This document shows, piece after piece, positions 1 to 64,000 of a DNA stretch of 64,000 nucleotides; position 1 is the first letter of the stretch, and each line of letters opens with the position of its first letter. The notes below the pieces were generated by a model. It searched no databases and had not been told where the DNA came from. It worked only from the letters and a program-made list of their open reading frames with translations. Source of the stretch: Pomacea canaliculata (Eukaryota > Mollusca > Gastropoda > Architaenioglossa > Ampullariidae); NCBI RefSeq assembly GCF_003073045.1, contig NC_037594.1, positions 26,480,927 through 26,544,926 on the forward strand, written 5' to 3'. A program made the position numbers and the translations under genes.

Positions 1-10
1 GTCATTTCAG

Positions 11-3000
11 AGCCAAGAGGAATGCTGGATGATCTTCTGTTGCATATTAGACTTTTTGCCTGGTGGGTTTTGAACAGTACAATTGCATTGGCCATTTCTT
101 GTTTCTTTTCTTACAGCCAAGACTGTTCCATATTGTCCAGACACAGTCTGCACAATCTCAGTGCTGTTACTTCCCTTACCTGGACAGATGTTCCTCAGCG
201 AAAACATTTTGGTTTGTTTCATGCTGTTTTATTTCATCGTAAATTATCAAGCTCGTTGCATTCTGTGCATAAGTTAATTTTTTAATTTGAAATGTACTTG
301 TCTCCATGAACTCTTTCTGCTATAATCTAACTGATAGATGAAGCATCTGTTGGTCGTTTATTTGGAAATTTTTAAAAATAAATTAGTTAAAGATAAAGGA
401 TCTCGTATAATGAAAACTGCTCATCACAGGGATATGACTGATATTTCTAGTAATTTCTTTGCAGGCATTCTGGGTGTGGGATATGAAGATGGTTGTGTGT
501 ACCTTTTGCCTCTGCAATGGGAAGCAGACTCTTTAAGGAGCCAGACATTCCTGACAGGTTCTACTGTTATAGAAAGTGAAGCAGACAACATGTCTGTCAG
601 TTGTATGACTTGGATGCAGTGTGATGAGGTTTGACAATAAACAAGTACATGTAACAATAAATGTGGATGTGCATGCGCTTATGTGTGTTGAGAATAGTGC
701 ATAGAAGGACGGCGCAGTGAGAATAAAGGTGTGCTTTTGTGTAAAATTGTGGACTACGTTCTGAGTATGCCCCTTTGCCAACTATGGTTGCAAATGTGTC
801 TGTGAAAATTTCTCTTTTTCACTGCAGGCTGATGAAATATCAGATTCATAAAGTTTCTTTCTTTAAAAGTAAAGCAGGGGCAATTAAGGGGGATATTAGA
901 CTGAGGAAGTCTGTATGCCATGAAGAGTAAACACTGCCTTGAAATTTAGTTCATTGTTTGCTAATTATCACCCTTCGTTTTTTTCTCCTTTTTCCTTGAT
1001 TTTCAGAACACTAAATACTACTTTTACTTTTTGTTTTTCAGTTTTATTATCTAAAGAGTCAGATGTCTCGTCATTTAATAATTTAAGTGAGCTTTATATG
1101 GTTTTCTGTACACTATTCAGACTGGCCCAGTCCTGCTGTATGCCAAAGAACATGTGCTCAACAGTCATTGCCTGTCATTTCCAGACAACAATATACCAGA
1201 TGTTTTGCTGACAAAATCTACTTCTGTCTGTCTAGGAAATTCGTTTCCTATAACCTGTAAGTATCTTCATTATTCAAAATAAAGCCCTGCAAAAAACCAA
1301 ACAGACTTTCAAATAATCTAAAAGCAGTGGACATTCTTTATGTCTATCATAAGTTGGTGATATGCAAAGCCTTGCGATGCATTTGCAGTAAAAACAACTA
1401 GATAGTTTACAAAAGCCTGAAACTGCTTGAAATAGACAACAGATGAGGTTAAGTAGTCATTTCATCTATCAGTTTCTTTTTCTCATCTCAGGTCTGTCAT
1501 TTCCTTTTTATATGTAATTTTATAAACTAATAGGAGCGAATTCTACTGCTACTCTCCTGATATGAGTGAAAGCAGTAAAGTATGCTAGTTTAACATGATT
1601 GGCTGAAAGTGTTTACATGCATGGCCATGAGTGCAACTATAGTCATTATGCAACCTTAGTTATTGCACTTCACCATCATTGCTGTTAGAATTATGCAGCA
1701 ATTAAATTGCCAGTGTCAAGAAAGATAACAGGATTTCATTCTATCAATGTTTGTGAGGGAGGAGGGGAGAGCAAGAGAAATGTATAGTCTTGAGTACAAA
1801 ACACACTGCATTGATCTTGGAATATTGTACTCTGAATCGGATCTTTTAACAGACATCTTTCTACAGGTCTGGAATGTGTGGGTTCCACCATTTTAATGGC
1901 AACTCAGAATGGTAGTGTGCAGCTTGTGAAAGTGGAGCACAGGGAAGCAGGTACATCTTAGTGGCTAGAACTTTTAGAGGAAGATGTTCGCATAGTTGAT
2001 ATCCTTTCAAAACTGTCAGAGAAAACAGGAATCAACTGGGTTAAAGAAAATTGCAGTGAGGAAAAATGTCTTGAAACTTTTATTCAGACAGTAATGCTAT
2101 AACTTACTACTGCACACATTTAAAATGTTTTCCAAACCATGGTAATAAAATGTTTAAAAAAGGTACATGAAAGTTTAAAGCCACATTTTATTTTCAGAGT
2201 TACATATAGAATGTGAGCGCTCGCTCCCATTTCAGCACAAGGAAGCTGGGTGGATATGTCGAGCATGCACATTCTCCCCTAATGCTGCGTTGTGCATTGC
2301 TTTATTCAGGTAAACAAATATCTTTGTGGAGATACTAGTTTTGACTACTAAATAGATGATAGTCAACCAAGTTAATGAAGGAGAATGATAGCATTATGGC
2401 TATTTGTCTTATAGTTGATGATGGACTGTCAGATTCATTTCTGTAATAAATGTCTTGCTATGCTTTTTATATTATCTGTTCAAATTCAGGTTTTGTTTGA
2501 CATATTCTGTTTTTTGGGGGGCTTTTTAGTTGAAGTCTTTTGTCAGATTTTTTTTTAAAGAAATTGTAAAGAAACTGATAAGGAAAACAATGATAATAAA
2601 TATTAGGAAACTAATTTGTATAATTGTGATAAAAACAGTAACTGGAAACCCCAAATTATAGTTTGTAATATCAAAACCAATGCACAAGTTTTAACTTCAG
2701 TCCTAGCTTCAGCTATGACCCAGCAGCACAACGTTTTAAGGATCCAACAAAGGTAACAGAAAATTGCTCAAAATTTTTGAAACTTAGAAAGTGTAAATAT
2801 TGGCCAACTTCAGTTATTTAATTAACAGCCATTTTTAGCATTGAGTCACTTGATATAAACCTTGATGCTTGATACATAATGAGAAAGCTTGTATTTATTT
2901 GACATTACTGCATTAAGACTTGTTACTTTACACAGCTTGAAATTCAAATATAAGATTTAGTGGGATAGTGTGCAGAAATGAGAGAACAGGTAAAAATTCG

Positions 3001-6000
3001 TGAAGAACATATTCTTAAAATGTGTCTTATTTTCAAGCTTCCACGGAGAGTATTGGTGTTAAGAGTTTATCACCACAGTTTAGAGTGTATTTTCAAGGCA
3101 CAACCACATTTGTCTAGCTTATCCTGTTTTTGTGCCTAGATCCACATGTGTTGTGTTCCCACCTGTGATATGAGCAGTGTCGAGTCAATCGTGACTTCAG
3201 AAACAGGTGGGCTGTTATTTGTCAATCTTTTTATCAACATCAAAAACACATTTACATAGTGAAAGAATTGAAGTAGGATAGATTTTTTACAAATGCAGAT
3301 AAGGGACAGCTTTAATACAGTTTTTAAAAGGAACTATGCAAAACAATGTAAAGATTTTTTTTTTTTAACAAGTCTGTTGGATTAGTAGTATTAAAAGAAG
3401 ACTACACTTGCTCCTGTATAAATTAATGAGCCTATAGTCATGTTTAAACATTCAGAAAAATATTTGGGTTTGTTTGGGCTTATTTATTATTGATTTTCAG
3501 ATCAGCTACGTTGCTACAGTGATGTGTTGGAGTTTTCTCGTCAAGTAGTTTGCGGAAAAGCTTTCAACCATGAACTTGTAGGGGACATGACAAGGAGGCT
3601 AATGTCCATGTCAGATACACGTCTTGGCATGATGGTATCAAGGTATAGTTGTCAGGAACTTTGAAAATACTGGTAATTGTAAAGACCCCAGTATTCTTAT
3701 GATTCTTAAGTACTTTAGAAATGGTCAAGATCCCCAAATCCTTAAAGATCAACCCGAATGGTTCACGTGTTTTGCAGATATCAATAGATATAGGCAATAT
3801 AAAACTAAACTTGCACACTTATAACTTTTGTAACTCAATTTTAGCACTAGAAGAACAACTTTAGTATCAAAGGATAGGTTAAAACCTGTACATTTTAAAG
3901 ATTTTCAAAATCTCAAATTTCCACATTCTGTAGTTATGGGTCACTTATGGTCAGCAAGTTTTTATAGAGGAAAGAGTAATCTAATAGATTTTTAAAATGA
4001 TTTGAAATTAACACAATTACTTCATAGTGATGCAGAATGCACAACCATAATCCTTTTGGAGTACTCAGTTACCAGGTTGACTAAAGAGTGTATTTGTACA
4101 AAGAAAAAAAAATCAGGAAAAATTAATTTGATTGGAGTATTCTTTAATGAAATGTTACCGTTTTCAATAATGTCTATACAGTGTATATTGTTGACAAATA
4201 GGCACATGCTGACTACCCTGCAACATGCTTGTCAAAATCGACCACTGGATATGGAGGTGAGGGCAAATTTGCATTGACACAAATTTCTTATGGTCATAAA
4301 TGTGTTGTTCAACTTTTGAGAATATTTGTAATTTTTAGATTATAAATTACAGTTACAAAGTAAAAATTTCTGCTTATTTTTAGTGAAACAAACAATATAC
4401 AACACACAGAAAGCAGCTTAAAATGTGTACAGCATGATGCAACAGTCAAATGTAACGCTGTCCTCTTGATTTGTTTTACAGGTTTTGGAGGCTGTGACAA
4501 TGGCACAACAGAACACCACAGAGTCTATCCTGTGCAACCATATTCTTAATGCTTGGCTGAATCTGAGCAATAAGAGGAAAGAAGATATCACACGTGAAGG
4601 TTTGCAATTATTGTAGGGGTGAAAGACTTTTTGCCAATACAGTATTGTTCTCTTTCTAAAGGGCAGCTTATGTGAGACATTTCTTAACTGTTTTTAGATT
4701 CTAAATTGTTTTTCAGTTGTTAACTAGTTTATTTCCACTTAATGGACTTGATTGTTTGCACAAGCACATGAAAAACTGACACATGTCTGAAAGCAGCACA
4801 TCCACAAGAAAGCCCCACCTTTTAATTTTTTTTTACATAAACTCTTGAAGGGAAGTGATGTTAATAGTTTGAAGTTTTACAGACTGAGACAATGGAGGTG
4901 TGTGTATAAACCAGAACAGATAGACTTGACATATTAGACCAGAGGGTTGGGCAGTTGAGACAGTGGGAAGTGATTGGGTGGCGGAATAGATACTGAAAAA
5001 TCATTACGCATTTGTCAGTTTGGGTTAAGCTGTGTGGTAATTATTTCGGTTAATTCATTCAAATGGTTTAAATGCCCATCAGCTGCTGATTACAGGACTC
5101 ATCTACCTATTTTGACGACTCTAATTTGTCAAAACACTTTTATACTATTGCAGATTTTAAAATTAAAAACGCTTTGCTGCTATACATCTTTTTTTTTTTT
5201 TTTTTTTTTTTGTTGAGAGGAATACTGTAGGTCAGTGTGACTGGAGAGGTATTAGTTAGGCCTGTGGTTGGATGGTTGGGGTTCATGGAGGTGAAAGACA
5301 CAAAACATACTGGCAAAAATTTGACCGTGGAAAATTTTTAAATGACCGCTTTGTAAACATTCATGGGGCTATTCTGTAGGTAAAACCTAATTATTTAGTC
5401 TGTCAAAGAATTTTGCAAACTATTAAAACTATTATTTGTTTGAACAGTATGATAAAATTAATTAATTAATAAAAGTAAAATGACTAATGCATTAAAAGCA
5501 AAATATTGGCACCTTAATTTACAGGGCAAGATGTGTAGTATGTTTTTTTCTTACACTGAACCTAAAGTACTATGTGATTCATATATTCTGCCATGTTTCT
5601 TTGTATAGTTGGAAATTTTTGCTTCCACTAAGATGAATGCTTGATTCTGTGGTGTTTTTTTTGTTTTGTTTTGTTTTGTTTTTTTGTTGTTTTTTGTTTT
5701 TTGGTCATGTTCAGTCAATTTAGAAAGTAAGGCATAGTGATTGTTATGTAAGCTACCCACTCTTTGGTGATATCAAAACTTTCTCTGTGGTGATACCAGT
5801 GCAGGCTTTACATTGTCTCCCTCTCATGCAGACATGTCAACGGTCAACACCATGTTTAAGTGGGTCCAAGGGAGTGCTGATAAGATGGAGAGAATAGGCT
5901 TGGAGGTCATTGATGGGCTCAACTCTGTCATCAGCCAGGCCCAGGTGTCGCAAGAGACTGGCTGCAGCATTTGTGGAGCTGGTATCCTTTGTCAGCTTGT

Positions 6001-7297
6001 CAACAACCTCCTCCATCCCTCTCTTCCTCCGTCTCTACCCTGACGCCCACCCCTTGATCTCTCCCCTTTTTGTACTTATCTCACAAGGCACTGAATGTGA
6101 AGATTACTTTCACAGCGAAGCACTGGATGTCAGTGTGCATTTTAGTGTACAGTTTTGCTGGGCAATGTGTGCAGTAGGTATTTAATGCAGTCTGGTCATG
6201 AAGAGTAAATGTGTGTGTCTACTGGCAGACAACACTACCATGTTAATTTGCATAACAAGACTTTTAGATACCAATATTCACTAACAGTCCCTTGACAACA
6301 TAGCAGAACAAAAATACAGTGGCAGTCTGAGTGCCCAGTGTACCAATGAGCATACCTTTGGTAAGTGATTTTTGTGTAACAGAAAAAAAAATTGAAAGGG
6401 AAGTGAAGGTGTTTTATTTGCCAGAGTAAACAACTGACCCTTGCTAGGTTCATAGTTCTGCATGTAATTTATTAAAGTGATGGTTTTGCTTTAGTCTCCT
6501 AGCAAGCAATCTGTCTCTTTCACACATGCACACACACAGGGTTTTACAATGTGGCATCTGTGCCATCAGTTATTCATTACTGTTAAAATATTTGCACAAA
6601 TCACGTATGTAAATCCTAGCCACTGTCTGTAAATTATAAAGGTGTTGTATGACTTTTCACCAGTAGTTTTATACGACAGGAAATTTCATTAAGGGACAAG
6701 TTTATAACCTTACTAATGGCATGAGCTGATGTTTGCTGCAGGAATTTGTACCAAAACTTTGGCAGTCTGCCAGGACTTTGTATACCAGTACTGCAGTCTG
6801 TGTGGGGCTCTAGCTTTATCAGTCCGGAAGCTAGAAAGTAAGTTATACGCAGTTGAAGGTAACAGTTATTCTGGTTAGCTTAAAAACTATTTGTTATATT
6901 TATAGTTGTTTTTACTTGTTGAAAAAGTGGTGTTTAAGAGACAATGTTACAGTCTTAAAAAAGCTCTTTTGATGCAGAGCCACCATTAATTTTTTTATGT
7001 TTAAAATAGTAAAGTAGATATAATCGTTCAGTTTCACCATTCATAGGTTGCATCACTGCAGGAACCCAAACTTACATGCATAGAAGCATGAACAAATAAA
7101 TTTTATGTCAGTGTCAAGAGCAGATGCTAGGTTAGACTATTGAGTGTTTGGTTGCTTGCTTTGATCAGTTATTTGTGGCCATAAGGTATAATTAATGGTT
7201 TGTTATTACAGGGCTGGATTGGCTTCCAGGGGATCCTGCCCTCTGCACACTTTGCTCAAACCCATTGACGATCAGTACTGCAGAATATGTAATGTAA
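11..7297 (+). CDS. GTF3C4: GTF3C4-like (TFIIIC90) transcription factor, C-terminal half
   Basis: TFIIIC90 is a subunit of TFIIIC, the nuclear factor that recruits RNA polymerase III machinery to tRNA genes. The exons join in one open frame: 117-211, 465-628, 1121-1256, 1867-1950, 2198-2309, 2701-2752, 3140-3206, 3501-3642, 4202-4256, 4482-4599, 5832-5981, 6088-6177, 6742-6837, 7212-7297; 11-62 is a likely further 5' exon in phase. All introns are GT-AG. About 480 residues are visible against roughly 820 in the human protein, so the start lies left of the window. The N-terminal part has WD-like strands (SLTW, GILGVGYEDGCVYLL; later TFSPNAALCIALF). The C-terminus has CSIC, a W-x2-C, DFVYQYCSLCG and DWLPGDPALCTLC, the order of the zf-TFIIIC domain. 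Family assignment rests on remembered similarity to human GTF3C4, so it is probable, not certain. MED16 was considered and fits worse. Confidence 0.7.
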
Positions 7298-7463
7298 AGC
7301 ATGGTTCGGCTGACTGGGAGACCTAGAGAAGGGAGAAAGAAAAAAAGAATTGATGTGTCGTCATTGCCAACGTGGCAATCAAAATTCGTGACAAACATAA
7401 TTTTTGTTGAGAGAATCTCAATAGTTTGCTTGCATTTTGGCATGAAATCATTACAGAACAAAT

Positions 7464-7469
7464 AATAAA
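7464..7469 (+). terminator. Poly(A) signal of the GTF3C4-like gene
   Basis: AATAAA lies 167 bases after the TAA stop at 7295-7297 and is followed by a T-rich stretch near 7490. This is the first good signal downstream and gives a short 3' UTR. Confidence 0.6.
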
Positions 7470-8990
7470 TGCATGTGCGATAAACTTTATTATTTTTTTT
7501 TTTTCAACACCTAGAGTGGTAGAAAAGAAATTGCAGCTAATAAAAATCTCTCCTCTGTTTCATGGAGAGTTTCTTAATTATTAACAGAAACAAAATTTTA
7601 ACAGTACATTTTGACTGCTATAACAATTTTTTAAATAAGAAAGTATCTTTCTTGAAGATGGACGTTCACACTTTTGTAGGTTAATGGTAACACAAATCAG
7701 AAACCAAAGCGGCCCTCATGGGTTATGAGGATTACTGTGTCCCCCAATTTTATTAAAAATTGACTAATTAGAAAAAAATGAAGTGCCATGTAGTCCAGTA
7801 CTAGAAACTGGAAAATTTAGAAACTGGAAAATAAGTCTTTCACTTAATGTATGGATCCCACACAAAAATGCTACAAACGAGTGCTACGTCATTTTTTTTT
7901 AGACTAATGGATAAACCTTGATTGGCTTTTGCTTGAAGCTGACAAACTGCCAAGCTGGTAGTCATATGGCGATACTGACTCAGTATTTGAAAAGCCCAGC
8001 AACTGTAATTTTGTCATTTTTTAGACTGTCAATGTTGGACTTTAGGACTGGTTTATTTTTATGTCACTCTGGAAATAAAAATAATCTTTTTTAGAAAATG
8101 TCTGCCTTTCAGTTTGTTCGTGCATTTTCTGAGCATTCATTTTCTTTACACAAAGGGTAGATTTGTACTCTTATTCACTATTTTGTATTTTCAAATCATT
8201 TCTTACGAAGATCCGGAAATCTGTTTTTCTGAATATTATCGTAGTGCGCATGCGGAGTATAGGCTGACGATGTGTGACATGAGACAGGTTAGCATGAGAA
8301 GATCACATCGCAGCTGGTTAAAAGGCTTAGCATTGAAAGAGAAAAACAAAAGTCACAAACTTGAATTCGCCAGTGTCATCTGTTTGCCGATACTTACCGT
8401 GTTCTTTGAATGGTCGGCTGTCGGTTTGTGTGCTCTTTATAAATTCAGTAATAATTATTATTATTTCTAACGTTTCAACTTTTCTGAGCTGATCTTACAT
8501 TTAGGCAGACCGCAGTTTGTAAAAAAATTAGTCTTCTTTTAAATGTTCACAAATTAGCTTTCGGTCACGGTGTCTCCATCAAGACGCCGGTAGGGCTTTA
8601 GAGCTGAAACCTCTTCATCTCGCGCTCTCTTACACTCTCTTGGACGTGGATTATTGACAGTCATGCAGGTGTAGGAAGATTGTCGGTTTTGTTTTGTTTT
8701 GTTTTTTTTTTTTTTTGGGGGGGACAAGCTCTATGCTGACCGTGAACGGCGTTCACATTCATGTCCCTCAATATCGTTCTAGAGGAGGCGGCTGCCTCAC
8801 CTCCCTTGCCCCCTGGTCCCTACGCCGCTGTCATGAAGTTAACTTAGCCTGAACGTGTCCATGCAATATACATGGAAATCACACTTTGCAATCAAGGTGG
8901 AAGGCATTACTGACTTTTACTTTCCTAAATTAAGTTTTGTCTACAGACCAGCTGGATCACCGGAGGACATCGTCTCGTTGCAGTGATTAT
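7470..8990. other. Intergenic, no gene recognised
   Basis: This region lies downstream of the GTF3C4-like gene. It is AT-rich with poly-T runs (for example 8703-8716). An open frame at 8114-8470 (+, 118 codons) has no recognisable domain and no splice context I trust. The part from about 8750 to 8830 is more GC-rich. Confidence 0.5.
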
Positions 8991-8994
8991 TAAT

Positions 8995-9095
8995 TATCTC
9001 TGGTCTGGTCGGTTTGAGGGAGAGCATAGTGATTTGAAACTTGAAAGCGCGCTGATCACCATCCAGTTCGATTCCCGGGTGATGAAGCGTATATT
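8995..9095 (+). repeat. Possible tRNA-derived SINE fragment
   Basis: A box-B-like core, AGTTCGATTCCCGGG, sits near 9064-9078, preceded by AAAGCGCGCTGATCACC. This arrangement is seen at the tRNA-like head of many invertebrate SINEs. Box A is poor and no clear tail or target duplication is visible. It lies directly beside the 3' end of a LINE fragment. A decayed tRNA gene is the alternative. Confidence 0.3.
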
Positions 9096-9149
9096 TTTCC
9101 CCAGTTGACCTAGCTGTAAAGTTGGATAGCTGATTTCCGTGGAAGATCA

Positions 9150-9890
9150 ATGTGATTACATGAATAGACGCGGCAGCTGACGGCCCGCCATTCTTGCCTA
9201 TTGTGGGCGATAGTCAGCAGGTCCTGTACAGGACGACCAGTCCAGACTTTGACATTCCGAAGTCAGTTCTTCTTCTGGCCTCCGCGGCGTTGGCCACACT
9301 CCTACTTGCTTTGAAGGATAGTCTTTGACAAGGTGTCGGGTCACATGACCAAAGAAAACCAGCTTACGTCCCTAACTGTTGAAAATAGAGGTTCCTGGTG
9401 ACATGCGAGTGTGGCCATCTTTTTTCGTACAAAGTCGTTAGTTCTGTTTTTTTTGTATGAGACCCGGAGCAGCGCCCTCAGGTGCTAGTTCTCGAATGCC
9501 TGGCTTCTCCTTAATGTTTTGGCGAGCAGAGTCCACGTGTCACGTCCGTAGAGCAGGATGGGAACTACCAGGGATTTGTACAGCTTGTACTTGGTAGAGA
9601 CCCTTATCTTATGGCTATGCCAGATCCTGTCTAGTCTAGACAGTGCCACTGTTGCTGTTGTGATCCTGATGCGGGTATCTGGCGTGGAACTGCCGTCCTT
9701 GGAGAGGGTGGCTCCCAAATACTAGAAGCTGCTGACCCTTTCGAGCTGTACCCCGTTCACACAGGTCTGTGGTTTGTGGTTTATGTGATGTGCCTCGCCT
9801 TGTCTCCATGCAGGAGACAGGATGGCATCGAAAGGCTCTCTCTCTCCAGAGCTCTATAGCTCCTTGCAAGGATTCGAAGTTGGGAGAAAT
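9150..9890 (-). mobile_element. LINE fragment, C-terminal part of reverse transcriptase
   Basis: Read on the minus strand, the frames give YLGATLSKDGSS, RLDRIWHSHKIRVSTKYKLYKSLVV and LLYGRDTWTLL. Lower down come KLVFFGHVTRH and LLTIAHNRQEWRAVS. These are the thumb and C-terminal tail motifs of the reverse transcriptase of a common invertebrate non-LTR retrotransposon. Only the last part of ORF2 is present (5' truncated, as usual for LINEs), and the coding sequence is spread over several frames, so it is dead. The 3' end is close to 9150. The clade (RTE/CR1-like) is not certain. Confidence 0.8.
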
Positions 9891-12050
9891 GTTCAGGCGC
9901 TTTTTTTTTTCATCGTTAATTAAGAGATGATGATATACTGATATAAAATAAGCTGCAACTACATAAAAGAAAGTGAAATAGGTATCCAGTTTTGCTATTA
10001 CATGTCTTTGGAACAATTTAGCTCGCAATAATTAGTTGATCTTTAGATACCATGGACCAACGATTTTTAAATTTCATACCAAGAGAGAGATGATACCTAC
10101 ATCACTTGAAGAAGCGTTTTCTGAGGATTGAAAATTACTCAAAATTGTCAAAATTGGACATGAAACGAGTTTTTAAAATTTTGAGAATAATTAATTTTTA
10201 TATTTAAAAAAAATCGAAGATGCCCATATATTTCGCATAAAAGCACAGCATCTATAATCAGTGAATTAAACATTTAAAAATATTCTAAATAATAAAACAG
10301 TGTTTTCGCACAGAAAAAGAACAACAAAATACTTATTCAAAGTTTATTTGCATTCTCTGCAGTAATTAGCACAGCCAAAAGGAAAGAGATTTCAGACAAA
10401 ATAGTTATAGAATGTTAACATAAAAAAACAGTTATCTAATATCAAGAGAATATGAAACCTACAATGACGTTTAACTGTGAACAATCAAATCTCACCTGAA
10501 ATATTTAAAAGTGGTGAAATGTATTTAATGCTTATTGATGAAGACCCTCCCACCTTCCACTTCTTGGTCTAAGACAAACACAAGTTACTGAGTCCTTATC
10601 CTACTGATCTTGCATAAACCAAGACATGATGCAAAACAGAAGAAAAGTTTGTTGAATAAATATTTCTTTGATGAAGCAAACCTTGATGATCGTGTCCTCT
10701 TTTCTTATCTCTGAATAATATCTGTTTCCCAGTGACAAGTGTGAAGTCACAACTAGACAGTCAGCATCAATCAGATGGCGAGATGCCGACACATCCACCT
10801 CTCATTCTATTAAATACATCTAGGAATGTCAGCTTTAATTCCAAATAAAAATTAAGATATTTGCAAGCTTTTAGTTTCATTATAACAATTTTATAACTGA
10901 AAAGCTTGGCAGGGGATGATCGAGCGACCGCTAAGTATATTCCGGAAGGACGAGTGTCTCATTTCTGACTGGTCAGAGATGATAGAATTGTCTTTGGACA
11001 TGTTCCACAACCACGAACGTCACTGATTTACAGTCGTCTGTCATCGATAGTTTCCGTAAACTGTAGGGGAGTGCGAGTTTAATTTAAAAGTAAAATACTA
11101 AGGTCGATTTCTTTCAAGTTTTTAGATGATGTTTTGAACATAAATTAAAGGTTACAAAGGATATGTGAGAAAATAGTTACAACACATTTTGATTTTAAAA
11201 AAATCTCCCCTAAACATGTTTCTAAACATTCCACTAACCACTTATTTCTCGAATCTTGCGCCGTTTCAGCCCGCCATTGTAATGCAGGATAACATTGACC
11301 AGTTGTCAGTTGCGAAATTTTCTGCAGGTCTGAAAGCTGCAAGTGCCACCATGGTAACGCGAGCCGAACGAACAAAACTTGTGAAGATGCCTTGCTACGA
11401 GCGGCTCGGGTCATTGGGCAGCGAAATGTTCTGTGATGTCGTCTGGGGGCGATTAATTCCAATGTTCAAGGCTGTAAAGACAACTCAGACAACTCTTTCC
11501 GACTGAAAAGATTGCATATTTCAAACCTGGCGACTTTTTCCAGCCTTCCACTGACAACAGCCACATCCACCAAAAGATCACCGGATGACTGACCTGCCAA
11601 CTGACCATCTAGTCCATTACTTCAACATCCAGATCGAAGAGATGGAAACCTTTAGACAATCAGCTAAACTTTTCTAGAAGGACACGGACTGGTGTGTACA
11701 GTCCTTCCTTATCGTTGTGTAGCCAGCGAGGAGACGCTCGAGGACTCTCCACTAATCTTTCCGAAGGCGCAGTGCACCTTCCTCCTGAGGCAGCCCGGTT
11801 CGCACCCAGGCCTGTCGGTACACACGTGAGGACCTGGTGGAGACCCACTGCTATCTCTCAAGCGCTTACTTTGGTGTCATCCACTGACACTGACTTTGCT
11901 GCTTTAGATGGCAGCTGGAGTAGCAGGCCCTGAGACAGTGACTAGGACTGACCTCTCAACTCCTGACCCCAAAGACGGGCAAGCTGAGGACTTCAGCTCA
12001 TCAATAACATTTTGTATCAAGAAAGAACTGCAATAGCAAAGGTATATCTT
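9891..12050. other. Intergenic, unassigned open frames
   Basis: Nothing here could be tied to a known family. Minus strand 10601-10798 (65 codons) is open and an AATAAA-like signal on the same strand lies near 10338, so a terminal exon is possible but unsupported. From 11190 to 11940 the sequence is richer in GC and CpG. Both strands are open between about 11145 and 11506 (105 codons each way), and an acceptor-like TTTCAG precedes the plus frame at about 11270. Two further overlapping frames lie at 11660-11933. A 5' exon or noncoding transcript could hide here. Confidence 0.3.
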
Positions 12051-12063
12051 AAACACGAGGCAA

Positions 12064-12099
12064 TCATCATCATCATCGTCGTCATCGTCATCATCATCT
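12064..12099. repeat. CAT/CGT trinucleotide microsatellite
   Basis: An imperfect run of CAT and CGT triplets. On the minus strand it reads as a poly-aspartate stretch in an open frame, which is a repeat effect and not evidence for a protein. Confidence 0.8.
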
Positions 12100-15000
12100 C
12101 TCACCTTTCTTGTGTTCGCGATGGGAGGGAAGCTTGTCCAAGCCATCATGTGGTCCACCGGTAAGGTAACTTCAGTCTAAAATTTTAGGGAACATTTATG
12201 ACAAACATAATTTTGCTTCAGTGAACACGTTTGGCACATTCTGCGATGTTCACAGAGTGAAAAAGGCTTTTAAATTAAATCAAATTTTAAAAATCCTTTC
12301 TTACATAGATCATGAGGTAAGAAGCAGATCACTTACATCTGTAAAACTTTAAACCGATAAATAAATGCAAGAACAATCAATGCTGGTGTTATTAATAAAC
12401 GTTTGTTGCCTTTTTGGTATCTGTGCTCGAAGTTATATTTCTGCTTGATCCTATAATGCTTCAGAGGTATTCACATCATATGGAGAGAACTCTAGGCCGT
12501 CTAAGTGAACAAATAAAAAAAAAGCAGAAAAATAGTTGTTCAGTGTCTCATGTGTAACTGTGACTGTACAGGACGACACCTGTGAGACACTGACACTACA
12601 CAAACAAAGGTGATGCTTTGGGATTAAGTAATAGTTTGTGGTTCTTTTAACTTGTATCACTCCATTTAGCGCATAATACGAAAGTTTATCGGAACCATAT
12701 TTCTCCATAACTGTAAAATAATTTTAAATAAGTCATCAAAGTCTAGACTAGGGCTTTGGTTCCGAGATGTTCTTACTCTGGTACGTTCTGATGTACTTAC
12801 CTGGATGGACAGCAGCGCCGACAGGTAACGCGAGGATTGGTGGCCGGTCGGCTTGTGAAGCCCAGGTAGCAAGTGACCAGACAGAAAGCGTGGGCTTCTA
12901 AAATTAGGTCCTTGCCACGCGACAGTCGTGATGAGAAGCCAGTCACCTGTCGCCTGCCTTCGTCCCCTTCCCTCCGCAGTCCCCGCCCCCACCCCACCCC
13001 GCAACTGTTCTTTTCTTCTTCATCTATCACCCCTCCCCCTTTTTTTTTTTTTTTGGTATTGCCTAGAAGTCTACATTCGATGATCGTCTGCCACGTTGGA
13101 GGAGGACGAGTCTGCCGGCGATGTTTTCTGTTGGCTGGTTCTCTTATCTGGATGGTGAACTCGCCCACCTCGCGCCAGTCGCCCGTTGCATGATTGACAG
13201 ATATCGTGGAAATTGTCAGATGGTGGATGCTTTTGTTATTAGTTTTTAATTTTGCGATCAATGCAGAGAACAATAGATTAAGACAAGGATGCCGGGAAAG
13301 TTCCATGATACGTAGCATGAAGTAGTTTTGCATTTATTTTCCATTTATTTGCAGAATGGATTAGGAATCCGTAGTAAAGCTTCCACAGAAAATGTGTTTC
13401 GGTTTCTTGTCTAGTTAAGTTTGCATTAATTCGCATCAATGGCCGAACAGGTGTAACTTTGAGCATCCTATCCCTCCTACAGAAGCATATTGTCATCCCC
13501 GTGAATCCAAACTTGTTTGAAAATTACAAAACCAGAGCAGGTAGGTTTCTTGGCGAGTCACTGCCACAGTCATGAGGTAGTGTGTAAAATATTGAAGGTG
13601 TGTACATAGTGTGTGGCTGCATGACAGGTGTCTTCCTGCTCACACCAGGCTCCTACCCCTCCTACCCCTCCTACCCCTTCTACCCCTCCACCAGAGAAAA
13701 CTCTGAAGAAGAGGCAGCTGTGATTACAGGTAAATCGAGTGTCGTGTGCACCGTGTGACAACCTGGCCGAGTGCGTGGACTGTTTCTGTTTACTCGGTTG
13801 CATGTGTGCACGCACGACCGTGTGGATGAAAAATGGTGGCAAGGGGCAGTGATGGAGGAAACAAAGAAATGTTGAAAAAAAAAATCTCCTTCAACAGTGT
13901 GAAGCAAATCTTTTTTTATATACAACCCTCTCTTATTTATATCTAAATAATGAAATCAGAAATTAAAATTTTAATTTAAAACTACATCCACTGTAAATGG
14001 AGAATTAATTCAAAGCAAGAGCGGACTCTGATAGGATAGACAGAATTTATCACGTGACAAAGCACTCACGTTAGTGCCTTCCTTTTCGAGAATAACGAAC
14101 AATTACTAAAGATGCCAACAGACCAACATACCTCCTTCTGTGAACTAATCATTGGTATCAAACATCGTTCTACAAAAAGCGTGCGAAAGGATGAATAATA
14201 TATAAATTACTGCAGCTTTGGTGGCTGCACTGCACAGATCGACTGAGAAAGGGGGAAAAATCATCATTCTATAGACCGTGTGACTTATAAGTAATCTTTC
14301 AAAATTTGTACACTGTTTGCTGTTATTATGAAGCGAGCCGTGTCTTCTGTTGATAAACCCTGACAATGACACGAGGAATGACTTTTTATTTATGACAAAA
14401 GTAATAAAAAAAAAACTCACAGCACGAAATCACAAATGTGGGAATGGGTGTGAGGGTGTGGGGACAACCATGGCTGTAGGATGGCGAACTAAACACATGC
14501 ACGCGCCTTTCTACACACACACGCGCTCTGTCTCTGTTCTACTCACCGTCTACCTGGCCACAGATGCTCATATGCGTGCGCACGTCTCGCTCCAACAGAT
14601 GAACAAACACGCACACACGCACTCACACACATATCCCCCTACTTCGAGAGAGAATTGAGCGGCTGCCACACTAAAGAGGCTCGACACAACCACTTGACCC
14701 CATATCCAAGTGACTTTGCTGCCCCACAATTCCCACAATGTCGTGTGTAGGTGTGTGTGTGTGCGCGTGCGTGCGCATGTGTGTGTAAAAGAGAGTGGGT
14801 GCTCTTATATCACACATCCACCCGTATTACATAGCACTTAGGGCCGTCTATGGACACGAACAACATGGATGGTAAGCAGTTCAAGCATGGCTAATACACC
14901 TGTCGAGATAAGCAAACAAACGCTTGTCATGCCTGGAGGCGGTTTGAATAAAGAATAATCCAGAAGTTTGCTTATTTGTCTCTCCCGGAATAAACGGGTA

Positions 15001-18000
15001 TCATCCCACTATCCGCCGCTGACCACGAGAATGGACACTGCCAGTTAAGAACTACACACATCTAATCATCGTGGCAAGGAAGTGAAGAGAATCACAGAGA
15101 TAACAATTGTGTGATGGTGACAGATTAGTGTGACAGGTGAGAAGTAGTGGAGGGATGGTTAAGACAGAGGCCACCATGTGAGATATTTGTACAGGATATG
15201 TATACACGTAAATTTCTCATCTCACACACACACAGACTCGGTGTCTGGAGTGTCCTACCTGCATGAACTCGTCAACAGACTTTGCTGTGTCCATGGCGAC
15301 ACTTCGTGCTAAGTCTCCATCATGTCCTCTTAACAACCTCTTTGCCGGTAGCGAGAGACGAGGGTCCGATAATGCTGGTAATCGGGCCATTCTGAGATAA
15401 TCTACATTCTTCTTTTCCTTGAGACTACATTCATGTATAACCCAATTACTCCAACTATTTTGCCAGAGCTGATATATCAGTCAATTTTTTTTAAACCAAA
15501 ATTTTTGTAAATGAGGAAGATGCTCAAAAACTACCGACTAGTGGAGAGATACTGCAATCCTGCACCGTTGATGGACACGGTGCTACAGGACTATTATCGA
15601 GCACCAGTCGAGCTCCAGAGACCTTTGACCTGACTGGAATAAGTGTATATCCTACCTGACGGCAGTAACCTTCAACAAATTACTGATTCACTGAAGATGG
15701 CGATGTGGCCACTGCGTTCGCCATGTTAAGTTTTCGGCTGACGATCTGTGACTGGCTTGTAAACGACAGCCTCCCAGTTTTACTTTTTAGTCGAAAAATA
15801 ATAAAGGAACGATCAAAAAATGGTGTCAAGTCCATTATGCAGGAAACAAACAAGGATTAGCCGTTGAAGAGGAAGTGAAAATAGAAAAATTAGACGAGAA
15901 GGGAGCGTTGTTTATAAATCTACAATGATTGATAATTTGCCTCGATTTCATTGACATTTTAATATGTTTCGGAGATATTTTAAAGATAAAAGTGAGCAAA
16001 TCACAGAGGTAAAACCGTTTGCACCAATAGTAACATTTTAAAGAAATTTCAAATAAGTATAGTAAATCTATAATAATCATCAAGCAGTAGTCATCCGGGC
16101 ACTGAAATGTGTTCGTCATCATGAAGAGGTTATAGACTCTAATTATTTATGTCCCTAATGGCATTTACTGAACAATCCAAAAAAAATATTTCGTGAAGGA
16201 AGCTGTTAAAATTTTTCGAAATACGAAACGCGCTTGAATCTTTTTTTTTTTTTTTGAACACGGAGGAACAGAAAGGAACTCGTGTTGAGATATCAAGGGG
16301 AGATAATCGTGTAGTCACCCCACCCGCACCACTCTGTACTGTTTGCGAAATGCAAGTATATATCTCTGCTACTTTCTGCTACTTGAAATGATTTATTCCT
16401 TCAGAACTGTGGGGGCCACTTCTACTGCTGTATAAAACCAACCTCAAAACGTCACGTGACTGAACTTTTACTATACAAAGGGAGAGGATTATTATTGAAA
16501 ATCCACCTTATTACAAAAAAAGGTAAACTATCAAAACAATACTGAAACACTCTGTCTTCTGTGCGGTGTACATTTTGCTTCCAAGGATGTAGCAAAGAAG
16601 ATATGACATGTAGGCAACGCGAATATTATAGGTCACAATGTTTTGTTTTTGTTATTACAGGAAGGTGAACAGGCCAAAGTTTCTTACCTTCGTGGGGGAT
16701 CCCAGCAGTCTGTCTTCACACCGCTTGTTGAATTTTTCGTTTTTTCTCCTGTGCTCTGTCAGTCTGTCTGTCTCTCTCATTAATACACCCATCCACACAC
16801 ACACATGATCAGTCACTCACGCACACATCGGTGACCTGTCGCTACCTGCAAGCGCTGTGCTGGCCACGCCGAGTCCGTTCCTACCTTTATCCACCCCGTG
16901 TGACGCATGCCGGGACATCCCACCTGTTGAATCTTCCACGGACCGCTGCAGCAGGGCGGCAAGGTGTGGCGGCCACGCGCTGCCGGCATCCAAAAGTGGC
17001 GCCAACCAAACCTTGGGCTTTGATGAGATGTGAAGAAAACGGGTGGCAACCACGTCTGCTGGGGGAGAGAGGAGGGGACTGATGGGAGGGAGGAGTTGAG
17101 AGCAGTGGGAGAGTGGTGTCCCCGTTCTGTTTATGGCGGGTATCAGTCGGCAGCCGGCGAGCCAGGTGTGGTCCCATGTTTTTGAAGCCTGATCCGTTCT
17201 CAGGGTCGGAGAGGACCGTCGGTGGGGTGGTCTGGCTTCTTCCACTGTCAGTCGAGTCTCTTGAGCTCCATCAGTTGACAGTCGACAGCGGGACTGGAAT
17301 CAGCCGTGTTATATCATTAGTGTTATATCAGTAGTGTTATACACCATCAGAAATGTTATAAGAGAGACCCTTTTATTTGCATCCCAACTTACTGCCATCC
17401 CTCCCCTAAAAACACACCCGCACACTATAATCTTTTGTACAAGACTGTGGAGTAGTAATGTGGAATTGGGGAGAAAGGCAAATATTTAATTATACGAGGG
17501 TAATGGAATAAGCAAAAGCTTTTATATCTATTGCTTGATCTTGAAAAGTAAAACCTAATAAAACACCTATATACATGTAGATTACTACAGAGCAAAGGTG
17601 CACTACAATAAAACAAGAGGGAAAATTAGACTATAATTATGTACAAATATAGGGGTTGATATCTTATTTCACAGGAAATTGTTTTAAATTTTTGGGTTTA
17701 AATCATTTACAAATGGCGTGTGTTTTCTTTATTGATGGAGAGGAGAACATTATTAACTCACTGTAGCCAGAATAATTGACTGCAATATGCGCTAACTTCA
17801 CTGAAAGATTCCAACACACCATTTTCTAACATTTTATTTCAGTAATTCGCAGAATACCAGCAGCGGCTCCTTCTGAAAAACAAAAAGCTGGTGAAGCATG
17901 GTCACGAAGGGAAACAGGAGTTTTATGAACCAGAGACCATAAATACACCAGACAAAACAAGTATAAAAAAAAGTATAACACAAAAAGTCCTAATAACTTT
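12100..18000. other. Intergenic, simple repeats, no gene recognised
   Basis: Mixed AT-rich and GC-rich DNA. It contains a CTACCCCTC tandem run at about 13650-13692, CA/TG-rich tracts near 14500-14640 and 14740-14790, and a GC-rich patch at 16800-17250. That patch is open on both strands (142 codons on minus, 83 and 73 on plus), but the translations are low complexity and match no family I know. An AG-rich run sits at 18040-18062. No tRNA or rRNA gene was seen. Confidence 0.4.
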
Positions 18001-19458
18001 AATGCACAATACTTTAACTGGAACTGAATATGTCAGACAGAGAGTGAGAGAGAGAGAGAGAAAGCATTGCATCAAAGAGATACATGAGAGGAAGAGTCTT
18101 GTGTGGAAATGCCAGTAGGCAGGGGTGTAAATACAGACACAAGAGTCTTGAATATTAAGCTATGGAAATTAATTCTGTGGGAATGAGATTGTTCAGGTGA
18201 AGATGGAGTCCAGGCGCACACAGACATACAGGACAAAGACTGGACAGTGGAGACCATTGATTACCAAAACTCACAGTTGTGGGTAATTAAAAGACTTTGG
18301 TCACCAGATAGTAATAAATGAAGATTAATGACAGGATACGATAATTTAATTGTTGAATAAGTGGACGAACGTGATTATAGAGAAAGAAATTGTTCAGAAT
18401 GGAATCACATTTGTTGTTATCAATGTAATAATCTAGCGTGGTCACATGACACCCGAGAATTTAGTGAGAGGTTAGCTATATATACCTCCTGGTGACCACT
18501 CTCCTAGTTTCATGCTTTTTGAATTTATCATTCCTACTGTCGTCTGCAATACTGATAATTCACTGCAGCTAACAAAAATAACAGATGACACTATAGGTAC
18601 ACATGGTAAGTATTTACAGAGCATGCAGTACATGACACACATTGACTTTGTGAAGATGACACACGAACTCAGGACGAAGGACAGTAAACACAAGCAGATG
18701 ACAGTGATCAGAGGGCAGATGACACAGTAAAATCTGTAAATGTTTATGCATATTTGAGCTTTGTATACAGATGACCAGAAGTAAATATTCAAACTTTATC
18801 GCCGACCGTTTGGCTAAACCCAGTGAACACGATGATGACAAGAGGCTGCTTGTTAAGGGGCACGTACCCCGGTTAACAGCAACCACTCCACGTTATCGTC
18901 AGCCTCAAAAACCGTTCGCCTTTTCCCGTTTCTGAGGGGAGGGTCGTATACTTTAGGGAAGGAGACATGAGGGGGGAGGGTTCGAAGTGTTTCGGGGGGT
19001 GGGGTGGGTAGGGGAGCGAACTGATAAGGGGTAGACACAGTCTAAGTGCCATCTTATCGGGGTGGGGATTTGCCGGCTGTCAGACGCACGTGGACAAAGA
19101 AGGGTAGATCACAGGAGGTGCATTGTTGTCAAAATCATGCAACCAGTCGCGAAAGAACTACAAGACCACTTGTTTCACACATGAAAGCGAAGTGGGGATT
19201 GCAAAGGGGGAAGGAGCGGGATGAGAAATTATTGCGATGGTGGCGATGCTGACAATGGGAAGAAACATATCTGTGGGTACAGATGTTATGGAAAGATTGA
19301 TAAAGGAAAATGGAGGGGTTGGAAATGGTTTGAAGGGGTAGAGATCATGCACGTGTCTTTATTTCTCCGCGCGTACAAGTACTGAAAAGCGAAGGTACAC
19401 GTACGCGCGCGCACACACACAGGCACGAGAACAAAAGACATGTACAATGGTTTTTGAA

Positions 19459-19505
19459 TGATGATGATGATGATGAGGATGAGGAGGAGTAGGAGGAGGA
19501 GGAAC
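19459..19505. repeat. ATG/AGG purine-rich microsatellite
   Basis: A run of ATG triplets grading into AGG triplets. It produces poly-Met/Arg on one strand and poly-Ile/Leu on the other, so the open frames here are artefacts. Confidence 0.8.
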
Positions 19506-19671
19506 TGGTTGAAGTTGCCGCTATATTTTCTGAAGTCTTTCTTATCGCACAGTCTACACATCCAGAAAATGATTTGTCACGGTGTTCATGATATCCACAA
19601 TCTCCAGACCAAGGATGAGCAGAGTTCAGTCGCTCTTGTTATCACGTTGCTACCAGCTCCTTGGACTACTT

Positions 19672-19890
19672 TAGTCGTATTTTTTTTAGTCTACTACAGT
19701 TTTACGATTTTGTTGACTACTGTAGTATACAGTGTTTATATTACTGGAGTTTTGTGATGTTTGGACTATTTAGTTTTAGTCTCTCTGACCTAGTGTCATT
19801 TCTTTCCTTAGTCTACTCTTAGACTACTGTAGTTTTATGTTCCTTAGACTACTATAGTCTTACTCTCTTAACTACTCTTTGTAGTATGGT
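19672..19890. repeat. Degenerate tandem repeat with TAGTCTACT/AGTTTTA units
   Basis: Motifs such as TAGTCTAC, GACTACTGTAGT and AGTTTTATG recur at irregular 30-50 base spacing at least six times. This looks like an old minisatellite. TACTGTAGTA-type motifs are self-complementary, so short hairpins are possible. Confidence 0.55.
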
Positions 19891-19899
19891 GATTTCACG

Positions 19900-21640
19900 A
19901 TTCTTGGTTCTCACACTAAACATATCTTTTTCAACTTTCCAAAGAACAAACGGAATAATGTTTTGATAATCAGATAGGCTAGTCACGAGTTTTGACATCA
20001 ACAAATTCTTTTAAGTGCTAAAACAATCTGACAGGTTCTTAAGGGGTGAAATTATGTAACACAACTGTAGCGAAATTAAAAAAAAAAATTAAGTTCTTGA
20101 AAAAGGATCAAATGATGTTGCCACGGTTACCTACAGCAAAAGGCTACAAAACGATTAATTGTGGAGGGTGGTGCAATCGTGTGAATGAGTTACAACATCC
20201 GGGTGATTAAGTTTGCGTGAGTGTGTCTGTCTTCAACCTTTATTCATTCTCTTGTTCCGTCTGTGTTTCTTCCAGCTGACGTTGGTAAATGTCATGTGAT
20301 AAAGACTTATTTCTGCTCTTGTGTTAAAATATCGAAAGACTGTACTGAAATCTGACTCAGACTAGACCGTCAAGGAGTCCACAGATGAAACAAATAGTTC
20401 ATATCTCGACTAACAGAAACATGATTCTGTTAACAGTTTATGCTGCCTTACACCATCCCCTAACCGCAGGTTTAACATATATGATAAGAATTTAAAATAA
20501 TTTGTATCACCCAGCTGTAATCAGACAAAGACCATAAGAAATGTTCATTTTTCGGTCAGGGTGCCAGAGGCCACAGCCGCGTGTTAAGATAAGCCGGGGG
20601 CTCCACCTCCACTAAAGCTGCTCGTTTTCCCAGGTAGCAGTTGATGTCGAAAAGCAGGTGCTTAAAAAGATTGACACGAAGGAACAGAAGAGTGATAAGT
20701 GTCTTAGTATTAAAGACATTAAGATATTAAACTTTTCTACCCCAGCAATCATTAGCAGTGACATGATGCTATTCAAAGCAGTTCAGGATGATGTCTTCCA
20801 TATAATACTTCACGACTCATGCTTTCAGAAACTATCTTTTCTGGATGAAACACATAGGCATAAGAAATATTTTGATAAAATTTAGAATGGGTAAAACTGT
20901 AGTTAACTGCTAGCAGCAGCAATATTGTGTAACTGTAATATTTGAACTGCCCCTTATATCCTGATACAGCTGAAAGTGAGAAGCATTTTCTCCCTGTATG
21001 TCCTCAGTATATGGACTTTCGCCAACGTTTCATCCCTAAAAATATTTAAGCACCCTTAATTCTTTTTTTTTTGAAAAAGAGAATAATTCTATACTTTAAC
21101 ATCGCGTGTTATAATTGTTCTGTGAAGTCTGGCCACCTGTGTAGTATGTAGGTGCTCTTGCAGGTAGAATACAGGTGTAGAGAAGTATCTTACGCACACA
21201 CAACACACAGAAAGTGAGGGGAAGGCGTTTGCGTAGACCAGCAACGGTCTATATTGTTAATATTGTTTGTTGTATTTTATGGTGTTGTTAAGAAAATGAT
21301 TTAAAATAATTCAGTATAACTCAGTCTTGCGTTATGTTCAACCCCCATGTCGGACCAAAACTACCTTTTTTTTCCGTAGCCTAGGCGCTAGCAACATAAA
21401 CTGCAACCGGTTGATTCAGTTGCAAAGGCCCGGTTATATTTGTTAGAGATGCTGATCAGAGGTTTGCTTAGAAACAAGAAAGACCAGAAAATTAAACCAT
21501 GATCGAGATCAACTTAAATTAGCTGTTGGACAGTTTATATCGGAATTATTGTCGATGAACTGACGAACACATGCAATTGTTTGCGTGCGTGCGTGTTCTT
21601 GTGTGAAAGCGTGAGTTCTATTACCTGCGACCCACCCCCA
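19900..21640. other. Intergenic between the convergent genes, near the ANKZF1 3' end
   Basis: Mostly AT-rich. The plus-strand frame at 20658-20885 (75 codons) has a faint resemblance to a dynein heavy-chain segment but stands alone and is not called. No other coding sign was seen. Confidence 0.4.
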
Positions 21641-21647
21641 ACACACA

Positions 21648-21653
21648 ATTTAT
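21648..21653 (-). terminator. Poly(A) signal of ANKZF1
   Basis: AATAAA on the minus strand, about 80 bases beyond the stop. A second AATAAA overlaps the stop codon itself (21732-21737) and is less likely to be used. Confidence 0.5.
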
Positions 21654-21732
21654 TACAACCCAGTGCAATCACGACACGCTCAGCCATATTCATGAGCACA
21701 CATACTAGCAGATGTCGATCACAAGATGACAT

Positions 21733-24700
21733 TTATTTTGAATGGTTTACTCTGTGATCTTTCAGGCATTTTGGTGTGCAAAACTTAAAGTCACAGTATT
21801 CAAAGGGCACTTTGCCAGTGATGTCTGTCCCACACTGAAAACACCGGCTGCACACACAGCACATAAAACAAGGTCACAAAACATGCTGAGGAATGTCCAT
21901 CATGATACTATGAGATCTACACAGCCACGTGTATTCTGATAGGTTTGACCATAAGACTATCATATACCTGTCAAATGCCTTACACTACAGATTTTCATAC
22001 AAATGGCAAGCACAAACACAAGAGTTTTCTAACACAGGATGACATAACTTAATCCTTTAAATAAAATCCTGAATAGGATTTTTAAGTTTCATGCAGCCTC
22101 TTGTCATAAGAAACAAATTAATAGGAAGCTAATTTTGTGTTCAGCAGACTGTCTCTTTCAATAGCTAAGCGAAGCATGAGAAAAATAGCCAAAGATTTCA
22201 ACTACTTATATAGAGTTGTTCTAAACTGACTGCAGTTGATGCTGCATGCCTTGATCTGGAAACCAAATGCAAATGCATACCTGAGAACAGGGGAAGCAGC
22301 CCCAGAAGTAGCGCTTTGCTGAAGTAAACGTCTTTCTGCTGCTAAAGCTCGCTTAAAAAAAAAAACCGCAGATATTTACCATATGTAACAACAAAAACCC
22401 TCACCTAAATGACAAAAATCTACAAATGATAAGAGAGTTAAAGGGCATTAACTTCATCTGCACACCTTGCTACTAACTCCAAGATTTTAGCAAGCTTTTT
22501 GTACTGCAAAAACATAAGGAATAAGAGCAATGGTAGTACCAAGTACCACAATGTGATACAACCCATCACATAATGACTTATGGTAGTACCAAGCACCTAG
22601 CTGTGATCTAACCCATTATAACAGTAACATGATGTAGCACAAGTCATCACCTTTTCTCTGTCGGAGAGTGCCAGATACCTCTCTTTCTCCTTCTGCTCGG
22701 TTGCTGCCTTTGCTTCCTCTGCTTTTCTTTCCTGGTGTACAAAAAACACTATTGTATCAAGAAAATACTGAAATATTGGATAAAACAAGTTTGAACTCTA
22801 AAATTTTCACAAAACATCAGACAACTTTTTTTTTGAAAAGAGTGTTAATGATAGTCACTCTATGACACAAGAGATTTTCACCTTGAGGCGCTCCTGTTTG
22901 GCTTTTTTTTGCATTTTCTTTTTCTCGGTTTCTTTCCGTTTCCTCTCCATTTCCATATCTGTTGTCAGTGCAATGGGAATCTAAAGAGAAAACAAACCTC
23001 AACTTGTATCCAAAGTGGAAGCATTATCTACAAGCAATGCATCATCTTTCTTTTGAAAGAGATTAACAATATGAAGTGGATCTTCCCTTTCAACCTCTGA
23101 TTTACCCGTTTTCTCACATAAACTTGTACATGAATGCTGTTGAACACATTAATGTGTGAAGCTTTCTCTTAAAATAGTAGATAAATAGTGCTTGTGAAAT
23201 GAGAAAAATAGGTTGGCATTGTAGACAATGACGTACATCAATTAAATTAATTCTGTTGTTCTTTCAAAGAAGCTGGGCATCGTCACTAACACAAAGTTGC
23301 ATTAGCACAGAAAAGTTATTTTGATCTTGTTATTGTGCAACAGATAAATAGATTTAATATACCTGTGCAGCTTCATAGTTATACCGGTCTGGATGATTTC
23401 CCCGAAAACGACGAAAGACATTTCTGACTTCTTTGCTCTCTGCCAAGGAGTAAGCAGTTTTTCCTGCAGAATCCCTGACAAGTAACAGATTTCTCTTATC
23501 ATATTATACTTGTCCTCTATTACTTTACTATTAAAGAAATATAAGCAAGGGATGTTTACATTCAGTACTCGATTATTTCTGAATCAAAACTCTATATGAT
23601 TGTCAGAGAAATGTTTGTTGATAAAGAAACAAGATAGTAAATACAAGAAACTAACTTGATGACAGGGTCACAGCCTGTTTCAAGTAGAGTTTGCACAACC
23701 TCTGCATGTCCTGCTGCTGAGGCAATGTGCAGGAGGGTAGAATTGCGGCCTCCTATTCTCCCATTCAGAAGATGTAAAGTTCTTGTGAGAGATCTTGTAC
23801 ACACCTTGCATGCTTCCCATTGCCATCATTTGTTTGTTGTTGATCAGACTGTGAGGACAAACAAAGCTCATCTAGCGCAGCCACCTTGTCTTCTCTCCTG
23901 ATGTTAGGTGTCTTTTCACCACATAACATGTTCTTCACACTTGAATCACCATTCTGTGAGTCCACCAAATGTCCATCTCCACCCTTGCTGTGGTTAAAAT
24001 CTGAGACCTCAGATGGAGGAACATTTTCTTGAACTTGGTCACCAGAAGAAACAGAAACACTTCCCAGAATCTGGCCAGTAGAAATCCTTCTTTCCTCCAG
24101 TTCTTTCTGCTTTCCCAGATCTGACTGAGAATTAATATTTGGAGATCTGTCCAAAAGATAAAGCTGTTGCAACAACTGTACCAACTGTTCATGGTTCCCA
24201 GACTTGCAGGCAGTATACAGTTTATTCTGTAATTCAGGGCTTTCATTGTCTATAAACCACATAAAAAGTCAAATAACATAAATTAATCTTCAAGAATTCA
24301 ATAATAAACTGCAAAGAAGCTCAAATTCAAAGAAAATCATGAGTAACATCAGCAAACTTCTTGTCCTGAAATTATAGGAAATTATTTTATAGCAATCGTT
24401 GGAATAAAAGTTTGTTGAGTTAGAAAGGGTCAGGGATGTCTACAAAACTGATGGAAAGTGCAGACAATATAAGATCACAGATCAGATAGAGTTTCTCAGA
24501 AAATAATAGTAGCAGAGAATACCAGGGTGTTCTTTTGAAAAGAATGTCCTGCTCTGTTGAAATGGAAGTACTATTAATTTAACTGATTAAAAGTTTTTTG
24601 CTGCTGTCAGCTTTGGATAGAATACTTACTTAAGAACCTGTAATTAGTCAAATTTTGTGCTTTATGTTAACAAGATAGAAAAAAAAAATTGAAGTGTCAA

Positions 24701-27700
24701 AGCATTTAGAATTTTAAAAAATAGCTACCTGTCTCAGCTTTGCTGCTTCTCAGGTTATCACAAGGAGCTTGGGATGATTTCGGTACTTCCTTTTTCTTCT
24801 TCTTCTTCTTGTTTTTCTTGTTCTGTTTCCCATCCCAGATGTCGAACTCTATAAGATGTTGAGTGTTCATCTCCATGACTTTTTCAACCAGCTCAACCTC
24901 AGTGGCAGATTCCTCTTCATCTTCATTTCCAGTGTCTTCTACCAATAAAGCAATACAGCAAAGACATAAATCAAACAAAGGCAAAAAAAATTCTATATTC
25001 TGTCCATCAAGTAAAAGTAGCTTCAAACAAAGGAAAATGACGAACATGGAAAAACATTCTATTACTTTCCTGTTGCATATTATCATCAAAACTTACCATT
25101 TTATATATCATAGGTAAAAAGGTAAAGGTAATCTGCTAACCTTTTCAGGTCTTTGGGGGGGTGAGGTGTTAGAGACCTCACTTTACTTGGGGCCAGCTTT
25201 ACATGAGAGCGGTGCCCATCTCCTCTCCCTTGCTGCCCTACCTTCCCCAACCCTCCATATCATAGGCACAAAAAAATCATCACCTGTTTGTTTAAGTTCT
25301 TTATCTGAACTGGAGATTGGTTTCTCTGTGGCCACTTCTAATTTCTTCTTGCGAGAAAAGCTAGGCTTTTGTGTCAACATGGGCCGTGCTTCGAGCAATC
25401 CATTGTCAGGATTGATAAATCGAGATGGTGATTTTGGCAGAAAACCCTTTATTTCATCCTCTGCACCTATTCATGACAATAAATACTTAACACAACAGAC
25501 TGCAATGTAATAAAACTCAAATGTCTATTATAGTACAAACGTTTCTTCCAAATGGTTGGACTGAGCTCTGTACAACATAGATATACGGACATTTTAAGTA
25601 AATAATCCTTCTGTACAGCCTCTCCTTTGTGAAGTGCAGCCCTACAAACACCACTATGAACAAAAAATGTGGGGAAAAAAAAATCAAGCCATTAGAAATG
25701 TACATAAATATAGATATATGTTCTAAGCTACAGTCACTGGGGACAGCATGGACCATAAGTTTATTAGACATATGTTTGACCTCCTATGCATGTGGATGTT
25801 TCTAGCTATAACTCAAGAAAGGACGGGAATGGTTCAATCAGATTTATGGATATACTATCTTGCACAGACTTCAGTCCAGCCATTTAATAAAAAAAAAATG
25901 GTTTTACACTAAAACTCTTAAATAAGATATTATGCATGGAACACTTTTAAAGCTTTCAAAAATGATATTGAGACCCAGTTCCTTTATAAACATCTCCAAC
26001 AGCTGGTGGTATTCTCCCCATCTTTCCCCAACTTTAGGTTGTTTTTTTTTTTAAATGCAGTTTTAAAACAATGCTACTCTATTCGTTTCTCTTGCCATTC
26101 TTTTGTTCAAGCTCATTAAGTTTACTGTCAAGAATGGGAATGTGATCTAAGAGCTTTAGTGTTGTTTCACAAACATAGATACTTGCACACCAATATGTAC
26201 ATCATGTATTGACAGACAAAGACACTGACACTGACGTACTCACCATAGCATTCAACAGACATAAGCATGTGGTGAACTCTTTTCAGCTCATTGTGTGTTG
26301 GTCGGCCAGTAGCGAAGGGAATGGTTCGAATGCGCAGGTCACTTTTGCTCAATGCAGGAGACTTGCCACCAAAGAAAATATGGCGACTGTATGTGGAAGC
26401 TTTCAGGAAGATCAGATGACAAGCCCCCAAGAAGGTGGACCAAGAGTTTAAGAGTTCTTGGATTTCCTAAGTTAAAGATTGAAAAGAAAGTGACCTTTTT
26501 TATTTTTGACTGTGATTCCAAAGTAATAAGTTACTTAAGAATAGCTTTTGAATGGTCCTTTTGTGTCCTATTCGTTTTCATCTTCCTTCTGTTTATATAG
26601 AAAACAATTCCCTGTTTCATAAAAATCATTACATGGTAGGACAAACTAGGATAAATGCTAAATGACCTTTTCCTTACATTAAAATCGCAAGTCTTGAAAA
26701 AAAAAAGCAACTAAGTTTTATTAAACTTGGCTCCTACAGTGTTTGGAAAAACAACACTTTACAAATACTTAATTTGAAGACCTAAAAATCTTATGAAAGC
26801 ATGCCTGTAGTAAAATGTGTTTGACCCACATCCTGAGAGCACCAACCTGTGCAAGAGCTGCTTCATTGTACCGCCGCAGGCTAGCTCCTGCTGACTTTGG
26901 GGCACTTCCCTGATTATCACGAACACTTTGAACTGTACCCCGTTTGGCTCGCACTACATATCGATGGAATGTTTTGTGCATAACTGCCTGGCTCCTGAAG
27001 TAAAAAACAAAAAAAAAAACCCTTATGTACAGCTCACTTGAGTTTTCTCATGATGATCAGGCCTCCTATAGGAAACTTGCTTTATGAATTTTAAGAAACA
27101 GGTCAGCAAGTTATATATGAAACAGATGTGGTAAAAAAGGTCAAGGGAGACAAACCCAAAAATGAACTATAAACTGAGTGCCAATGACTACATAAAGTTA
27201 TGTCTAATCAACATAAGAAGTTTGCAGTTTGTCCTCTTTCTGACAAATGCAAAAATTATTTCTATTAAGCTCTTTAAAATCCAATATCAATAATACCACA
27301 CAAACAAACAAGGTGAAAAACATTAATAAAAGTACAAACTAACAAATATGAATGTCCTTTTCACACTACGAGGATTATTATCATTCATACCCATCAAAAA
27401 CTGCTGCAGCAAAGTGACCTCCTGCCAACATTATGACAGCCACACGTGAGTATGTGACTGCATCAAGTGCCATTTTAAGTAGCCCAGCCACTGTGCTTGG
27501 TGGGTTCTAATGAAGAAAATGCAGAATAATGAAGATAATAATCATTGTAATGACAACAAAAACAACAGAAAAGTTTGACACATTTTGGAAAAGATGATGA
27601 AATGAATAAAAAAAATTAAAAGAATATGTGGCAAATGAAAGAAAATGAAAGGTGGAAGCATTTACATAACTCCTGAACCTAAGAGATGGAGAATAATAAA

Positions 27701-30094
27701 ATTTATTGCTACTGGTCATCAAAGGATAATCCTGACTGGTGATTGTTTTGTAAAAGTAATTTGCTCATTACCTTTTTGTGATAAAGCACGCAGTGGTAGA
27801 TGGAGATAAGTTGTCCCTTGCTGTTCTTCATGAACAGCTTAGGCATCTTTCTGGTGGTTGCCAGGCTGCTGTTTTCCTGAGTTTTGCTTTCCCTCTCACT
27901 GTCTGAATTGTCACAAGTAAACTTTTTCAGGTTAACAGGGACTGCTGAAGAAGTAACTGCCTCATCACCACTCTCTTTAGACGATTCTGAGCTGTCTTCA
28001 GAACCTGATATACTTGACACATCGCCTGAAACATTTTATTTTACATTTGAAGCCATTTTGAAGCTATAGATAGACATAAATAAATGAGTGCTGATGGTTG
28101 ATTACACGACAAAACCATAAACTAGGAGAAAATAAAGCTCTAGTAGGTGAATCTATTTGATGTTTACTTGTGAAAAGCTTCTGAACTGTTGATAGGAAGT
28201 CTGGCACAGTTATCAACTTTTGTCATATATTGTTGATGGATCCCATAAGTGATATAAATGAGGCTGTCAATACCATGGACAGCATTAAAGAAAACATAAT
28301 GAAAGCTATCCACAGATTTATATTTCTGCATGCAACGACAATCAGAGTACATAATTATCATTGAAAATGCAAGAAAGAAATCAGCCAATTTACTTGTCAT
28401 TTCTTCAAAAGCTTCTTCACTGATTGGCTTCCTTCCTCTCAAATGCTGTTTCAAGTTGTAACGATGCCAATCACACTTGAAATGGGATTTCTAAAAATAA
28501 AGTTATCAGCTACTAATAATCTGTTTCTTATTTTGTCTGTCACCCCTATGCTTCCCGCAGCCTACCCTTATATATCACTTTCTCTTTACAAATGTCCCAT
28601 TAGACTTGCTAAGTGCAAATGAATAAGCATATGTTTGAGCTACCATGACAAATGGTACCTAATCACAATTTAAGTTTACAATATCATTCAAATCAAAAAT
28701 GTAATAATATTAAATAATATATGTTTATAATTCAGTAAACTAAAAATAAAGATCATAATAAACATCAAAATATATCTTTATTCACCAAATTTTATATATT
28801 TATCTACTCTGGAAGAAAGTAAGATACTGGAACGTGCAATTGTTTCACTAGTATATCTTTTCTTTTTAGCATATTATTGTTAGAGACTTATATTTTTCAA
28901 GTAAATAACTTTGTGAGTGCTCATTTAGCTCAGAGAAATGGTTTTAGATGAGAAACTTAATATGCTCCCCATAAACCCATAATTCCCCTGCCCTACCCTT
29001 ACCTGCTCATTTCGTGAGGAGAAAATGCTCGAACAGTAACTGCATGACATGCGTGTTGATATAACATGTTGTCTGCGACTGGGATCTTCACTTTCTGTTG
29101 CAAATGTGTTAGAGAAAACAGAAAAAAATTAATATCAAATATTTGTCAGGAAATGGATGAATCACAACTGCAAGAAATAAAATGCAGATAGAAGACTGAT
29201 AATAGATGTGACCATAAATATGGACATTAACATGATTTGAATATGTGATGGTTAATGAGATAAAAAAGTCATTCTTAATATCGAGAACAAGATGTGAAAT
29301 ACTCTCAGAAATACTGATGCTCAATCATCAATCATGCATAATAAATAAATTGAGAAAAATTAAATATGTGCCAAATAGAAGATGCCATGAATAAGTCAGT
29401 TCATTAAATTTATAGAAATTTATTGACTTCATCAAGAACCTTCCCAAAACTAGTTTGTAGAGAAGCAAAAAGGGGTAAATAGACTTGTGATCATGCAAAG
29501 ACAAGCTTGCTGAATGAAAGAGAGGAAGGCTGAAACAAATGTTCACCCCTATTTGCATAATGAGTATGAGATATTCTATATAGCAGGAAAGTTAAAGCCA
29601 TTTTAGTCAGCTATACAGCTACATGAGCTATGCACATCTTGCATTTTACGTGGTCCTCTCAATTATCTACCACGCATTACTAGTTAGAGTGTCAGACAGT
29701 TATAAGGCATCTCATAAGAAAACACATCCATCACTCATGACTGAGTGTTTTACATGACCATAAAAGTGATTAGCATTGTATACCCCAGTAAACCACAAAA
29801 CTTTTTTTGGGGGGTTGCTAGTTGCTCTAAGAACATTAACTTTTCTCTAGAAAAAGTGAGATATCAATAGTTTTTTAGACTTCTTATGACAGTTATTAAG
29901 CTACCTGGACTTTCTGTATCCAAAGATTCTGGTCTGTCTTTCTCCTCCAGTAGAATGTCGTCAGCAGTAGGATTACATGATGCTATCATCAGTCCTGCTA
30001 GCATCTGCTGTGCTGTGTTCACTTCTGATAACAGGCAGCTAGAATAGTTGCTGGACTGCTTGTATACCAGTTTCTTGGAAAGCACTTGTGCCAT
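21733..30094 (-). CDS. ANKZF1: ANKZF1/Vms1, ribosome-associated quality-control peptidyl-tRNA hydrolase
   Basis: ANKZF1 releases stalled nascent chains from peptidyl-tRNA on 60S ribosomes and binds VCP/p97; it acts in the cytosol and at mitochondria. Blocks on the minus strand: 30094-29905, 29094-29003, 28490-28394, 28025-27772, 27506-27391, 26994-26847, 26466-26244, 25466-25284, 24938-24729, 24249-23656 (one frame change inside), 23474-23363, 22980-22882, 22731-22651, 22351-22281, 21847-21733; about 860 codons against 726 in human. Visible parts in order: C2H2 finger (C81, C84, H97, H103), VLRF1 domain with RAKRGTVQ (Gln272 is the family's catalytic position), FFGGK, ankyrin ([12 protein letters not shown]), lysine/glutamate-rich coiled coil, VCP-interacting motif [11 protein letters not shown] formed across an intron, and a Cys-rich treble clef ([15 protein letters not shown]). 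The start MAQVLSKK is the first ATG of exon 1. It converges on the GTF3C4-like gene. Confidence 0.95.
22531..22622. repeat. Two-copy tandem repeat in an ANKZF1 intron
   Basis: TGGTAGTACCAAG begins at 22531 and again at 22581. The 50-base units are about 80% alike and lie between the coding blocks at 22651-22731 and 22281-22351. Confidence 0.6.
25115..25262 (+). repeat. Dispersed repeat in an ANKZF1 intron, related to Kunitz unit DNA
   Basis: The sequence around GTGAGGTGTTAGAGACCTC (25162-25180), preceded by CCTTTTCAGGTCTTTGG, resembles GTGAGATGTCAGAGACCTT at 33143 and its copies at 37837 and 46709 in the Kunitz units, each also preceded by a CCTTTAGGT motif. The shared block is about 50 bases. 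It reads as an interspersed element of unknown class. Confidence 0.45.
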
Positions 30095-30384
30095 TGTTCA
30101 GTCAAAGCCTTTAGTTCCCTATTTAGAAATTCAAACATTGATTCACTATTAAAAATTATCACACAAGTAATTAATCTTGAACGGCTTTAGCAACCAATGT
30201 CACAGTATGTAAAACAAACTGATTGTAGTTAACGATTTTCGCTTCATAATATTTTACAAAAATAACTGCATACTTAATTTTATTAAAATATATTTCAACG
30301 AAAAATTTCCCCTAAAAATCAGTTATGTGGCTCAGAATTACTGCGAAGTGAAGGACATATTGTAAAACTAAGCAAAAAGACATA

Positions 30385-30890
30385 CAGTGTTCCCTCGTTT
30401 ATCGCGGGGGATAGGTGCTATGATCAGCCGCGATAAACGAATTTCCGCGAAATAGGGACATACATGCAATAATAATATATACATGTAAAACAATATCATG
30501 TGAGTGTAAAGTAATATATTAATCATGTTATTAATACAGTACAATAACAAATTAGTGTAAAAAATTATAACTGTACTCGGAGAAACCCAAAAAACTGATG
30601 CGAACTGCATGCTGCGAGATGGGAGATAACAATCATGGCTCGTCGCTTACGCAGAGCAATGGATTTCTGTTACACAATTATTTATTTCTTTCTATCTACA
30701 AAATAACCATGGTATTTTAATAGAAATACAAATATAGCTACATTTTTGGTCTTTTTCCTGTTGAAGTATCTATGGTATTTTGTTGAACGATAATTCCCAG
30801 CACGAAAATATCGATCGATACTTCACTCAAAAAAAACCGCGAAGTAGTGAATCCGCGATAGATGAACCGCGAAGTAGCGAGGGAACACTG
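30385..30890. mobile_element. Tigger/pogo-like MITE
   Basis: A 506-base element. Its ends are CAGTGTTCCCTCG and the inverted CGAGGGAACACTG, with GCG-rich inner termini, flanked on both sides by TA (30383-30384 and 30891-30892). The TA target duplication and the CAG...CTCG ends fit the pogo/Tigger branch of Tc1/mariner. The interior is AT-rich with no transposase, so it is non-autonomous. It sits about 290 bases upstream of the ANKZF1 start codon. Confidence 0.85.
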
Positions 30891-30892
30891 TA

Positions 30893-32925
30893 CCTAGTAA
30901 CAAGCATCACACATTTGTAAATAATAAAATTCTACTGGAGTTTGTAAAGCCAATAAAACCGACCGAAACTTGATCTGCGCGGTATATGACAGGAACGACT
31001 CTCAAAATCCAACTAAATATGAAGCTGTGGTTAGTATTGCTTCACGACTAGAAAATAAAATGTATGTTGCACAAGCAAGTGCCATACGTTGTTCTCTCCA
31101 GTCGTCTGCCTCTTCCTTCCGCTCTTCAGGTTATGGGAATTACCTCCCGTTGAAACACGTCATAGCAACACTTCCGGTCAAGGGACATAACTTTAGCTAA
31201 TGCATGTCCGTGGTCCTGAGATCGACAGACTTTGATTGAAGTCCGTTGTCCTTGTAGCAACACTTCAGTCCCTGATGGCTACGTAGGGGTGGGCTAGTCG
31301 TACAAGAACACAACAAAGATGGAAATTGACGCACAACTGTAGATTTTATTGAGAGTTTCACTGGGCGGCTGGCCTGCCGCCTCTCCACTCTCGATCACTA
31401 CCAATGTTTTCCGTCATTGTCATAAAAATTTTAAATGACTTCACGAATCTGTGTAAAATGTAAGGAAATCATAGATAAAGTAATACAGATAACAAACTGA
31501 ATCTACGTCCTGGATATTCAGCATCCTTTGAGCATTATCACTTTTCTCAATAAACAGCTAACTCAGTCCAGTTAAGAGAAGACATACTACCGAGTTAAGA
31601 AAATAACATACGTGACAATTCGCCAGCAGCAACAGCACACCGTCTGCCTGTCTGGTATTGCTGTCTGGTGCTGATAACTAAACATTATTTGGCTAAAAAA
31701 TAAAGTACGCTGATCTGACTGACTCGGCGGCAACCTCATAAAATTATCACTATAGTCTTATAATAACTGCGGCGAAAAAATTAATCCTTTACTTCACTCA
31801 ACCATCACAAGTCTGAATAAACCTTTCAATATTAATTAATTACATAATTTAACCAACAGCAACCTGACAAACGTTGCTGACAATAAAACCAGTGTCGCTG
31901 AGAAAGCAGCAGGTAGATGCAATTAAGAATCTAATCGTCTGCTTCTGTTTGGTGTACCTGACTGACGCAGGTGTTGTTAACGTACGCAGCGATCAAAGTG
32001 CATGTTCGTATCTTCCCTTAATTAACATAATGAGACCGGCCTAATCTTACCTTCTCATTCTGTTCACTAATCACACATAACCTCTGTCAATTAATGGACG
32101 TTTGATTTATCTTATAATCCTTGACGAAGCTCGAACCTATAGCGATCGAGGCTGCAGAGAACGCCATATGTTCACTCCCTGGGACCTGGTGCATGTCACG
32201 ATGCTAAGTACTAGTTGCATGGCAAGCGAGAAACAGCAAGATTGTTCACAGAAAAAACAAGTACGAGCCGATTAGCTGATTTCTTTATTTGACTTCAATT
32301 TATTATTCATGGTTAGCCGTCATACAGTGCCCGGATGTCTTGTGTTCGCGACCCCGGGGTCATTCGCCGACATTGAGAAAATAACAGATTACAATGACCA
32401 GTGTAAGTATATAAACGTAAACCATCTGGAAACGTCTCCACTGCCAGGCCATTTTTTTAATTATGGAAAAAAAAATCAACAATGGGGAAGAAAATAGAGT
32501 ACGAGAAGAAAAAGTGGGTAGGGAAGTTATATATGTTGTGCCTTCATCGATTCAAGATGAAAGCAGCCTTTATTTTCTTTTACCTTAAATACTGCAGAGA
32601 GAGAGAGAAAGACGCCCTCATCTACCCCCTCCTCCACGAACACACACACACAGAAGAGCACGAAAGCCTTTTTGGTGTGCTATCAAGTAAAGTATCCCTT
32701 CTGCAAAACAGAGCAAAATTATCTGGTTTGGACAGGTCACCCAGAACAACACTCCGGTTAGGTTGCCTCCACACCGACCAGAGGTCGCATTGTCCTGTGT
32801 TTCTGTAACAGAAGAATCTGGAGAAAAGTCTTTTACAGTAACTGATTTACTGATCTAGGTCTCTGTTTGTAATTAAATTGGTTATTGATAGACTTTTGAG
32901 GTAAAGATAAAAACATGCTCTGACA
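30893..32925. other. Intergenic between ANKZF1 and the Kunitz cluster
   Basis: No gene recognised. The ANKZF1 promoter should lie near 30100-31200; a GC-richer stretch at about 30960-31400 could be part of it. Short open frames at 30970-31200, 32309-32497 and 32482-32808 show no domain. The last includes GA and CA repeat runs and is not called. Confidence 0.4.
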
Positions 32926-34084
32926 CCCAGGTGTCTCCTGTTGATCAATTTTGCTGTACGTCGGTAGATGAAAAACAATGAAACTGTTGACCTTCTGGTC
33001 TCCGTAGCAACAAGAAATGATTTTGTCTAGGCAACAGGCTATGCTTGAGTAATATAATAACTTAAGACCGCGCAGTCTGCATTATATAATGTACACCTAT
33101 CAGAAATAAAAGGCTGTTCTCGAACCTTTAGGTCGTTGGCGAGTGAGATGTCAGAGACCTTACTTTCCTCGCATAAAATTAAGGGCCACAAAGGGAAGTA
33201 TTTTAATACTCTTCATCCGACATTTACATCTGCTTCTTGTTTATTCTTTCGGTGTCGGCGGTCTATTGATCAATAGCAAGTGGTCTGGTGCACACGACTT
33301 GTCGAGGCTCAGTCTACTGAGAGAAGTCAAGATGCTGTGCGATTGCCACACGTCCACCGCTCACTGACATTCCGTGCATCCGGTCCCAGAAGACTGTAAG
33401 TAGACAGAACACGTGACCTCTCTAAAGAGCGAACAACACCAAGAAGGATTGGCAGTTTAAAGTGTCTCACTTTATTGAGGCGATGTCAGAAACAGAGTTC
33501 GAACCGCCAACATCTGACTCATAAAATGAAGCGAGCGTCCCTTTATTTCTCCAGCTTAATTAAGAGATTGCAGGTGGGATAGGTGCACAAAATAAAGATG
33601 AAGCCGGTCTAATTATTTGAAGGGAGGAGAAAGGCGGCTGTTCACACATTACGGACGTGAACTTTTGAGAAGAAATATAATTTCTGCAACAGCTACAACA
33701 GACAGGTCCATGTCACCAAAGCAGACGACAGATGTCAGCATTTGGCGGCTTCTTCATGATAGTTACGGGTTTTACTTTCAATTAAATAGTTAATGTATTA
33801 ATAATGAAAGGGTTATTTAAACTTGTATTAGTTATATGAAGTAGATGACTCAATTATCTTAGTTAATAGTTTATTAAGAGTAATGAAAATTGTATTGTTC
33901 CTTTGTCCGTATATAGTACATTTTGTTTACCTCTCTCCAAGCTTCTCACTGGCGTCTATTTCAGCACATATTTAATATAAACTTTTTGTTCTTAGTTTAC
34001 GCTTAGTTTCTGTGTATGTATTTTTTTCTCTCGCTCTACACATTTTTTAGACTGCTCTTGTTCTAGTCCGTTCAATTACATCAC

Positions 34085-34140
34085 TCTCCAACAACAACAA
34101 ACACAACAACAACAATAACAACAGCAACAACAACAATTAA
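34085..34140. repeat. (CAA)n microsatellite, unit 1
   Basis: An imperfect CAA/AAC run. A purer run lies at the homologous place in unit 2 (43699-43750). Confidence 0.8.
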
Positions 34141-34280
34141 AGGCTTCTGCATAAACAAGCAAAGAATAAGAAACATCCACATGACTTTACTTTCAATTTT
34201 ATTATTTTTTCTTTAACGCATGTCTGCGCATTTTCACATAAAATTCGTCCTTGCACATAAACAAGGGGATAATAGGAAAG

Positions 34281-34696
34281 GGTTCCCAGTCACTTAATCC
34301 CCAGACACTTCATCCCCGACACTTCATCCCCGACACTTCATCCCCTAGACTTTTAATCCCCAGACACTTCATCCCCAGACACTTAATCCCTAAACTAAAT
34401 CCTTAACTATAAAAATTATGAAGTCAGCGAAATATATAATTGAAATTCAAATTCAAATCATGCTTTTAACTTCAACGTCATTGGAACATCTACAACATTA
34501 GTTAAAGTTCATATAAGCTAGTAAATTTAATGTTCTTCAACAATATGATATGAAAATAGTTCTTGAGTGTCGGGGATGAAGTGTCGGGGATGAAGTGTCT
34601 GGGGATGAAGTGTCTGGGGATTAAAAGTCTCGGGGATGAAGTGTCGGGGATGAAGTGTCGGGGATGAAGTGTCTGGGGATTAAGTGACCGGACACC
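34281..34696. mobile_element. Fold-back MITE with 9-base target duplication
   Basis: A 416-base element made largely of two inverted arms (about 34281-34390 and 34566-34696). Each arm is a series of CACTTCATCCCC/CACTTAATCCCC units around an AT-rich centre. ATAGGAAAG stands on both sides (34272-34280 and 34697-34705). The paralogous site in unit 2 (near 43883) has one ATAGGAAA and no insert, which fixes both ends. The termini are GGTTCCCAGTCACTTAATCC and, inverted, GGTGTCCGGTCACTTAATCC. A 9-base duplication suggests a MULE-like or hAT-like mover; there is no transposase, so the superfamily stays open. Confidence 0.85.
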
Positions 34697-35047
34697 ATAG
34701 GAAAGACAACCACATGCAATCATTCCCCACAAGTTAAATAACGCCCTTGGTGTGTTTCATTACATAAGTAAGACTTGATGAACATTGTTTACAAACCTGG
34801 TTTCTTTATTTATGCCTCATCATTACTAATAAGATGGGATAGGAGGCTGGGAATTATTCGGTGTGGGAGATCCGTGTATCAAATAAATCGCACAATGTAG
34901 GTGGTGCAAGTGAAAGAAAGAGAAGGAGTTCGATGAGGTCAGCATCATTAATTCTTTTTAAACTCGAGTGATAAAGCAGAATGAGGAGGATTTACATACT
35001 TAATTACTCAGGCCTGTCTCACATGGTGGGCAGGAATATCTGAAAGC

Positions 35048-35536
35048 AATAAAAGCTACAGGTGGTACAGGTCAGCAACACTTGCATCAGACACCGACAC
35101 CCACAGGTAGACGCTGCGCTGTCGCTGCTGGAGGTTGCTACGTATGTCCTTTTTGCTCTTAGTTTATCTAATATTATTTTACCTCCCACAGCTTGTGGAA
35201 TTTTTGAAAGGCAAAAGAACAGCAGGTTATCTCCTATTGCATTGTCCCCATTTATTTGTTTTCCTTTTCATGTCTCCTTATAAATTCGACTTCCTTTTAG
35301 TTTCTCTGTTCCTGTTTAGTGTGTAATCATGTTGTTTACTGTGAGTGTTGTAACATGAACACACATCGTGTATACCAAGTGTCACAGCTTTGTAACTTTC
35401 TCCATGTAATATCTAGTCTGCCATCTGACTTCCACATCGACTTGCAGGTGTAACAATCATCTTTGGTCTTCAACTACGATGGCACTCAGACTGTTCATCT
35501 GCCTCGTGATCCTCAGCCTTGTGGATGAGGGACACA
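35048..35536 (+). promoter_or_regulatory. K1 promoter and spliced 5' UTR
   Basis: CAATAAAAG near 35047 is the only TATA-like site. It precedes a probable noncoding exon ending GACACCCACAG before GTAGAC at about 35107. The next exon starts at 35448, after TTGCAG, and carries the ATG at 35479. The same arrangement occurs at 44233-44714 (K2), and a longer first intron is found in K3. Confidence 0.5.
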
Positions 35537-36320
35537 GTAGTCAGTCTACATTTTATTCCTTTCTTTATTAGTATCATAACTCATAACTGAAAAGTTTGAA
35601 TAAATAAAGTAAAAGATCAAAAACGAATAAAAGAAAGAATACACGAATGAATAAAGAAATCCAGCTTAGCTATATAAAAATTCAGTGAATTACAACGATA
35701 GAAAGTATCTACCATTTTGTTCTCTTTTGTTCATGACACGTCACTTAGAGTGTGGTGTTGAACTTTGGATACCTTCCTTAAAAAAAGAGTTTATATGCTG
35801 AAATTCTAAGGTAAGGATAGCAATGGGCATCATGAAAGAAACAAATGATTAAGTGTAATTCTTAAACAAAATAATATAATTTTTTTTAAGTTATCGCAAT
35901 TAGTTGGATAACTTATGAAAGTAATGTTAGTAATGAGTTTGAAAATAGTATGAAAACAAAGCTAACATCACCATTTGTATTTTGTGTGCTGCAGGCTGTT
36001 ATGAGCCCCTTGATCCAGGCACTTGTAAAGCAAACATTACTAGGTATTATTTCGACATCTCTTCACAAATATGCCAGAACTTCACCTACGGGGGCTGCCA
36101 AGGCAACGGAAATAATTACGTTACCATGGAAGACTGTACACGTGACTGTGTTTGCTCCTTGCCCAATCAGCCGGGTCCTTGTGAAGCGTACAACCCCAGG
36201 TACTTCTTCAACGTAGCTTCCAAGTCCTGTGAGAAGTTCATCTACGGCGGCTGTAAAGGCAACGAGAATAATTTTGAGACTTTGGATGACTGCCAGCATT
36301 CCTGCCTTCCATGTGTGTAT

Positions 36321-36395
<75 letters not shown>

Positions 36396-36730
36396 AAAAT
36401 GAGTAGAAAAAAAGAGTAAGTAAAAGATAAAAATAAGGAAAAATTCAAAGACACTAAGATGATGAAGACAATCTGATTTTCTCCAGCAGTGCTGTTTATA
36501 GTTTTAGTTCTCAAACATTGTTGCAATAAGCTACTTACTTTATTTTTATATTTTCTTTCATAGACTGCAACCTGCCAGCGGAGATAGGCCCTTGTAGAGC
36601 CTCAATTGTAAGATATTTCCACAATGCTACAACTGGAGCTTGCGAGGAATTTACTTATGGCGGATGCGCAGGCAACGCAAACAACTTCGAGACGAAGGAA
36701 GACTGTGAGAAAGAGTGTCACGATTCCTGA
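35479..36730 (+). CDS. K1: secreted three-domain Kunitz serine protease inhibitor
   Basis: Exons 35479-35536, 35995-36312 and 36564-36730 join with phase-1 introns to 180 residues. A signal peptide ([20 protein letters not shown]) is followed at once by three BPTI/Kunitz domains: C21-C71, C73-C123 and C127-C177. Each has canonical cysteine spacing (8, 15, 7, 12, 3) and the F/Y-x-YGGC and NNF/NNY motifs. Kunitz domains block serine proteases by inserting the P1 residue after the second cysteine into the active site. P1 is Lys31, Glu83 and Arg137, so domains 1 and 3 should suit trypsin-like enzymes while domain 2 should not. Only Val72 separates domains 1 and 2. The product should act outside the cell. 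Poly(A) signal AATAAA at 36949-36954. K2 is the closest relative. Confidence 0.9.
36321..36398. repeat. (GAAA)n microsatellite in K1 intron 2
   Basis: About 19 GAAA units begin 9 bases after the splice donor at 36313. The homologous run is short in K2 (45503-45541) and broken in K3. Confidence 0.9.
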
Positions 36731-38217
36731 GATGTCGGCAACTGAGACATAAAGAACCATTCAGCTCTTTCGTATTTTGTTCCGAACTAAATCATATAAT
36801 CTAAAGATACAAGCAGCTGGAAAAAAATGTAAAGAGCACATGTTCAAGTGTCTTGATAGAATACAGAGAACGTTGACAAGAACAACTTAACAGTTATTCT
36901 GAAAACGATATTTTATGTCAAACGAAGAAACCATGGAGATCTTGTAAAAATAAAGACAAGATAACAAAGCAAAATAAAGCAACAAGATACAATGATTCAA
37001 GTCCAGGTCTTTATTTCTGTGGATGTGGCGCTGGTGTCTGTTATTAACTGAGTCAATAAGTGTTTGAAGACAAGGTTAGTCCATCAAAAAAGGGATTAGG
37101 ACTAATTCATTGTCTAACAATGTTTTTCAAGCATCAACAATATTAAAAAGTGCAATTTGCTTCATTACTGGGTTTTTGGTGCTACAGTCTACTTGATTAA
37201 GTACAGGTCTTTCCTTCAATATCTTGCTAGTTTAATCTCTGATTAGTTCAAAAAGTACATATACATCAAAAATGCACTTCCTTCTCTAGCTGGGTAGAGG
37301 AGACAAATGCGCTGAAAAAGGTGCTGGGTGTAACGGTTACTATCATTGTTTATTTCTGATACTCTCACTCTAAAGCGTGTATAAGACAAGAATACCTTTC
37401 TTGAAAACAGATCATTTCTAAATTTCTTTAGAAATTATTTCTTATTACCACCTAGGTGAAACGGGAAGTCACAATCCAACAAATCAGTAAACAACACTGT
37501 ACTATTGTTGATACCAAACTTTCATACCCCTGGGTATGGAGCAAAGTAAACAACACAACAACAACAAAGAATGGAGAGAATCAGCATGCTATTACACCCG
37601 GCTGTCTGTTATTGATCATTCTTGGACTTTGGTGTATGATAATGAAACTGTTGACCAACTCGTTTCGGTGGCAACAAGAAAGGATTCTGTCTAGACAACA
37701 GGTTATGCTTAAGTAATAATTAATAACTTAAGACCGCGCATTCTGTATTATATAATGTCCACCTATCATAAATATTATGTAATGTACAGCTCTCAGAAAT
37801 AAAAGGCTGTCCTCGAACCTTTAGGTTGCTGGCGAGTGAGATGTTTGAGACCCTATTTTCCTCACATAAAATAAAAGGCAGTAAAGGGAAAAACTTTCAA
37901 AGTTTTACGTTTATTGCTTCGCATCCGACATTTACATCTGCTTCTTGTTTATTCTGTCAGTGTTGGCGGTCTCTTGATCAATAGCAAGCGGTACGGCTGC
38001 GTTGCATAGGCGGTCTTAAGTTTTCGTCTTAACATGCCTTGCTTAACTCGCTTTTCGTCTTGGCTAAGTCGCGGTCTCAATCCTGTTGCATGAGCGAGCC
38101 TAGCCCCTCGCTTAGCTGCGAAACGGGTCAGGTCAGCGCGGCGGTCGAGGTCAGCGATATAAATAAATTCGTCCGTAGAGCGGCCGAGGCTTCCCTTGCC
38201 AACCGTATATTCCACCA

Positions 38218-40828
38218 ATGAAAACTGCGCTACATCGATGGTGCCGAACCGCGAAATTCGTCTGCGCACCATGGTTGAAACGAAGAAGAGAGGTGCGTAA
38301 AATATTAGTCTTCATCGAGGAGGTTACCAGGGAGAAGAAGAGGCTTTTCCAGAAAAAGAAAACGATGAAAGAAATGAACGAAATTAAGATCTTCCACGAT
38401 TTCATTTCGCAGTCGTCAAATACATCCACCAACGGGGGGGGGGGAACACAAGAAACACCAGTGATGAATGGAGTAAGTGATAAATATTTTAGAAGATGAT
38501 TGCAGAGAACTGATAGACGGCATAAACATCGAAGGTTAGTCATTTTGTTTACCTGTGTAGACTTATTTTTTCATGTCTGTGTCATCCGCAGAAAAAGATC
38601 TAGATACCGAGAGAATGCAAATGCAAAGCCTATAGTCAGCACACAACAGCCGGTTTAAAAATAAGTATTTCCATCCGAAATACATTTATTTAAAATAACT
38701 AGGTACATTTCTCATTTCAGTTTTTGTTACAGGTGGTGAATCATTTACGCTGGTGCCTCCAGAAGTCTTTTATGATAGGGGAGAGTAATAAAATAATAAT
38801 ATTGACATATATATATATAGGAGGTGCAATATAGAACACTCCAGTTCAATCTTTTAATTCAATAATGGAAATGCTTTTGTTAGAAGCATATGCAGATTTA
38901 TTATTTTCATGCATAGCAAACAACAGTGAACTGAACATTTCAGACAATGAGTTTTTCAAATGGGAAATTTTAAAAATGTACTTCGTAAGGCGCACACAGC
39001 AGCCTGTGTGATATTAAGAATTTTCAGCCAAAGTGCATTTATTTTAAATAATTAGATATACTTCTCATTTACTTATAAATTCCCTTTTCGTTACAGGTGG
39101 TGAATCATTTATGATGGGTCCTCCACAAGTCATTTATGATAGTGGTGAGTAATACAATAATATTGACATATACAGAAGGTGCAATGTGAGTACTTATACA
39201 GAACACTTCACTTTAAACTCAATAATGGAATTTTGTTGGTAGAGTTTATATAAGTTTATTATTTTCATGCATAACATACAGCAAGGAGCTTAACATTTCA
39301 GAGGATGTGTTCAAATGGGAATTTTTACGAATGTACTTTATATCACATATATATTCCAGACAATATATAAAATATGTATGAGAAGCAGCCAAGGTTTTGT
39401 TCCTTAGTGTGAAGCATTAAATAACAAGCACAAAGATTGTTAATCATGCAAACTCATTCCATCCTGTAGTTCCTACTTGCACACTCGACCCAAAAGACCT
39501 TTGCACCCTTTGTACTCCGTGTACACAAAAAAGCAAATAAAACCCAACCCAAAAGTGAACAGCATGTCTAACAGTTTTAGGGTGTAGTGTGATGACAGGA
39601 AAAATTCCCACAGCTGGCTTAAAACCATATGTTGTTTAATTCAAGTGCCAAACTTAGACTATGGCATGATTTGGGAAGTGTACACAGCAGGTTTGTCCTT
39701 ACATCAGGTCAGTTTGGACATTTAGCAAGTTTTAATGTACCAGTCTGCCACATTACAGTACCAGTGTTTGACAGTTGGAAATATTAGTAGAAATTAATCT
39801 TTTGAAAGACACAGATGTGCAGCATCTACATTCTGGAACTGTTGCATATAAGACACTATAAAGTTCTGAAATGGGTATACACAGGTCAAGTCAAAAGGGC
39901 TAATACAATTGTCACCCAGTGTAAACATACACATTATCACGTAGTATCATTATATAATTTTAATTTAATAGTCTTAACATGCACTACTCTAGATTGTCCA
40001 ATATTTCTATTGTGCAGACTGTGAGAATATCTATATTCCACAAGTGACCTCTGCTGTGAAAGATGCTGCATGTAAGTATTAGCTGTCAGGAGAAGCCTGA
40101 TAGAACAATTAATTGTCCTGAAGATATTTCTTTTGTCATATTTTGTTATTGTGTAATATAAGTGTTTTGAGATGCATGAACCATACATGAAGGCAGAGGG
40201 TGGGTTTTCTAGATTTGTCAAATTTATTTCAGATAAAGGAGGAGTTAAGCTAATTGCATGATGATAATCATTCTTGCTGTTTTCAGATCTAGCTCCCCTC
40301 ATCAACTCTGAATGCAAGAAAGACATGTCTATCACACTCCCACTAGCAGTATGCGGTAAATATCAAAATTATTGGGTTTTTTTTTTACTTGGCAACACAA
40401 AGAATAACGAGCAACATAATTTATTTGTATAGCAACAAGCTGCACACAGAAAAGTAATTCAAACAATACCTTTACATAACCTAATTCGATGGTAAGTACT
40501 CAGTGCTCCCAGAAAGTAGTGTTGTGGATCAATTGTTCATAAAAATAGTTAATTTTTTGTGCAGCAATGTACACCATTGAAAGCCAGTAGTTCAAACACA
40601 CCTGGTGATGGACCAGCCAGGCAGAATTCTACCAGTCTACTTGGTCATCTGAGCAAAAAAAAAAGGAAAAGACAATATAATACAACAGAATGCACTACAA
40701 ATACAAAAGACATGAAAACTTTGCAGCTCCTGGACAGTGAACTTGATCGAGTTAACAAAGAATCCCAACTGATGGACATTAGAATAAAACTGGCACAGAC
40801 AGAGTTAACAAATGCAAAGCTGTCATAG
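38218..40828 (+). pseudogene. Harbinger accessory protein frame (second ORF), putative
   Basis: Open pieces on the plus strand: 38218-38499 (basic, KKR-rich), then possible short exons near 38732-38780, 39097-39143, 40019-40070 and 40288-40356, and a last exon at about 40562-40828. The last piece has a nuclear-localisation-like KKKRKRQ and a helical tail (LLDSELDRVNKESQLMDIRIKLAQ, split here: LLDSELDRVNKE then SQLMDIRIKLAQ). Harbinger elements usually encode a Myb/SANT-like partner of the transposase; I see no clear Myb repeat, so identity is inferred from position and tail. Confidence 0.4.
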
Positions 40829-41169
40829 CTCAAGACTTATTATGAATTAAAGAGGCTAGAAAACGAATAGTCAATACCCGCTGCTGAAAGTGTCGACAAA
40901 CTGATTGAGCTGGATATTGCTGCTCTGCCAAAATCCAACTGAATAATAAATATTATGACCATTCAGTTTGAAATTTTGACTTGTTTGTTATTGTTTTGTT
41001 GTAAGTGTTATTAATTTGTCAACTGTTGGTACAACCACACTCTCACAGCCCTTGCCTAAGTTGTTGAGCACATGTCATTAGGAAACTTTTTCTTAAATCT
41101 ATGATAATCCCTGAAAGTATACATTTTGCTGCTCTTGTATTAAAATTTCTTTACACATACCTTAGGAAG

Positions 41170-42932
41170 AACCGTGCAACAATTCTATCACGTGCGTGTC
41201 TTCCTGGCAGTGCTGCATCCTGGAATGGGCCACCCTCTCTATCATTATTTGAATCCTCATCAGAGGCCTGATCAGAGTTGTCATTCAGATCGGGACAAGG
41301 GTGTATCTGAAGTCATAAAAGTATATTCTGAAGCACTGGATATTAAAGGGGATGAGTTTATGTAATTCTAAACCATGATGAACACAAAATGGTGCAATAT
41401 ATTACAACATAAAAATAAAGACATGTACTCATCAGCCAATAAGAAAAACTTTGACAAAACAAAGACAGTATATACCTTAGTTGTGCCTGAAGGCAATGAA
41501 ACCGTGTCTTAAAAACACCATTGGCTCTCTCAATGGTGCTCCTTGTTGAGCAGTGTGAGCGGTTGAACCTTTCCTTGGTTCTGGTGTCTGCATTTAGGAA
41601 GGGGGTGGGTGATTAGCCAATCCCTTAGTGGGTAGCCACTGTCTCCCAGAATTATCCCAGACAGGGGGCGAGGATTTCTCTCCATAGCTTTGAAAAGGGA
41701 GCTCTCCCTTAGTATACGGGCATCATGGACTGAACCAGGCCAGTTTACGACACAATGGCGAATGATGAGGTCCGCATCACACATTAATTGTACATTAATG
41801 GTATGCTGACCCTTCCTATTCACAAATATCTGTTCATTTTCAGATGGCCGACGAATAGGTATATGGGTGCAGTCAATGCAGCTGGCAGACACACATATTC
41901 GTTTAGGTGCCTTGCAAAGGCAGCAGACACTCTGATTAATATGCGGCTGATTGTAGCTTTGTCGATGCCAAAAGTGTCAGCCACCACAATTTACATGGTG
42001 CCTGTTGCATAAAAGCGTAATGCCACCATCACCTGCAAAAAGGCGAAGTACAAACAAGTTTTGTAAACAACTATAGCATTCATAGGAGATAGGAAATATT
42101 ATTGACCTCCATGATCTATCACTCACATTTTAATGAAACTGGCCCTTTTTTGGTTACAAAGGACTATGTGAACATAAACCTAGTATGATTATTTACCTGT
42201 TGAGAATGTGAGATACAGCGTGCAAATTTATATACTGTGAGCAACTGCCTGTCAAATTAATAAACGCATATTAAATCTAACTCTACCGGAGGTTGTGGGT
42301 GCTCTGCTTTTTATTTTGGGTTGTGTTATTTGAATACAATAACAAAAATGTTTACGTCCTACAAAAGTACTCAACGTTGTCAATAAGATTGCTATTAATT
42401 ATAGATTAAAATAGCGACATTCGATATTATGCTTAAGAAATCGAGGACGTGGTAGAGAGATACCATGTGTTATAATGACCTAAGAGGAAGATGAATGTAC
42501 GTAGTAGTGACAAGTCTTACCTGCAACTAAGGCGGAACAGAACCTTTTGGCTGGAAAGGGTGGTCAAGATCATTTTCCACCAAGTCCACCAAGTCAATGA
42601 TGTTCGTTAGACCATGAACGTAGATCCCAAAGTCTCATTAAATTCCATTTTCGCGCTGCTCTTCCGGAAGTACGACCGGCCTTTAGGTTCGCCGAGACTA
42701 ACAGCGGATCACTTCGAAAGAGGCCGACAGTGAGTCTCGGCATACAGACATCACACCTATACACGTCCATGGCTAGACGGAATCGAAACCTATCATACAC
42801 ATCGACATCATGATATACTTCAAAAGGATTAGATCTATCCCCGAAGATTCTGTCTCGTCTCAATTGCCGACGCACGATGATTCGGTAAGCAACAGGATGA
42901 ATCGCCATCTTGGAAAACTGCCGTGTGCGCAT
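41170..42932 (-). pseudogene. HARBI1-like transposase, decayed
   Basis: On the minus strand, 42932-42594 has DRSNPFEVYHDVDVYDRFRFRL, the N-terminal signature of Harbinger transposases (here one residue run too long to be quoted whole elsewhere). 42060-41893 gives an ATISRI helix-turn-helix-like region. 41892-41530 gives the DDE nuclease core: CIDCTHIPI, FVNRKGQHTINVQ, VVNWPGSVHDARIL and LGDSGYPL. The frame then changes to STIERANGVFKTRFHCLQAQ, and a downstream acidic exon follows at about 41300-41170. In-frame stops and at least two frame changes make it non-functional as it stands. Similar genes domesticated in animals (HARBI1) lack such breaks. Confidence 0.8.
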
Positions 42933-43698
42933 GCGTAAGTAGCGAGTCGCGGCTAACCAAGGGGTTACAGGGAAGGGCAGCCATCTTAAATTTTAAGACG
43001 AAGACCGCTCGCTGTTGCACAAGACTTGTCGAGGTCAGTCTATTGTGAGAGGTCAAGATGCTTTGTTATTGCCGCACGTCCACCGCTCACTGACATTCCG
43101 TGCATCCGGTCCCAGAAGACTGTAAGTAGGCAGAACACGTGACCTCGACAAAGAGCGAGCATCACCACGAAGGACTGGCAGTTGGAAGTGTCTCACTTTA
43201 TTGAGGCGATGTCAGAAACAGAGTTAGAACCGCCCACATCTGACTCCAAATATGAATTAAGCGAGCGTCCCTTTATTTCTCCAGCTTAGTTAAGAGATTG
43301 CAGGTGGGATAGGTGCACAAAATAAGATAGTAAGTTGGAGCCAGTCTAATTATTTGAGGGGAGGAGCGAAGAGGCGGCTGTTCACACATTACGGACGTGA
43401 ACCTTTGAGAAGAAATATAATTTTCTGCAACAGCTGCAACAGACAGGACCATGTCACCAAAGCAGACGACAGATGTCAGCATTTAGCGCTTCTTCATGAC
43501 AGTTACTGGTTTTATTTCAATAAAATAATTAATAGTAATTAAAACTTCTATTTAGACTTGTATTAGTTATTTGAAGTAGATGATTGAATTGTCTTAATTA
43601 ATAGTTAATTGTTTATTAAGAGTAATGAAAATTTTATTGTTCCTTCGACCGTATATAGTACTTTTTTTTACCTCTCTTCCAGCTTCTCACTGGTGTCT

Positions 43699-43742
<44 letters not shown>

Positions 43743-43750
43743 ACAAACAG
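43699..43750. repeat. (AAC)n microsatellite, unit 2
   Basis: A nearly pure CAA/AAC run, read as poly-Asn on the plus strand. It matches the run at 34085-34140. Confidence 0.9.
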
Positions 43751-44656
43751 ACAAAATGCTTCTACATAAACAAGTGAAGAATAAGAAACATCCACATGAC
43801 TTTACTTTCAATTTTTTTTTTCTTTAACACATGTCTGCGCATTTTCACATAAAATTCGTCCTTACACATAAACAAGAGGATAATAGGAAACACAAGCACA
43901 TGCAATCCTTCGCCACAAGTTAAATAACGACCTTGGTGTGTTTCATTACATAAGTAAGACTTGATGAACATTGTTTACAAACCTGGTTTCCTTATTTATG
44001 CCTCATCATTACTAATGAGATGGGATGGGAGGCTGGGAATTATTTGTTGTGAGAGATCCGTGTATCAAATAAATCACACAATGTAGGTGGTGCAAGTAAA
44101 AGAAGAGAAGGAGTTTGATGAGGTCAGCATCATTAATTCTTTTTAAACTCTAGTGATAAAGCAGAATGAGGAGGATTTACACACTTAATTACTCAGGCCT
44201 GTCTCACATGGTGGGCAGGAATATCTGAAAGCAATAAAAGCTACAGGTGGTACAGGTCAGCAACACTTGCATCAGACACCGACACCCACAGGTAGACGCT
44301 GCGCTGTCGCTGCTGGAGGTTGCTACGTATGTCCTTCTTTTAGCTCTTAGTTTATCTAATATTCTTTTACCTCCCACAGCTTGTGGTATTTTTGAAAGGC
44401 AAAAGAACAGCAAGGTATTTCATATTGCGTAGTCCCTATTTATTCCTTTCCATTTTAATGTCACCTTATAAATTTGACAAACTTTTAGTTTCTCTGTTCC
44501 TGTTTAGTGTGTAATCATGTTGTTTGTGACTGTAGTATGATGTACACACATACCAAGAGTCACAGCTTTGTAACTTTCTCCATGTAATATCTAGTCTGCC
44601 ATCTGACTTCCACATCGACTTGCAGGTGTAACAATCATCTTTGGACTTCGAATACG

Positions 44657-45871
44657 ATGGCACTCAGACTGTTCATCTGCCTCGTGATTCTCAGCCTTGT
44701 GGATGAGGGACACAGTAGTCAGTCGATACGCTTTACTCCTTTCTTTATTAGTATCATTCTTCCAAACTGAAAAGAAGTTTGAATAAATAAAGTAAAAGAT
44801 AAAAAAAATGAATAAAAGAATACACGAATGAATAAAGAAATTCAGCTTAACTATATACCAACTCAGTGAATTACAAAGATAAAAAGTATCTACCATTTTG
44901 TTCTCTTTTGTTCATGACACGTCACTTATAGTACGGTGTTGAACTTTGGATACCTTCCTAAAAAAAAAAAAAAATTTATGCTGATATTCTAAGGTAAGGA
45001 TAGCAATGGGCATCACGAAAGAAACAAATGATTAAGTGTAATTCTGAAACAAAGTAAAAGGATTTTTTGAATTTTTGACAACCTGTTGGGTAACGTATGA
45101 AAGTAATGTTAGTCATGAGTTTGCAAATAGTATGAAAACAAAGCTAACATCACCATTTTTATTTTGTGTGCTGCAGGCTGTTATGAACCCCTTGATCCAG
45201 GCCCTTGTATGGCAGAAATTACTAGGTATTATTTCAACATCTCTTCACAAATGTGCCAGAACTTCACCTACGGGGGCTGCCAAGGCAACGGAAATAATTA
45301 CTTTACCATGGATGACTGTACACGTGACTGTGTTTGCTCCTTGCCCAGTCAGCCGGGTCCTTGTCAAGCGTACAACCCCAGGTACTTCTTCAACGTAACT
45401 TCCAAGGCCTGCGAGGAGTTTATCTACGGCGGCTGTAAAGGCAACAGGAATAATTTTGAGACTTTGGAAGTCTGCCAGCATTCCTGCCTTCCATGTGTGT
45501 ATAGAAAGAAAGAAAGAAAGAAAGAAAGGAAGAAAGAAAAATGAGTAGAAAAAAGAGTAAGAAAAAGATAAAAATAAGGAAACATTCAAAGACACTAAGA
45601 TGATAAAGACAATCTGATTTTATCCAGCAGTGCTGTACATAGTTTTTGTTCTCAAACATTGTTGAAGTAAGCTACTTACTTTATTTTTATATTTTCTTTC
45701 ACAGACTGCAACCTGCCAGCGGAGACAGGCCCTTGTAGAGCCAGAATGGAGAGATATTTCTACAATTCTACAACTCGAGCTTGCGAAAAATTTATTTATG
45801 GCGGATGCGCAGGCAACGCAAACAACTTCGAGACGAAGGAAGACTGTGAGAAAGACTGTCACGAGTCCTGA
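44657..45871 (+). CDS. K2: secreted three-domain Kunitz inhibitor
   Basis: Exons 44657-44714, 45177-45494 and 45705-45871; 180 residues, same phases and signal peptide as K1. The 5' UTR portion of the first coding exon starts at 44626. Three domains with all 18 cysteines. P1 residues are Met31, Gln83 and Arg137. Met suits elastase- or chymotrypsin-like targets; Gln is unusual. Domain 2 has a Val directly before its fifth cysteine (LEVC) where K1 and K3 have Asp. Compared with K1 I count 26 replaced codons and about 4 silent changes in the two mature exons. Poly(A) signal 46082-46087. Expected to act outside the cell. Confidence 0.9.
45503..45541. repeat. (GAAA)n microsatellite in K2 intron 2
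   Basis: About nine units, interrupted once, at the position of the longer run in K1. Confidence 0.85.
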
Positions 45872-48669
45872 GATGTGGGCAACTGAGACATAGACAACCA
45901 TTCAGCTCTTTCGTATTTTGTTCCAAACTATATCATATAATCTAAAGATACAAGCAGATGGAAAAAAATGTAAAGAGCACATGTTCAAGTGTCTTGATAG
46001 AATACAGAGAACGTTGACAAGAACCACTTAACAGTTTTTCTGCAAACGATATTTTATGTCAAACCATCGAGATCTTGTAAAAATAAAGACAAGATAACAA
46101 AGCAAATTAAAGCAACAAGACACAATGATTCAAGTCTTTATTTCTGTGGATGTGGCGCTTATGTCTGTTATTAACTGAGTCAATAAGTGTCTGAGGTCAT
46201 TGCGAAGATTTGACGTCATTTTATTCGTATGACGCACTCTGTGTGTAAGGCTTGTAAGGCTCTGTCTGTCGGAAACTGATGAAAAGACAATTTTGAATCT
46301 TTTCCATCTTTTCGTGGCAATCGGGTGCAGCACATTCTCGAGGCATGGTTGTCACTATGGAAACCACACGTCATAGGGTCACGTGACGGAGAACGAGACT
46401 TCGTGGAAGCAAAAAAAGAGTCCTGTGTAATTTCTCTTATTAAACACAACATTCTACTAAAAACCTTCAATGTTTTCCACATGAACACACATATAAATAG
46501 ACGAGATTCAAATGTATCTACTCTTTACGCCATTCTAAGCAGTTTTAGTTTGCCTTTACAATCCCTTTAAGTAATAATAACTTAAGACCACGCATTCTGC
46601 ATTATATAATGTACTAAAATATTGTATAATGTACACGTGTCAGAAATATTGTATAATGTATACCTATCAGAAGTAAAAGGCTGTTCTCCAACCTTTAGGT
46701 TGCTGGCGAGTGAGATGTTCGAGACATAAAATTAAAGGCAGTAACGTTTTACGTTTATTACTTCACATCCGACATTTACATCTGCTCCTTCTTTATTCTG
46801 TCAGTGTCGGCGGTGTCTTGATCAATAGCAAGGGGTCTGGTGCACACGACTTGTCGAGGTCAGTCTATTGTGAGAGGTCAAGATGCTTTGTTATTGCCAC
46901 ACGTCCACCGCTTACTGACATTCCGTGCATCCGGTCCCAGAAGACTGTAAGTAGACAGAACACGTGACCTCGCCTAAGAGCGAACAACACCAAGAAGGAC
47001 TGGCAGTTGGAAGTGTCCCACTTTATTGAGGCGATGTCAGAAACAGAGTTAAAACCGCCAACATCTGACTCATAAAATGAAGCGAGCGTCCATTTATTTC
47101 TCCAGCTTAATTAAGAGATTGCAGGTGGGATAGGTGCACAAAATAAAGATGAAGCCAGTCTCATTATTTGAAGGGAGGAGAGAGGCGGCTGTTCACACAT
47201 TACAGACGTGAACCTTTGAGAAGAAATAAAATTTTCTGCACCAGCTGCAATAGAAAGGTCCATGTCACCAAAGCAGACGACAGAAGCCAGCATTTAGCGG
47301 CTGATCCATGATAGTTAGTGGTTTTACTTTCAATTAAATAGCTAATGTATTAACAGTTAAAGGTTTATTTAGACTTGTAATATTTGAATGAAGTAGATGA
47401 TTTAATCGTTGGTCTTAGTTAATATTTTATTAAGACGAAGGAAAAACTTATTTCGTCTATCAGCTTAGAATTCTTTATTCTGTAGCAAAGAATCTTTAAC
47501 AACTAAGATTTAAGATGAAGGTATACTACTGTTTTTTAAAAATCAACCAAAATACCCTGCCTGAGTGTAAGAATAAATAATGAAATGAAAGGTTTAATAA
47601 AAGATTTGACAAAAAACAAGCTAAGAATTATTTGTTGTGGGACATCCGTGTATCAAATAAATCACACAATGTAGGTGTTGCAAGTGAAAGGAGAGGAGGA
47701 GTTCGACGAGGTCAACATCATTTTTTTTAAACTCGGGGGATAAAGCAGGTCTGTCTCACATGGTGGGCAGGATCATGGGAAAGAAATAAAAGTACAGGTT
47801 GTACAGGTCAGCGACACTTGCATCAGACAGCGACACCCACAGTAGCCGCTGTGCTGTTGTTGCTGGAGGTTGCTACGTATGTCATTTTGTTTACTCTGAA
47901 AGACAGAATTGAACCGTAGTCTGTCAAGTTTATCTAATATTCTTTTACCGGGACTGAATGAGTTAGCACTTTTTTGAGACCAGTGATAATTTTTGAAGGC
48001 TGTTGACCAGATTAGCAGCAAGGATGTAATTATACGGTGTTGATGAACCAGTTTATTATCTATCGATTTTATATGTGTTGTAAAAATTATGAAAACTTTT
48101 GTTGAGGGTGAAAGAAATAAGGGAGTAATAGACCGAAGGACTCTTCTAGATGAATATCCAAATATTACAAAAATACTACCACATAACAATCGCAGTCTTA
48201 ATACTTTCGAGTATAAGGATGGCGTTAGAAAAGGTAAAAAAGTAGGAAGATTAATCTCTTGGACTTAATGTAACTTTCAGAAACAATTCGACTCTCATAC
48301 AAGAAACAGAATAGATTACAAATGAGGACACTTGATGTTACTGTCTTAGGTATGGTTGTCAGTGTGTATATTTCACAATAACACAAGTACCCGATTCACA
48401 ACAGTGCGCCCACATGCTGAATGATGTTTGTAACTGAAAATGTTGTTTTAAATAGCAAGTAAATAAATAAAGACATATTATTACACATTACACAAATATA
48501 ATTTCATAAGCAATAACAGAAAAAGATGTCATACCTTGTCTAGGCGAGGTTAATCCACAAGGGGTGGGTACCACTCGGCTTTGTAACTTTCTCCATGTAA
48601 TATCTAGTCTGCCATCTGACTTCCACATCGACTTGCAGGTGTAACAATCATCTTTGGTCCTCGACTACG

Positions 48670-49632
48670 ATGGCACTCAGACTGTTCATCTGCCTCGTGA
48701 TCCTCAGCCTTGTGAATGAGGGACACAGTGGTCAGTCCATATGTTTTATTCTTTTGCTTATCTGTATCATTCCTCCTAATTGAAAAGGATAGAAAATAGA
48801 CAAAGAAGAGTAAAAAAATTCAATCAAAGGAAAAGACGAAAAAGAATAAAAGAAAGAATACATAAAAAGTATCCACCATTTTTTTCTCTGCTGTTTATGA
48901 CTAGTCCCTAATGTAAAATTTTTGGGCACCTGCCATAATAGAAAAGTTTTATGTGCGTATATTCTATGGTAAAGATAGTAAGAGGGGCACCATGAATGAC
49001 AAAAATGATTGAGTTTAATTCTGAAACAAAATAATAAATTTTTTAAATTTATGAAAATCTGTGGTAACGTGTAAAAGTATTGTTAGTCATGCGTCTGAAA
49101 ACAGTATGAAAACAAAGGTAATATTATATTTTGATATTTGCAGGCTGTTTTGAGCCCCCTGATCCAGGCCCCTGTAACGCACGCTTTATTAGATATTATT
49201 TCAACCCCTCTTCAAAAATGTGCAAGAAATTCACCTACGGGGGCTGCGAAGGCAACGGCAACAACTACGTCACCTTGGATGACTGTACCCGGGCCTGTGT
49301 TTGCTCCTTGCCCAGTGAGCCTGGTCCTTGTAAAGTGAACAACCCCAGGTACTTCTTCAACAAAATGTCCAAGTCCTGTGAGGAGTTTATCTACGGCGGA
49401 TGTCGCGGCAACCATAATAATTTTAAGACTTTGGAAGACTGCCAGCAAACCTGCCTTCCATGTGTGTATAAAAAATGAAAGAAAGAGAAAGAATGAAAGA
49501 AAAAGTTTGAAAAAGTAAGAAAAAGAAAGAAAGAAGAATTCAAAGACACTAAGTGAAGTTAATAAACAATCTGATTTTATCAAGCTGTGCTGTATTTAGT
49601 TTTTGTTCTTTAAAATCATTGAAATAAGCTAC

Positions 49633-49680
<48 letters not shown>

Positions 49681-49852
49681 TATTACAGACTGCAACCTGC
49701 CAGCGGACAGAGGCCCTTGTAAAGCCTCTCTTATCAGATATTTCCACAATGCTACAACTGGAGCTTGCAAGTCGTTTACTTATGGCGGATGTGGAGGCAA
49801 CGCCAACAACTTCGAGTCTTTGGCAAAGTGTCAGAAACACTGTCCCCGTTAG
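48670..49852 (+). CDS. K3: secreted three-domain Kunitz inhibitor
   Basis: Exons 48670-48727, 49144-49461 and 49689-49852; 179 residues. The signal peptide differs from K1 by one residue (VNEGHS for VDEGHS). Domain 1 starts CFEPPDPGPC, and domain 2 follows after one residue (CVCSLPSEPGPC). Domain 3 ends CQKHCPR. P1 residues are Asn31, Lys83 and Lys137, so domains 2 and 3 look trypsin-directed and domain 1 atypical. All cysteines are in place. It is the most diverged of the three unit copies. Poly(A) signal 49977-49982. Confidence 0.9.
49634..49684. repeat. (ATT)n microsatellite in K3 intron 2
   Basis: About 16 ATT units end next to the splice acceptor at 49687-49688, replacing the usual pyrimidine tract. 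K1 and K2 have an ordinary T-rich tract here. Confidence 0.9.
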
Positions 49853-50240
49853 ACCAATTCAACAGAGATGAAAAAATGTTTTGATATCATAAAGACAACT
49901 TTAAAAAGAACCATTTTAACAGGTTCTCTACAAACGATATTTTATGCCAAGCGAAGAAACTATCAAGATACTGTAAAATAAAGAAAATAAACTAAGCAAA
50001 ATAAAGCAACAAGACACAATAATGCAGGTCAAAGGTCTTTATTTCTGTGTACGTGGCGCTGGTATTTGTTATTTACTCGGTCAATAAGTGTTTGAAGAAA
50101 GGGTACACCAATAGACGATAGAAAAGAGAGATTGGAACTTAAAATAAAATAAAATTGTCAAATGATGTCTTCCCAACTTCACGGTAAACGGTAAACAACA
50201 ATGTGCTATTGTTGATACCACAGGTTTATACCCTTGGGTA

Positions 50241-52300
50241 TCGAGGAGGTAAAGAACACAAATACCTTCATTGAATACCGAGTATCCGGAAGCGGAAGTT
50301 TCTCTCCCACCTTTTAATAGGGATGGAGCAATTTCAGCCAATCAGAATGCACAAAACATACGCCCTAAAAGGTCAGGTCACAGTTAGCAGCGGACAACCT
50401 TCGTTGTAGCTGAAGACCGCAGATTATCATTGCTATCATCAAATAGACTCGAAATGCCGACCGAAATTTTTACTGCGTGAGCAGAATTCAGTGAGCAGGA
50501 CACTGAAACATTGTCAAAGCTCAAGGTATTAGAATTTTATTCCTACATTACTAATAAGAGCTTGAGACATGCTTTTATAATTTGCAATATCAGTTTGGTG
50601 TTAGTCTTTTAAAGTGACTGCAAATATATACAGTATATATAATTGCAGTGTACATATAATTATTGCAGTATATATATATAGATAAGTAAAAACTATTGTA
50701 ATATATGTCTAGAAAACAAGAAGGATGCTCAAGCAATTTCATAAAAGTGTGTACTATTGCTAGTGTTACAATTATGACTTTCTCAATTAATATCCATGCA
50801 TATTTCTGATTTATTTCTCATATTGTCTTAGGATTTACTACCTGAAAGATATCAGCACCTTATCTGCAAATAGCATGTGACCAGTAGTGCTAATGATCAT
50901 TTTCAAGCTACTGTGAAAATTAACCTGTTTTCCAAAGATGATGTGCTAAAGTGGAAGAACAGCTTTCAGGAATCTTCAAAAGTTACTTTGAGAATCAAGA
51001 GAACATACCCTGCTCTGTTAGCTAATTTACAAGGTAGTATTTATATGATTTGTCATCTTATTTTGTTTCATAGTCTACTCATAGATATTATCATTAACAC
51101 TTATGCTGGCATATTCTGTCCTTCAAATGTGTGTATACACATGTTTTTTGTTTTATTTTGATATGTACATGTGTGTGGCAGGTGATCTAGGAGAGAAAAA
51201 GACCTTGAGTACAATACCATGGATGACTTGTTTTGTTGAGGCATATACTCTGAAATTACTGTACTACTTTAATCATATATATTGTGCTTATGTATGTATA
51301 TAATGTGCTTATGTAAGACAACAGATATTTTTTGAAGGGTGGTGGTGGTAAGTATATGACATTCACTAATAAAATAAGAAATGTAAACATTTACTGGAAA
51401 GAAAAGACAAGCTGATTACAAGAAGAAAACCCCTTCAAACTCACGCTTGCATCCCTCACCTAATCTCACACTGGACAACATGCCTATATGAGGCAACCTC
51501 TGAATGATAAAACTGAAACATCACTTTAATACTTAACAACATTCTCATGTTTTCTTAGATTGATCCACAGACAGGTTTTCCTTTTTTTTTACTTAGAAAC
51601 CACTTGAACATGCACAGGTGCTGACTTCTGACCTACGTTATCTTTTTCAGGTTGGTGTTTTCACATGACCCTGTATCTTGATGAAATGTGTCATTTTCAT
51701 CTTCTGAAAGAAGTGGCTCGTTTCTTTTTAATCTGTTAATGCCCACACCCTGCTCGTCACATCCGGAGATGTGACCTGATCACAGGAACAACAGTCTTTA
51801 TCCTGGTTGCTGACCTTTAAGCTCAGCAAAATCCTGCACACAAATAAACATAGCTAAGAAACCCGAACAGAAAAAAAATCAAAATTCAGATTTAAATTTA
51901 AGGAACTGTCCATAAACCTAGTCAGTCAACCCATTTAATAATTTAACTTTAGTGATTAACAGAATCCAAAATTAAAAATAATCCTCTATCCACAAAAAAG
52001 TTGAAAAAGAAGCTCACAGACTCGCCTCAAATAATTTAAATATTCTCAAACACAAATCGCCAGAATGAGAGTCAGGTACAATCACATCCAATGCTTTCTA
52101 GTTGAATAGGCCATGCCCTCCTAACATGTTTACAGCATGTTACTCGGGTAATTCCTAATAATTATTTTTCAGGGATTAGAAACATCAAGAAATACATTTT
52201 TCTATGATATTCGAGTCATCTGATTGTACATCGCTGTACTCGTGTCGGCATTGAGACACTCACTCATGTTCACAATGTAGTTTATGGATGTGTTGTTTTT
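50241..52300. other. Spacer between K3 and K4
   Basis: AT-rich with TA runs near 50620-50680. It contains the FAR1-like exon fragment listed separately. The remainder shows nothing I can name. Confidence 0.4.
50874..51033 (+). pseudogene. FAR1/MULE-like DNA-binding exon fragment
   Basis: Open frame with KINLFSKDDVLKWKNSFQE, SSKVTLRIKRTYP, ending ACAAG before a good donor (GTAGTA). The pattern (D-x-x-KW-x3-FQ-x-SSK-x-T-x-R-x-x-RTYP) resembles the N-terminal domain of many mollusc proteins derived from Mutator-like transposases. No neighbouring exon of the same protein was found, so this is probably a stranded fragment. The family link is from memory. Confidence 0.35.
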
Positions 52301-52446
52301 ATTTTGAAGGTGAAATGTATGTTTTAGGCCATTAAAACAACTTGTTTTCTTATCCACGCGCCCACGTCGACTGATTAGAGGAGATGGGAAGGTGAGGCCA
52401 AGGACCTGTCCTGGTCTGTCCTCTGCATAGGAGTAGGAGCGGCTTC

Positions 52447-52455
52447 TATATAAAG
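52447..52455 (+). promoter_or_regulatory. TATA box of K4
   Basis: TATATAAAG lies 80 bases before the K4 ATG. The block from about 52340 to 52534 is conserved upstream of K5 in inverted orientation, including CGCCCACGT, TGTCCTGGT and GTGCTACA just before the start codon. Confidence 0.7.
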
Positions 52456-52534
52456 TGTCTGCTGTCAGTCAGACCCAACATCTCATCCGAGAATCCATTT
52501 GTGTCTCTCCTAACAGACATCTTGTGCTACAAAA

Positions 52535-54307
52535 ATGGTATTGAAGATCTTTGCCTGCCTGCTGGTACTCGGCCTTGCGAGGACCTACACGTGGCCTGGT
52601 AACTGAAAGAAGTTTGCTCCACATCCCAATTTTCGTGATTGATAGTTAGAAATAGTTTGTTACAGGTTCTCGACAGTCATTGGAAAAGTCTAATTGTTAG
52701 TGTGCACGTCCGTTCACTCTAAAACAGTCTGTGAGCTCCTTATCTTTTGCCCTGATAAAAGCACTTTATTATCTATAACCGACTTGGGAAAATTAAGCCA
52801 AGGTTCTTAACTGTGTTGATTAACTCCATTATAGTCGAGGGGGTGGTGATCGGGAGGTACGATGTGTGCAACCTAAAAAGCCTTTTGTGACTGTCAGAAG
52901 TATCAGTGGGTAGATAGGCTGGGGGTGATGAAGGGGGAAGGACACCCTGCAACACAGCAATATTGAATCCAAATGTCAGCGACTGTTTTACAGTAGGTTT
53001 TTTTTTGTCTTGCAGGTTGTACAGACCCCGCTATCATAGGGCCATGTCGGGGGCAGTTTTACAGGTATTTCTTTCAACCAAATATCACAGTCATGTGAGC
53101 TTTTCATCTATGGGGGCTGCGGGGGCAACGACAACAACTTCTTGAGTCTGGAGGAATGTCAGAACGCTTGTCCTCCTGAAGCCAAGAGAGAGGTCGCCAT
53201 CAATCCAGGTAGCAACAATAAGTTAAGTGTACATCTAATTTAGAATTCTTTATAAATATATGTGCATTTCGGTTTCAATTTGTGAAAAGTGAAAATGTCA
53301 TTCAGATTTTATAATCATGTAGTCTTCAATACTTCTGACACTTGGACGTATGTTCTGCATGACAAAGATCAAAAAAAAAAAAAAGAAAAACATTATAGAC
53401 ACCTGTTTGCTATGACTCAGTAATCGAAAGTTTACCTAGTATTTCTTGCTTAATTTTTCGCACGAAATATCAAAGTCAAGACAAAGAAAATAAAGTACAT
53501 TTTTTTGAAATCATTGAAAACCTTATCCACCAGATTGCAACCTGCCCAGAGTAACTGGCTTTTGTGAGGCCTACATGCCAAGGTATTTCTACAACCCGGC
53601 AACCGGAGCCTGCGAGCGGTTTATTTATGGAGGGTGCATGGGCAATGCCAACAACTTCCACACTATAACAGACTGTGAACATGCTTGCATCCCTCAGGCC
53701 AAGAGACAAGCCAGCCTCCCGACAGGTAAGACTTGTCCCCATCCTTGGTCAAGAACTTTCTCGTCGGAATCACTGTAGATGTCACCGGTTATTAAAATAA
53801 TTTCATTTTCATATCTTGCAAACAGGAGAAATTCAATAATAAGTTTAAGCAAGTCATATAAATTACAATTTTAGGAAGATGAAAAGCTGTGTTGTTCTCG
53901 CTTTTTGAGGATTTACTCATTGACGACTGAGTCAACAAGATAGTCGTCTGTAACAGCTAATGTCATCACAAGACTGAATTCCAATGATACCTGGAGCTCT
54001 TAACTGTCTCTAACACTGACACTTTTTCTACACTTTGTAACAAATATCATCTACATTAGCTAAGTGTCTAACAGTAAACCAATAATCAATCAACACAAAA
54101 CAACTTTAAATGATGTTGATAGTGGATTCTATTCCAGCCTGCAGTCTGCCCAGTGAGACAGGTCCCTGTAAAGCCTACTTCCCCAGGTTTTTCTTCAACA
54201 CCAACACCGGGTCGTGCGAGCAGTTCATCTACGGTGGTTGTGATGGCAACGCCAACAACTACCTGACAGTAGAGGATTGTCAAGCAACTTGTTTGGTGGC
54301 TAGATAG
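52535..54307 (+). CDS. K4: three-domain Kunitz inhibitor gene with one frame break
   Basis: Exons 52535-52598 (signal peptide [20 protein letters not shown]), 53016-53208, 53534-53725 and 54138-54307, one Kunitz domain per exon with phase-1 introns. Domain 1 matches K5 domain 1 ([19 protein letters not shown]) but its frame is broken once inside the exon, so either the gene is a pseudogene or the assembly is wrong there. Domains 2 ([20 protein letters not shown]) and 3 ([20 protein letters not shown]) are intact. P1 residues are Arg, Glu and Lys. The linkers [10 protein letters not shown] and [10 protein letters not shown] contain Lys-Arg, a possible prohormone-convertase site. A TATA box lies 80 bases upstream. 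Poly(A) signal 54594-54599. It forms an inverted pair with K5. Confidence 0.8.
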
Positions 54308-54309
54308 TC

Positions 54310-54955
54310 TGTACTTGTACACCATGAGTCTGCTGACTGATTGCCGGTCAAACCTTCATTTACTCGCGACTAGAAGATGCTCATGTTGCAGTTGTAAACA
54401 ACGACTACCAGTTAAAATACTGAGTAGGAGCAACTCACTTTGTGACTGACTAATGTATGTGAAATGTTTGTCTGTAAGACAATACAGCCATCATGGTGAA
54501 CAATGTGCAAAAGCGTGAATGTACAACTTCTAAGAGACAATCCAGTTATGAGTTCATAATTGTTTGTAATTTTTTGTTTGTAATTATTTTCGAAATAAAT
54601 TCTACGACAAAGGAAAGCAGTTTGTGGACATTCACCTCTAGTGAGGATCAGTACTAAATGATCATCAAACAACAAGACAATTTTCTTGATTGGTATCCTT
54701 CTTCTTTGTTCTGAAGTCGATGATTTTTAGAAGAGGCTCGTTAATATATTTTAAATAAAAGATTATTTTTGTGAGGGTGAGCTGACAAGAATGATACTAG
54801 TGATCGTCGTTTGTCGGAAAATACCGTAGTTGAACTGCACCATGTCCGAGGACATATAAGCGAGTTTTTGTAGCGATTATAAAATATAAAGTAAACACAT
54901 AAAAATGCACAAAGTGCACGCGCATATTACATACACACAAACAAAAATACACACG

Positions 54956-55004
<49 letters not shown>

Positions 55005-56300
55005 CAACAACAATAATTTGTATAGAGCTTCCTTCCCACCAATTAAAGGTAGGCTCAAAGAGCATACTTCAAAGAAAAAGAAAAGAAAAACTTGCTTCTC
55101 GTTAACAATAGGGAAATTTCAAACCAATACTTGTTAACAGTTTTTTTTTAAATATCTGCTTTTGTGATAATATTGTTAAGATAAATTCTTATGCAGTAGG
55201 TAGCTAATAATGCACGCAGTGGTTTGTTGTTTTTAAAGGGACCCAACTCGATGGAGGTATGGCGAATGTAAAGCAATGAGTGGATGAGAGAGAATGGAAT
55301 AGACAAAAGTGTGTCCAGCACCTCACTTCTCAACGACCTACCTGACATTATAAGTAGATTCAACGAAGGTCACATGAATCAACTCATTAGTTTGGAGCTG
55401 TCACTTGAAATTTGCCAGCTGTACTTGTGAATTATTTCCCTTGCTGATAGAGTAGGACATGCAATGTCTACACTCTAGAGACTAATACAATGTCTTGCAC
55501 GAGTCTATTGTGTTCAGATTGCCATGATGTAGTCCTCTTTTCTGGCTTAGTGTTAACATCAATCGCCTCTGTAGCAACCGAGTATTGGTTTCAGTCTGAC
55601 TGATTTACTTTCGGACTTTATGTTTTTCCTCTGTCAGACTCCTCAGTCATCCAACTTATACATCAGGTATGACTGACTCACCTGTGTCTTTGTCTGCCGC
55701 CATGACAGTCACTCGTGCTTTCTGATCACACGAAAACATAATTTCAGGAACAGATTACCAGTTCTTTAATGTACTTCGTGTGTGTATATATAGACACATG
55801 TCTGTGTAATGTGTGTGTGTAAACTTTGTGTGTATTTTCTCAATCTCACGCAAAACACCTTGGACGTGGTGCAGTTAGAAGTACGACAAATGACCACAAC
55901 CACCACCACAATGCCCATGCCAGAACACCATCAGAGAAATAACTCGCTATTTAAAATTTATTGTTTTATTATGCTGCCAATCATATCAAACGACTTTCTT
56001 CAAACGCTTCTCGACCTCAGAACCAAGAAACATGAAGAATTATCACTCGAGTGTCTGTGCTTCCATTTTCTACACTCAGTCTTTTGCGCATTGTTGAACA
56101 TCATCGCTGTATTGTATTACAGGTAAATATTTCACATACACTTGCAAGTCACAAAGTAAGTTTTATTATATAAACAATTTTTGAGAAACATTTGTAACTT
56201 TACAAATCTTGCAGTCGCAAGTAAATGGTAAATGACATCCGATCTCCTAGTCAAGGTTGTACCCGTCACTAAAGTCAGCAAACTCCTGGTGTACAGGTAC
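54310..56300. other. Spacer between the inverted genes K4 and K5
   Basis: AT-rich, with the ATA microsatellite described separately. No gene seen. The 55809-56126 frame is low complexity. This is the loop of the large inverted duplication. Confidence 0.5.
54957..55016. repeat. (AAT)n/(AAC)n microsatellite
   Basis: About 14 AAT units followed by AAC units. It gives poly-Ile and poly-Tyr frames that are artefacts. Confidence 0.9.
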
Positions 56301-56307
56301 AGAGCGA

Positions 56308-57947
56308 TCAAGCGATCAAACAAGTTGCTTGACAATCTGCTAAACTCTCGTAGTTGTTGTCGTTGCCACCACAACCACCGTAGGTAAACTCCATGCACGA
56401 CCCGGTGTTGGTGTTGAAGAAAAACCTGGGTATGGCGGCTTTACAAGGACCTGCCTCACTGGGCAGACTGCAGGCTGAAATAAAATCCACCATCAACATC
56501 ATTTAAAGCTATTTTTATGTTGATTGATTATTGGTTTACTGTTAGGCACTTAGCTAATGTAGATGATATTCATTATTTTAAAGACATGAGACTGAAAGGA
56601 TTTTCAACTGACTGACATCTACAGTGGTTTCAGACCAGAAAGCTTGGTCTTGTCCAAGATTAGGCACGACCAATCTTACCTGGCAAGAGACCCACTTCTC
56701 TCTTGGCCTGAGGGATGCAAGCTTTTTCACAGTCTGCTACAGACAGGAAGTTGTTGGCATTGCCCATGCACCCGCCATAAATAAAGTGCTCGCAGGCTCC
56801 GGTTGCCGGGTTGTAGAAGTATCTCGGGAAGTAGGCCATACAGAGGCCACTTTCACTTGGGCAGGTTGCAGTCTGGCACAAAAGTTTTACAGAGACTTTA
56901 ACCACACATGATTAATTTTCTTTGTTTTTATTTTGACACTCCTTAGAAGAAGAAATATTAAGTAATGATCTACTGGTAAACATCCGATAGCTGAGTCATA
57001 ACAAACAGGTGTCTAATTCCTTCCCTTTTTCATTTTTCTTGTCTGTTGTCATACAGTAAGTTGGAGAAGTTTTAAATGTCCGAAATGTTAGAGACTGCAT
57101 GATAAAATCCAAATGTAATTTTTAATAAAATGAATATAGAGATGTAAATTATGTATCAATTAATATTAAAGAAAGCAAGACCTAAACATGTTGTTGCTAC
57201 CTGGATTGATGGCGACCTCTCTCTTGGCTTCAGGAGGACAAGCGGTCTGACATTCCTCCAGAGTCACGAAGTTGTTGTCGTTGCCCCCGCAGCCCCCATA
57301 GATGAAAAGCTCACATGACACTGATACTGGGTTGAAGAAATACCTGTAAAACTGCCCCCGACATGGCCCTATGATAGCGGGGTCTGTACAAGCTGCACGA
57401 CAAGAAAACCTACTATAAAACAGTCGCTGACATTTGGGTTCGTTATTACTGTTTTGCAAGGTGTATACTTTCTTCACACTTCATCATCCCAACCTATCTA
57501 CCCACTGATACTTCTTACAGTCACAATAAATCGCTGTGGCCTCAGTTCCCAAACATACTCCATCCCGTCCACCATTGCTGTCAACAGTAAGGACAAGGCT
57601 GGATTCTAGTCTGTTAGTTGTAAATCAGAGATAATTTTACTTTCTTAGTGACTGATGATAGATAAGCTAGTCACTTTCCCATCTGACCACAGAGTCAATG
57701 AAGCAGTGGTTGACTTATTTTGTAAGAACAAATAATTTTGAAGTCAAAGAGAAGGGGTTGACTGTATTTTTTAGGTCTATCCTTTACCAAAGACCCTATT
57801 CATGGACATGCACAAATCGTGGACAAGTAAAGGTCAACTAAAAGAAGAAGCAAGTGAGAAGGTAGGAGGGAGAAACTTCCACTTACCACTGTGACCCTCA
57901 TTGGCAAGGCCAAGCACCACGAGGCAGACGAAGAGTTTAAGAACCAT
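56308..57947 (-). CDS. K5: three-domain Kunitz inhibitor gene, inverted partner of K4
   Basis: Exons on the minus strand: 57947-57887 (signal peptide [20 protein letters not shown]), 57392-57201, 56872-56680 and 56474-56308. Domain 1 ([15 protein letters not shown]...[13 protein letters not shown]) and domain 3 ([21 protein letters not shown]) are intact. The exon of domain 2 is one base out of step with the expected splice phase; its body ([17 protein letters not shown] onward) is open, so one break, an alternative acceptor, or an assembly error must be invoked. P1 residues are Arg, Met and Lys. Lys-Arg linkers as in K4. The conserved promoter block with TATAAAATG (58044-58052) lies about 100 bases upstream. 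Sequence is clearly homologous to K4 including introns. Confidence 0.8.
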
Positions 57948-58043
57948 TGTATTCTGTAGCACAAAAATTCTATTAGGCCAAACAAGAGGTTGATCTCCGG
58001 ATCAGAGGTTGAATCAGATTGTGGACTGGGAGTGAAAAGCTGA

Positions 58044-58052
58044 CATTTTATA
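58044..58052 (-). promoter_or_regulatory. TATA box of K5
   Basis: TATAAAATG on the minus strand, about 97 bases before the ATG, inside the block shared with K4's promoter. Confidence 0.65.
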
Positions 58053-58159
58053 TGCCAGACCTTCCTACATAGAGGACACACCAGGACAAGTCCACGGCCT
58101 CTCCTTACCATCCCTTGTAATCGGTAAACGTGGGCGCATAGATAAGAAAACCATGTTTT

Positions 58160-60500
58160 CAAAAACCACTGATGTCAAACAGAAAAAAAATACTTCCATA
58201 AAATGTGTAGCGAGGATTGTGTGTGTGTGGTTGTGTTTTACTAACAATGCAGACATGAGTATACCGAAGTACAATCACTATCAGATTAGACGAATGTGGG
58301 AGAAACATTTGTTTTATTGGCAGTATTTGAAGTTTCTAACCCCTGAAGATATTAGTATGAGGAATTACCGGAGAATTAATTTGAATTCATTGTATTCAAG
58401 ATTTGCCTTACACTAAAAATGAACCAGAACAGGTGGACTCAATGTACAATGTCAGACCTTAGGAACATGCCATGGGAAAGGGAAACAGGAAAAGACGAAA
58501 GGTGGTGAGTTTGAGTGTCTATGGCCGCCGTTTATCGTTGATATAAAGATGTCTGTCAAAGGCTTAACGACCAGAAATTGTGAAGCTGAGACTAGTCATC
58601 GTTAATGTTGAGTTTTTCCTGCTCCTTGGTGGTCTTGGCGAGCTTGACGATTTCTCCTCAATCTTTGGTGTAAAGTTCTGACAAGATTTGGTAGAAGGGA
58701 ATGCTTTTATTTTATTTTATTATTTTTTTTTAGCTTTTGATGTGGGTGTGTCGGAGTCTGAGTGGGTACCTGTTTGCGAATCTTTAGGTTTTTGAGCTTG
58801 GAAGCTTCTATTTGAATTTGTTTCTTTGTATAGATGGACTTTTGTCTTGTTTGTTTGATGTAAAGTACTTCACATATTATTAAATTAAATTTTTAAACGC
58901 TTATATTTTAATTGATAGTATAATAAACATAAATTCTAAAGGTATCAATCAGCTATTTATAAAATAATGTTATATCCAGATTATACTTTTGTTTTGCATT
59001 CCTTTGTTGGTGAGTCTAATCTTACTCGGCTTTCAGGTTGGCAACACGAAGAAAGAATTCTCTGTATTCATGTTGGTACATTCAACGAAAGAGACTGTTA
59101 TGTTGTAATTTTGTCTTTAAGGGGGAAATTATGGTTTTAATGTCTTTAATGTATATCTTTGTCAGCCGAAAGCCTTCAGAGTGCACGTATGAATTACAAC
59201 ATGTGTCATCATGGGGTCAACCGGTGTCAAAAGAGTCCTTTGGGTGTGGGCATTTACAGATAAAAAAAGGAAACCTACTTTGATCAGGTATTTCAAAATG
59301 GAACGTTTGAGATCCAAGTTCATATAAAAACAACAACCTGGCAAAGATAACAAAGGTCAGAGGTCAACAACTGTGTGTTCGAGCAGTTTTTAAATAAAAA
59401 CTGGAGACAGCTCTCTCTCTTTCTCTTCTTCTCTCTGTTTTCATATGTAGATATGTAAGTTTTAATGTTATATTTGAATCGTTTGAGATCATCGTCATCA
59501 TCATCATCATCATTATTGTGAAAGAAGAGAAAAAGGAAAGGAAGGAAAGAGGTAATTAAACTGGATAGTGAAAGATATTTAATGCCAATTAGGCAATGTA
59601 CCAGATGGGGGATCCTTGATGGCTTTAACATTCATTGCGACTGTCCTAATAATTCAAACACCCTAGGATGTGATTTGCAGATTGCATATGCTGTTTATCT
59701 TATTAGTGTACATTACGTAAGCGATCACGTGTTTCGCAGCCGTTGATAGATTTGTAGGCATCTGGGAAACCTTTATTAACAAGAAAACAATTGCTAGAGT
59801 GCAGGGCGTTCCAAATGTTATGTCACATTTATAAATTACTGAGATTGATGAGCAAACCTGCCTTTGAGCTGCACGCAGTTGATTTGATTTGTAGAGTGCA
59901 GATATTATTTATCTCATTAGTGCACATTCCGTAAACAACTACCTGTTTTGCGTCAGTTGGTCGATTTGTACGCACCTGGGAAACCTTTATCAGTAAGAAA
60001 AAAATGTGTTAAAGTGCAGTAAGTTTTAAAATGTTATGTCGTGTGCACACTTCACGATCAGTGTCGATATGTTTTTACTAAATACAACAGAAATATTTCT
60101 ATTTTACTGCTGCAGTATTCCTGGTTTTTATCTGAAAACGTAAATATTGACCCCGGTGAACCGGGCACGTGGGCGAGAGTTAACCTCAATTCTCACCCAC
60201 CCTTGTCAACATAAGTTGCAGGGGATACTCACACGTCCATCACACAGTCTACCACCTCAGCCCTGCTGTTCCCCGAACACAAAACTCGACATGTGATGTA
60301 CATATAGCTCGTGCACCATGATGATGTCGGCTAAAACACAGATATAATAGTCAAACCTCGAGAGCACAAAGGCACTGAGAAGAGTTTTAGTCCCGTCAGT
60401 TGTAGGAAAACGACTGATAGTACTAGTAAGTCAAGAAGAACACCATGAGGACGGAAGGATGATTTAGGGAAGGAATAGGGTGTCGTTAACACCCCGCCAG
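58160..60500. other. Intergenic between K5 and K6
   Basis: No gene recognised. It holds a CAT microsatellite near 59490-59515 and the two-copy repeat listed separately. Open frames such as 58153-58416 and 59038-59283 have no domain. Confidence 0.4.
59668..60040. repeat. Diverged two-copy tandem repeat
   Basis: The block holding TTTATCTTATTAGTGTACATT and later TGGGAAACCTTTAT (59696-59780) recurs as TTTATCTCATTAGTGCACATT and TGGGAAACCTTTAT (59908-59991). Offset is about 215 bases, identity roughly 75-80% over some 160 bases. Confidence 0.7.
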
Positions 60501-60519
60501 ATGTTACCTTAACAACGAT

Positions 60520-60526
60520 TATAAAG
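60520..60526 (+). promoter_or_regulatory. TATA box of K6
   Basis: TATAAAG lies 105 bases before the K6 ATG, as in K4 and K5 and unlike K1-K3. Confidence 0.6.
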
Positions 60527-60624
60527 TCCGCACATGTAACAGGCTGCAGGTACAGCAGCCACTTCTGAAAACCCTACCTGAAAAATTTCTCCAGTTTTCG
60601 CCATTTTGCACTCGTTGTCTCGGC

Positions 60625-61446
60625 ATGAAGCTCACCGTGCTCATCGTCCTTCTGGTCATCGGCTCACTTCATGCAGTTCCGGATTGTGAGTTTATCTTGT
60701 TTTCATACTTGTTTACATACCCCTTTCCCTCAGTGTTTCCTACGTGGAACTAGTAGACAGGTCAGATCAGTTCTTGTCGCTTGACCTTTGCACAGACCTA
60801 AAGGATTAACCCTAACCCTCTAGTGAAATTTTTATAGCACCAACCACAAATGGAACCCAAACCATTTTGCCATTCATTTCATGATGAAAACTCACACACT
60901 GGAAAAATGCAACACCTATTTAATTAAAACACGAAAATCAGTGTAATTAACGATACCCCAAACCACAATGACAAAATATAGTAATGCTACGAACAGATAC
61001 GAAGAGTTTGTATCGCATGATTTAGTCATACTTTTCTTCCTTAAACTTTAAAAAACATATTGTTTTAATTAGAATTATAATCCACTATAGTCACAAAAGT
61101 CAAGATTATTCAGGCTAAAAAAAATCTGATTACTGCCGAGCACATAAGTCATATACAAGCTTTGCATGAACTCTACTTGAAAATCTCTCGCAGCTACCAA
61201 ACGTGTCTAATTTTCTTGTCATTTGGGAAAAAAACAAACAAACAAACAAAAATAAAAAAAAACCCGTTGTGCTGCTTGGTTTCAGACTGCAGTCTCGCCC
61301 CAGAAAGAGGTCCCTGCAAGGCATACATTAAAAGATACTACTACGACTCCAAGGATGGAAGTTGCAAGAGGTTTATCTACGGAGGCTGCGCTGGTAATGC
61401 AAACAACTTTCAGACGAAAGGCGACTGCGAAAAGGCCTGCCACTGA
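60625..61446 (+). CDS. K6: secreted single-domain Kunitz inhibitor
   Basis: Exons 60625-60685 and 61286-61446 give 73 residues. The signal peptide is MKLTVLIVLLVIGSLHA, followed by VPDY and one Kunitz domain (CSLAPERGPCKAYIKRYYYD ... CKRFIYGGC ... ending CEKACH). The six cysteines have canonical spacing. P1 is Lys, predicting a trypsin-type target. The intron is phase 1, as throughout the cluster. A TATA box lies at 60520 and the poly(A) signal at 61523-61528. Its NNFQTKGDCEKAC tail is closest to domain 3 of K1 and K2. The compact form could be near the ancestral state or a reduced copy; order cannot be decided here. Confidence 0.92.
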
Positions 61447-61529
61447 TTCTCTGCAGTCTGACCACACTACTAACGGAAACAAACGCAACTTTAATATAAC
61501 AGTATCTTGTATTCAGTCTCTCAATAAAA

Positions 61530-63115
61530 TTCTGAAGATGTTCAATTCTCTCAGTTGCTTAACAACCTTAACATTTTGTGCAGCAGTCTGACAGATTCCA
61601 TTATTCAAATTGAAAATAAATATTAATAAGACACGAATGATGTTGTCATTTATTCATTACCTATGTGTTTGACTGACTAGGGTAATTAAGAAAAAGAAAG
61701 ACAATAGACAATTGTAGTATCCACAATTTTCTATCGATTAAAAAATTACATTATCCAAGTTTCCTTAGTAAATGATATTAATTTCACGAGGATAAAGAAT
61801 TTGGTAAGAAGACTATAAGTTTTAACACATGCTGTATTTATATCTAAAATGTTACTTTTGTTTGTGATGCCGACAGCAAAGATGTTAAAATAATATACCC
61901 GTATGTCAAATACCTACAGAACTGTCAGTTTTTCTGCAGGTGTTTTTAGTTTTTCTGCTTCCAGTTAGACAGAATGGATAATAAGTATCCACAGACATAC
62001 CTCAGATGTTTCAGTTTTACAGAGTTTACAAGGCGAACATCGCCTTACATGTTTCTTTCTCTTTTATCTTTTCCTTTCTTTTATTATTATGCACGCAGCG
62101 AGGGTGCATGGTCTCGAGACAGTACATGTTGTTTTTCCAATTAAATCGAAAGACAATCTGTTTAGACTATAGATCGTGGAGGTACGTGACCAAGAACAAC
62201 AAAACATTGGGTTTTTTTATTCACATGCTGAAGAGTCCTCCTCTCTGGTGAGTTTTCCTCGGTTTGTTTGGGGGGCAGCCATGATATAAAGTATTTACTT
62301 CGTTCCTTACGCTCCCCACCCATCACGCAGGGTGTCTAAAAGATGTCACAGAGAAAGGGTAAAAAGATGGCATCGAAAAAAAGCTATGATAGAAAAAAGA
62401 CAGGAGAAAGACCAGTGTAGACAGAAGATAGGAAAGATAAAGCTGTAGTATGACAGGGAGATGTTTGATTAGAAGTAGAATATAGATAAAACGGCCAGGT
62501 AAGAGAGAATATAAAAGCATGAGAAAAATGGTTTGAACAGCTCAGTCACCTAGCCAGAGAGAGGCTGTGTGCTCACCCCCACCACGAGAAGCCGGGCCCA
62601 AGGGTGGGAGAAGATCCGAGTGTGGGTGCTGCAAAAGTAGTACAAACACTGGAGGTTGCGGATATGTGAGTATATTAGAGAGTTTGAGACTCAGCGCTGG
62701 CGCGACGCGTACGGGGACGGCAACGTGTAGCGTCACGGGAACTTGCGTGTGACGTCATCACTTCTGCCACAGCCAGCCGTACAGCTACACGGCGCGACGG
62801 GTAGATTGGAGTCTAGCGGTTGTGACCAGAACGTGTAAATTGTTCGCTTTATTTCAGCTTTTTTTGCAAGGATAGTCAATATAATTTCAACTGTTTATAA
62901 TATTTAAATCTTCTGCAATCATACTTTATGCTGGAAATTAAACTAAGCTGCTTGTTTATGAAGTTAAAGCAGTGAAAAACGACCATGCCTGCAATCGGTG
63001 GTTTATGTCTATTCAATCGTATGTACAAGACTTGCTCAGACACTTTTCGTGTAAAGTTATTTAATGACGAGATAAAACTGTTAAAGATAATAATTATAAT
63101 TTTCTTCATCATTAG
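61530..63115. other. Intergenic with a CpG-rich patch
   Basis: AT-rich to about 62520, then a GC- and CpG-rich patch at 62540-62820 with open frames on both strands (62542-62736 minus, 62567-62752 plus) that match nothing. This could be a promoter of a gene to the right. Confidence 0.4.
62750..62757. promoter_or_regulatory. CRE-like palindrome
   Basis: TGACGTCA, the full CREB/ATF site, inside the CpG-rich patch; GTCACG and GACGCG motifs lie nearby. No transcript is known from the sequence, so function is a guess. Confidence 0.35.
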
Positions 63116-63124
63116 TTATCTATC

Positions 63125-64000
63125 CCAAAAATAACCGTTAAATATTTTTTTTTTACTTTATTAACATTTATTTTACATTAACACATTACATTTACACATT
63201 ACATTTACATGACAAAATCATCAAAATCATATTCCTTGAATTATAACGAGCATACATAACAATATCACAAACATTAAATAGTGCCAGGCATTTTTTTGTC
63301 CCCAACATTTTGTGCAGAACTCTGATTTAAAGTAATTTCAATATACTATCTAGTATCTAACAACTAGCTCTCTATTTCACATATATAAACATTTATTTTT
63401 CTCCTTATTATACTTTACACATTATTTTATTTATTTTTTGAATATATAAACATTTATTCATTTACCTATTAATGATATGGCATATTCTATGTTTAAGCCA
63501 TTCACTCCATTGCACCATACCATATATAACAATATAAAAGACATATAAGGTAGTATATGTCAACATGTATGAAAGTCTAGTCACTGCTTAAGTTTTGGTC
63601 AACAAGTTTTATATAAGGTAGCCAAAGTTGTACAACTTTTTCTTCTTTCATTTCCAGGCGAGCATTAAAAATTTCAATTTTATATCTATATTGCAGTATC
63701 TGAATGAATGGTTGCAACTGAGGTGTGGTTTTTTTGAATCTGCAAGAGTATATGTATAATTTAGCAAGTAGTAAGATTAAATCCAGCACATCATCTGTCT
63801 TAAAGTTATTACTGCATCCAAATAAAACCAGGTGTTCACATAATATCATCCTTGTCATAATCCCACATTTATTTGACACATAATTTTGAAAGTTTTGCCA
63901 GAAATCTTGAACACATTTACATTTCCAAAAAAATATGTTGAATGTTTTCTTTTTCACTTCTACAGTGATTACAAAAATCATCAATTTCTAGACCCATATT
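63125..64000 (-). mobile_element. LINE 3' portion, running off the window
   Basis: On the minus strand the frame at 63984-63577 gives FFWKCKCVQDFWQNFQNYV, LILLLAKLYIYSCRFKK, then TPQLQPFIQILQYRYKIEIF. Just upstream is DDFCNHCRSEKENIQHI. This is the Cys-rich zinc-binding end (C-x2-C...H...C) and tail of the reverse-transcriptase protein of L1/Tx1-like non-LTR elements. One frame change separates the Cys-x2-Cys from the rest, at a T run. The lower part (63125-63570) would be its 3' UTR, rich in ACATT repeats. Confidence 0.7.

Follow-up and report, generated by a model that had tools for sequence, protein, structure and literature searches.

In the snake venom Kunitz/BPTI proteins, sites with omega >1 have been reported both in the canonical loop (positions 15, 17, 18, 19, and 20 in textilinin-1 numbering) and on the scaffold surface, as one study describes (PMC5107962). 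The available portion of a study on accelerated exon evolution in snake venom genes describes a conserved signal exon alongside changing mature exons and treats segment switching as unimportant for the Kunitz inhibitors (PMC2711939). Among apple snails, an ovorubin preparation from the eggs of Pomacea canaliculata was termed Kunitz-type from one peptide, according to the accessible text of its description (PMC2997075), and an excerpt of a 2017 account of P. maculata PmPV1 reports no proteinase-inhibitor activity for that protein (PMC5696525). Here we compare with these systems three neighboring tandem gene copies of P. canaliculata, termed K1, K2, and K3, each of which has an intact reading frame and a signal exon. 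They lie in a window (the whole stretch of DNA that was analyzed) of 64,000 nucleotides, corresponding to positions 26,480,927 to 26,544,926 of contig NC_037594.1.

Tandem genes for three-domain Kunitz proteins

Judged by their sequences, K1 to K3 are genes for secreted three-domain Kunitz/BPTI serine-protease inhibitors, with the inhibition itself being predicted. The PF00014 profile recovers three stretches in each of them with 197.3 to 202 bits (curated cut-off, 21), and the nine domains retain 54 of 54 canonical cysteines in the canonical spacing. The joined exons of K1 (signal exon, exon 2, and exon 3) match exactly the NCBI protein P0001 of P. canaliculata. Among the protein matches listed in a search for relatives that would allow a cross-species comparison (the best 120 of 341, plus 7 of 7), K1 alone is labeled as a Pomacea protein, and neither K2 nor K3 has an entry of its own; the literature matches listed for Pomacea Kunitz genes include none about this cluster, as judged from titles and the openings of abstracts. 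The span compared between K1 and K2, 35995..45871, opens where K1 exon 2 begins and closes with the K2 stop codon. The features of the locus, in window coordinates, are as follows.

34697..37067, + strand: K1 duplicated block, 90% identical to the K2 block at 43883-46194
35046..35141, + strand: probable 5' UTR exon A of K1, with boundaries drawn from conservation and splice-site letters
35387..35468, + strand: 82-base stretch just upstream of the start codon, identical in K1 and K3
35479..35539, + strand: K1 signal-peptide exon
35995..36312, + strand: K1 exon 2, Kunitz domains 1 and 2
36027..36029, + strand: K1 domain 1 P1 codon AAA (Lys), with ATG (Met) in K2 and AAC (Asn) in K3; NEB 0.79
36183..36185, + strand: K1 domain 2 P1 codon GAA (Glu), with CAA (Gln) in K2 and AAA (Lys) in K3
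36564..36730, + strand: K1 exon 3, Kunitz domain 3 and stop
36596..36598, + strand: K1 domain 3 P1 codon AGA (Arg), with Arg in K2 and Lys in K3
43883..46194, + strand: K2 duplicated block
44657..44717, + strand: K2 signal-peptide exon, one silent change relative to K1
45177..45494, + strand: K2 exon 2, Kunitz domains 1 and 2
45209..45211, + strand: K2 domain 1 P1 codon ATG (Met)
45705..45871, + strand: K2 exon 3, Kunitz domain 3 and stop
48670..48730, + strand: K3 signal-peptide exon
49144..49461, + strand: K3 exon 2, Kunitz domains 1 and 2
49689..49852, + strand: K3 exon 3, Kunitz domain 3 and stop

The initial annotation had placed changes at P1 and beside it, and these are confirmed: in K1, K2, and K3, respectively, the P1 residue is K, M, and N in domain 1; E, Q, and K in domain 2; and R, R, and K in domain 3. 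The basic P1 of domain 3 in all three copies suggests trypsin-like targets.

Whole-gene divergence and the intron scale

The claim of diversifying selection had been read from replaced codons far outnumbering silent ones between K1 and K2. The counts given are exact (replaced versus silent codons: exon 2, 15 versus 3; exon 3, 11 versus 1; signal exon, 0 versus 1), but they prove nothing as they stand, because replacement sites are four times commoner than silent sites. NG86 counts 29.5 differences at 385.7 replacement sites and 5.5 at 94.3 silent sites, so that dN is 0.081, dS is 0.061, and their ratio is 1.33 (one-sided Fisher P = 0.41); setting kappa to 2 brings the ratio to 1.64 (one-sided Fisher P = 0.23), and the maximum-likelihood omega is 1.60 (likelihood ratio test against 1, P = 0.33). 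The K1-K2 ratio is therefore nowhere at or below 1, the outcome that the initial annotation would have taken as refuting its claim, and also not clearly above it, the outcome it would have taken as support, so that neither an excess of replacements beyond chance nor selection can be taken from the raw counts. For the mature protein, the K1-K3 and K2-K3 ratios are 0.69 to 1.02, and whole-gene dN/dS is not significantly >1 in any of the three pairs. A count of 26 replaced to 4 silent codons is thus compatible with an unremarkable dN/dS, and the case shows where a signal of selection, if real, resides.

Measured against the introns, the mature exons of K1 and K2 differ at 35 of 485 positions (7.2%) and the three introns at 85 of 958 (8.9%; P = 0.31). 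The view that the mature exons change as fast as introns holds on this scale, whereas the view that they outpace them was rejected. Intron 2, which had been put at about 93% identity, is slightly more similar, at about 94 to 95% (11 mismatches in 210 aligned bases, or 12 of 210 in another alignment). The putative 5' UTR exon A and the signal exon together carry 1 change in 157 positions between K1 and K2 (P = 3 × 10−5 versus introns), with 0 of 96 in exon A; the signal exon and the 5' leader would be kept under constraint.

An inverted second gene type (K4, K5, and K7) gives mixed domain ratios in five comparable pairs, with omega values of 0.16 to 1.40 in four of these. Domain 1 of K5 and K7 differs by 7 replacement and 0 silent changes.

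Site classes, contact positions, and rival explanations

Codon site models were fitted to K1 to K3 with our own scripts, not with PAML; these were checked by null simulations alone, with parametric bootstraps of n = 43 and n = 42 in one run and n = 249 in another. In the plain models (2ΔlnL of 17.2 for M1a/M2a and 17.1 for M8a/M8), the fast class has an omega of 14 and holds 8.5% of codons. When multi-nucleotide substitutions are allowed, both comparisons give 10.3, and a small fast class of about 8% of codons with an omega of about 13 is still supported. Codons with NEB >0.5 under M2a without the multi-nucleotide term are positions 15 and 17 of domain 1; 25, 26, 39, and 42 of domain 2; 11, 17, 19, and 32 of domain 3; and 180 in the tail. 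Among the fast codons, domain 1 contributes P1 and P2', and domain 3 contributes P5, P2', and P4'. Exon 3 by itself gives a 2ΔlnL of 4.3, and pooling Kunitz positions over the three domains in the multi-nucleotide-aware test gives weak values (4.4 for M1a/M2a and 4.3 for M8a/M8). The site tests thus speak for diversifying selection in a small set of codons and lean on few of them; the site-class signal is fragile.

As the full set of protease-contact positions we used 11 to 19 and 34 to 39, which we take to be those of BPTI; a reduced set (11, 13, 15 to 19, 34, 36, and 39) was our own choice, with near-invariant loop positions omitted. Six of the 10 in-domain codons with NEB >0.5 fall within the full set, which covers 39 of the 135 non-Cys positions (P = 0.034). 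Between K1 and K2, loop 11-19 has a replacement rate of 0.171, which exceeds the intron rate of 0.089 (P = 0.049); outside the full set the replacement rate is 0.064. In each of the three pairs, the reduced set changes faster than the remaining positions (P = 0.0022, 0.0045, and 0.00001). Compared with introns, the reduced set gives P = 0.021 for K1-K2 and P = 0.076, which is not significant, for K2-K3, with no excess in K1-K3; the full set gives P = 0.23 for K1-K2. The changed positions also tend to be those that vary in Kunitz domains at large (Spearman 0.78 against entropy across 29 other snail domains). Within entropy strata, the enrichment at contacts falls short of significance (P = 0.19 and 0.21), as it does when the full set is used (P = 0.19).

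We favor, with a probability of roughly 0.6, the reading that K1 to K3 are tandem inhibitor copies with diversifying selection on the protease-contact surface. Duplication would have been followed by such selection, and each copy would come to grip a different set of proteases, in the substrate-like manner that is standard for canonical inhibitors. As for the targets, our guess would be gut proteases or those of animals that eat the eggs. Coding divergence is near the intron level and uneven, with scaffold codons nearly fixed and a few surface or reactive-loop codons, P1 and P2' included, evolving fast. The selection initially claimed is supported in part, for a small codon class and not for the whole gene. 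If instead constraint had been relaxed, the mature domains would drift near neutrally after duplication with the disulfide scaffold alone preserved, which fits a whole-gene omega near 1 (0.69 to 1.64), the similar divergence of exons and introns, and the location of changes at generally variable Kunitz positions; we regard this as possible but unlikely, with the faster K1-K2 loop and the rejection of a two-class model with omega ≤1 in favor of a class >1, also under multi-nucleotide substitutions, arguing against it.

Positive selection might also be mimicked by multi-nucleotide mutation, or by chance through a handful of codons that were hit more than once. Allowing such changes improves the null model (2ΔlnL of 7.0) as it lowers the test value from 17.2 to 10.3, two of 42 simulations that included such mutation brought the plain test up to 17.17, and removal of codons 34, 111, and 155 leaves a value of 2.5, at which the signal is lost. 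However, a single null simulation out of 249 came up to the aware value of 10.3, and the 45 contact codons alone give 9.1, making this explanation improbable. Less credible still is an inflation of dN/dS by gene conversion that wiped out silent changes within the mature exons. This explanation could draw on the 82 identical bases of K1 and K3, which may be either a conversion tract or a constrained element, but the silent sites of K1-K2 (rounded to 6 of 94) do not differ from introns (85 of 958; P = 0.56) or from introns plus spacer (174 of 1,814; P = 0.37), and the longest K1-K2 identical run, of 86 bases, lies outside the mature exons and within the permutation range (P = 0.08). Because silent sites there match introns, gene conversion, which the initial annotation had named as a possible cause of silent-site identity, need not be invoked for the mature exons and was rejected.

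Comparison with egg proteins and venom inhibitors

The ovorubin preparation comes from the same species as K1 to K3, and its peptide is given with m/z 1361.57 in the accessible text (PMC2997075). Tryptic peptides of domain 2 at 1333.56 (K2) and 1377.56 (K3) are near this value but inexact, and the DNA compared contains no exact match to it. It is conceivable, if doubtful, that inhibitors of the K1 to K3 type, and not the carotenoprotein, were the Kunitz component of the 2010 ovorubin, with loops diversifying against digestive proteases of egg predators. Were they egg proteins, public proteome data, such as the egg-fluid set PXD006718 of P. maculata named in PMC5633349, would allow a test of where the proteinase-inhibitor activity reported from apple-snail eggs comes from.

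Among solved structures, the best sequence match is SmCI (4bd9), the carboxypeptidase inhibitor of Sabellastarte magnifica, which likewise has three consecutive Kunitz domains; SmCI inhibits carboxypeptidase, and K1 to K3 are likened to it by sequence alone. As in the accelerated-exon venom genes, a conserved signal exon accompanies changing mature exons; unlike what the available portion of that study describes, the K1-K2 mature exons equal the introns without exceeding them (PMC2711939). The snake venom Kunitz/BPTI proteins share with K1 to K3 the Kunitz fold and omega >1 sites in the canonical loop, but they are venom proteins analyzed from many sequences, with 30 to 50% of the Kunitz domain involved (PMC5107962), whereas ours are three-domain snail proteins known from three sequences, with about 8% of codons in the fast class. 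In its pattern the snail cluster thus resembles the snake venom inhibitors, with few codons carrying it. If P1 of textilinin-1 is position 17, as we presume, two more than in BPTI numbering, then P1 and P2' are common to the venom and snail site lists.

Organization of the Kunitz inhibitor locus

The tandem Kunitz inhibitor genes K1, K2, and K3 lie on contig C5 (34,494,602 bases of a 440-Mb genome). Each is laid out as a signal exon followed by an exon 2 with two Kunitz domains and an exon 3 with one, and Pfam recovers three PF00014 stretches per protein. The K1 protein translated from its three exons is identical at every residue to the NCBI entry "BPTI/Kunitz domain-containing protein-like [Pomacea canaliculata]." N-glycosylation sequons vary among the copies (K1 codons 34, 49, and 147; K2 codons 41, 49, 93, and 147; K3 codon 147). 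A genome search recovered at least 56 Kunitz matches, 16 inside the window and three more just past its end, and a second dense cluster with varied P1 residues (L010) was observed at C8:6928211-6936530. The other elements are as follows:

37993-43011: ~5-kb transposon-like insert between K1 and K2, presumably Harbinger-like, without a counterpart downstream of K2 (46836/46837)
41530-41976, minus: DDE_Tnp_4 (PF13359) fragment inside this insert
about 52535-54307: K4, belonging to a second type of Kunitz gene in which each exon encodes one domain
53034-53171: K4 domain 1, frame broken with a TAG within the match (either a pseudogene or an assembly error)
56320-57393, minus: K5, the inverted partner of K4 (78% over 964 bases), whose domain 2 exon shows a frame shift close to its beginning
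61288-61443: K6, observed as a single Kunitz domain exon
C5:26546816-26548066, minus: K7, the next gene after K6, past the window

Pace of change in the mature exons

The initial annotation read its K1-K2 codon counts as an excess of replacements in the mature exons (exons 2 and 3). On recount these counts were all exact; however, these exons have about four replacement sites per silent site, which places a tally of 26 replaced and 4 silent codons near expectation. For K1-K2, dN is 0.081 and dS is 0.061, a ratio of 1.33 (Fisher P = 0.41), or 1.64 with a kappa of 2 (P = 0.23); the maximum likelihood ratio is 1.60 (P = 0.33), and the mature-protein ratios against K3 are 0.69 to 1.02.

K1-K2 mismatches by region, not counting 3 stray columns (34285-34699) or the final 24 columns of the alignment, which lie beyond the block and contain 14 mismatches
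Upstream spacer: 89/856
Promoter: 16/345
Inferred 5' UTR exon A: 0/96
UTR intron: 26/296
Exon B: 3/31
Signal exon: 1/61
Intron 1: 48/452
Exon 2: 21/318
Intron 2: 11/210
Exon 3: 14/167
3' region: 15/320

The mature exons had been described as changing as fast as introns or faster: the equal pace holds (35/485 versus 85/958; difference not significant, P = 0.31), and the faster pace does not. UTR exon A and the signal exon together (1/157) are slower than both the introns (P = 3 × 10−5) and the mature exons (P = 6 × 10−4). Therefore, the mature exons display no net constraint, yet they do not outrun the introns.

In a check for gene conversion, the silent sites of the mature exons (6/94 after rounding) showed no difference from introns. 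Recombination is unable to distort the tree shape, since three sequences have only one topology. Just upstream of the start codon, K1 and K3 share 82 identical bases (35387-35468; exceeding the permutation 99% point of 44) and K2 and K3 share 80 at the same stretch, although intron 1 of K1 and K3 differs at 114/404 positions and the introns adjoining the tract differ by 26 to 28%. This tract, which lies outside the mature exons, is either a conversion tract or a constrained or regulatory element. The longest identical K1-K2 run (86 bases; P = 0.08) also lies outside the mature exons.

A probable fast class of codons and the P1 positions

Codon site models (our own implementation, not PAML; K1-K3, 160 mature codons) partly support the diversifying selection that had been proposed, in the form of a small fast class. 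The plain tests gave 2ΔlnL values of 17.2 (M1a/M2a), 17.7 (M7/M8), and 17.1 (M8a/M8), with an omega of 14 in 8.5% of the codons. The null improved by 7.0 once double and triple substitutions were allowed, and the plain test reached 17.17 in 0/43 null simulations without multinucleotide mutation and in 2/42 with it; hence, the plain test is unsafe. The multinucleotide-aware tests gave 10.3 (both M1a/M2a and M8a/M8; omega of 13 in 8.2% of the codons), a value reached in 1 of 249 null simulations.

This signal is carried by few codons. Without codons 34, 111, and 155 together, the aware test falls to 2.5; without one of them, it gives 6.7, 6.4, and 10.1, respectively, and without the tail, 9.0. 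Exon 2 by itself gives 9.8, and exon 3 by itself gives 4.3. The value is 9.1 for the 45 contact codons alone and 5.3 for the 133 codons excluding loop 11-19. When positions are pooled over the domains, the plain test gives 7.9 and the aware test 4.4.

Under M2a without the multinucleotide term, codons with an NEB of >0.5 are (BPTI numbering) 15 and 17 in domain 1; 25, 26, 39, and 42 in domain 2; 11, 17, 19, and 32 in domain 3; and codon 180 in the tail. Six of the 10 in-domain codons fall in the full contact set (BPTI positions 11-19 and 34-39), compared with 39/135 non-Cys positions (P = 0.034). The K1-K2 changes reported at and next to P1 are indeed present; P1 itself changes in domains 1 and 2 and is Arg in both copies in domain 3.

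P1 residues in K1, K2, and K3
Domain 1: Lys, Met, Asn
Domain 2: Glu, Gln, Lys
Domain 3: Arg, Arg, Lys

By changed-residue counts, the full contact set is not enriched in any pair (P = 0.19 to 0.27); a reduced set that we chose by leaving out near-invariant loop positions gave P values of 0.062, 0.026, and 0.012. K1-K2 replacement rates, against 0.089 for introns, are 0.171 in loop 11-19 (P = 0.049), 0.171 in the reduced set (P = 0.021), 0.111 in the full set (P = 0.23), and 0.064 at the remaining positions (P = 0.93). No position class exceeds introns in K1-K3; in K2-K3, the loop rate is 0.297 (P = 0.36 versus introns) and that of the reduced set 0.355 versus 0.266 (P = 0.076). The changes fall at the positions that vary among 29 additional Kunitz domains from snails (Spearman, 0.78). 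In this entropy comparison, overall contact enrichment gave P values of 0.19 (full set, not significant) and 0.005 (reduced set), and within entropy strata it was not significant for either (0.21 and 0.19, respectively).

Possible targets and known parallels

In the standard mechanism of the Kunitz family, the P1 side chain of each domain is presented to the protease pocket, and each K1-K3 domain would act in this way. P1 is basic in domain 3 of all copies and switches in domains 1 and 2; the copies would strike different proteases.

A fly inhibitor peptide, with the sequence that we take it to have, has a computed mass of 1361.56. Among 43 distinct Kunitz strings of the DNA compared, none matches it exactly, and its only one-residue relatives are in domain 2 of K2 (1333.56) and K3 (1377.56). 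The relevant passages of a 2010 paper base the classification of ovorubin as a Kunitz family member on a single tryptic peptide (m/z 1361.57) that matched the fly inhibitor (PMC2997075). Those of a 2017 paper describe PmPV1 as without inhibitor activity and list protease inhibitors among other Pomacea egg proteins (PMC5696525). As a lead rather than a result, an allele or paralog of the K1-K3 cluster is a candidate source of the m/z 1361.57 egg peptide.

For snake venom Kunitz genes, P1 and P2' are common to the published site list and that of K1-K3, because we take P1 to be position 17 in the numbering of that list. The passages concerned give an omega of >1 at canonical-loop positions 15, 17, 18, 19, and 20 and at scaffold surface positions too. 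They also report such sites in the two domains of vampire bat inhibitors (4 in one and 5 in the other), with none for tick inhibitors (PMC5107962). The conserved signal exon and changing mature exons described in an excerpt on snake toxins (PMC2711939) are comparable to those of K1-K3. Given these venom and toxin precedents, as far as these passages go, the pattern is of a kind already known in Kunitz and toxin genes.
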